From Streptococcus sanguinis (GTDB lineage: Bacteria > Bacillota > Bacilli > Lactobacillales > Streptococcaceae), in contig NZ_RJMM01000010.1 of the NCBI RefSeq assembly GCF_003943655.1, forward strand, positions 1-38,584: 38,584 nucleotides of DNA, in the 5' to 3' direction. Positions 1 through 38,584 of this stretch are shown here, piece by piece; position 1 is the first letter of the stretch; every line of letters starts with the position of its first letter. The notes beneath the pieces were generated by a model. The model was not told where the DNA came from, searched no databases, and worked only from the letters and a program-made list of their open reading frames with translations. The translations under genes were made by a program, and so were the position numbers.

Positions 1-54
1 CTACATAACTAGTCATACTAAAAAAACCTACATAACTAGTCATACTAAAAAAAC
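1..54. repeat. 27-bp tandem direct repeat, two exact copies
   Basis: Positions 1-27 and 28-54 are identical 27-mers beginning CTACATAACTAGTCATACTA and ending in six A and one C. Each contains the short dyad TAGTCATACTA. The array touches the window edge, so it may have more copies outside. It lies just downstream of the groEL terminator. No second location of the unit was seen in this window. Confidence 0.8.
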
Positions 55-75
55 TGAACAAATCTGCTCAGTTTT
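43..75 (-). terminator. Rho-independent terminator of groES-groEL
   Basis: AAAACTGA (50-57) pairs with TCAGTTTT (68-75) around a 10-nt loop. On the minus strand the stem is followed by a run of T. It lies about 65 bp past the groEL stop codon and overlaps the second copy of the 27-bp repeat. Confidence 0.7.
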
Positions 76-138
76 CTAATTGATAAATATAAGACAAAGA
101 TTATACCTAATTTATACGAATATATAATCCGTTATTTT

Positions 139-2066
<1,928 letters not shown>

Positions 2067-2090
2067 AGTTTTCCTCCAAAGATTGAATTT

Positions 2091-2117
2091 TTAGCACTCT
2101 AAACTATAGAGTGCTAA
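2091..2117. promoter_or_regulatory. CIRCE operator (HrcA binding site)
   Basis: TTAGCACTC (2091-2099), 9 bp, GAGTGCTAA (2109-2117) is a perfect match to the CIRCE inverted repeat. It lies between the groES promoter and its start codon, the standard position for HrcA heat-shock repression. Confidence 0.97.
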
Positions 2118-2129
2118 TCTATAGTTATT

Positions 2130-2157
2130 ATTTTATCACTTGGTCAGAAATAGTCAA
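2130..2157 (-). promoter_or_regulatory. SigA promoter of groES-groEL
   Basis: On the minus strand a -35 TTGACT (2152-2157) and a -10 TAAAAT (2130-2135) are separated by 16 bp. The predicted start point falls at the upstream edge of the CIRCE repeat, so HrcA binding would block initiation. Confidence 0.75.
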
Positions 2158-2223
2158 GAAAAAAACCGGCTAGATGAAAGAAAAATTTTATTTTTTTGAT
2201 TTACTTGCTCCCAAAGTCAAAGA

Positions 2224-2263
2224 AATAAAAAACAAGTCCGAGCTAAAATTCTCTCAGACTTGT
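2224..2263 (-). terminator. Terminator of the lev PTS operon
   Basis: ACAAGTCCGAG (2232-2242) pairs with CTCAGACTTGT (2253-2263) with one internal mismatch. On the minus strand it is followed by a T-rich tract. It lies just past the small membrane gene that ends at 2279. Confidence 0.8.
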
Positions 2264-2278
2264 CTTTAGGGGGAATGT

Positions 2279-2569
2279 CTATCTTGCAAGTTTTAGTTTT
2301 GCTTCAAAATCATCAATCACTTTTTGCAGATTTAGGCGTCCTCTATAGATACCATAGCCAAACAAAAGCATGGCTAAGATACCAAGTAGAGCTAGGACGA
2401 TTCCTGCAATAAGTGCTAGGAGATTGGTCTCATGAAAGAGATAAATCAGAACAAGACCGATGCTGGCAATGGCAAAGAAGAGACTGAACCAGCGTCCTAG
2501 ATTTTCAATCATATGCTTCTGGTAGTGAATTTCTGTTTCATAGCCTTGAATCAATTCTTGTTCTGTCAT
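2279..2569 (-). CDS. Small two-TM membrane protein at the end of the lev operon (LevX position)
   Basis: The 96-residue protein has a charged N-terminus (about 1-24) that could form a helix, two hydrophobic segments (about 27-45 and 49-72), and a basic cytoplasmic tail. The ATG at 2569 was chosen because GGAGAAGATC precedes it; the longer reading begins with a TTG and has no ribosome site. It follows levG on the same strand and precedes the operon terminator. Position and size match the small levX gene that ends levDEFGX in S. mutans, but no conserved domain is recognised. Its role is unknown. An accessory or sensing role for the PTS is only an inference from position. Confidence 0.75.
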   Translation of the reverse strand: MTEQELIQGYETEIHYQKHMIENLGRWFSLFFAIASIGLVLIYLFHETNLLALIAGIVLALLGILAMLLFGYGIYRGRLNLQKVIDDFEAKLKLAR

Positions 2570-2663
2570 GATCTTCTCCGTTCTTTCTTTTACTCTGCTC
2601 AAACAAATTTATATTAGACTAGCAGCAAATCGGACTTACTGCCAGCCTAAAATTGAGCGAGAA

Positions 2664-3500
2664 TTAGTATTTAAGTTGAGGGTCAAAGATGCCAAGCGCT
2701 ACACCAATCAAAGCAATGACAACCAAGAGGAGCATAACGAGGTTTGGTGATACTTTTTTCTTGGCCATCAGCCACCAACAAAGCGTGATAAAGCCAGCTG
2801 TTAAGAGACCTGGATAAACACCATCAATCTTTTCTTGCAACTTCAGGAAAGCTTCGCCATCAGCATTTTTCAGCTCTAATGAAGTCGTTACAGATACCCA
2901 AGTTGCAGCAACTGCCCCGATAACCATACCACCAATGACACTGATTGCCTTACGAAGCGCCTGTCCTTTAGGTCCTACAAGGAATTCTACCGCCTTGTCC
3001 CCTAATTCATAGCCTTTGAAGTAGGCAAAGCGCATACCGCCATAGATGAGAACATTCCAGACAAGGATGTAGAAGAGAGCGCCGATAGGATTTCCACCTT
3101 TAGAGAGTCCAAGGGCAATCCCCAGCAGAACTGGAATCAAAGTTCCAACAACCAAAGAGTCACCGATACCTGCGATAGGTCCCATGAGACCGGCACGCAT
3201 ACCATTGATAGTTTCGCCGTCAACAGCGTCACCATTGGCACGCGCTTCTTCCAAACCAGCTGTAATCCCCACTACCAAAGCTCCAAGCTGAGGTTCTGTG
3301 TTGAAGAAAGCTGTATAGGTCTGCATAGCTTCTTTCTGCTCAGCTTTGTCTTTGTAGAGTTCTTCCACGATTGGCAGCATAGAGGTCAAGTAGCCGAAAG
3401 TCTGCATGTGCTCTTGAGAGAAGCAAGTCAAATGACCATAGTACCAATGGTGGAATGATTTCGCTAAAGTCTTTTTAGTTATTTTCTTTCTTTCAGCCAT
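2664..3500 (-). CDS. levG: PTS fructose/mannose-family transporter subunit IID
   Basis: This is the IID membrane subunit of the mannose-family phosphotransferase system, which works with IIC to form the sugar channel. The 278-residue protein has the family N-terminal region (KSFHHWYYGHLTCFSQEHMQ), the conserved GPIAGIGDSL motif, and C-terminal membrane segments ending LGIFDPQLKY. The ATG at 3500 is preceded by GAGGAGG and lies 1 bp after the levF stop codon; the longer reading would overlap levF with no ribosome site. It is the fourth gene of the operon. The substrate cannot be read from sequence, but the levDEFG-like gene order suggests fructose or mannose. Confidence 0.93.
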   Translation of the reverse strand: MAERKKITKKTLAKSFHHWYYGHLTCFSQEHMQTFGYLTSMLPIVEELYKDKAEQKEAMQTYTAFFNTEPQLGALVVGITAGLEEARANGDAVDGETINGMRAGLMGPIAGIGDSLVVGTLIPVLLGIALGLSKGGNPIGALFYILVWNVLIYGGMRFAYFKGYELGDKAVEFLVGPKGQALRKAISVIGGMVIGAVAATWVSVTTSLELKNADGEAFLKLQEKIDGVYPGLLTAGFITLCWWLMAKKKVSPNLVMLLLVVIALIGVALGIFDPQLKY

Positions 3501-3501
3501 C

Positions 3502-4347
3502 TTAGATATCCTCCTCATCGTCATCAAAATCAGCTCCACCAGCCGGCGCGGTTACTCGAGCTGATTTGATTACTTCCAATTCATAGTAAATTACTGCAAA
3601 AATCAATGAAACAACTGCACTGGCAACCAAATTAAGACCAAGTGACTTAGCCAAGGTGAAGCCCACAAAGAATGGGATAAAGTCAGCAGCCTTGGTAACG
3701 ATTTGTTTCAAGAGAATGGCAATACCGACACATGGGAGAAGAGCTCCGACTGTAAAGAGGGATTTCATGATGAAGCCATCCATTGGCAGGTGGGTTTTCA
3801 TCAGTTCAACCATATTCGGACCAAACTTCGTGATGATCATGGTTGGAAGGAAAGAGAAGACAAAGTGGGAAATCCAAGGATAGACCCAGTCAACAGCGTA
3901 AAGCTTTTTGAATTCGCCTTTTTCAACAGCTTTCCAACCAATATGTTGCCAAAGCAAGTTTGTAGTAGCTGTTCCATAGAAGAGAACTGTACCGATAGTA
4001 CCAACTGCTGCTCCGATTGGTGCAGCTGCTGCAGCGATAGCAGATTCAGACGTGATTCCTTTAGAGTGAACAAACAAGATTGCGAGAGGAATCCCAATGT
4101 AAGAGATCGCCCGCACGTCAGCGGAAACTGTACCACCTGGTGTTACCAGAGCGATATAGAGGACCTGAAGGGCTACCCCAACCATAATCCCTGTTTTTAA
4201 ATCTCCAAGAATCAAGCCACTAATCAAGCCTCCGACCAGAGGACGTCCCAGAGTGTAGTTACCAATACTAGAACCACCCATACCAGGCATAGAAGCTAAA
4301 CTAGCAAAAAGACCCAGTAAAGCGGCTTGCAGCCAAGAAATTGTCAT
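3502..4347 (-). CDS. levF: PTS fructose/mannose-family transporter subunit IIC
   Basis: This is the polytopic IIC channel subunit of a mannose-family PTS. The 281-residue protein opens with ISWLQAALLGLFASLASMPG. It has many hydrophobic segments and the conserved GDLKTGIMVGVALQVLYIALVTPGG-type core around residues 48-72. The start has AAGGAGA upstream. An unusual feature is the strongly acidic C-terminus (GGADFDDDEEDI). The IIA subunit encoded by levD ends in a very similar acidic tail. The levE gene lies 27 bp upstream and levG 1 bp downstream, so it is a single operon. Confidence 0.93.
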   Translation of the reverse strand: MTISWLQAALLGLFASLASMPGMGGSSIGNYTLGRPLVGGLISGLILGDLKTGIMVGVALQVLYIALVTPGGTVSADVRAISYIGIPLAILFVHSKGITSESAIAAAAAPIGAAVGTIGTVLFYGTATTNLLWQHIGWKAVEKGEFKKLYAVDWVYPWISHFVFSFLPTMIITKFGPNMVELMKTHLPMDGFIMKSLFTVGALLPCVGIAILLKQIVTKAADFIPFFVGFTLAKSLGLNLVASAVVSLIFAVIYYELEVIKSARVTAPAGGADFDDDEEDI

Positions 4348-4374
4348 AATAGACTCTCCTTTTCATTATTGTAA

Positions 4375-4869
4375 TTAAAAACCAAATTTAGACTTGAAAT
4401 CGCTCCAGTAACCGATGGAAACATCTGGTAAGAGCTGGAATTTGACTTTGTAGCCAGCTTTTTCGATCGCCTCAATCGCTTCTGCTTCTTCTTGTGTGAT
4501 GGACTGGTTGTTACCCAGCTTAACAGCCCCCGGACGGTCATTAGCAGGACCGACGATGATTTCCTTAACATCCCCAGGTACAAAACCTTGGTCCACTAAT
4601 ATTTCCTTCATGTCCACAGGATTTTTTGTAATGAGGAAATAGCGACTGTCTGACTCTGTGACCTTGCCTGATTTTTCCTTGAAGGCTTCCTTGGTCCAAA
4701 CAAAAGTCTTCTTATCAGAAGCTCCTTTATAGGCCTGAATCAAAACCTTGTTCCCTGCCGCAGCATTATTAACTGCAATAAGGCCATCACATGGGTATTC
4801 CTTAGCCCAGCGAGTGACTGTTTGACCGTGGATCATGCGGTCGTCAATCCGTACAAATGATACTGTCAT
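4375..4869 (-). CDS. levE: PTS fructose/mannose-family phosphotransferase subunit IIB
   Basis: This cytoplasmic IIB subunit takes phosphate from IIA and passes it to the incoming sugar. The 164-residue protein begins MTVSFVRIDDRMIHGQ; His14 in the RMIHGQ motif is the phosphorylated residue in this family. The length is standard for a stand-alone IIB. IIA and IIB are separate genes here, as in LevD/LevE, rather than the fused ManL IIAB of the main streptococcal mannose PTS. The upstream ribosome site is AAGGAG. Confidence 0.93.
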   Translation of the reverse strand: MTVSFVRIDDRMIHGQTVTRWAKEYPCDGLIAVNNAAAGNKVLIQAYKGASDKKTFVWTKEAFKEKSGKVTESDSRYFLITKNPVDMKEILVDQGFVPGDVKEIIVGPANDRPGAVKLGNNQSITQEEAEAIEAIEKAGYKVKFQLLPDVSIGYWSDFKSKFGF

Positions 4870-4912
4870 CTTTAAAATCTCCTTTTATCTTTTATAATGT
4901 ATAGCGGAAGCA

Positions 4913-5350
4913 CTAAATGTCATCTTCATCTTCGTCAGCTGCATCGCTTACGACTTCAAATTCCTGCAAAGCAGCTGTAGCCTCGGAAAGGATGGCCTGA
5001 GCCAGCTCTTTTCCGTCCAAGATGTCTTTCATAACCAAGCCAGTCAGTCCCATGGTCAGGTTCAAACCGCCCAAGATAACTGCTGAGTCAAGCTTACCCA
5101 TGTCAGCTAAGACGCTAGCTGCTGTCGTCAGAGGACTGCCTCCTACAATATCAGCCAGAACTAAGACACTGTCATCAGCGCTTAAGCCAGACAAGGCCTG
5201 AGTAAAATCAACTGCAAAATCATCAACTGACTTGCCCTCCTGAAGACCGACCGCAATCACCTGATCCGTCTTGTCTCCGGCAAACATCTTCAAGGAACTC
5301 TGTACGCCTGCAGCCAGTCCCCCATGGCTGACCAGTACAAGGTATTTCAT
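4913..5350 (-). CDS. levD: PTS fructose/mannose-family phosphotransferase subunit IIA
   Basis: This IIA subunit accepts phosphate from HPr. The 145-residue protein starts MKYLVLVSHGGLAAG, and His9 is the family phosphorylation site. It contains the DIVGGSPLT and NLTMGL motifs of the ManX/LevD fold. The C-terminus is a clearly acidic tail (DAADEDEDDI) similar to that of levF. It is the first gene of the operon and has AGGAGGC upstream. A 220-bp regulatory region carrying a cre site and repeated operator-like motifs separates it from the four-component regulator genes. Confidence 0.93.
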   Translation of the reverse strand: MKYLVLVSHGGLAAGVQSSLKMFAGDKTDQVIAVGLQEGKSVDDFAVDFTQALSGLSADDSVLVLADIVGGSPLTTAASVLADMGKLDSAVILGGLNLTMGLTGLVMKDILDGKELAQAILSEATAALQEFEVVSDAADEDEDDI

Positions 5351-5432
5351 CTTTCCTGCCTCCTTTATCCTTCAATTTCTTAGCCAAGTCAGGCTTTAGA
5401 TGACGAAGGATTTATTGATGATTTTATTGTAC

Positions 5433-5461
5433 AGAATATGGAACCGGTTTCATATTGTCAA
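5433..5461 (-). promoter_or_regulatory. Predicted promoter of levDEFG
   Basis: On the minus strand a consensus -35 TTGACA (5456-5461) and a -10 TATTCT (5433-5438) are separated by 17 bp. The spacer contains the complete cre site. The -35 overlaps the first of three TGACATTTG repeats. The weak -10 fits an activated promoter. Confidence 0.6.
5439..5452. promoter_or_regulatory. cre site (CcpA operator) in the levD promoter spacer
   Basis: TGGAACCGGTTTCA fits the catabolite-responsive element pattern TGNAANCGNNNNCA and is itself palindromic. It fills the spacer between the predicted -35 and -10, so CcpA binding would exclude RNA polymerase. Confidence 0.75.
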
Positions 5462-5511
5462 ATGTCACTTTGCCCAGATGACATTTGTTAGGAAAAATAT
5501 GACATTTGTCA
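5459..5511. promoter_or_regulatory. Three phased TGACATTTG motifs, candidate LevR operator
   Basis: CAAATGTCA at 5459-5467 (the inverse orientation), TGACATTTG at 5479-5487 and TGACATTTG at 5500-5508 are exact 9-bp matches spaced 20 and 21 bp apart, about two helical turns. The last extends to the dyad TGACA-TT-TGTCA (5500-5511). They lie directly upstream of the levD promoter. The response regulator encoded next door is the obvious candidate ligand; this is an inference. Confidence 0.65.
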
Positions 5512-5553
5512 TATTGGTCTAGTCAACTGTGCTTTTTTCTGGCTTAATTAGAA

Positions 5554-5585
5554 ATAAAAAAGAAAGCAGATTATTTTCCGCTTTC
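5554..5585 (-). terminator. Terminator of the four-component regulator operon
   Basis: GAAAGC(AGA) at 5562-5570 pairs with (TTCC)GCTTTC ending at 5585, followed on the minus strand by six T. The stem overlaps the last codons of the upstream gene. Confidence 0.7.
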
Positions 5586-6854
5586 TATTTCTCTTTGAAT
5601 GCTCGGTAGGGCACTGTCAATCTCTTGATTCTGCATAGCATTTTGAATCAGATAGTCCATCCGGTCCATCGTATGACGGTCTACTTCTAGACTGATGTCA
5701 ATGATAGAGCGATTCATCATGTGGTCTAGCCTCTCAGAAGTCAAGGAATCCAAGCCAAAATCATCAGCCTGTAAGATTTCTCTAGATTGCTGGCTTTTCA
5801 CTATAGATGGCAAGACCGAGGTCCCTTGCGATTTCTCAAATAGAGCCTGTTGGCTTTCTTTGTCCTGTGATAACAAGAGCATAAATTCCCAAGCTAACTT
5901 TTCTTGCTTGGTATTGGAAGACATGGCAAAGAGCGAGGTCTTGACCTGTGTTCCCATCACCTGGCTATTGGCTGTCGGCATCGGGATACAGGTCCAAGAA
6001 AAGCTAGAATACTTGGCAACATGGTAAGGGTAGGGCTTGTAGGTCCGATACTGGGCCAAACTCATGGGGTAGAAGGCCACCCGCCCCTCATCAAAATCAT
6101 TAGAAGTCACCTTATAGTGCTGGCTGAGCATATCTAGCTTGCTCATAAAGGCCAAGGCTTGGTGCATCTCTGAACTGTCTACATTGATACCGGATTTATC
6201 GGTAAGATGGCCGCCATAAGCTACCAGAGCTTGCTGCCAAGTGTAATCTGTTATACCGTACTGGTCCACCATACCATCACCATTAGTATCCTTTGTCACT
6301 TTCTTGCAAATCTCATAGAAATCCGCCAGGGTCCAACCTGACTCAGGAATGCTAATTCCTTCTTTTTCAAGCAGGTCTTTATTGACACACATCATGATAG
6401 GATTGCTCTCAACTGGAAGAGCATAGCTGACCCCCTGATATTGCCCAGCTTCATAAGCCACCGGATAAAAGGCTGTTCGTTCATCATCCGTTAGGAGGGT
6501 ATCCAAGGATTTGAGCGCGCCAGTCGAAGCCAACATGCTAAAGTCGTTTTCCGGTACCGTAAAGAGATCTGGCTGTTCGCCTCTCAGGACTTGCTCTGCC
6601 AGCCAGTCAGCGTAATCATCCTTGGGAATACCGCTTTCGTAGACGACCTTGACATGAGGATGCGTCTTTTCAAATTTTTTAATCAGGCTGTCCAAGACCT
6701 TGTTTTCGCGGCTGTTAGGCACATCCCAGCTAGAGCCAGCATAGACCCCGATACGAAGGACTTTTTCCTGAGCTGAAGCCCAAAAGACAAAAGCCAGAGC
6801 AACAGATATGATCAGGACAACCAGTAGGGCCAAATGTCTCAATCTCCACTTCAT
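5571..6854 (-). CDS. Family 1 extracellular sugar-binding protein of a LevQRST-like sensor
   Basis: The 427-residue solute-binding protein has an N-terminal hydrophobic segment (about 8-28) followed by an ABC-type carbohydrate-binding fold. There is no lipobox cysteine, so it is probably held by a signal anchor or released after ASA. It contains a calcium-loop-like DTNGDGMVDQYG near residues 190-201, as in MsmE-type binding proteins. No ABC permease genes are nearby. It overlaps the response-regulator gene by 4 nt (ATGA), so it is translationally coupled to the signalling genes. This matches one of the two accessory binding proteins (LevQ or LevT) of the S. mutans four-component system; which one is not certain. 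Confidence 0.85.
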   Translation of the reverse strand: MKWRLRHLALLVVLIISVALAFVFWASAQEKVLRIGVYAGSSWDVPNSRENKVLDSLIKKFEKTHPHVKVVYESGIPKDDYADWLAEQVLRGEQPDLFTVPENDFSMLASTGALKSLDTLLTDDERTAFYPVAYEAGQYQGVSYALPVESNPIMMCVNKDLLEKEGISIPESGWTLADFYEICKKVTKDTNGDGMVDQYGITDYTWQQALVAYGGHLTDKSGINVDSSEMHQALAFMSKLDMLSQHYKVTSNDFDEGRVAFYPMSLAQYRTYKPYPYHVAKYSSFSWTCIPMPTANSQVMGTQVKTSLFAMSSNTKQEKLAWEFMLLLSQDKESQQALFEKSQGTSVLPSIVKSQQSREILQADDFGLDSLTSERLDHMMNRSIIDISLEVDRHTMDRMDYLIQNAMQNQEIDSALPSIQREIESGK

Positions 6855-7534
6855 TTGTCGCTTTCCTTACTAAAATCTCTCTGGGTGACTCCGGTCTGCA
6901 CAGCCCAGATAGCCAGCTGGGTTCGGTCACGCAAGTTGAGCTTGGCTAGGATGCCTGACAGGTAATTTCGGACTGTCCCTTCTGATAGAAAGAGCTTGGC
7001 TGCAATTTCTTTATTAGAAATCCCAAAGCCAATCTGCTGGATAATCTTCCACTCCGTCCGGCTCATGTCCTCTATATTTTCTTCCGTCACTGTGATAGCA
7101 AAGTTGGACTGAGCCATCTGTGAAAAGATTTTGAAGACCTTGGTGGCAATATTGGGATTGATCATAGCTCCGCCTCGATAGACTGTCTGAATAGCTTCGT
7201 GAAGTTCTTCTGTCGAAACCCCTTTGAGAATATAACCAGACGCACCGTATTTGAGAGCGGAGAAGATAAATTCATCGTCATCAAAGGTCGTCAGAATGAT
7301 AATCTTAACATCTGGATACTGCTCCTTGACAGCCTTGGTACAGAGAACACCGTCCATGACTGGCATGCGAATATCCATCAAAATCACATCTGGGCGCACC
7401 CGATGAAGCTTTTCCAGCACTTCCTTGCCGTCTCCGACTGTCCCGACAACCTCAATATCTGCGTGGGCAGACAGGATGATTTGCAGAGACTCGCGAATCA
7501 AGGCCTGATCGTCTGCTATTAAAACCTTAATCAT
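6851..7534 (-). CDS. levR: NarL/FixJ-type response regulator (LevR-like)
   Basis: This 227-residue two-domain regulator has a receiver domain (about 1-120) with phosphoacceptor Asp54 in ILMDIRMPVMDG and acidic DD at 8-9. A LuxR-type helix-turn-helix lies near residues 155-215 (GISNKEIAAKLFLSEGTVRN). The C-terminus is a short tail, TQRDFSKESDK. It overlaps the kinase gene by 8 nt upstream and the binding-protein gene by 4 nt downstream. Position next to levDEFG suggests it activates that operon, as LevR does in S. mutans. Three phased repeats near the levD promoter are candidate targets. Confidence 0.88.
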   Translation of the reverse strand: MIKVLIADDQALIRESLQIILSAHADIEVVGTVGDGKEVLEKLHRVRPDVILMDIRMPVMDGVLCTKAVKEQYPDVKIIILTTFDDDEFIFSALKYGASGYILKGVSTEELHEAIQTVYRGGAMINPNIATKVFKIFSQMAQSNFAITVTEENIEDMSRTEWKIIQQIGFGISNKEIAAKLFLSEGTVRNYLSGILAKLNLRDRTQLAIWAVQTGVTQRDFSKESDK

Positions 7535-8840
7535 GTCTTCCTCCTATTTTTGGGATTTCGATATGCGTGTAGAAACCGTCCCGATTTTCAAATCGGACGC
7601 TTCCGCCAATAATCATTAGGCGCTCCTGCATCTGCTTGAGGCCATAGCCATAGTGGAGTTCATCAAAACCAACACCATCATCCTGAATGGTCATTACATA
7701 GGACTCTTCCTCCAGCAACTCAATCCAGATAGTCTTGGCATGCCCATGGCGGACAGAGTTGGTAATAGACTCCTGAATCACCCGGAAGACAATGTCTTCC
7801 TTGGCGATATCCAAGTCAATATTATCCCATTCGTAACGGAGATGAATCTCCAAATTGGAGATGGCTTCATACTCACGGATAATCTTAATCAGAGCTTCCT
7901 TCAAAGTGTTATTTTCCAGAGCTCCCGGCCGCATTTTATTGAGCGAGCCTCGGACATCACGGATACCGTCTCGAACGACGACTGAGACATTATTGAGCTG
8001 CTCCTTAGCCCGATTGGTATCAATATCAACCAAGACCTTGACCGCATCAATACCCGCTGAAATTCCCGTTAGGGCATGGCCCAATGTATCGTGAATCTCT
8101 CTGGCAATCCGCTTCCGCTCTCGGTCTTCTGCTATTTTTTCAGACAAGGCCAGATAAGAGTTCAACTCGCGATTGGCCTGAGAAGCCATGCGCAGCTCTT
8201 CCTCAATCCGATGACGCTCTGTAATAGCCGACAAGATATAGAAGAGCAAGGAAATCATAAAGACAACGATATTGAGGGAGTAGAGAAAGTTCTTGCCAAA
8301 AAGCAGCAACAACCGGACGGACTCTGGGTAAAACCGAATATAGGTATCTAGAGAAGGCAACTTGATAAAGAGCGACATGAGGTCATAGTTGGACAAGAGC
8401 AGCATGCCAAAGCTCAAAATAATGAAAGAAAACCAGTACTTCTTGTCCTTGGAAGAATTGAACTCCTTAGAGCCATAGAAAATATCCGCAAACACCAAGA
8501 GGATCAAGCCATTGTAGGACGAGTGCAAGACGGAAAAGATGACCAGCATGAGCAGGATTTCAATAATAGTCGCCTTGTCATAGACGGACAGCTGATTGGG
8601 GTGGCGCTCGCGATAGTACATGACTAAAAGCAAACTACCATAGAGGCTAATTGATACCCAGAAAATCAAGCTGGGAGAGCCCGGAATAGCATCCAAACGC
8701 TCCAAAAGCGAGTGACTGAAGCCCTTAGCAGCTACATAGTTGGTCGCAAAGAGATAGATGGACGCATTATAGACAATGGCAACCAGATTGATGACCATCA
8801 AGGCTATTTTGCTGTAAAATATACTTTTTTGAGGTCTCAT
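7527..8840 (-). CDS. levS: Multipass sensor histidine kinase of the LevS type
   Basis: The 437-residue kinase has about six membrane segments in its first 205 residues, a coiled linker (about 207-245), a HisKA_3 domain with phosphoacceptor His250 in REIHDTLGHAL, and a HATPase domain with DDGVGF and YGLKQMQERL motifs. I chose ATG 8840, whose first base overlaps the stop codon of the upstream gene (TAATG) with GGGTGG as ribosome site; a GTG nine bases upstream is an alternative. It has no large extracellular domain, so ligand sensing would depend on the two exported sugar-binding proteins encoded on either side. It pairs with the adjacent NarL-type regulator. Confidence 0.88.
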   Translation of the reverse strand: MRPQKSIFYSKIALMVINLVAIVYNASIYLFATNYVAAKGFSHSLLERLDAIPGSPSLIFWVSISLYGSLLLVMYYRERHPNQLSVYDKATIIEILLMLVIFSVLHSSYNGLILLVFADIFYGSKEFNSSKDKKYWFSFIILSFGMLLLSNYDLMSLFIKLPSLDTYIRFYPESVRLLLLFGKNFLYSLNIVVFMISLLFYILSAITERHRIEEELRMASQANRELNSYLALSEKIAEDRERKRIAREIHDTLGHALTGISAGIDAVKVLVDIDTNRAKEQLNNVSVVVRDGIRDVRGSLNKMRPGALENNTLKEALIKIIREYEAISNLEIHLRYEWDNIDLDIAKEDIVFRVIQESITNSVRHGHAKTIWIELLEEESYVMTIQDDGVGFDELHYGYGLKQMQERLMIIGGSVRFENRDGFYTHIEIPKIGGRHD

Positions 8841-9826
8841 TATTGCCACCCTGTAACTGTGTATTGACTGATATTATCTCTATTAACCAGATGAACTGGA
8901 ATCAGGTATTGGCTGTCGTAGGATTTCCCCTCCTGCATCAGCTCAATTACCTGTGCCACCTTGCGTCCCATCTGAATGGGCGATTGGGCTACGGTTCCCT
9001 CTATATCGCTAGTCGTAGCCAGAAAGTTTTTGATATCTGGTGAACCATCCACGCCATAGATTGAGATTTTCTTATCAAGGCCTTGATTTTTAATAGCAGC
9101 CAAGGCCCCGATGGCTGCCCGGTCATTAAGCGCCATAACCACATTAAAGTCCAAACCTTCGTCTAGAGCCCCTTTGACTTGTGGCATGGTTTCCTCAGTC
9201 TGGCCTAGTGTTTCTTTCTGGGAAACAATCTTGTAGCTGGGCTGATTTTCAATCGTATCAATAAATCCCTGAATCCGATCCATGGCAGAGACGGCATTGC
9301 GGTGCTCTAGAAGGAGAATATTGGCAGAAGGCAGACGCTTCATCATGTCCTGGGCAATCAGGACGCCTGCTTGGTAGTTATCAGACACAATGGTCGTATC
9401 CACTTTTACATCCTGACTGATAGGCGCATCCACTACGATGATTTTAATCCCAGCTTTCTTAGCCTTTTGAAGAGAGGAAATGATACTTGGACTATTGCTT
9501 TTCACCGGATTGATAACAATGACATCAACATTTTCTCGGATAAAAAAGTCAATCTGCTGGCTCTGCTTGCCCTCATCCAGCTCAGGATCCCGAACGTAGA
9601 GCCTGCTGCCCTGCTGGTTGGTTTTCTTCTCCAGCTCCGCATTTAAGGTCTTGTAAAAGTCATTGTTCATGGTCATGTAAGTCACCCCAATCTTGACCTG
9701 CTTCTCATCTGGCAGAACGCCCTTGAAATAAACAAAAAGCAAACCCAAGATAAGCAGAATGAAAAGCGGCCAGAGAGCCTTCTTTTGATAATGCCGTATC
9801 CGTCTTTTGACCTTAGCTGATACCAT
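8840..9826 (-). CDS. RbsB-like periplasmic-binding protein of a LevQRST-like sensor
   Basis: The 328-residue protein has a basic N-terminus and one hydrophobic segment (about 17-34), then a Peripla_BP_4 sugar-binding fold with KIGVTYMTMNNDFYKTL, VIVINPVKSNS, DYQAGVLIAQDM-like and NDRAAIGALAA motifs. There is no lipobox, so a membrane anchor is likely. No ABC transporter genes are adjacent. Instead it is the first gene of an operon with a kinase, a regulator and a second binding protein. It is therefore inferred to be a sensing accessory protein, equivalent to LevQ or LevT of S. mutans. The ribosome site is AGGAGGTG. Confidence 0.85.
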   Translation of the reverse strand: MVSAKVKRRIRHYQKKALWPLFILLILGLLFVYFKGVLPDEKQVKIGVTYMTMNNDFYKTLNAELEKKTNQQGSRLYVRDPELDEGKQSQQIDFFIRENVDVIVINPVKSNSPSIISSLQKAKKAGIKIIVVDAPISQDVKVDTTIVSDNYQAGVLIAQDMMKRLPSANILLLEHRNAVSAMDRIQGFIDTIENQPSYKIVSQKETLGQTEETMPQVKGALDEGLDFNVVMALNDRAAIGALAAIKNQGLDKKISIYGVDGSPDIKNFLATTSDIEGTVAQSPIQMGRKVAQVIELMQEGKSYDSQYLIPVHLVNRDNISQYTVTGWQ

Positions 9827-9872
9827 TTTTCACCTCCTACGCCGCAAGCACCTTTATGAAACATATAGGATT

Positions 9873-9900
9873 ATTATATTACAAAGCCACCAAAAAGCAA
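9873..9900 (-). promoter_or_regulatory. Predicted promoter of the four-component regulator operon
   Basis: On the minus strand TTGCTT (9895-9900), 16 bp, TATAAT (9873-9878). The -10 is a full consensus match and the -35 is weak. It lies 46 bp upstream of the first gene. Confidence 0.5.
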
Positions 9901-9921
9901 AATCTTTCCAGAAATAGCCAT

Positions 9922-9981
9922 AATAAAAGAGGCGAGACAGAATCTAAAAAATTCATGATTTTTGATTCTTGGTCCCACCTC
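9922..9981 (-). terminator. Terminator-like GGGAC hairpin downstream of ssbB (repeat copy A)
   Basis: The arm at 9929-9944 (GAGGCGAGACAGAATC) pairs imperfectly with 9964-9981 (GATTCTTGGTCCCACCTC), followed on the minus strand by TTTTAT. It shares its outer sequence with hairpins near 16340 and 32954, suggesting a terminator-associated repeat family. Confidence 0.6.
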
Positions 9982-10107
9982 AGTAATCATAATTAAACTT
10001 TTATAAGCTTGATAGAAAGAGACTTTCAGTCAAACAGAGCTTGCATCCTGCAAAACTGAATAATGATTTTTTTAGAGCTGGGTCATTTCCCACTCTTTGC
10101 TTCTTGC

Positions 10108-10503
10108 TTAAAAGGGAAGTTCCTCTTCTTCCAATACTAAATCTGCCAAATCAGCTCCGCTGTTATTTTCACGCAGAGCGCGCTGAGCCCGACTTTCCAG
10201 CAGCTGGAAGCTATGACAAAGCACCTCTGTCACATAATGAGTGGCCCCCTCCTTTTCATAGCGACGAGTCCGCAACTCACCATCCAGAGAAATCAAGCTG
10301 CCCTTACTTGCATAGCTGGCTAAAGTCTCAGCTAGGCGCCCCCAGACAACCACATTTACAAAATCCGCCTCACGCTCACCGTTCTGAGATTTATAAGGGC
10401 GATTAACCGCGACCGTTGCGCGGGCCACAGATTTTTCATTCGCAGTCTTGTGCAGTTCAGGCGTAGCCGTCAGTCGGCCGATTACAATTACTTTATTATA
10501 CAT
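10108..10503 (-). CDS. ssbB: Single-stranded DNA-binding protein, competence type
   Basis: The 131-residue protein has an OB fold starting MYNKVIVIGRLTATPELHKT, with DFVNVVVWGRLAE and LISLDGELRTRRYE. It ends in a short acidic EEEELPF tail typical of SSB partner binding. The length matches the short competence-induced SsbB rather than the longer essential SsbA. The ATG at 10503 follows TAGGAGGATATAA; longer readings have no ribosome site. A ComX-type CIN box lies 20 bp upstream, so expression during competence is likely. SsbB protects incoming single-stranded DNA. It lies next to the lev regulator operon and ends at a hairpin. Confidence 0.93.
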   Translation of the reverse strand: MYNKVIVIGRLTATPELHKTANEKSVARATVAVNRPYKSQNGEREADFVNVVVWGRLAETLASYASKGSLISLDGELRTRRYEKEGATHYVTEVLCHSFQLLESRAQRALRENNSGADLADLVLEEEELPF

Positions 10504-10523
10504 TTTATATCCTCCTAACTTAT

Positions 10524-10531
10524 CATTCGTA
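10524..10531 (-). promoter_or_regulatory. CIN box (ComX/SigX promoter element) of ssbB
   Basis: TACGAATG on the minus strand, one base off the TACGAATA consensus, lies 20 bp upstream of the start codon. The comYA start has a match at almost the same distance, which supports both. Confidence 0.7.
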
Positions 10532-10632
10532 ATAGGAGGCAAAAAGTGAAAAAAAATATGGTATAGTATAGATAAAAAGGAAAGTTGCAGTTTCTGCCCC
10601 TTTCCTACTAGATTTGTATAATGGAGGCTCCG

Positions 10633-11220
10633 ATGACCATTAAACATTCGCCTGTGAAAAATATTCTTTTTATTCTGATTTCTCTGTGGTTCGGAGGTTT
10701 TTCCGCCTTGGCTGCCGTAGACTACCTGACTAGCTCCAACCCCTACAAAGACACCAGTTTCTTTTTCCTTAGTCTAATGGTTGCTGCTTTCTTCTTACTG
10801 CTCCTTATCTTTGCTATTTGCAGACTAACCATTCATGCGACTATCCTCTCCTTTGACCACGAATATGTAACCTACCATTATAGCGGACTCTTATCAGCTG
10901 CCACCTACTGCATTCCTATGCAGCAGATTAGTCATGCTCGCTACAGTCGAGACAGTCAAGAATCCGAGATTAGTCTTTGGATGGAGGAGGGCTTCCATGA
11001 CTTTGCAGCCTTTAACCATCCCCGCCACAAAATTTATGCCTATCCTGACAGCCAGCTCATCGGTATTGTTTTCAAGAGAAAGCGCCTCAAAGTATTGGAA
11101 GACCACGGCCTCAACAGCCTTATCTACCAATACAAATACAGCTCTCCGAGCCAGAGCCCCACAGCCACTCCTCAGTCGACAACCGATTCGCAAAGTAATA
11201 GCGACAGCGTCTTCTTTTGA
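10633..11220 (+). CDS. Two-TM membrane protein with a PH-like (YdbS/DUF304-type) C-terminal region
   Basis: The 195-residue protein has two membrane helices (about 11-31 and 41-67) followed by a domain of mostly short beta-type strands (about 70-165). The pattern TILSFDHEYVTYHYSG...IPMQQISHARY resembles bacterial PH-domain membrane proteins. The tail is rich in Ser, Gln, Thr and Pro. The ATG at 10633 is preceded by GGAGGCTCC; an ATG 12 bases upstream lies within that site. A -10-like TATAGT occurs at 10562-10567. It diverges from ssbB and ends at a bidirectional terminator. Function is unknown; the PH-like call is tentative. Confidence 0.75.
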   Translation: MTIKHSPVKNILFILISLWFGGFSALAAVDYLTSSNPYKDTSFFFLSLMVAAFFLLLLIFAICRLTIHATILSFDHEYVTYHYSGLLSAATYCIPMQQISHARYSRDSQESEISLWMEEGFHDFAAFNHPRHKIYAYPDSQLIGIVFKRKRLKVLEDHGLNSLIYQYKYSSPSQSPTATPQSTTDSQSNSDSVFF

Positions 11221-11253
11221 GAAAACGCGGGCACGAGACATAAGTTTCTAACA

Positions 11254-11280
11254 AAAAAGCTCAGAAATTCTGAGCTTTTT
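11254..11280. terminator. Bidirectional terminator between two convergent genes
   Basis: AAAAAGCTCAG (11254-11264) pairs perfectly with CTGAGCTTTTT (11270-11280) around a 5-nt loop. The flanking A and T runs serve transcription from both sides. Confidence 0.85.
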
Positions 11281-11300
11281 ATGATGTTGAATCCTTATTT

Positions 11301-11927
11301 TTATCCCTGCCAATGTTTGGCTGGGTCAAAGGCGGTTCCAACTAGTTCGCTATCGGCTAATTCAATGATGCCGCGTTTTTGAGGCGCATTAGGTAACTGA
11401 AGTTCCCGTGGGCTGCACATCATACCAAAACTCTTTTCGCCTCGAAGTTCTCCTGGGAAAATCAAATTCCCTTTAGGCATCATGGCACCTGGCAGAGCTA
11501 CAATTGTTTTGAGGCCAACCTTAGCATTGGGAGCACCGGCCACGATTTGAACAGTCTTATCAGCAGCTACCTGCACTTGGCAGATATTCAGGTGGTCACT
11601 ATCTGGATGAGCTACCATATCAACGATTTCTCCAACCACAAACTTTGGCTGGCTGTCATTAACCAAGTCCGCTGGGAAGCCTGCCTTGCTCAACTCCTGA
11701 TTGAGAATGGCCACTTGCTCATCTGTCAAAAAGACCTGTCCGCGCTCTGCAATTTCAAAAAGGTCTGACTGCTCAAAAATATTCCAAGCTACTGTCTGGC
11801 CATTGTCTTCACGGTAAACACGCGCCACTCGTCCCTTGCGCTCAGCTGCCAGTTTAGCTCCTTGATTGTCCGCAACAATAACCATCAGCACATCACCGAC
11901 ATATTCTTTATTATAGGTAAAAATCAT
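11301..11927 (-). CDS. ytpR: YtpR-family tRNA-binding-domain protein
   Basis: The 208-residue protein has an N-terminal region (about 1-85) specific to YtpR and a C-terminal EMAP/OB-type tRNA-binding domain (about 88-200), with VVGEIVDMVAHPDSDHLNICQVQV, IVAGAPNAKVGLKTIVALPGAMMP and SFGMMCSPREL. The same domain is found at the N-terminus of PheT and the C-terminus of MetRS. The free-standing protein is widespread in Firmicutes, but its role is not established. It overlaps the thioredoxin gene by 4 nt and is last in a three-gene operon. Confidence 0.9.
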   Translation of the reverse strand: MIFTYNKEYVGDVLMVIVADNQGAKLAAERKGRVARVYREDNGQTVAWNIFEQSDLFEIAERGQVFLTDEQVAILNQELSKAGFPADLVNDSQPKFVVGEIVDMVAHPDSDHLNICQVQVAADKTVQIVAGAPNAKVGLKTIVALPGAMMPKGNLIFPGELRGEKSFGMMCSPRELQLPNAPQKRGIIELADSELVGTAFDPAKHWQG

Positions 11928-12259
11928 TTTACGCTCCCTTTTTCTCTTATACTAGCTAAAAATTCATTGATTTGACCCTTGGTCTTGCGTTCACGATTGA
12001 CCAGACGGCCAATCTCCTGTCCCTTTTCCAGCACTACTAAGCTGGGAATCCCGTAAATGTCCCACTCTTTGGCCAGATCCAGATAGGCATCACGGTCCAC
12101 TTGGATAAAGCGATAGTCAGGATTTTCCCCTTCTATCTCTGGCAGAAAAGGTTTGATAAATCGGCAATCTCCGCACCAGTCAGCCGTGAAAAAGAAGACA
12201 GTCTTCTCCCCATCATTGACATAAGAAGCCAATTCCTCTATATTTACAGGAACAATCAT
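11924..12259 (-). CDS. Thioredoxin-family protein with a CGDC active site
   Basis: The 111-residue cytoplasmic thioredoxin fold has the redox motif FFTADWCGDCRFIKP at about residues 23-37. The two cysteines are separated by Gly-Asp instead of the Gly-Pro of classic TrxA. The cis-proline loop YGIPSLVVL is present. There is no signal peptide. It overlaps the flanking genes by 4 nt on both sides, so the three genes are translationally coupled. A role in disulfide reduction is inferred from the family; the partner is unknown. Confidence 0.9.
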   Translation of the reverse strand: MIVPVNIEELASYVNDGEKTVFFFTADWCGDCRFIKPFLPEIEGENPDYRFIQVDRDAYLDLAKEWDIYGIPSLVVLEKGQEIGRLVNRERKTKGQINEFLASIREKGSVK

Positions 12260-12543
12260 ACTTCTTCCTCGTAGCTTAGCTGACCATTTTCATAGACAAA
12301 GGTGAAATGACGGTCGTCCTCTAAGACCAGACCTCCAACCAAGCGGTCATCTGTGGACTCATAGAGCTTGACATAGAGACAGGAAATACTACCCTGACTG
12401 GAAAAGAAATCTCGCACAAGCTCGACGATTTCCTCCCGATTACGCAGTCTTTTCTGTTCCTGTACGACTTTGGCTGCCCCAAAAGCCAGCGCTCCAGCCC
12501 CCAAAAGGGCGGTTGTGGTTAAAATGATTTTTTTAGCTTTCAT
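12256..12543 (-). CDS. DUF4651-like small anchored protein, first gene of the ytpR operon
   Basis: The 95-residue protein has an N-terminal hydrophobic segment (about 5-24, IILTTTALLGAGALAFGAAK), probably a membrane anchor, then a small mixed domain ending GQLSYEEEV. The ATG at 12543 begins a natural MKAKK signal-like N-terminus, but it has no Shine-Dalgarno sequence. A good promoter places the start point at or one base before the A of this ATG, so translation may be leaderless. It overlaps the thioredoxin gene by 4 nt. The DUF name is from memory of similar streptococcal proteins. Function is unknown. Confidence 0.8.
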   Translation of the reverse strand: MKAKKIILTTTALLGAGALAFGAAKVVQEQKRLRNREEIVELVRDFFSSQGSISCLYVKLYESTDDRLVGGLVLEDDRHFTFVYENGQLSYEEEV

Positions 12544-12550
12544 GTAGAAT

Positions 12551-12579
12551 ATTTTAACACAAAAGAGCAGAGGCGACAA
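12551..12579 (-). promoter_or_regulatory. Extended -10 promoter giving a predicted leaderless transcript
   Basis: Minus strand: -35 TTGTCG (12574-12579), 17 bp, -10 TAAAAT (12551-12556) with an upstream TG extension. Only 7 bp separate the -10 from the ATG at 12543, so the RNA should start at about the start codon. Confidence 0.6.
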
Positions 12580-12713
12580 ACAATATTCCAGATTTTCCTG
12601 GGAGAAGCTGGATTCTTGAATGGGCAGTCCTGTTGATTCAGGCAAGCTATAAGATTTCCCTACTCATTTACCGCAAAAAGTGATAAAATAGGGGGCAGAA
12701 AGAAGGTAAGTTT

Positions 12714-13778
12714 ATGACAACATTATTTTCAAAAATCAAGGAAGTAACAGAACTTTCTGCCATTTCAGGTCACGAGGCACCTGTTCGTAGCTACCTGCGG
12801 GATAAAATCACTCCCCATGTCGATGAGGTCGTCACTGATGGTCTGGGCGGCATCTTTGGGATACGCCATGCAGAAGCTGAAAATGCTCCCCGTTTGTTGG
12901 TAGCGGCCCACATGGATGAGGTTGGCTTTATGGTCAGCGAGATTAAGCCGGACGGGACCTTCCGCGTGGTGGAAATCGGCGGCTGGAACCCCCTGGTCGT
13001 TAGCAGCCAACGCTTCAAACTCTTTACCCGTGAAGGTCGGGAAATCCCACTTATCTCAGGCTCTGTCCCTCCTCATCTGACACGCGGATCTGGCGGACCA
13101 GTTATGCCACAAATTGCTGATATCGTCTTTGACGGAGGCTTTGCGGATAAGGCAGAAGCTGAAAGCTACGGCATCCGTCCAGGAGACACGATCGTGCCAG
13201 ACAGCTCTGCTATTCTCACAGCTAACGGTAAAAATATCATCTCCAAAGCCTGGGATAACCGCTACGGCGTCCTTATGGTCAGCGAATTGGCTCAAGCCTT
13301 GTCTGGTCGAAAACTAGGCAACCAACTCTATGTAGGTGCCAATGTTCAAGAAGAGGTTGGCCTGCGTGGTGCTCATGCTTCAACAACAAAATTTGCTCCT
13401 GAGGTCTTTCTGGCTGTGGATTGCTCCCCAGCGGGCGACATCTATGGCGGTCAAGGAGCCATCGGCGATGGAACGCTGATTCGCTTCTTTGATCCTGGTC
13501 ATCTCATGCTGCCAGCTATGAAGGACTTCCTCTTGACAACTGCTGAGGAAGCCGGCATCAAGTATCAATACTACTGCGGCAAGGGCGGAACGGACGCTGG
13601 TGCTGCCCATCTCCAAAGCGGCGGTGTCCCATCTACTACCATTGGTGTCTGTGCCCGCTACATTCATTCTCACCAAACTCTCTATGCCATGGACGATTTC
13701 TTGCAAGCCCAAGCTTTCCTGCAAGCTTTGGTCAAAAAACTGGATCGCTCAACGGTGGACACGATTACCAACTATTAA
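12714..13778 (+). CDS. pepA: Glutamyl aminopeptidase, M42 family
   Basis: This cytoplasmic dinuclear-metal aminopeptidase removes N-terminal acidic residues from peptides. The 354-residue protein shows the M42 metal-ligand pattern: LLVAAHMDEVGF (His66, Asp68), KAWDNR near 180, NVQEEVGLRGA near 212, VDCSPAGD near 236 and a late His in YIHSHQT. The ribosome site is AAGGTAA and a -10 TAAAAT lies at 12684-12689. It diverges from the DUF4651 gene and ends at a strong terminator, so it is monocistronic. Streptococci use it for peptide nutrition. Confidence 0.95.
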   Translation: MTTLFSKIKEVTELSAISGHEAPVRSYLRDKITPHVDEVVTDGLGGIFGIRHAEAENAPRLLVAAHMDEVGFMVSEIKPDGTFRVVEIGGWNPLVVSSQRFKLFTREGREIPLISGSVPPHLTRGSGGPVMPQIADIVFDGGFADKAEAESYGIRPGDTIVPDSSAILTANGKNIISKAWDNRYGVLMVSELAQALSGRKLGNQLYVGANVQEEVGLRGAHASTTKFAPEVFLAVDCSPAGDIYGGQGAIGDGTLIRFFDPGHLMLPAMKDFLLTTAEEAGIKYQYYCGKGGTDAGAAHLQSGGVPSTTIGVCARYIHSHQTLYAMDDFLQAQAFLQALVKKLDRSTVDTITNY

Positions 13779-13787
13779 TTTCAAAAG

Positions 13788-13824
13788 GCAGCCCGTTCTT
13801 CATTCGGGCTGCTATCTCTTTTGT
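13788..13824 (+). terminator. Terminator of pepA
   Basis: GCAGCCCG (13788-13795) pairs perfectly with CGGGCTGC (13805-13812) around a 9-nt loop, followed by a T-rich tract. Confidence 0.85.
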
Positions 13825-13897
13825 CTGATACTTTCCCTTTCAACTTTCCAATTTGAAGAAAATTTTGTTATAATGCTTAGCAGAGGTGAAAATATAC

Positions 13898-15382
13898 ATG
13901 AAAAAAATTGCTTTTGATTCTGAGAAATACTTAAACCTGCAGCGCGACCATATCTTGGAACGCATTAATCAATTTGAGGGCAAACTTTACATGGAATTCG
14001 GTGGTAAAATGCTGGAAGACTTCCATGCTGCCCGTGTCCTGCCAGGCTATGAGCCGGACAATAAAATCAGATTGCTCAAAGAGCTCAAGGACCAAGTAGA
14101 GATTGTCATTGCTATCAATGCTAACAACATTGAGCACTCTAAGGCGCGTGGCGATTTGGGCATTTCCTATGACCAGGAAGTTCTGCGACTAATCGATACC
14201 TTTAACGAGCTGGATATTTATGTAGGCTCAGTGGTCATCACCCAGTATTCCGGCCAGCCGGCAGCTGACCTCTTCCGTAGCCAGCTGGAAAAGAATGGCA
14301 TCGCCTCCTACATCCACTACCCGATCAAGGGCTATCCGACTGACATGGACTATATCATCTCACCTGAAGGTATGGGGAAAAACGACTACATCAAAACCAG
14401 CCGTAATCTAGTCGTTGTTACCGCACCTGGTCCTGGTTCTGGTAAATTAGCTACTTGCCTATCCAATATGTATCACGACCAAATCAATGGCATCAAATCA
14501 GGCTACGCCAAGTTTGAAACCTTCCCAGTTTGGAATCTTCCCCTGCACCATCCGGTCAATCTAGCCTATGAGGCAGCGACGGCAGACCTCGACGATGTCA
14601 ACATGATTGATCCTTTCCATCTGCAAACTTATGGCAAGACTACAGTCAACTACAACCGTGATATTGAAATTTTCCCAGTCCTTAAGCGCATGCTGGAGCG
14701 CATCCTAGGCAAATCACCTTATGCTTCTCCAACGGATATGGGCGTCAACATGGTCGGTTTTGCCATTGTAGACAACGATGCGGCTATCGAGGCATCTCAA
14801 CAGGAAATCATCCGTCGTTACTACCAGACTATTCTGGACTTCAAGGCGGAGCGCGTTTCTGAATCTGCTGTCAAGAAAATCGAACTCTTGATGAACGACT
14901 TGGGCATTACACCGCTGGATCGTAAGGTAACAGTTGCTGCGCGTGCCAAGGCTGAAAGCACTGGCGAGCCAGCTCTGGCCTTGGAATTGCCAAGCGGTGA
15001 AATCGTAACCGGTAAAACCTCTGAACTATTTGGTCCTACGGCAGCTGTATTGATTAATGCCATTAAGAAATTAGCCAATATTGCCAAAGAGACCAAGCTG
15101 ATTGAGCCTGAGTATGTCAAGCCAATCCAAGGCCTGAAAATCAATCATCTGGGCAGCCGCAATCCGCGTCTTCACTCCAATGAAATCTTGATTGCTCTAG
15201 CTATCACGGCCATGGAAAATCAAGATGCGGCAAATGCCATGCAACAACTCGGCAATCTCAAGGGCAGCGAGGCCCACTCCACTGTCACTCTGACAGATGA
15301 AGACAAAAACGTCCTGCGTAAGTTGGGCATCCATGTAACCATGGACCCCGTTTACCAGTATGATCGACTCTATAGAAAATAA
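13898..15382 (+). CDS. DUF1846 family protein
   Basis: The 494-residue cytoplasmic protein has the DUF1846 signature: [10 protein letters not shown] at the N-terminus, [19 protein letters not shown] near residues 33-51, and [22 protein letters not shown] near 174-195, which looks like a nucleotide-binding loop. Length and order are typical of the family, which is common in lactic bacteria. Solved members are annotated as putative ATP-dependent or phosphatase-like proteins without an agreed function. The ATG at 13898 follows GAGGTGA; the GTG at 13886 lies inside that site. An extended -10 TGTTATAAT lies at 13866-13874. Confidence 0.92.
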
Positions 15383-15383
15383 A

Positions 15384-15407
15384 AACAAGCTCTGTTAAAA
15401 GCTTGTT
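15384..15407 (-). terminator. Terminator hairpin for the minus-strand XRE operon
   Basis: AACAAGCT (15384-15391) pairs with AGCTTGTT (15400-15407) around an 8-nt loop. On the minus strand it is followed by TTTATTTTC. Confidence 0.6.
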
Positions 15408-15411
15408 GAGG

Positions 15412-15435
15412 AAGCTGGCTCTGCCAGCTTTTTTT
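15412..15435 (+). terminator. Terminator of the DUF1846 gene
   Basis: AAGCTGGC (15412-15419) and GCCAGCTT (15423-15430) form a perfect stem with a 3-nt loop, followed by a T run on the plus strand. Confidence 0.85.
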
Positions 15436-15436
15436 G

Positions 15437-15871
15437 TTAATAACGCTTAGACAAGAGAAAGCGCAAAAGATAGTAAAGCCCCAAAACCAGAATAATGTTC
15501 AAGGTCAGAAACTGATTGAGACTTAAGATGATTGGGAAAATCATGGACAGGACACTCAAGCACGCTGCCAGCAGCAAAAGGATATTGAAAAGCAAAGTAC
15601 GAGTCTTTTCGTCAATCATGCGATTGCGCTCATCAGTCACCTGAATGTAGAGCTTATCAAAATTTTCTTCCCGTCTTAAGGCCAGATTATACCGAATGGT
15701 CATCAAAGAAAGCCCCAGCAGTATGCCGACCATGACTCCTTCCTGCTGATCATCCAGAGAATGAAAATGGCTCCAGGCCAGTCCTACCAAGATGATAAAG
15801 ATTAAGATACGCCCCACGATAACTTTCCTTTGAAGTTTTTTCCGAAATTCTTGTTTCGTTAGTGTTTCCAT
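15437..15871 (-). CDS. Four-TM membrane protein of an XRE-regulated module
   Basis: The 144-residue protein has two hydrophobic pairs (about 18-34 with 47-59, and 92-114 with 118-138) separated by a charged middle segment (NLALRREENFDKLYIQVTDERNRMIDEKTR, shown in part). The middle DERNRxIxEKT pattern resembles DUF2178/DUF6773-type small membrane proteins that travel with small XRE regulators in Firmicutes. It is the last gene of a three-gene operon. Function is unknown; the family call is tentative. Confidence 0.75.
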   Translation of the reverse strand: METLTKQEFRKKLQRKVIVGRILIFIILVGLAWSHFHSLDDQQEGVMVGILLGLSLMTIRYNLALRREENFDKLYIQVTDERNRMIDEKTRTLLFNILLLLAACLSVLSMIFPIILSLNQFLTLNIILVLGLYYLLRFLLSKRY

Positions 15872-15880
15872 ATCAGCCTC

Positions 15881-16045
15881 CTATTTTTCATACGCTTGAA
15901 AAATTTTCAAGATCACTACAATTAGAATAATTCCCACAAAAGGCAGGATTTCCTTAGGGATAAAATTGGTGGTGAAATGGAAATAAGATAAGCCAACCAC
16001 CACCAAAATAGCCAATAGCCATTTACACAAATAAGTCCATTTCAT
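15881..16045 (-). CDS. 54-residue two-TM membrane protein of the XRE module
   Basis: A small ORF starts at ATG 16045, overlapping the regulator stop codon (ATGA). It encodes MKWTYLCKWLLAILVVVGLS... and ends ILKIFQAYEK, with two hydrophobic segments (about 5-21 and 30-48). It fills the space between the regulator and the 144-residue membrane protein, and the 4-nt overlap indicates coupled translation. Short length makes family assignment impossible. The overlap, hydrophobic pattern and tight gene packing support it as real. Confidence 0.7.
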   Translation of the reverse strand: MKWTYLCKWLLAILVVVGLSYFHFTTNFIPKEILPFVGIILIVVILKIFQAYEK

Positions 16046-16245
16046 GATTCATCCTCCTCAAAGAGAAAAACTTCTTCAATCCTTAAATTGAAAAAGGATG
16101 CAATCTTATGAGCCAAAAGCAGCGAAGCATTGTAGCGCCCCTTTTCCAAAGAAATAATCGTTTGTCTCGTGACCTCTAGCTTCTCAGCCAACTCCTCCTG
16201 GCTGAGCTTTTTTCTTTTTCGTAATTCTTGAATTCGATTTTCCAA
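16042..16245 (-). CDS. Small XRE-family transcriptional regulator
   Basis: The 67-residue protein is essentially one Cro/CI-type helix-turn-helix: ELRKRKKLSQEELAEKLEVT then RQTIISLEKGRYNASLLLA. The start is a TTG codon at 16245 with a strong AAGGAGG site 7 bp upstream. It leads an operon with two membrane proteins, an arrangement common in Firmicutes. A palindrome between its promoter and start suggests autorepression. The signal it responds to is unknown. Confidence 0.9.
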   Translation of the reverse strand: MENRIQELRKRKKLSQEELAEKLEVTRQTIISLEKGRYNASLLLAHKIASFFNLRIEEVFLFEEDES

Positions 16246-16265
16246 GGCTGCCTCCTTTTCATAAT

Positions 16266-16281
16266 GTAAAACAAACTTTAC
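16266..16281. promoter_or_regulatory. Palindrome, candidate XRE operator
   Basis: GTAAA (16266-16270), 6 bp, TTTAC (16277-16281) lies between the promoter and the TTG start of the XRE gene. A further TGTAAAGG occurs in the promoter spacer on the minus strand. Autorepression is inferred. Confidence 0.5.
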
Positions 16282-16292
16282 TTTTCAAATAT

Positions 16293-16321
16293 AGTATAGC
16301 CTCCTTTACATCTTTTGTCAA
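16293..16321 (-). promoter_or_regulatory. Strong SigA promoter of the XRE operon
   Basis: Minus strand: perfect -35 TTGACA (16316-16321), 17 bp, -10 TATACT (16293-16298). Confidence 0.85.
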
Positions 16322-16333
16322 GAAGAAAGCGGC

Positions 16334-16365
16334 AAAAAAGAGGCTGGGACAAAAGTCCTAGCCTC
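16334..16365 (-). terminator. Terminator of the ABC/two-component operon (repeat copy B)
   Basis: GAGGCTGGGAC (16340-16350) pairs with GTCCTAGCCTC (16355-16365) around AAAA. On the minus strand six T follow. It is about 180 bp past the kinase stop, at the end of a larger structured region. Confidence 0.8.
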
Positions 16366-16513
16366 TCAATTGTCTTTGGATTGTCGAGCAAGACGCAGTG
16401 GTTGAGTGGGCTCTATTACGCTGATTTCATCAGCTTTTACAGCCCTACTCAACTGTGCGGAGGCGGGACGACGAAATCGAATTCTAACGAATTACCGATT
16501 TCTGTCCCACTCT
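16340..16513. repeat. Structured intergenic element with three consecutive hairpins
   Basis: Besides the terminator hairpin there is a long imperfect dyad (16401-16412 with 16441-16453, inner stem GCTGAT/ATCAGC at 16420-16434) and a third (GGGAC 16465-16469 with GTCCC 16504-16508, AAATCG 16474-16479 with CGATTT 16496-16501). The outer GGGACA...TGTCCCACTC boundary resembles small interspersed repeats of streptococci. No ORF of note is inside. Its identity as a repeat element is inferred. Confidence 0.5.
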
Positions 16514-16541
16514 CTTTTATCATCTTTATTGATTTCCTTTG

Positions 16542-17579
16542 TTATTTGCCTTTTAAAGCTACAGTCAACTCGACACAGGCTCCTCCTTGGTCTGGATTGA
16601 GCAGGGTCAGACGACCACCGTGCAAGAGAGCTACCTGCTTAGAAAAGGCTAAGCCGATACCATGATGGGGATTAGCTGAATTGCGGCTTTGGTCACTCTG
16701 GTAAAAGAGCCGTTCCGCTCCCAGCAGCATCTCCTCTGAAAATGAAGGGCCGTTGTTCCAGATAGCAAAAACCAACTGGTCCTGCTGAACTGATACCGTT
16801 AGCTTGACTTCCTTTTGATCCTGGTCAGCATGTTCAAGTGCATTTAGTAAGATATTGAGCAAAGCTCGCTTGAGATAGTCCAAATGAATCGACAAAATCA
16901 GACTAAGCTCACAATCTTCTTGGAGAGAAAAACGATAGCTTCCCTGTTTGCTGAACAGTGCCCAGTCGTCCTGGAGATTAGCCAAAAAGTCCCCTAAGGA
17001 AAGCTGACTGAACTGATTAGAATCAATCTGAAAAGTCTTAGCGTAATCAATCAAAGAGCCACAATACTCTTCCATCTTGTGACTGGCCTGCAAAATCTCA
17101 GCAGCATATTCTGCCTGTGGATAGCCCAACTGCGCCAATTCCAAGAGCTCAGCATTCCCCTTAATCACAGTTAGGGGCGTCTTCAAATCGTGCGATGTCG
17201 CTGATAGCTGTAAAATCAACTCCTGATTATGCTGCTGCTCTCTTTCTAGAAGACGAGCATTATCTTGGTGGCTGCTCCGTAAATCGCTGTAGACTTCTAG
17301 CATTTCCTCAATCCGAAAAAGCTGACTTTGATTTTCTTCTAAAAGCTTCTCGCTCTTTAGCATTTTTATTTCCCTGTCGATTTTTCGGAGCAATTTCAAA
17401 ATATGATAAAAAGTAATCAGCAGCAAGCTCCCTGCCCAAAAGAACAAGGTGAAAAGAACGTGATTACTTCCTTGCGTAAATTCATAGCCTATAAGTACAA
17501 AAATCAAAACATGAAAGAAGACGATTTTTAAACTGGTTGTCCAGACTAGGCTTTTGAAATTTCGGGTTCTAATTGCCAT
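16542..17579 (-). CDS. Intramembrane-sensing histidine kinase
   Basis: The 345-residue kinase has two membrane helices (about 15-33 and 41-60) with only about seven residues outside. There is a coiled linker, then a HisKA domain with phosphoacceptor His130 in SATSHDLKTPLTVIKGN and a HATPase domain (NILLNALEHAD, GIGLAFSKQVALLHGG). It has no sensor domain, so it probably senses through the membrane or the adjacent exporter, as in Bce/Lan-type modules. The start overlaps the regulator gene by 34 nt, an unusually long overlap with a weak ribosome site. It is last in the five-gene ABC operon. Confidence 0.88.
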   Translation of the reverse strand: MAIRTRNFKSLVWTTSLKIVFFHVLIFVLIGYEFTQGSNHVLFTLFFWAGSLLLITFYHILKLLRKIDREIKMLKSEKLLEENQSQLFRIEEMLEVYSDLRSSHQDNARLLEREQQHNQELILQLSATSHDLKTPLTVIKGNAELLELAQLGYPQAEYAAEILQASHKMEEYCGSLIDYAKTFQIDSNQFSQLSLGDFLANLQDDWALFSKQGSYRFSLQEDCELSLILSIHLDYLKRALLNILLNALEHADQDQKEVKLTVSVQQDQLVFAIWNNGPSFSEEMLLGAERLFYQSDQSRNSANPHHGIGLAFSKQVALLHGGRLTLLNPDQGGACVELTVALKGK

Positions 17580-18244
17580 CTATAGCCTACTCCTCTCACT
17601 GTTGCGATTGCTTGCAGCCCTTCTTGTTTGCATTTTTGGCGAATCTGATATACGTATTCTGAAATAGAGCGAAGCTGTGTTTCTGAGCTTTCTGGGTAAA
17701 GCAAGGTATGCAGGCGTTCAGCTGAAAAGGTCTGCTTGGGATTGCTAGCTAGTAAATGTAGCAACTTAAACTCTCGCTCTGAAAATTTCAAGACTTTACC
17801 AAAACAGGCAACTTCATAGCGCTCTGGATAAAATTGACAAGAAGTAATTTCAGAATAGCGCTCCTCACGTCTTTCCTCCCGACGAAGATGAGCTCTGACA
17901 CGCGCCAGCAATTCTTTGGTCCCAAAAGGTTTGACAATATAGTCATCTGCCCCACGAAAGAGCCCTTCCACCTTGTCCGCCTCCAACTCCTTAGCCGTCA
18001 GAAAGATGATGGGACACGAAAGATGAGGACGAATGTAGGAGCACAGCTCAAAACCATTAACAGGCTCCATCATCACATCTAGCAAAATCAAGTCATATCC
18101 GACAAAATTCGTCAGCTCTAGCTCTTCTATCCGATCAAGCGTCGTCACATCATAAGCATCGAGCTCTAGGACGTTTTTCACCAGCTTCAAAATGCTCCGG
18201 TCGTCATCAACCACCAAAATACGATACTGTCTCATAATTTCCAT
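17546..18244 (-). CDS. OmpR-family response regulator
   Basis: The 232-residue protein has a receiver domain (phosphoacceptor Asp56 in DLILLDVMME, acidic residues at 13-15, Lys in DDYIVKPFGTKELLAR) and a winged-helix output domain (about 135-225, with FKLLHLLASNPKQTFS and GVGYRW). It lies 12 bp after the second permease gene and precedes its kinase. Tandem AAGTTCAGA repeats 11 bp apart in front of the ABC operon are the expected type of OmpR-class target, suggesting autoactivation. Confidence 0.9.
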   Translation of the reverse strand: MEIMRQYRILVVDDDRSILKLVKNVLELDAYDVTTLDRIEELELTNFVGYDLILLDVMMEPVNGFELCSYIRPHLSCPIIFLTAKELEADKVEGLFRGADDYIVKPFGTKELLARVRAHLRREERREERYSEITSCQFYPERYEVACFGKVLKFSEREFKLLHLLASNPKQTFSAERLHTLLYPESSETQLRSISEYVYQIRQKCKQEGLQAIATVRGVGYRWQLEPEISKA

Positions 18245-18256
18245 TATAGCATACCT

Positions 18257-18979
18257 CTAGCGAACATCTCGTTTCAAGCTTAAGAATATAGCAGAGCTCC
18301 AAACCAAAGCTAGCCAGAACAGCTGTATCCCCAGACCTGATAAATCTATTGAATGCTGAAGCCCTTCATACTCAAAGAGATTTAGGGTAGCCAGATCGGG
18401 CAGGTATTTTGCTTCCTTGATGAACGTTGCCAACAAACGACTGAGACCAATCAAGAGAGGAAAGAGCACCGACACCGGCACAACCCAAGATTGAAATAGA
18501 AAAGCGAGGCCGGCAGTTAAAAAAGCCAGAAAAAGATTGCTGAGAAGACCAAAAGAGCTGTAATAAAGGAATTTCCCCAATAAGGACCAGCTAAAGTCTA
18601 GGTTAAAACGAGCCAGCATAACAAGGAAACAGCTGCCTATCATGACACTGTAGAGAGCCAAGAGCAGCAAGGCCAGAAAAAGGAATTTCCCAGCCAACCA
18701 AGCCTTTCTATTTGATACGGCTAGAAAATTCGTTCGCATCCCAGACTTGACAAACTCCTGGGCAAAATAGAGCGAAGTAAAGATGACGATGACAGGCTGC
18801 GCCAGATAGAGGGCATGTAAAGCCTCACTCAGAGCCTTTGTCTGGCCAACTACTGTCTGACTATAGTCAAGATTCATCAGAAAAAAAGGAACGACTACCA
18901 GAGCCACCAAGGCGGCACCAAGAGCGAAATAGTAAGAACGGAACTTAATCCATTCACTTCTAAGTAGAGCTTTTATCAT
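18257..18979 (-). CDS. ABC-2 type permease, second subunit
   Basis: The 240-residue protein has about six membrane segments. The ATG at 18979 (MIKALLRSEWIKFR) overlaps the previous stop (TGATG) and has GGAGG upstream; longer readings run antisense-like through the first permease. The N-terminal motif SEWIKFRS parallels SEWLKIRST in the first permease, so they are paralogs. With the ATPase they form an exporter of the lantibiotic-immunity/bacitracin class (LanFEG-like). The substrate is unknown. Confidence 0.85.
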   Translation of the reverse strand: MIKALLRSEWIKFRSYYFALGAALVALVVVPFFLMNLDYSQTVVGQTKALSEALHALYLAQPVIVIFTSLYFAQEFVKSGMRTNFLAVSNRKAWLAGKFLFLALLLLALYSVMIGSCFLVMLARFNLDFSWSLLGKFLYYSSFGLLSNLFLAFLTAGLAFLFQSWVVPVSVLFPLLIGLSRLLATFIKEAKYLPDLATLNLFEYEGLQHSIDLSGLGIQLFWLALVWSSAIFLSLKRDVR

Positions 18980-19767
18980 CAGTATCGCCCTCCTAAATCC
19001 GTCTTCAAAAAGCGCAGAGAGGTCATGCCGCCGATGACTAGTAACCATACGCCAAGTATCAACAGTCCTTGTAAGGGATTGTTGGCATATTGGGAAGTTG
19101 GCGTTGCCGCAAACAACTCTCCTGCTGGTTGTGGCAGATAAGCTCCCCAACTCGTGTGAGCTGCCAGGTAGTTTCCTAGATTATAGATCTGTGGCACGAG
19201 AAAAAGCAGAGGAACTAGCATGGTCCGAGCCAATAAACCTAACAAAAATGAAAGGATTCCTAATAGGGTTAGAGATAAGGTTTTCCACAAAATCAGACTC
19301 CAAGCAGCCTGATTGAGCAGAATCGGATTAAGCCCTTCCTTTCCTAAAGCCAGATGCATGACCATATAACTACAGTAGATTGATAAAAAGCTACTGGCAA
19401 GAGAAAAGCAAGCAAAGGTCATGAGTTTCCCCACAAGCAACTTCAGGCGGTTATTACAGGTCAAAAGACTGGTTCTCAAGCTATGAGACTGAAATTCCAT
19501 AGCTCCCAAAATTCCAGCTAAAATGACCAAAACCATGCCTGCCATAGAGGCACCATTGAGGCCTAGATATTCCAGCGGGTCAATGGCTTCTGCCAGGCCG
19601 GGAACCGTCTCAGGCGTGGCATCCAAGCCGACAGATAAATACTGTCGACCCTCCAGCCAGGATACGGCAGGCACCAAGAGCAGCATGAAGGCCATACTCA
19701 CTTTGAAAGCCTTGGTTGAGCGAATTTTCAACCATTCTGAATGCAATAAAGACATCGTTTCTTTCAT
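18979..19767 (-). CDS. ABC-2 type permease, first subunit
   Basis: The 262-residue integral membrane protein begins LLHSEWLKIRSTKAFKVSMAF and has about six hydrophobic segments with an extracytoplasmic loop near 25-65. It is typical of LanE/LanG or BcrB-like permeases. The gene lies 1 bp after the ATPase and overlaps the next permease by 1 nt. Export of a peptide antibiotic or a self-defence function is an inference from the class of transporter and the attached two-component system. Confidence 0.85.
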   Translation of the reverse strand: MKETMSLLHSEWLKIRSTKAFKVSMAFMLLLVPAVSWLEGRQYLSVGLDATPETVPGLAEAIDPLEYLGLNGASMAGMVLVILAGILGAMEFQSHSLRTSLLTCNNRLKLLVGKLMTFACFSLASSFLSIYCSYMVMHLALGKEGLNPILLNQAAWSLILWKTLSLTLLGILSFLLGLLARTMLVPLLFLVPQIYNLGNYLAAHTSWGAYLPQPAGELFAATPTSQYANNPLQGLLILGVWLLVIGGMTSLRFLKTDLGGRY

Positions 19768-19768
19768 C

Positions 19769-20476
19769 TTAAACCTCCTCTGTCAAATCAAAGAAGATCT
19801 CTTCTAGACTGTCTGAATCTTCCAGCACCTCTTCCAATCGTCCCTGCTCAATAATTCGCCCATGATGAATCAAGACTACATCATCTGTCACCATTTGCAC
19901 CTCTGATAGGATATGAGAAGATAGAAGTACCGTTTTCCCTAAATCAGCCTGCTGACGGATGAACTTTCTAAACCACTTAATCCCACTTGGATCCAGGCCA
20001 TTAGTCGGCTCATCTAATATAAGAAACTGAGGATCACCCAGCAAAGCTGCGGCCAAACCTAACCGCTGACCTTCTCCCAAAGACAGGCTTGACAAGAGGT
20101 CCTTCCTCTTATGAGCGATTCCAGTCATCTCCAAAACCTCATCGATCCGAGACTTGGGAATAGCATTACTCGCCGCAATAATCCTCAGGTGGTCATAAAC
20201 CTTTCGATTTGGCAGACCGCCAATGCCGTCAAAGGCTGCACCTACCGTTCTGAGCGGATAGGTCATTGACTGATAGGTTTGCCCATCAAAAGTCGCCGTC
20301 CCTGCTGTCGCCCGATCTAACCCCAAGAGAATCCTCAAGGTCGAGCTTTTACCAGCACCATTTGGGCCCAGAAAGGCTGTAATCCGCCCGCTTCTAGCTG
20401 TAAAAGAAATATCTTCTAAAATCTGCTTGCTGCCATGCTTTTTGCAGACTCCTTCTATTTTCACCATATGTTCCAT
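19769..20476 (-). CDS. ABC transporter ATP-binding protein (BcrA/LanF-like)
   Basis: The 235-residue ATPase has Walker A GPNGAGKSS near 37-45, ABC signature LSLGEGQRLG near 130, Walker B FLILDEPTNGLD near 153 and the H-loop in LLSSHILSE. The short C-terminus is acidic. The ATG at 20476 follows AAGGAG. It leads the operon ATPase-permease-permease-regulator-kinase. The gene set matches self-regulated detoxification modules against peptide antibiotics. Confidence 0.9.
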   Translation of the reverse strand: MEHMVKIEGVCKKHGSKQILEDISFTARSGRITAFLGPNGAGKSSTLRILLGLDRATAGTATFDGQTYQSMTYPLRTVGAAFDGIGGLPNRKVYDHLRIIAASNAIPKSRIDEVLEMTGIAHKRKDLLSSLSLGEGQRLGLAAALLGDPQFLILDEPTNGLDPSGIKWFRKFIRQQADLGKTVLLSSHILSEVQMVTDDVVLIHHGRIIEQGRLEEVLEDSDSLEEIFFDLTEEV

Positions 20477-20501
20477 ATTGAACTCCTTTTGATTTTTCTT
20501 T

Positions 20502-20534
20502 AGTATACAGGGGCAAGTTCAGAGAAAGTTCAGA
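20502..20534 (-). promoter_or_regulatory. Promoter and tandem operator-like repeats of the ABC operon
   Basis: Minus strand -10 TATACT (20502-20507) with a poor -35 (AACTTT at about 20525-20530). Two exact direct repeats AAGTTCAGA (plus-strand 20515-20523 and 20526-20534) are spaced 11 bp apart and cover the -35 region. This is the architecture of a promoter activated by an OmpR-family dimer. Confidence 0.6.
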
Positions 20535-20536
20535 CA

Positions 20537-20564
20537 ATAAAAAAACTTGCCTTGCGACAAGTTT
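20537..20564 (-). terminator. Terminator of the folate operon
   Basis: AAACTTG (20543-20549) pairs with CAAGTTT (20558-20564); on the minus strand a run of T follows. It separates folBK from the ABC operon promoter. Confidence 0.75.
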
Positions 20565-20570
20565 CTTTTC

Positions 20571-21383
20571 TCATTTTTCAACCGCATCCCAGAGCTGGCG
20601 GATGCTTTTTTTCTGCACGGGATCGACAAAGTGTGGAGCGATTTCCACCAGAGATTGCAAGACAAAAGCCCGCTCAGCCACATAAGGATGAGGAACAATC
20701 AAGTTTGGACTGTATAACTCTTCTTGTCCTATGTAAAGAATATCCAGATCAATCACACGGGGTCCCCATTTGATTTCCCGCACGCGCCCTAAATCCGCTT
20801 CGATAGCTAACAGCGTCTGCATTAACTCCTCCGGATTGAGCCAAGTCTCAATTTCAACAACTTGATTGAGAAACGAATCCTGCTCAACCCCACCCCAAGG
20901 CTCCGTCTCGATACGACTTGATGCCTTCAAAACTCTTATATTTTGCTCTGCCATTTTTTCCAGAGCAGCATCCAGATTGGCAGTTGGGATGCCTTGGTTG
21001 CTGCCCAGAGCGATAAAGACTTTCCGCTTTTGACGCACCAGCTTGACTGAGCAGGTCTCTAAAGGCAGCGGCACGGGTGCCCAAGGCTTCTTGACCTCCA
21101 AGCTGACCTTCTGCACCAAAGGATGAGTCAGAAAAATCCGATCAATCAGCTTGTAAGCCAGCGTTTCAATCAAGTCTTCCTTGCTTTCCTGACACCAGTA
21201 GGTCAAATCCTGAGCCAATTCTCCATAGTGGATAGAAGCTGTCAGGTCGCCTGTTTTGGCAGCCCGAGTCATATCATAGTCCAAAATCAGATCCAGCACA
21301 AAACGCTGGCCCAATTCCTTCTCTGCTCCAAACAGACCGTGATAAGCATATACTTCCAAATCCTTTATGCGCAGCTGATCCAT
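20571..21383 (-). CDS. folBK: Fused dihydroneopterin aldolase / HPPK (FolB-FolK)
   Basis: This is a bifunctional folate enzyme of 270 residues. The N-terminal half (about 1-118) is FolB, with [20 protein letters not shown] and the octameric aldolase pattern. The C-terminal half (about 120-270) is 6-hydroxymethyl-7,8-dihydropterin pyrophosphokinase, with FIALGSNQG and [14 protein letters not shown]. The fusion is the streptococcal SulD arrangement. It is the last gene of folP-folC-folE-folBK and ends at a terminator. The two steps convert dihydroneopterin to the pyrophosphorylated pterin used by FolP. Confidence 0.96.
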
Positions 21384-21470
21384 TCTCTTGTCCTTTCTGA
21401 TTCAAGTTTCTGGATTTCATCCTTAATAAAACTATTTGGCCTTTCCTGACATGCTCCACCACTGATAAGA

Positions 21471-22025
21471 TCAATGTCCCATCAGCTTGTAAGCTTCATT
21501 TTTCAGATCCTTATCCGTCGCTAAAACGCCACGCGCTGCTGTAGTAACCGTTGCAGTGCCAGGCTTTCTGACTCCTCGCATATTCATACACATATGCTCA
21601 GCTTCCACCCAGACCAAGGCCCCTTGAGCACCCAGATAGTCCATCAAGGCCTCAGCAATCTCTACGGTCAATCGCTCTTGAATCTGCGGTTTCTTGGCAT
21701 AGACCTCTACCGTTCGGGCCAGCTTGGACAAGCCTGCTACCCGACCATTAGGCACATAGGCGATGTGAACCTTCCCGTAAAATGGCAGGAAGTGGTGCTC
21801 ACACATGGAATGAAAGAAAATATCCTTCTCCACTACCATATTATTGTCAATGATTTCAAAAGACTTGGCCAGATGCTCCTCAGCAGTCTCACCCAGGCCA
21901 GCAAAGATTTCCTGGTACATTTTAGCAATGCGCTGTGGCGTCTCCTGCAAACCTTCGCGGCTTCCGTCTTCTCCAACCGCCTCAATAATCTGGGCAACAG
22001 CTGCTTCAATTTTCTTCGTGTCCAT
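21471..22025 (-). CDS. folE: GTP cyclohydrolase I
   Basis: It converts GTP to dihydroneopterin triphosphate, the first folate step. The 184-residue protein has the zinc and catalytic motifs [20 protein letters not shown] and [15 protein letters not shown]. The ATG at 22025 follows AGGAGCGTAT; a longer reading has extra residues without a ribosome site. The start overlaps the end of folC by 20 nt. The gene is cotranscribed with the other folate genes. Confidence 0.96.
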
Positions 22026-23403
22026 ATACGCTCCTATGTTCATTTTTATTTTTTGATAACTGACTTGACTGAGAAGGACGCTCAGCAAAGTCTAACTTGC
22101 GATTCTCAAGGATTGATTTTCTAACCTGAGCTAGAAAATAAAGAGAACCCGTAATCAGCAAAAGCTCATCTGACTCATGCTCTACTGCTAAATAATCTGC
22201 TAAATAATCCGGCCATTCTTTGTAAGACAGGCTTTGCTGCTCAGCCAAGGCTTGCATACTCTCTTTAGAAAAACTCCGCGGATCGGCAAAGGCTGTCAAG
22301 CTTATAGCTGCTTTGGGAATCTTTTGCAGGAGCTCCACCATATCATTCAAGGCTTTGGTTTGGATACAAGCAAATAAAATGTGCTTCTTATAAGTCGGAT
22401 AATGCTGGTTCAGTGTCGCAGCTAGCGACCGCAGGGCATGGGGATTATGGGCTCCATCCAGAAGAATAAGCGGCTGATCCAATATTCTTTCCAAACGCCC
22501 AGGCCATACAGCAGCAAGCAAAGCACTCTCAACCTCTGCTTTTGTCAATAAGGGCAGCGACTGCAGCTGACAGTATAGGTCGCACAAGTGCAGAGCTAGT
22601 CCAGCATTATCTGCCTGATGCAGTCCCATCAGAGCTGTTTGATACGAGTCTTTGGCCCGATAGGCATTCGAAAAGGAAAAGCTCTCCTCCGCCTTCTCTG
22701 ACACTTGATGTTCCACTTGATAGTCTTGAGACCAAGAAAAGAGCGGAGCATCTTTTTCAGCAGCCTTTTGCTTGACTACTGCCAGAGCCTCTGGCTCCAA
22801 CCTACCGGTCACAATGGGAACTCCAGGCTTGATAATGCCAGCTTTCTGCTGGGCAATAGCCTCTAGACTGTCACCCAGCAGGGCCACATGATCCAAACCA
22901 ACTGTCGTGATAGCAGTCAGTAAGGGCTGGCAGACATTGGTACTATCCAAAAGCCCACCCATGCCGACCTCGATAATAGCCACATCCACCTGCTGCTGGA
23001 CAAAGTAATCATAAGCTAGGGCAGTTACAATTTCAAACTCAGTCACTCCCTGTAAACTAGAGTCAGCCGCATGCTGGGCCAAAAGCTCTTGGTAAATAGA
23101 AAGTAATCTCTGAAGGTCTTGGTCGGAGATCTCATTGCCATTAATGGCAATCTGCTCATTGTAGCTGACCAGATAAGGAGAGGTAAAGGTGCCAACACGC
23201 AGGTCTCGCACCTCCAAAAGTTGGCGCAGATGGGCAATGGTTGAACCCTTGCCATTCGTCCCGGCGATATGAATGACTGGCAGCTGCAAATGCGGATTGC
23301 CCCGCAACTCCAGCAAAAGCTCCATCCGCTCCAAGCCAAAATGGGGACTGGCTGTCCGATAGGCTTCCAGCCAACTTAAATCAGGTAATTCTTGTTTTTT
23401 CAT
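22006..23403 (-). CDS. folC: Folylpolyglutamate / dihydrofolate synthase
   Basis: The 465-residue ligase adds glutamate to dihydropteroate and to folates. It has the ATP loop [11 protein letters not shown] near residue 45, FTSPYL, a Mur-ligase-type core, and [12 protein letters not shown] near 328 in the C-terminal domain. The C-terminus has about 40 poorly conserved hydrophilic residues ([14 protein letters not shown] onwards), longer than usual, and runs into the start of folE. The start lies 1 bp after folP. This is the SulB position in the streptococcal sul/fol operon. Confidence 0.95.
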
Positions 23404-23404
23404 C

Positions 23405-24516
<1,112 letters not shown>

Positions 24517-24522
24517 TTTACC

Positions 24523-24550
24523 ATTTTACCATAATTCTTCTATTTGACAA
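24523..24550 (-). promoter_or_regulatory. Promoter of the folate operon
   Basis: Minus strand: -35 TTGTCA (24545-24550), 16 bp, -10 TAAAAT (24523-24528) with an extended TGG. It lies about 160 bp from folP. Confidence 0.65.
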
Positions 24551-24558
24551 AACACTTT

Positions 24559-25197
24559 CTAAAAGCAAAAGGGTAAAAGGCTGAGAATAATCATATTTCT
24601 GAGAATATGGGCCAGCATAGACAGCTCCAAACGCTGAAAATAAGGCCTGAGGAGATGGGCAAAGACTAGTCCCAAAACTAGATGGGACAGAAAACACAGA
24701 GTTTCCTGAGGATTTTTCGCAAGGGAAAAGCAGAGCAAACCTAGTGCAATCCCCCAGCTCTTCCGATAGCGAAGAGAGAAGTCACTGTCAACAAATTTCG
24801 GTGCTGCAGGGGATAAGACGGCGATGTCAATCCCCAAAAGCAAAAGAGAAGACGACAGAAAACTCTCCGTCAGCATCTGCTCCACCGCCTGACCTGACTG
24901 CACCTCCTTACCACACAGCAGAAGAACCCCCGCAGCATTGACCAAAATCATCAAAAAATACAAGAAAAGCAAGTGTCGACAATTGCTTGACTGACGCAGA
25001 GAACCTTTGATTTCCTGCAGCTCTCTGGCAAAATAAAAGGCACAACAAAAAAGCAACCCCAGCAAGCCCACCATAAAAAGCAGATTAGCCTGACTAAAGA
25101 CCAAGCGATGAGGCATTGGATGAAGCATGAGCAGCAGTCCCGTCTGAGACAACATAGCCAGTAGTAACAATTGAATGATTTTCTCTAGTTTCAGCAT
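24559..25197 (-). CDS. CPBP-like membrane protein without the protease motif
   Basis: The 212-residue polytopic protein has about six membrane segments. Its C-terminus (FQRLELSMLAHILRN) matches the last motif of the neighbouring CPBP protein (FKRLEMSILAHMLRN), so the two are related. It lacks the EExxxR and FxxxH motifs that form the CPBP catalytic site. It is a likely inactive paralog or a diverged immunity-type protein. It ends just upstream of the folate promoter. Confidence 0.75.
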   Translation of the reverse strand: MLKLEKIIQLLLLAMLSQTGLLLMLHPMPHRLVFSQANLLFMVGLLGLLFCCAFYFARELQEIKGSLRQSSNCRHLLFLYFLMILVNAAGVLLLCGKEVQSGQAVEQMLTESFLSSSLLLLGIDIAVLSPAAPKFVDSDFSLRYRKSWGIALGLLCFSLAKNPQETLCFLSHLVLGLVFAHLLRPYFQRLELSMLAHILRNMIILSLLPFCF

Positions 25198-25286
25198 ATT
25201 CTCTCCATTCTTCTCTTATCATTATAGAAGAAGTAAGAGCAAGCTGGTAGAAATCCCCTCAAATGTCCTAATTTGTGCCTCAAATG

Positions 25287-25313
25287 ACAAAAAAAGCAGG
25301 TATTCTCTGCTTT
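25287..25313 (-). terminator. Terminator downstream of the CPBP protease gene
   Basis: AAAGCAG (25293-25299) pairs with CTGCTTT (25307-25313), followed on the minus strand by a T run. Confidence 0.75.
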
Positions 25314-25314
25314 C

Positions 25315-25992
25315 CTACTTGTTCACCAAACCTGTCAGTATCATAATGAGTACTGCAACTCCATTTCTTAGCATGTGTGCTAAAATAGACATTTCCAAAC
25401 GCTTAAATATGTAAGCAACAGCAGCTAAAACAGCACCCATACCTGCATATATAACAAAACTGCCGATATTGGTCGGACCATGAAAAAGACCGAAAAGAAT
25501 GACTCCTACAACCAAGCCCCAAACATAATGCTTGGTAAAAATTTTCTGAGGAATCAAACCGCGAAAGACTACTTCCTCCAAGATAGGAGCCTGAATCACA
25601 GCTCCTACTACTAATAAAATCTTGGGTACATGCTGAAATAATGCATTCAAGGCATCCTGATTAGCAGTAGAAATAGCCTGACCTTCCAGCAGCATGATAA
25701 TTGCTCCCAGCATGTTGACGCCAATCATGACAACATTAGAAACAGCTAACCAGCCAAACGAAGACCATTTGAAGAAGCTAAAGTCAAGGCTCAGTAGTTC
25801 TTCTTGCTTAGCCATTCTCAGAACAAAAAAGACAATCAAAAAATATACAACCAGCACAAAGATAGTCTGTCCAGCTGAAAAACTCTTCTCAGAAGCAGTC
25901 ATATGTCGGATAAATATAAATGGTATCTGGCTGAGAAATAAGACAAACAGAGTCAGTAGGATGTACTCTAATTTTTTTAGAATTGCTTTCAT
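25315..25992 (-). CDS. CPBP family intramembrane metalloprotease
   Basis: The 225-residue polytopic protein of the CAAX/CPBP (Abi) family has the catalytic motifs EEVVFRG near residue 140, FGLFHG near 178 and LAHMLRNG near 209. The ATG at 25992 follows AAGGAGAAAGAT; the longer reading lacks a ribosome site. In lactic bacteria these proteins often confer bacteriocin self-immunity or process membrane substrates; the specific role here is not known. The upstream neighbour is ackA and the downstream neighbour is its degenerate paralog. Confidence 0.9.
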   Translation of the reverse strand: MKAILKKLEYILLTLFVLFLSQIPFIFIRHMTASEKSFSAGQTIFVLVVYFLIVFFVLRMAKQEELLSLDFSFFKWSSFGWLAVSNVVMIGVNMLGAIIMLLEGQAISTANQDALNALFQHVPKILLVVGAVIQAPILEEVVFRGLIPQKIFTKHYVWGLVVGVILFGLFHGPTNIGSFVIYAGMGAVLAAVAYIFKRLEMSILAHMLRNGVAVLIMILTGLVNK

Positions 25993-26168
25993 ATCTTTCT
26001 CCTTTTCCTTCCTAGTATAGCTCAATTTTCTCTTTTTGTATAGACAATTCTTGACTGCAAGCATTTTGTATATTACGTATTGAGAGCCAATACTGATAGT
26101 GACTATGAGAACGAATCGCTCAATGTTTTCAAGGCCAGCAACCAAGAAAATCCTTTCTTAAAGCATAT

Positions 26169-26198
26169 AAAAAGCCCAGTCAAACTGAGCTTTTGGAT
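26169..26198 (-). terminator. Terminator of the comY-ackA operon
   Basis: AAAAGCCCAGT (26170-26180) pairs with ACTGAGCTTTT (26184-26194) with one mismatch and a 3-nt loop. On the minus strand T follows. Confidence 0.8.
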
Positions 26199-27392
26199 TT
26201 ATTGATTTTTGAAACGTTCGACATCACGCGCGATGACCAATTCTTCGTCAGTCGGGATAACCAAGACTTTGACCTTGGCATCAGGACTGGAAATCACGCC
26301 TTCTGCACCACGCACATTCTTTTCTGGGTCTACGTTACAGCCAAACCAAGAAATACCATTAATAACCAGTTCACGAATGGTCACAGAATTTTCACCGATT
26401 CCTGCAGTAAAGATGATAGCATCAGCTCCATTCAAAACAGCAAGATACTGACCAATGTATTTTTGAATCCGATCGACAAAAATATCGTTGGCTAATTGAG
26501 CCTTGGCATCACCTGCCCGCATCGCCTCATGGATATCACGCATATCACTTGACTTCTCAGAAACTCCCAGCAAGCCAGATTCACGATTCAAAACGCGGCT
26601 AATATCTTCCGGAGTATTAAAGTCATCTGTGTATTGCATCAGGTAAGGAATGATAGCTGGGTCGATATCCCCTGTACGCGTTCCCATCATGACACCGCCA
26701 AGTGGTGTGAATCCCATAGATGTATCTACAGAAACGCCCTTGTCAACTGCTGTGATAGAAGCTCCGTTACCTATATGGCAAGTGATAAGCTTGAGTTCTT
26801 CAATCGGACGACCCAAAACTTTCGCAGCTTCCTTGGCTACATACTCATGGCTGGTACCGTGAGCTCCGTACTTGCGGACCTTGTTTTCAGTGTAATATTT
26901 AGTCGGAATCGGATAGCGATAAGCTTTTTCCGGCATAGTTGTATGGAAAGAGGTGTCAAAGACTACCACGCTGGTAATGTCTGGCAGAATTTCTCTAAAA
27001 GCACGGATGCCTGCAGCATTGGCTGGATTATGCAATGGAGCCAGAAGAGACAACTCCTCTACCTTTTGAATCACTTCTTCATCAACAAGGGCTGAATCCT
27101 TAAAGTATTCACCGCCAGCCACAACACGATGGCCCACACCGGTAATCTCATCATAAGATTCAATGATATTAAAGCGTTTCAAATCATCCAGCAAAATTTT
27201 TACGGCCTGCGTGTGATCTTCAATATCAAGAACCTGCTTCTCTGACCGACCATCAAATTTCACTGTTGAAATAGAATCCTTGAGACCAATCCGTTCCAGC
27301 AAGCCCTTAGCCAAGACCTTTTCTTCTGGCATCTGATAGAGTTGCCATTTTAAGCTTGAGCTTCCTGCATTAATAGAAATTGTTTTCGACAT
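26199..27392 (-). CDS. ackA: Acetate kinase
   Basis: It interconverts acetyl phosphate and acetate with ATP formation. The 397-residue length is normal. The ASKHA fold is shown by [14 protein letters not shown] near 6-19, TSFHTTMP near 180, HLGNG-type [10 protein letters not shown] near 208, [13 protein letters not shown] near 236 and FTAGIGENS near 325. It follows the comY genes and the methyltransferase, the usual streptococcal arrangement, and ends in a terminator. A role in acetyl-phosphate level and ATP gain from pyruvate oxidation is known for the family. Confidence 0.98.
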
Positions 27393-27428
27393 TTCTTCAC
27401 CTCTTTAAGCGTTTTCAAAATCATTATA

Positions 27429-28394
27429 TCAAAATTTTGTTTGAATTTCACTATCTTTGTACCAGTTTTGAAAACTTTGGCGGAATTTAAACATTTCATC
27501 ATGATCCTGCAAATCCCGCAGAGGATAGATAAAAGGCTGAACGTTGTTAGCTTCTTGCTTCCTCAAGACAAAAAGAGTTTTGGCATGCTTGCTGCTTGAG
27601 AAAATAGACTCTGGCAAAGTTATCATCGCGATAAACTGAGCCTTAGCTAGGAGCCATTTTTTCAGCAAAGGAGCTTGAGCGCTGGTCAAGAGGTCATTCG
27701 GCGCTAGAAATATGGCATAACCACCTGGCTTCAGATATTTGAGCGACTGCTCCATCAGGAGATGATGGGCATAGGTATGCTCATCCCGGCTAGCCACCTC
27801 ATAGCGGGAGGCGATACTATCGTCTGGATAATAACCGACCGGTAAATCACTGATAATGATATCACTCTCTTTCAGAACCTGAGGCCGAACTGCATCCCCC
27901 TGAGCAAAGTGAGCCTTAGAGTTCATAACCTCCGCAATGCTGGCAGAAAGGTCAATTAATAAATCATCTAGTTCCAGACCCAGATAGTCAATCTTCTTTT
28001 GGGTATGATTGAGAATAGTCTCAGCCAAATTTCCAGTTCCGCTGCCGATTTCTAATACATCAGCTTCCTCTCCGTGAGCTAGCTGATCCAATAAGAAAGT
28101 AATCAGAAAACCAATTGTATCAGGAGTGAACTGATGATTGACCTGCATGGGCTCCGTCTGGGCAGCCTTCATCAGAATAAACTGATAGGCTCTCCGCCAT
28201 TCTTCTTTGGTCAAATGCAGAGCACGGATTTTTTCATCGTTGGTCAGAACTTCTTGTAAATCAGTATCCCCATCTAGGTAAATGCCGTTCTGCTCAATCA
28301 GAGCATCGTAAAAATTGGTCGCCAGAGCGTTTTGGATATTCTGGACGTTTTCGAGAATCAGAGTATAAGCTTGTTCTATCTTTTCAAAATTCAT
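27429..28394 (-). CDS. comYH: N6-type SAM-dependent methyltransferase after the comY genes (ComYH-like)
   Basis: The 321-residue protein has a class I methyltransferase core: VLEIGSGTGNLAETIL near residues 118-133 binds SAM, and IISDLPVGYYP near 177 replaces the NPPY of DNA adenine methylases. The N-terminal about 100 residues are helical. It lies between the pilin genes and ackA, a conserved position in streptococci. A methylation target is not known. In S. mutans the equivalent gene is counted as part of the comY operon and contributes little or nothing clear to transformation; this is recollection. Confidence 0.88.
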   Translation of the reverse strand: MNFEKIEQAYTLILENVQNIQNALATNFYDALIEQNGIYLDGDTDLQEVLTNDEKIRALHLTKEEWRRAYQFILMKAAQTEPMQVNHQFTPDTIGFLITFLLDQLAHGEEADVLEIGSGTGNLAETILNHTQKKIDYLGLELDDLLIDLSASIAEVMNSKAHFAQGDAVRPQVLKESDIIISDLPVGYYPDDSIASRYEVASRDEHTYAHHLLMEQSLKYLKPGGYAIFLAPNDLLTSAQAPLLKKWLLAKAQFIAMITLPESIFSSSKHAKTLFVLRKQEANNVQPFIYPLRDLQDHDEMFKFRQSFQNWYKDSEIQTKF

Positions 28395-28475
28395 GGAATC
28401 CTCCGTTCATCCTATCATACCAAAAATAAGGCCCCATTCCAAGATATATAAAATTACAAAGATTTTACAGTTATA

Positions 28476-28868
28476 TTAGTCCGACTTACCAGCTTCGTCC
28501 AAAATCGCTTTCTCTTTTTTGTCAGTTGCTTTTTTGTCTTCCTTTGCTTTACCCTCATCTTTCTTAGAAGTACTAAAAGTAAAGGAATAGGAATGACCGC
28601 TGCTGAGCTGACTGCTGATTTCAAGATTCTTCCCTTGCCTGCGGTAGACAGCCTTGCCCTGCTCAAACTCCATCTCACCGCTATCATCCTTGGCTGTAGC
28701 TTTTGTCAGAACTGCCATTGCATAAGCTTCTGTCCTTTCCATGTTGAAAAGCTGCAAACGCTGACTGCTGACTTGACGGTTGAGATAAAACTGCAGGAGC
28801 AGGCTAAAGACAGCGGCCATCAGCAGCGCATACAGTAAAATACCAGCCTCAACTTTCTTCTTCCACAC
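28476..28868 (-). CDS. comYG: Competence pilus minor protein ComYG (ComGG)
   Basis: The 130-residue protein begins with a GTG codon, [33 protein letters not shown], which is a pilin-like hydrophobic helix without the usual processing Glu context. The C-terminus is rich in Lys, Glu and Asp. It overlaps comYF by 20 nt. The position and the helix agree with ComGG-type minor pilins of transformation pili. Confidence 0.8.
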
Positions 28869-29286
28869 GATAGATGAACTCCCTCTCTAAACCTTTTTCA
28901 AAGCGAAAATGAAGATGGACAAGCTTACCTTCCTGACGGACGTCAGCTGCTTCTAAACCATAAATCATGGGCTGGTAGCCGCGACCGCTCTTATCTGTTT
29001 TACGGAAATCATCTCCCTTGGATTTACCCAAGGCCAAGTCCCTGCCATCTTGTCTGATGTAGATTTTATTGTCTTCAACCTTATCAAATTGACTTCGCGA
29101 AAGCTCCGTCTCCAGTTGGTCGGCAAACAAAAGCCACTCTTGCTGCTGATTATTTTCCTGCTGATGAAGTTCTGAGGAAAGCAGCTGAGTCATGGCCTGA
29201 AAGACCAATATTCCACCACTAAGGACCAGCAAGGCTACTAAGGTCTCTAAGAGAGTAAAGGCCTTGACTTTAAGGTTTTTGGACAC
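28849..29286 (-). CDS. comYF: Competence pilus minor pilin ComYF (ComGF)
   Basis: The 145-residue prepilin has [20 protein letters not shown], with the prepilin peptidase cleavage motif A|FTLLE. It starts with GTG and overlaps comYE by 17 nt. The C-terminal domain is typical of ComGF (IYRVEEES end). It is part of the seven-gene transformation pilus operon. Confidence 0.88.
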
Positions 29287-29563
29287 GAATGACTACCTCC
29301 CCTTCGTGATAGATCAGTAGCTGCTTGTCTGTCTTCAGCTGGCGCACAGTAATTCCATTGGTATGAAGCTCTTCTTGTCCTGTCTGCAGAGCCATGTGAG
29401 CTACCCGAAGCACCTCTTCCTTCTGCAGAAGGACCCGCTGTTCCTTACGAGACCGGCTAATCTGTCCCAAAAGCAAACTGGCAATAGCCGCAAAAACTGC
29501 CATGGCCACTAGAGCTTCCAGCAGAATGCTAGCTTGAAGCTGTCGTCTTTTTAAACTTGCCAT
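29270..29563 (-). CDS. comYE: Competence pilus minor pilin ComYE (ComGE)
   Basis: The 97-residue protein begins [21 protein letters not shown], with a pilin N-terminus in which A|SILLE replaces the usual FTLLE. The ATG at 29563 was chosen because it begins the pilin-type helix; the longer reading runs through comYD. It overlaps comYD by 35 nt, as is typical of this operon. Confidence 0.82.
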
Positions 29564-29963
29564 TCCCCATGTAAAGTTGGTAAACAACTGTCCTATCCTC
29601 CGTCTGAAAAGTAATTTTACTGAGCGATGAGTTCCCGCCAGCCCGGTCAAACTGAATGACCTGCTGCTCATGTTCCTGCAAAGTTTGTGGAAAGTCCAGC
29701 TCTTGATAGCCATTGGAAATCTGCCGTCCTGAAATCTTGAGAGACAGTTTCTCATGGCCGGCTAGACTTAGCCTCTGCGTCTCCTGATAGAGCCTCTCAA
29801 ACTCTAAAAAGAAGAGTTGCTCTTGAACCTGATTGAAGCCAGCCCTTACCGAGCCAGATAAGCCCAGTAAGAGAAAACTAACAACAAAAAGAACCAGGAG
29901 ACTTTCCAGCAGTGTAAAAGCCTTAATTGGCAACCGCTTGAGTTTCGCCACTGTGTTTCCCAT
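29529..29963 (-). CDS. comYD: Competence pilus minor pilin ComYD (ComGD)
   Basis: The 144-residue prepilin has PIKAFTLLESLLVLFVVSF, with an A|FTLLE processing site. It overlaps comYC by 41 nt if the ATG at 29963 is used; AAGG lies before it, while a TTG at 29933 is an alternative. The C-terminal beta domain ends [10 protein letters not shown]. It is a minor subunit of the transformation pilus. Confidence 0.85.
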   Translation of the reverse strand: MGNTVAKLKRLPIKAFTLLESLLVLFVVSFLLLGLSGSVRAGFNQVQEQLFFLEFERLYQETQRLSLAGHEKLSLKISGRQISNGYQELDFPQTLQEHEQQVIQFDRAGGNSSLSKITFQTEDRTVVYQLYMGNGKFKKTTASS

Positions 29964-30240
29964 AGTAAGCCTTATAAGAATCTGCCTGTTTCTGGCTGAT
30001 ATTCCCTGCGCTGACTAGCTTGCTCAGGCTAGCCTTTTCATTGGTATTCTTCAGTTCATACAGCTCCGCCTGGCTTTCTACTACCTTGACCACCGCTGCC
30101 GTTCCTGTATCTGAAACAGCATCTTTTTGCTTGGTCAGATTAGGCACAAAGAGCAGCAAGAGTACGCTGATAACCAGCAAGACAATCAGCATTTCCACAA
30201 GGGTGAATGCTTGAACTTTTAAGGTATTAAGTTTTTTCAT
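29923..30240 (-). CDS. comYC: Major competence pilin ComYC (ComGC)
   Basis: The 105-residue major pilin of the DNA-uptake pilus has MKKLNTLKVQAFTLVEM, with cleavage after Ala11 and Glu16 as position 5 of the mature protein. The long hydrophobic helix LIVLLVISVLLLLFV follows. The ATG at 30240 overlaps the comYB stop (TAATG) with GGAGGTTC upstream. ComGC polymerises into the fibre that retracts with captured DNA. Confidence 0.93.
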   Translation of the reverse strand: MKKLNTLKVQAFTLVEMLIVLLVISVLLLLFVPNLTKQKDAVSDTGTAAVVKVVESQAELYELKNTNEKASLSKLVSAGNISQKQADSYKAYYGKHSGETQAVAN

Positions 30241-31274
30241 TACAAATGAACCTCCATATTCTGATAAATGGGCAAGAGCATTGCCGCATAAAGTAAAACA
30301 ATCACTAAGGCAACAAAAATAAATACTAGGGGCTGAATGAAATTCATGGCTCGGTTGATACGTAGGAAAAATTCCTCCCAAGTCTTTTCAGCATAGACTT
30401 CCAGCTCACTACCTAGCTTGGACTTGACCTCGCCGTACTCAATCATCAAGGACAATTCCTTTTTAAAGAAAGGATAGCTCGCCACCTTGTCCGCATAGCC
30501 TTGTCCAGCTTGCAAAGCGGCAGCCATGTCTGCTCCGATTTCTTTAAAGAGCTGGGAAGGCTGATCCTGCATAATCGCAAAAATCTGACTCAATTCCAGG
30601 CCCTGACCAATCATATTTCCCCATTCACGAGCATAATAAGCGGTCAAGTAAGCCTGTACTAAACGCCCAAAAAAGGGCAGAGCTGCTAGTTTGCTGAAAA
30701 AACGAATCTTGGATGACTTTCGATAGTAAAAGAGAGCCACTAAAACCAAGATAGCTAAAGTAAGACTGCTCCACAAAAAGATCTGAGGCAGATGATTAAT
30801 CAACCGGGTAGCTAGATTCTGGCTGTCTAATTGAGGTAGAAGATAGTTGCGCAATCCCAGCATGATAAGGACCAAAAAGCCCAGCAGCATGAGAGGATAG
30901 GTCCCTACCTCTATCAATTTTTTCTTAACCTTGGACAGATTTTCCAGATAGGTCTCAATCTTGCCCAGACTAAGTGTCAGATTGCCATGTAGCTCAGATA
31001 AGGACAGCTGGGTTACAACGCTGTCGGAAAATCCCAGTCGACTGACAATCTCTGAAAAGGACTGACCAGCTGACAAGCCTGCCCGCATTTCAGTGACATA
31101 TACTTCCTCCAGCAAGGCACTTCGCCTCAGAAAGTCTACAATCTCTGCTAAGTGAAAACCGCTGCTAAAGAGATTATGAAAGAGCTCAATAATCTTTTTC
31201 TGCTTAGGCGTAGACAATTTTTTCGGTCTGCCTTTGCTCAGCACTGATATGTCCTTCTGCAAAAAGCTGATCAA
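30240..31274 (-). CDS. comYB: Competence pilus inner-membrane platform protein ComYB (ComGB)
   Basis: The 344-residue GspF/PilC-type polytopic protein has two similar halves and about three membrane helices (about 150-166, 178-197 and 318-338). The start is uncertain: no ATG occurs in frame near the expected N-terminus. I used the TTG at 31274, which gives LISFLQKDIS, a length near the family norm, and a 71-nt overlap with comYA. A longer ATG reading to 31349 would overlap comYA by 146 nt. Confidence 0.8.
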   Translation of the reverse strand: MISFLQKDISVLSKGRPKKLSTPKQKKIIELFHNLFSSGFHLAEIVDFLRRSALLEEVYVTEMRAGLSAGQSFSEIVSRLGFSDSVVTQLSLSELHGNLTLSLGKIETYLENLSKVKKKLIEVGTYPLMLLGFLVLIMLGLRNYLLPQLDSQNLATRLINHLPQIFLWSSLTLAILVLVALFYYRKSSKIRFFSKLAALPFFGRLVQAYLTAYYAREWGNMIGQGLELSQIFAIMQDQPSQLFKEIGADMAAALQAGQGYADKVASYPFFKKELSLMIEYGEVKSKLGSELEVYAEKTWEEFFLRINRAMNFIQPLVFIFVALVIVLLYAAMLLPIYQNMEVHL

Positions 31275-32145
31275 TCTGCTGATTCCAGACTTCGGCTTCG
31301 TGCTCTTGATAGTTTTGACTGACAAAATCAACGACACCTCCTCCCCCAATTAAACGCTGGTAACAAACACCTTGCAGCACCATTCTTAGCTCATCCTCAC
31401 TAACGCCCAATTCCAAAAGCCGCTCATAGACACCGCGAACACTCTTGGCATGAATCGTTGAAAAGACCGTAGCTCCGGTCAAACTTGCCCGAACCACTGC
31501 CCTAGCTGTCTCTCGATCACGGATTTCCCCGATAATCAAGAGATCCGGACGATGTCGCAGAGACAGCTTAATCAGACTGTCATAAGTCATGCCAATGGTT
31601 TCGTTCAGTTGCAGCTGCAGCATAGCCTCTTGCTTAATCTCAACCGGATCTTCAATCGACATAACCTGCTGATCAGAAAATTTAAGCTGAGCCAAATGGT
31701 ACATCAAGGTCGTCTTGCCACTGCCGACTGGTCCTGAGAAAAGATAGAGACCGCGAGCCTGAATTTTCTTTCGCAGCTCCGGCAATTGCTCAAACCAAAA
31801 GCGCAGCTCCCTGTCTTCGTCATGAAGGAGTCGGATAACCAGGCTTTCAAAACCACGGTAATCCCCAACTGTCGACAGCCGGATTGAAACCTTGGCTTCC
31901 TCGCAGTCATAATCGCAAGACCCAAGCTGACTGCGGCGCTTCTCTCCAACATTCATACCTGCGACAAACTTAAAGTGGCTGATAACAGCTGACAGAAGCT
32001 CAAAATCGTAAGTCCTTATAAAACGACGTTCATCACCGATTCTCATATAAAGCTCATAGCAAGTAGTCTTAGGAATGAGGTAAATATCCTGCGCCCCCTC
32101 TTGCCGAGCCTGCCTAATCATTTCTTTTGCAATTTCTTGAACCAT
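31204..32145 (-). CDS. comYA: Competence pilus assembly ATPase ComYA (ComGA)
   Basis: The 313-residue type II secretion/PilB-type ATPase powers the DNA-uptake pilus. It has Walker A GPVGSGKTTL (138-147), the Asp box and Walker B LLIIGEIRDRETA near 205-217, and the His box STIHAKSV near 231. The ATG at 32145 follows GAGGAGG. A perfect CIN box sits 19 bp upstream, so it is transcribed by ComX during competence. It leads comYABCDEFG. Confidence 0.95.
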   Translation of the reverse strand: MVQEIAKEMIRQARQEGAQDIYLIPKTTCYELYMRIGDERRFIRTYDFELLSAVISHFKFVAGMNVGEKRRSQLGSCDYDCEEAKVSIRLSTVGDYRGFESLVIRLLHDEDRELRFWFEQLPELRKKIQARGLYLFSGPVGSGKTTLMYHLAQLKFSDQQVMSIEDPVEIKQEAMLQLQLNETIGMTYDSLIKLSLRHRPDLLIIGEIRDRETARAVVRASLTGATVFSTIHAKSVRGVYERLLELGVSEDELRMVLQGVCYQRLIGGGGVVDFVSQNYQEHEAEVWNQQIDQLFAEGHISAEQRQTEKIVYA

Positions 32146-32163
32146 ACATCCTCCTCACCTTAC

Positions 32164-32171
32164 TATTCGCA
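32164..32171 (-). promoter_or_regulatory. CIN box (ComX/SigX promoter) of comYA
   Basis: TGCGAATA on the minus strand preceded by a T run (TTTTT) fits the TTTTTNCGAATA competence box. It lies 19 bp upstream of comYA. Confidence 0.9.
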
Positions 32172-32187
32172 AAAAATCCAGAAAAAG

Positions 32188-32240
32188 AAAAAACAGCGGA
32201 AGAAACTTAACTTCTAATAAGTTAGGTCTCTTCTGCTGCT
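32188..32240 (-). terminator. Terminator of the DUF1033 gene
   Basis: A long imperfect stem (about 32194-32211 with 32221-32240, core CAGCGGAAGAAACTTAAC with GTTAGGTCTCTTCTGCTG) is followed by T on the minus strand. It separates the DUF1033 gene from the CIN box. Confidence 0.75.
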
Positions 32241-32274
32241 CTATTATCAGATTTGCAAAATATATTCTATCGAT

Positions 32275-32655
32275 TTAAAGAGGCTTAGCATTTTTTAGTT
32301 TGACTGAGCAAGCTCGGTGCTTTTCAAGGCCGTTTTGCTTAGTATAGCCCGGCCGATACTTGCTCTTAGGAATCTTGCAGTCATTCTCCAGCAAAAACAG
32401 AGAGTGGTACTGCTGAACATTCTCATCGCACTCCTCGCACCAGCGCTGATCCTCCGGATCCCAAAAAATTGTCATTAAATCACTACGGCTCTTATACAAA
32501 GGTGACTGCTCTTCCATTTGCAGCCAGCGGCTTTTATAATACTTAAGGGCTTCATAATAATCATCGAACTGCTTCTTTGCAACGATATCCTCTTCCCAGC
32601 CATCCAGGAACCACCACGGTTCATAGTCCCCGTACATCTCAATTACACAATACAT
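32275..32655 (-). CDS. DUF1033 family protein
   Basis: The 126-residue cytoplasmic protein starts MYCVIEMYGDYEPWWFLDGW, with several Trp and Cys-Glu-Glu residues (WCEECDEN near 93). The ATG at 32655 follows GAGAGGACG; the longer reading starts in the -10 region. It is the conserved neighbour of comYA, and in several streptococci sits between rpoC and comYA. Its function is unknown. A -10 TATAAT lies at 32680-32685. Confidence 0.88.
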   Translation of the reverse strand: MYCVIEMYGDYEPWWFLDGWEEDIVAKKQFDDYYEALKYYKSRWLQMEEQSPLYKSRSDLMTIFWDPEDQRWCEECDENVQQYHSLFLLENDCKIPKSKYRPGYTKQNGLEKHRACSVKLKNAKPL

Positions 32656-33031
32656 ACTCGTCCTCTCTTTGTACCGTATATTATATATGAATTCTTTGAC
32701 GAACAAAACTATTTTGCTCAAAATCAGAAAACAAGAACTTTATTGGAACAGAGACAAGCATATCACTCTTCATAATATGAAGATTAACATCATGGATAGT
32801 GTTCTTAACCATGCGAACAAATAGTGTCGGACCATTTGAACATATGACAGACTTCTCAACATCTAGAAACTGAGTAAGTCCTGATTTAACATAAACACAG
32901 GCTTTCTATTTTAACGGTTTGTGAAATAAACCTCAATCTTTTTATTCAAAAAAGGTGAGACAAATGTCATTTTGTCCCACCCTATTGTCTGCATCATCTT
33001 AAGCAAAATTTTCATCTTGCTTGTTTCTGCA
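32656..33031. other. Intergenic region between the exopolysaccharide operon and DUF1033
   Basis: The 376 bp contain no convincing gene. Near 32680 is the -10 of the DUF1033 gene, a short dyad TCTTCAT/ATGAAGA lies at 32767-32783, and the GH8 gene's terminator hairpin lies near 32954. Nothing else was recognised. Confidence 0.5.
32947..32981 (-). terminator. Terminator of the exopolysaccharide operon (repeat copy C)
   Basis: GGTGAGACAAA (32954-32964) pairs with TTTGTCCCACC (32971-32981) with one A-C mismatch, followed on the minus strand by TTTTTT. The GAGAC/GTCCC mismatch is the same as in copy A near 9929. Confidence 0.8.
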
Positions 33032-34138
33032 TTATAAAGTTTCTAAAGCAATCATTGTGGTCACAGCTGCGTCATAGTAATTGTCTGACGGCAAACCTTG
33101 CATGAAGAGATATTTATTCTGCTGCACCAATTTGCGGAATTCAATGTTGTTATTAGCTGCATAGAATACTGGAGCAGTAAAGCTGCCAGCCTGATTGCTA
33201 TTGAGAGCCTTCCCTTTCAGGTTGTAGCCCGCATAAATCTTTTCTTGATTAAGGAAGAAGCTCAACATCTTCTTCAGCATTTTTTGACTTTTTTCATCCT
33301 TGCTTTGAGCCAGGTTGTAAGGAAGTCGGCAGGCATTATAAGAATAATAGCCATCATTTGCAGACTCAACTGTATCAGCATCAGCTGCCCGAACTTTGTC
33401 GCCTTCAACCCAGATAAAGTCTGGTATCAAACCAGTCTTATTATCAGCACTGATTGCTTCAAGTTTGCTGAGCATGTTATCCCGGATTGTCAGCCACTGC
33501 TTATCCTTTGTCAACTCATAGAAAGCTTGGAACTGCTGCGGCAACGTATCAGAAGTCCGCATGAGATTATAAAATTTCGATTCTGCATTTGCCCAGTTCC
33601 CAACCGTCAAAACACCGTTGCTTTCATTATAGTTATATGCCAAGACATCTTTCAGAATAGCCTGAGCCTGAGCTTGGTATTCTTTAGCCTTGTCTGGCCA
33701 CTGCTTAGCTGCCTGAATCAAAGCATAGGCAATGTAAAGATCGCCGTCTGTAGCATTGTTTTCGTCTTCATGATTGCTCTTACCATCCTTAATCGTCTGC
33801 TTCCAAGACATAAGCTGGGTATCTTTCAGACGATGAGCTAGATAATATTGGTAGAGCTTTTCAAAATCAGCCAAACTAGCATCACCTTGCTTAGCTGCAT
33901 CCACAGCAATCACCATGCCATAACCCTGTGCCTCAGACAGCACAACATCTTCAGTCTTACTGTTTGTCGTCCTGATATAAGACAATTTGTCCTTGGTTAC
34001 GACATATTCTTTAGACCATTGGCTGTATATTTTCTTTTTAATATTAGGAGTACTGCCCATGCGGGTGTACAAGAGGATACTAGCCAAGACAGCCAGAATT
34101 ATCACAAACCAAATAAATCTTAATCTTGTTCTTTTCAC
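33032..34138 (-). CDS. Membrane-anchored GH8 glycanase of the exopolysaccharide operon
   Basis: The 368-residue protein has a basic N-terminus and one signal anchor (about 8-25), then a GH8 (alpha/alpha)6-barrel domain. The catalytic-acid motif is VLSEAQGYGM (Glu69), and ATDGDLYIAYAL (Asp131/Asp133) holds the family aspartates. GH8 glycanases of the BcsZ/PssZ type cut the beta-linked polymer made by a nearby synthase. Here the gene lies 8 bp after the GT2 synthase and is the last in the operon. The substrate is not known; a beta-1,4-linked amino sugar or glucan is likely. Confidence 0.9.
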   Translation of the reverse strand: MKRTRLRFIWFVIILAVLASILLYTRMGSTPNIKKKIYSQWSKEYVVTKDKLSYIRTTNSKTEDVVLSEAQGYGMVIAVDAAKQGDASLADFEKLYQYYLAHRLKDTQLMSWKQTIKDGKSNHEDENNATDGDLYIAYALIQAAKQWPDKAKEYQAQAQAILKDVLAYNYNESNGVLTVGNWANAESKFYNLMRTSDTLPQQFQAFYELTKDKQWLTIRDNMLSKLEAISADNKTGLIPDFIWVEGDKVRAADADTVESANDGYYSYNACRLPYNLAQSKDEKSQKMLKKMLSFFLNQEKIYAGYNLKGKALNSNQAGSFTAPVFYAANNNIEFRKLVQQNKYLFMQGLPSDNYYDAAVTTMIALETL

Positions 34139-34146
34139 ACTTTCTC

Positions 34147-35457
34147 CTAACCTGCAAATCGTTTTGTTTTAACCCACTTGGTTTCTTTCCGCTTCAAAAT
34201 CTTGTCCAAGATAACAGATCCTACTGCATCTAAAGAAACAACGATAAAGAGCTGAGAGTAAGTCAAATAGGACACAAGGGCCAGCCAAATCTGTTTGGTG
34301 GTCGCCTGTCCAAACTGAGAAGCTAGGGCGATATTGATCTGCAAAAGATAAAGCAAAATCATCAGAAGCCAGTTAAAGAGCATCAGCTGGACGATATAGA
34401 TATTCTGAGCATCAAAAGCGAAAGGAATCCGCACATCCGGTATAAAGAGCTGGGTAATCATTGCCGCTACATTGGCAAAGAAAACCAAGTCAGATAAGAC
34501 AATCGCCAAATTAAACCAGAAGAAGATACAAGAATAATTGAACACTTCCAGTTTCACGCGCCAGTTACCGCCGCTAAAAAGATGCTTGAAGTTGTCAATA
34601 ACCACCTCATAGTTCCCCTTAGCCCAGCGCTTACGCTGCAAGTAGTAGGACTTGAGGGTTTCTGGTTCTTGCTGGAAAGCCTCTGAGTTATAAGCCAAGG
34701 CAATCAACTTGCCGCTCTGCATAATCTTAAAGGAAATTTCCGTGTCCTCTGTCAAGGCACCATTTTTCCAACCACCAATACTCTTAACAAACTCAGTGTT
34801 AATCAAGAAGTTTGTACCTGGAATCCGTCCAATTTTGAAGAGATGCCACATACCTACGTGGTAAACACGCTGAGTTACAACGATTTCTTGGTTGATACAG
34901 CGAGTCAGGAAGTTCTGGTTGGCATTCCGAGTCTTATTGCGTCCAAAGGAAGCAACGTGACGTTCTGGATCTTCTAAGACTTTCTTGACTAGGAAGTAAA
35001 GAGCATTCTTTTCTGGCATGGCATCCGCATCATAGACACAGATATATTCGCCCTTGGCCATCTTCAGGGCATCATTCAGCACCCCTGCCTTACCTCCCGT
35101 ACCTGTACGGTCTGTAATTATAACATTGCGTCCAGCATACTCAGGCATCGCCTGTACTTTCAGCATTTCCTGATAGGTATCGTCCGAGCAGTTGTCCGCA
35201 AAGAGCAGAACTTCCACTCGGTCATGAGGATAATCCAAGTCCAGAATGGCCTTAGTCGTCTGAGCGATAACCACATCTTCATTGTGGGCAGGAACAACGA
35301 CTGTAACCATAGGATAATGCTCCAAGGGACTGGTATCCACATTGAAGTCACTGCGCTTCATCCAGAAATGCACGGAAGAGCATAGAATAACCAAAGCCCA
35401 AGCCAGAGACATCCAGATGGAGAACAGGGTGATAATCATAATAAGCTGACTAATCAT
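34147..35457 (-). CDS. Processive GT2 polysaccharide synthase
   Basis: The 436-residue membrane synthase has an N-terminal helix pair (about 5-27), a cytoplasmic GT2 domain with ADNCSDD (Asp88, Asp92), DAD (Asp143/145), TED (Glu237/Asp238) and QRKRW (Gln274-Trp278), and about four C-terminal helices (about 300-425). The D,D,D,QxxRW pattern identifies a processive synthase of the BcsA/IcaA/HasA type, here without a PilZ domain. The substrate may be UDP-ManNAc, because a UDP-GlcNAc 2-epimerase is in the same operon; this is an inference. It overlaps the small membrane ORF by 8 nt. Confidence 0.92.
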   Translation of the reverse strand: MISQLIMIITLFSIWMSLAWALVILCSSVHFWMKRSDFNVDTSPLEHYPMVTVVVPAHNEDVVIAQTTKAILDLDYPHDRVEVLLFADNCSDDTYQEMLKVQAMPEYAGRNVIITDRTGTGGKAGVLNDALKMAKGEYICVYDADAMPEKNALYFLVKKVLEDPERHVASFGRNKTRNANQNFLTRCINQEIVVTQRVYHVGMWHLFKIGRIPGTNFLINTEFVKSIGGWKNGALTEDTEISFKIMQSGKLIALAYNSEAFQQEPETLKSYYLQRKRWAKGNYEVVIDNFKHLFSGGNWRVKLEVFNYSCIFFWFNLAIVLSDLVFFANVAAMITQLFIPDVRIPFAFDAQNIYIVQLMLFNWLLMILLYLLQINIALASQFGQATTKQIWLALVSYLTYSQLFIVVSLDAVGSVILDKILKRKETKWVKTKRFAG

Positions 35458-35593
35458 GACGAGTCACCGCCCTAAAATTTTTATTAACCCGATTGTAAAT
35501 AACCAGATAATAGATGAAGAGGACAAAAAAACTAATAGCAAAAAAGATACTTAGCACCATAGAGATGATAAAAAATACTTCTGTTAAAGACAT
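35450..35593 (-). CDS. 47-residue membrane peptide of the exopolysaccharide operon
   Basis: A small ORF with start ATG 35593 and strong AGGAGG ribosome site encodes MSLTEVFFIISMVLSIFFAI, followed by more hydrophobic residues and a polar tail (NRVNKNFRAVTRHD). It has one or two membrane helices. It overlaps the GT2 gene by 8 nt and lies 11 bp after the GGDEF-like gene, so it is coupled to both. Small accessory proteins such as IcaD or PgaD serve similar synthases, but this is far shorter. The role is an inference. Confidence 0.75.
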   Translation of the reverse strand: MSLTEVFFIISMVLSIFFAISFFVLFIYYLVIYNRVNKNFRAVTRHD

Positions 35594-35604
35594 GTGTTTA
35601 CCTC

Positions 35605-36393
35605 CTAGTATTCTACGATAATGTCGGTTTCAAGCTGACGCTCCAGATTGCTCAAAGCGTCGTCAAAATTATGGAATTTATCAATGTTTTGAGCATTCAG
35701 TTTTAAGCTGCCAGACTGAAACTGAATTTCTTGGTCAGTTTTTTTATTTTCAAAGCGCATTGTCGTCAAATCGGCACGCACTTTCTCTTGGAAATATTCC
35801 TTGACTTCCTGATCCAGATCTTCTACCAGAACTAGAAAGTTACCATTTGATACATAGTAAACAGTTTCTACATTCTGGAAGTCCCAGTTGAGCAGCCGTA
35901 AAATTCTCTTGAGCATCCGCTTGTACTCCCGAGAGTGAATTTGATAAAAATGATGATTGTGTGCCCAATGAACCAGTAAGGCCTGAAAGGCTGGAGCTTC
36001 TTCCAGATGCACCTTCTGAACTAGCTCATCATAGGCCTCAGCAGCATCTTCACTGTCATCCTGCACTAATCCCAAACGCTGATGGAGATAGAAATTCACT
36101 CGACTGGTCAGCCAAGCGCTGACAGGGAAGACATAAAGCAAGAAGAGAACTTGATTATCTGGTAGGTAAGTTACATCAAAGAGCAAGATTAAAGTTGCGA
36201 TAACCACACCCAGAATCATAGCCCATGTCACCAAGAGATCGGATAGGACAAAGACACTAAAAATACCTAATAAAATCAGCGCGATTCCGATATAAAATAT
36301 GTTAGCTGCAAAATTCCAACTGTAGAAAAGAATTAGTCCAATTGCCAGTACAAAGACTGCTAATGATTTTTCTAGTCCTTTTTTCCTAAACAT
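35605..36393 (-). CDS. Four-TM protein with a degenerate GGDEF domain
   Basis: The 262-residue protein has four helices (about 11-27, 31-50, 52-71 and 80-97), a linker, and a C-terminal domain aligned to GGDEF. The half-signature reads NVETVYYVSNGNFLVLV. In diguanylate cyclases the pattern is RxxD, five residues, GG(D/E)EF; here the I-site is QNVE (173-176) and the active site is SNGNF (182-186). Both are lost, so neither cyclase activity nor the standard c-di-GMP site is expected. The layout resembles PelD or Listeria PssE. It overlaps wecB by 8 nt. A scaffold or regulatory role for the synthase is inferred. Confidence 0.8.
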   Translation of the reverse strand: MFRKKGLEKSLAVFVLAIGLILFYSWNFAANIFYIGIALILLGIFSVFVLSDLLVTWAMILGVVIATLILLFDVTYLPDNQVLFLLYVFPVSAWLTSRVNFYLHQRLGLVQDDSEDAAEAYDELVQKVHLEEAPAFQALLVHWAHNHHFYQIHSREYKRMLKRILRLLNWDFQNVETVYYVSNGNFLVLVEDLDQEVKEYFQEKVRADLTTMRFENKKTDQEIQFQSGSLKLNAQNIDKFHNFDDALSNLERQLETDIIVEY

Positions 36394-37543
36394 CTTTTAC
36401 TCCTGTCTTAAATTCTTCCGGCCTAGCCGTCTGCTTAAAATAGTGAGCTATTGCTTGAGCAATCCGCTCAGAAGCCTTACCGTCACCATACGGATTGCTG
36501 GCTTGGGCCATTTCCTGATAGAGTGACTCATCTGTCAGCAGAGCTTCCATCGCCTCTGCTACTGCTTGAGTTTCTGTACCGACCAGCTTCAAGGTGCCGG
36601 CTTCAACTCCTTCTGGTCTCTCTGTTGTATCACGAAGTACCAGTACAGGCTTACCTAAGGAAGGCGCTTCTTCCTGCACTCCGCCTGAGTCTGACATGAT
36701 GAAGTAGCTTTTAGCTGCGATATTATGGAAATCCAACACATCTAAAGGCTCAATCAGATGAATTTTCTCATTGTCACTCAGAATTTCTCTGGCTGCTTCC
36801 TGAACCGCTGGGCTCAGGTGAACGGGATAGACAATTTCCACATCATCATGGGCATCTACAATCTGCCGTAGAGTTCGAAAGACCCTTCTCATCGGCTCAC
36901 CTTGATTTTCCCGGCGATGCATGGTCACCAAAATCATCTTGCGAGCTGGATTAATACGGTCAAGCACCTCGTGGTGATAATCAGCTTGGACGGTCAGCTT
37001 GAGAGCGTCGATAGCTGTATTTCCTGTCACAAAAACTGTTTCTGCCGGATGGTTTTCCTTGAGCAAGTTAGCCTTACTCTGATCCGTTGGTGCAAAATAC
37101 AAGTCGGTCAAAGAGTCGGTCATCTGACGATTCATTTCTTCTGGGAAAGGAGAGTATTTATTCCAAGTCCGCAAGCCAGCTTCTACGTGGCCGATACGAA
37201 CTTGATTATAAAACGCTGCAAGACTAGCCGCAAAAGTCGTTGTCGTATCACCGTGCACCAGCATAATATCTGGCTTGTTTTCCTTTAAGATATCATCCAG
37301 CTTATGAAGAATCTTGACAGTAATATCTGTCAGGGTTTGATTCTTCCCCATAATATCCAAATCATAATCAGGCTTAATCTTAAAAGTTTCAAGTACCTGA
37401 TCCAGCATCTGACGATGCTGAGCAGTCACAACTGTTGTTGTCTCAAACAAGTCTGCCTGCTTCTTCAGTTCAATAACCAGTGGAGCCATCTTAATTGCTT
37501 CTGGACGAGTTCCAAAAACAACCATTACCTTAATTTTCTTCAT
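36386..37543 (-). CDS. wecB: UDP-N-acetylglucosamine 2-epimerase (non-hydrolysing)
   Basis: It interconverts UDP-GlcNAc and UDP-ManNAc. The 385-residue length is normal. Motifs include VVFGTRPEAIKMAPL near 8-22, VHGDTTTTFA near 95, GHVEAGLRTWNKYSPFPEE near 114, MHRREN near 206 and SDSGGVQEEAPSLGKPVL near 284. The start at 37543 has GAGG upstream. It is the first gene of the exopolysaccharide operon and overlaps the next gene by 8 nt. This suggests the polymer contains ManNAc or a derivative. The S. mutans homologue has been called EpsC; that is recollection. Confidence 0.95.
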   Translation of the reverse strand: MKKIKVMVVFGTRPEAIKMAPLVIELKKQADLFETTTVVTAQHRQMLDQVLETFKIKPDYDLDIMGKNQTLTDITVKILHKLDDILKENKPDIMLVHGDTTTTFAASLAAFYNQVRIGHVEAGLRTWNKYSPFPEEMNRQMTDSLTDLYFAPTDQSKANLLKENHPAETVFVTGNTAIDALKLTVQADYHHEVLDRINPARKMILVTMHRRENQGEPMRRVFRTLRQIVDAHDDVEIVYPVHLSPAVQEAAREILSDNEKIHLIEPLDVLDFHNIAAKSYFIMSDSGGVQEEAPSLGKPVLVLRDTTERPEGVEAGTLKLVGTETQAVAEAMEALLTDESLYQEMAQASNPYGDGKASERIAQAIAHYFKQTARPEEFKTGVKDV

Positions 37544-37960
37544 TTTTCCTCACCAAAAATCAACATTGTTATATTAACTTTTTACTAAAAAATGTTTGTT
37601 TTAAGTAACCTTAGTTATTTTACCATCAAGCGTTTCAATAATCAAAGCATGAACTATTATTTTATACTTTCTTAATAGTAATTTACATGTTGGTAACTTA
37701 TTTAAGATTATTTTAATTTTCTTAACTTAACTGTAACTTAAAATTGCTGAAATTTTTCGGTTTTCTCAAAAAAATAAATAAAAAGGAAAGAACTTATAGG
37801 CTTAAAGTCCTATTTTATGCAGAATTTTGTGCTTTTTACCTATATTTTTTAATCTTTATTCATTGTAATAAAATATTATTCTATTTGTAATCTAATTATT
37901 TTCTATTCTTTATATTTCAAAATCCTCCCTTCATGAATGAGCTAGCTAGATAAATGCCAT

Positions 37961-37993
37961 CTACCGTTCTCTATAATCTTCGACCACTACCAT
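37961..37993 (-). other. Possible 10-residue ORF behind a perfect ribosome site
   Basis: ATG 37993 encodes MVVVEDYRER and a TAG stop. It is preceded by GAGGAGG at suitable distance within the wecB leader. It could be a leader peptide or chance. Nothing else supports it. Confidence 0.3.
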
Positions 37994-38060
37994 TAAAATC
38001 AACCTCCTCTTTTTTAAAATTTCGAACCTCCCCCTCCTACTATTTTAGGATTTTTAAAAT

Positions 38061-38088
38061 AGTATAACCTAGCGCTATCATACTACAA
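38061..38088 (-). promoter_or_regulatory. Possible second promoter in the wecB leader
   Basis: Minus strand -35 TTGTAG (38083-38088), 16 bp, -10 TATACT (38061-38066). The -10 overlaps the stem of the downstream dyad. Confidence 0.45.
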
Positions 38089-38223
38089 AAAAACCAGCTA
38101 CCTCCCTGATTAAAAATAAATATGGCGTCTCGCATCATAGAAAAACTGAAACAGGAAATCTCGAGTATTTCTTCTATAGTTGTTTATCCATAAAGGAGAA
38201 CTTAACAACAACTTTCTAAGTAT

Positions 38224-38252
38224 ATTATAGGATAATATTTAGTAGGGAGCAA
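38224..38252 (-). promoter_or_regulatory. Predicted distal promoter of the exopolysaccharide operon
   Basis: Minus strand -35 TTGCTC (38247-38252), 17 bp, -10 TATAAT (38224-38229). If used, the wecB transcript has a leader of about 670 nt. Confidence 0.6.
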
Positions 38253-38270
38253 GAAACTATCGGCTACAAC

Positions 38271-38299
38271 AAAAAATCCCTCCCGATTTTCGGGAGGGA
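38271..38299 (-). terminator. Terminator of the rpoB-rpoC operon
   Basis: TCCCTCCCGA (38277-38286) pairs perfectly with TCGGGAGGGA (38290-38299) around a 3-nt loop, followed by TTTTTT on the minus strand. Confidence 0.92.
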
Positions 38300-38306
38300 A
38301 AGTTCC

Positions 38307-38584
<278 letters not shown>

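Follow-up and report, generated by a model that had tools for sequence, protein, structure and literature searches.

The window analysed here, 38,584 nucleotides of a Streptococcus sanguinis contig (NZ_RJMM01000010.1), harbours on its minus strand a computed gene block located between the end of rpoC and the DUF1033/comG genes (rpoC and comG were labelled by eye). In order, the block comprises a non-hydrolysing UDP-GlcNAc 2-epimerase gene (wecB/mnaA; 36386..37543; ORF and profile match), the gene of a membrane protein that we call X (35605..36393), a 47-aa one-helix ORF (35450..35593), a GT2 polysaccharide synthase gene (34147..35457) and a GH8 (BcsZ-like) glycoside hydrolase gene (33032..34138; profile matches). 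Neighbouring genes are separated by gaps of 8-11 nt or overlap by 8 nt, as the epimerase gene does with X. Terminator-like hairpins follow rpoC (38277..38299, likely the upstream operon border) and GH8 (32952..32983, likely the downstream border), so the block looks like a single transcript of its own, as judged from consensus matching only. X has 262 aa, with four membrane helices and a pseudo-GGDEF domain, and its ORF, predicted model and structure and profile matches point to a YdaK/PssE-like subunit. The ORF coordinates, strand and residues given for X in a preliminary description of this DNA were accurate. X matches its counterparts in six S. sanguinis loci at 96-99%.

The synthase (ORF and profile matches) is PgaC/IcaA/BcsA-like. 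It matches PgaC/IcaA at E 3e-39, far under the equivalog cut-off, and also resembles BcsA; DAD, TED and QRKRW, which we take to be its GT2 motifs, are present. The epimerase of the block is the one wecB family match in the window genome. That genome has no match to PF03170 (BcsB), a family found in 31 of 299 genomes of the class, all outside the order. No c-di-GMP or c-di-AMP riboswitch was matched in Rfam at E<=1 in positions 32700-38584, or at the gathering threshold in the whole window.

Of 284 streptococcal genomes, 65 carry X (one of them as a remnant) and 219 do not. The operon occurs in S. sanguinis, S. parasanguinis, S. oralis, S. australis and other streptococci. The epimerase gene lies upstream of X in 40/40 streptococcal loci with long flanks (38 different clusters, two being present twice: L068/L124 and L072/L108), while three Lactobacillus-type loci have no epimerase. 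GH8 is present in 38 of these 40 loci, with partial matches only in L121; L069 reaches the contig end and L073 has none. A wecB-type gene passes the cut-off in 64 of the 65 X carriers (the exception is G273, with its decayed cluster, possibly outside the 279 genomes searched) and also in 40 genomes without X. The operon, carried by many mouth streptococci, appears designed for the synthesis of a surface sugar polymer. Searches of an open-licence library listed no description of it.

Some loci depart from this arrangement. The cluster of G273 (L125) is decayed, with an 18-residue X end, broken GT2 and GH8 frames and transposase-like ORFs nearby (by eye). In S. rubneri DSM 26920 (L073) the GT2 match covers the first part only and no GH8 was found, possibly owing to recombination. 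Streptococcus sp. DD12 carries a second X-like ORF after GH8 (L108:8042-8806 and L072:9945-10709), which does not have the C-terminal ETDxxxEY.

The 47-aa ORF, with one hydrophobic helix, sits under the usual ORF cut-off and had been overlooked; it came from an ORF scan of the gap between X and GT2. A GGAGG is located just past the start of the X stop codon, and the 3' end of the ORF shares 8 nt with the start of GT2. Scripted scanning of this gap turned up an ORF of 44-62 aa containing a hydrophobic stretch in 75 of 77 loci, a count made without a shuffled control; L093 gave an ORF in another frame, and the L026 frame runs past the usual stop. The position is the same from streptococci to Paenibacillus-like genomes, and dN/dS is 0.04-0.28 (12 of 15 pairs computable). 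A plain spacer was rejected, as the gap contains an ORF. Conserved position, similarity by eye and dN/dS indicate that the one-helix ORF is likely a missed synthase subunit.

Predicted fold and family of X

The fold of X was computed with AlphaFold2 (17 sequences; mean pLDDT 77.5, pTM 0.61). The model has four membrane helices at residues 4-28, 30-49, 52-71 and 79-107 (residues 4-107 together; 36073..36384). One helix (114-129) links the membrane part to the domain, which runs beta-alpha-beta-beta-alpha-beta-alpha to residue 261. Foldseek against the PDB gave 10 matches at E<=0.001, and 10/10 were GGDEF proteins (rank 1, E 3.5e-4); the best 50 matches contain one non-GGDEF protein, an adenylyl cyclase at rank 46. 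TM-scores by target length reach 0.76 among the matches listed. After re-alignment of 998 Foldseek chains with VIA-align, the best 50 listed were all GGDEF-domain proteins, including DosP, which we take to be one. The best was 4urq (Z 16.6, rmsd 2.6 A, 147 residues aligned), and this match covers model residues 109-262, the domain part of X. On the predicted model, residues 109-262 (35608..36069) thus have a GGDEF fold, not an unrelated one. AlphaFold2, Foldseek and VIA-align agree on this, in line with the GGDEF-type domain proposed in the preliminary description.

Direct sequence comparison was silent. X alone gave no GGDEF (PF00990) match at E<=1, so the curated Pfam cut-off was not reached; a streptococcus-only profile gave no GGDEF match in the PDB at E<=10, and the streptococcal profile did not match five cyclases (1.2% hhalign probability). 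These results would suit a fortuitous resemblance, X being an unrelated membrane protein. The structure matches speak against it, and so does transitive homology. L052, which comes from a Lactobacillaceae-like genome and is followed by a one-helix ORF and a GT2 gene, passes PF00990 at E 1.3e-10 (the other seven of eight relatives scanned do not), and the Paenibacillus-like L089 matches PF00990 at E 1.8e-7. A broad 16-member profile (A2) matched a solved diguanylate cyclase at E 5.8e-5, a match that is weak by itself because designed knot proteins appear at 1.3e-4 in the same list.

A comparison set was assembled from four-helix pseudo-GGDEF proteins adjoining BcsB and GT2 genes, i.e. in the YdaK/PssE setting. 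Twelve loci were taken from the 31 genomes with BcsB, and 11 proteins were aligned; L182 gave no clear candidate and stays outside the alignment (A7). The streptococcal X profile matched these YdaK/PssE-like proteins with a probability of 97.0 (E 1.2e-10, 172 columns), Paenibacillus-like X matched them at E 5.8e-21 over 259 columns, and the streptococcal profile matched Paenibacillus-like X at E 2.1e-10. The YdaK/PssE-like proteins are PF00990 proteins in 6/6 scanned. The relation of X to GGDEF proteins therefore appears via intermediates (L052, L089 and the YdaK/PssE-like proteins), not by direct comparison, and an accidental likeness is close to refuted. As X matches the YdaK/PssE-like set and not the five cyclases, it groups with the former, far from cyclases. 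By these alignments, made with relatives in the same gene setting and not with the YdaK and PssE sequences themselves, X appears to be a subunit of the YdaK/PssE kind, a four-helix pseudo-GGDEF partner of GT2 exopolysaccharide synthases. It shares the four helices, the pseudo-GGDEF domain, the GT2 neighbour and the profile homology that define this homology group; the BcsB-like operon partner, a trait of the group, is not found in the window genome.

Like X, YdaK (Bacillus subtilis ydaJKLMN) combines four membrane helices with a GGDEF domain that is degenerate, and the EPS of its own operon needs it (PMC5422440). YdaK differs from X in binding c-di-GMP and needing RxxD, which X does not have: R202A or D205A ends EPS support (PMC5422440). 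The YdaK setting includes BcsB, whereas the X block has the one-helix ORF and, in streptococci, the 2-epimerase. In two loci that were scanned, the gene preceding the YdaK/PssE-like protein resembles GH8, and in one of them it exceeds the Pfam cut-off. Listeria monocytogenes PssE (pssA-E operon) has a degenerate GGDEF domain (residues 107-285) and serves a GT2-made EPS, for which it is essential, and it binds c-di-GMP with a Kd of 0.79 uM (PMC4125290). This likeness to X is by description, not sequence; unlike X, PssE has c-di-GMP binding, RxxD and a BcsB orthologue in its operon. G818/L178, sought via BcsB as a candidate for Listeria PssE, was rejected because it carries STEEF and the published motif is DKDDA.

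The preliminary description had likened X to PelD. The four helices before the domain are indeed shared, as is a degenerate GGDEF receptor domain controlling a synthase, but the nearest kind is YdaK/PssE. PelD has an additional GAF domain; X has no GAF match in Pfam or in the model, its four scanned neighbours are not pel proteins, and neither the GAF, TM and GGDEF architecture nor a pelDEADAFG locus is found, so PelD was rejected as nearest relative. Streptococcal PelD has lost its entire GGDEF domain (PMC12345266 and PMC7112168), whereas X retained the domain and lost the site. The Lactobacillus acidophilus gts operon (GtsA, GtsB, PdeB) resembles the X block as a small Lactobacillales GT2 EPS operon with a membrane subunit, but there c-di-GMP is bound by a degenerate EAL protein acting as receptor (PMC6123363).

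The tree comprises 73 sequences, reduced from 87; the BcsB-linked proteins served as its outgroup and form two groups at the root (L189 is in alignment A7 and outside the tree). X forms one clade (support 99), as do the Lactobacillales copies (100) and the Streptococcus copies (100), and the streptococcal clade adjoins most Lactobacillaceae-like copies (99).

Loss of the I-site and the c-di-GMP background

The Paenibacillus-like copies align ungapped with a solved cyclase at the motif, RxxD falling on RQSD and DRGRF on GGEEF. The family alignment places X residues 173-176 (QNVE; 35866..35877) on RxxD, with the Arg lost, and residues 182-186 (SNGNF; 35836..35850) on GGEEF. Both assignments had been made in the preliminary description, and the family alignment and the solved-cyclase register bear them out. 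HWAH (142-145; 35959..35970) contains a conserved WxH where the cyclase DxD would fall. With SNGNF and HWAH, X has neither the GG(D/E)EF nor the DxD of an active diguanylate cyclase, and no RxxD stands five residues before the signature as in an I-site receptor.

The site census covered 78 distinct copies, 49 from Streptococcus, 15 from other Lactobacillales and 14 from the Paenibacillus-like families f12/f30. Loci were taken from 54 of the 65 carriers (including G273, without X) plus named loci, the copies of 11 carriers being outside the census; L010 (the broken X of G050) and L106, L143 and L138 (other GGDEF proteins) were left out. The Streptococcus sp. DD12 paralogue is counted among the 49 rows, and not in the 48-row sets used for conservation and the gap ORF. 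The equivalents of Arg359, Asp362 and Arg390 (PleD residue numbering) are present in 14/14 Paenibacillus-like copies, and RxxD in 11/11 BcsB-linked proteins aligned. None of the 49 streptococcal copies and none of the 15 from other Lactobacillales has the I-site Arg. An acid occupies the Asp362 place in 41/49 streptococcal copies. GG(D/E)EF is present in 0/49, so no streptococcal orthologue counted conserves either motif. The tree suggests, as its simplest reading, a single loss of the I-site where the Lactobacillales branch begins or close to that point.

In 7/147 streptococcal genomes, the window genome not among them, PF00990 passes the Pfam cut-off; the GGDEF motif is intact in six of the seven. 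The earlier statement that the genus generally lacks c-di-GMP signalling therefore holds for the window genome and most streptococci, but not for these seven. Among the streptococcal X carriers, 63/65 have no GGDEF-family match (the exceptions are G213 and G216) and 65/65 have no EAL match. By contrast with these, each of 16 f12/f30 carriers has 12-21 GGDEF matches, X possibly counted among them. Five weak Lactobacillales GGDEF matches were inspected and were GdpP-like. At least two Lactobacillaceae-like genomes, G538 (L052) and G339 (L048), have an intact GGEEF gene and yet an X without the I-site Arg. Site loss and messenger loss are accordingly separate events, and missing c-di-GMP alone does not account for the former. 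With the 15 other Lactobacillales copies also without Arg, the alignments argue against explaining the site loss in X just as a late consequence of c-di-GMP having disappeared from streptococci.

Several streptococcal genomes have other clusters with a GGDEF cyclase gene. In L191, L192, L193 and L194 (G219, G216, G130 and G213) a GGDEF cyclase gene stands first in a cluster that also encodes a GT2-like protein and a BcsA-like synthase of 747 aa (these two labelled by eye and weak tblastn). Upstream of the L191 cluster, in a genome without X, lie wecB-type gene fragments (L191:4630-5057), perhaps remains of an X block. L195:3142-7704 (G194) combines a GGDEF cyclase and EAL-like ORFs with a GT2 resembling PgaC and an ORF resembling PgaD (by eye except GGDEF and GT2), a possible c-di-GMP-run PNAG-type system in Streptococcus.

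X might still bind c-di-GMP through an altered I-site, fed by rare cyclases or by other bacteria. The acid at the Asp362 place makes some role there conceivable, and rare GGDEF matches do occur (7/147 genomes, 2/65 carriers). Nevertheless, we consider this very unlikely: Arg359 is lost in every streptococcal copy, the Arg390 place is not kept and both are almost unconstrained, nearly all carriers have no GGDEF match and none has EAL. Moreover, single I-site mutations abolish YdaK function (PMC5422440).

Constraint on X and its proposed role

The X domain has a dN/dS of 0.017-0.236 (14/15 pairs computable, one being saturated for the domain; 11 of the usable 14 are streptococcal), four of the usable ratios being rough because dS is above 2. 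Open frames are nearly full-length in the listed carriers except G273, and the stop in L025 lies solely in the extended start region. Conservation was ranked over 154 domain positions in 24 streptococcal representatives (<90% identical). The Arg359 place ranks 148, the Arg390 place 141 and the Asp place 83. H145, F149, Y180, G184, R252, E255, T256, E261 and Y262 are invariant in the 24 representatives, and W143 varies once; when all copies are considered, residue 252 is Cys in L026. WxH is found in 47/48 streptococcal copies (the remaining one having Y in place of W), 11/15 other Lactobacillales copies and 0/14 f12/f30 copies. The C-terminal ETDIIVEY (255-262; 35608..35631) follows an E.[DH]...EY pattern present in 77/77 copies. 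On these alignments, constraint has thus left the places of the I-site Arg residues and now falls on the C-terminus and on what was once the catalytic face.

The preliminary description had suggested that the domain may be a fossil, a misleading word in view of these dN/dS values. That both signature sites are gone and that the G273 cluster has decayed would fit a useless remnant, drifting since c-di-GMP was lost. We regard this as highly improbable given the low dN/dS, the near-full-length frames and the many invariant residues on the former catalytic face and at the C-terminal end; G273 illustrates what real decay looks like, unlike the other carriers.

The main rival of the interpretation that we prefer has X still acting as a sensor, its former catalytic face (W143/H145/Y180/G184) binding some new ligand such as c-di-AMP, which the preliminary description had raised, UDP, a UDP-sugar or a growth-state nucleotide. 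The near-invariant WxH...F...Y..G set lies at the old cyclase active site, the window genome has a c-di-AMP cyclase, and loss of the old ligand in a subunit under strong selection would leave room for another. However, these residues could equally make protein contacts, and K/R/H occurs in >=80% of the representatives at only four domain positions (145, 155, 239 and 252), few for a doubly charged dinucleotide. As the old Arg positions are almost unconstrained, a ligand bound at the old I-site in the old manner is unlikely. Overall, we judge a new-ligand sensor to be an unlikely alternative that still deserves weight.

A constitutive partnership with GT2 is the most likely reading. X is fairly likely to be the membrane partner of a GT2 EPS synthase, derived from a YdaK/PssE-type receptor and now a c-di-GMP-independent structural or activating subunit. 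The preliminary description had proposed a synthase subunit; the GT2 synthase neighbourhood is observed, and the structural role is what we infer. In the ancestor, c-di-GMP at the pseudo-GGDEF RxxD I-site would have switched the synthase on. Near the base of Lactobacillales the I-site would have been lost and the domain retained in a structural or constitutively activating role that does not depend on c-di-GMP, while control of the synthase probably shifted to transcription or another input. Since either I-site mutation in YdaK abolishes EPS (PMC5422440), the natural loss of the site implies a changed activation of the synthase. W143, H145, F149, Y180 and G184, together with the C-terminal E-T-D-x3-E-Y, are likely contacts for GT2 and the one-helix ORF. 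WecB-type enzymes make UDP-ManNAc, and the 2-epimerase would supply it; the polymer probably contains ManNAc and would be trimmed by GH8. We infer a ManNAc-type polymer from the WecB-type epimerase of the block and from the Listeria Pss polymer, which consists of ManNAc and galactose (PMC11439720).

The X block is hence a candidate synthase-type EPS operon, probably of the ManNAc type, in several oral streptococci. If X did respond to a new ligand, a c-di-GMP-type EPS switch would run on another ligand in a genus almost without c-di-GMP. On the partnership reading, X would represent a c-di-GMP-controlled polysaccharide machine that has outlived its own switch, with the loss placed on the tree. 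This raises the question of how a receptor-gated synthase operates without the receptor site, and relatives with an intact site on the sister branch allow comparison with the site-less X.
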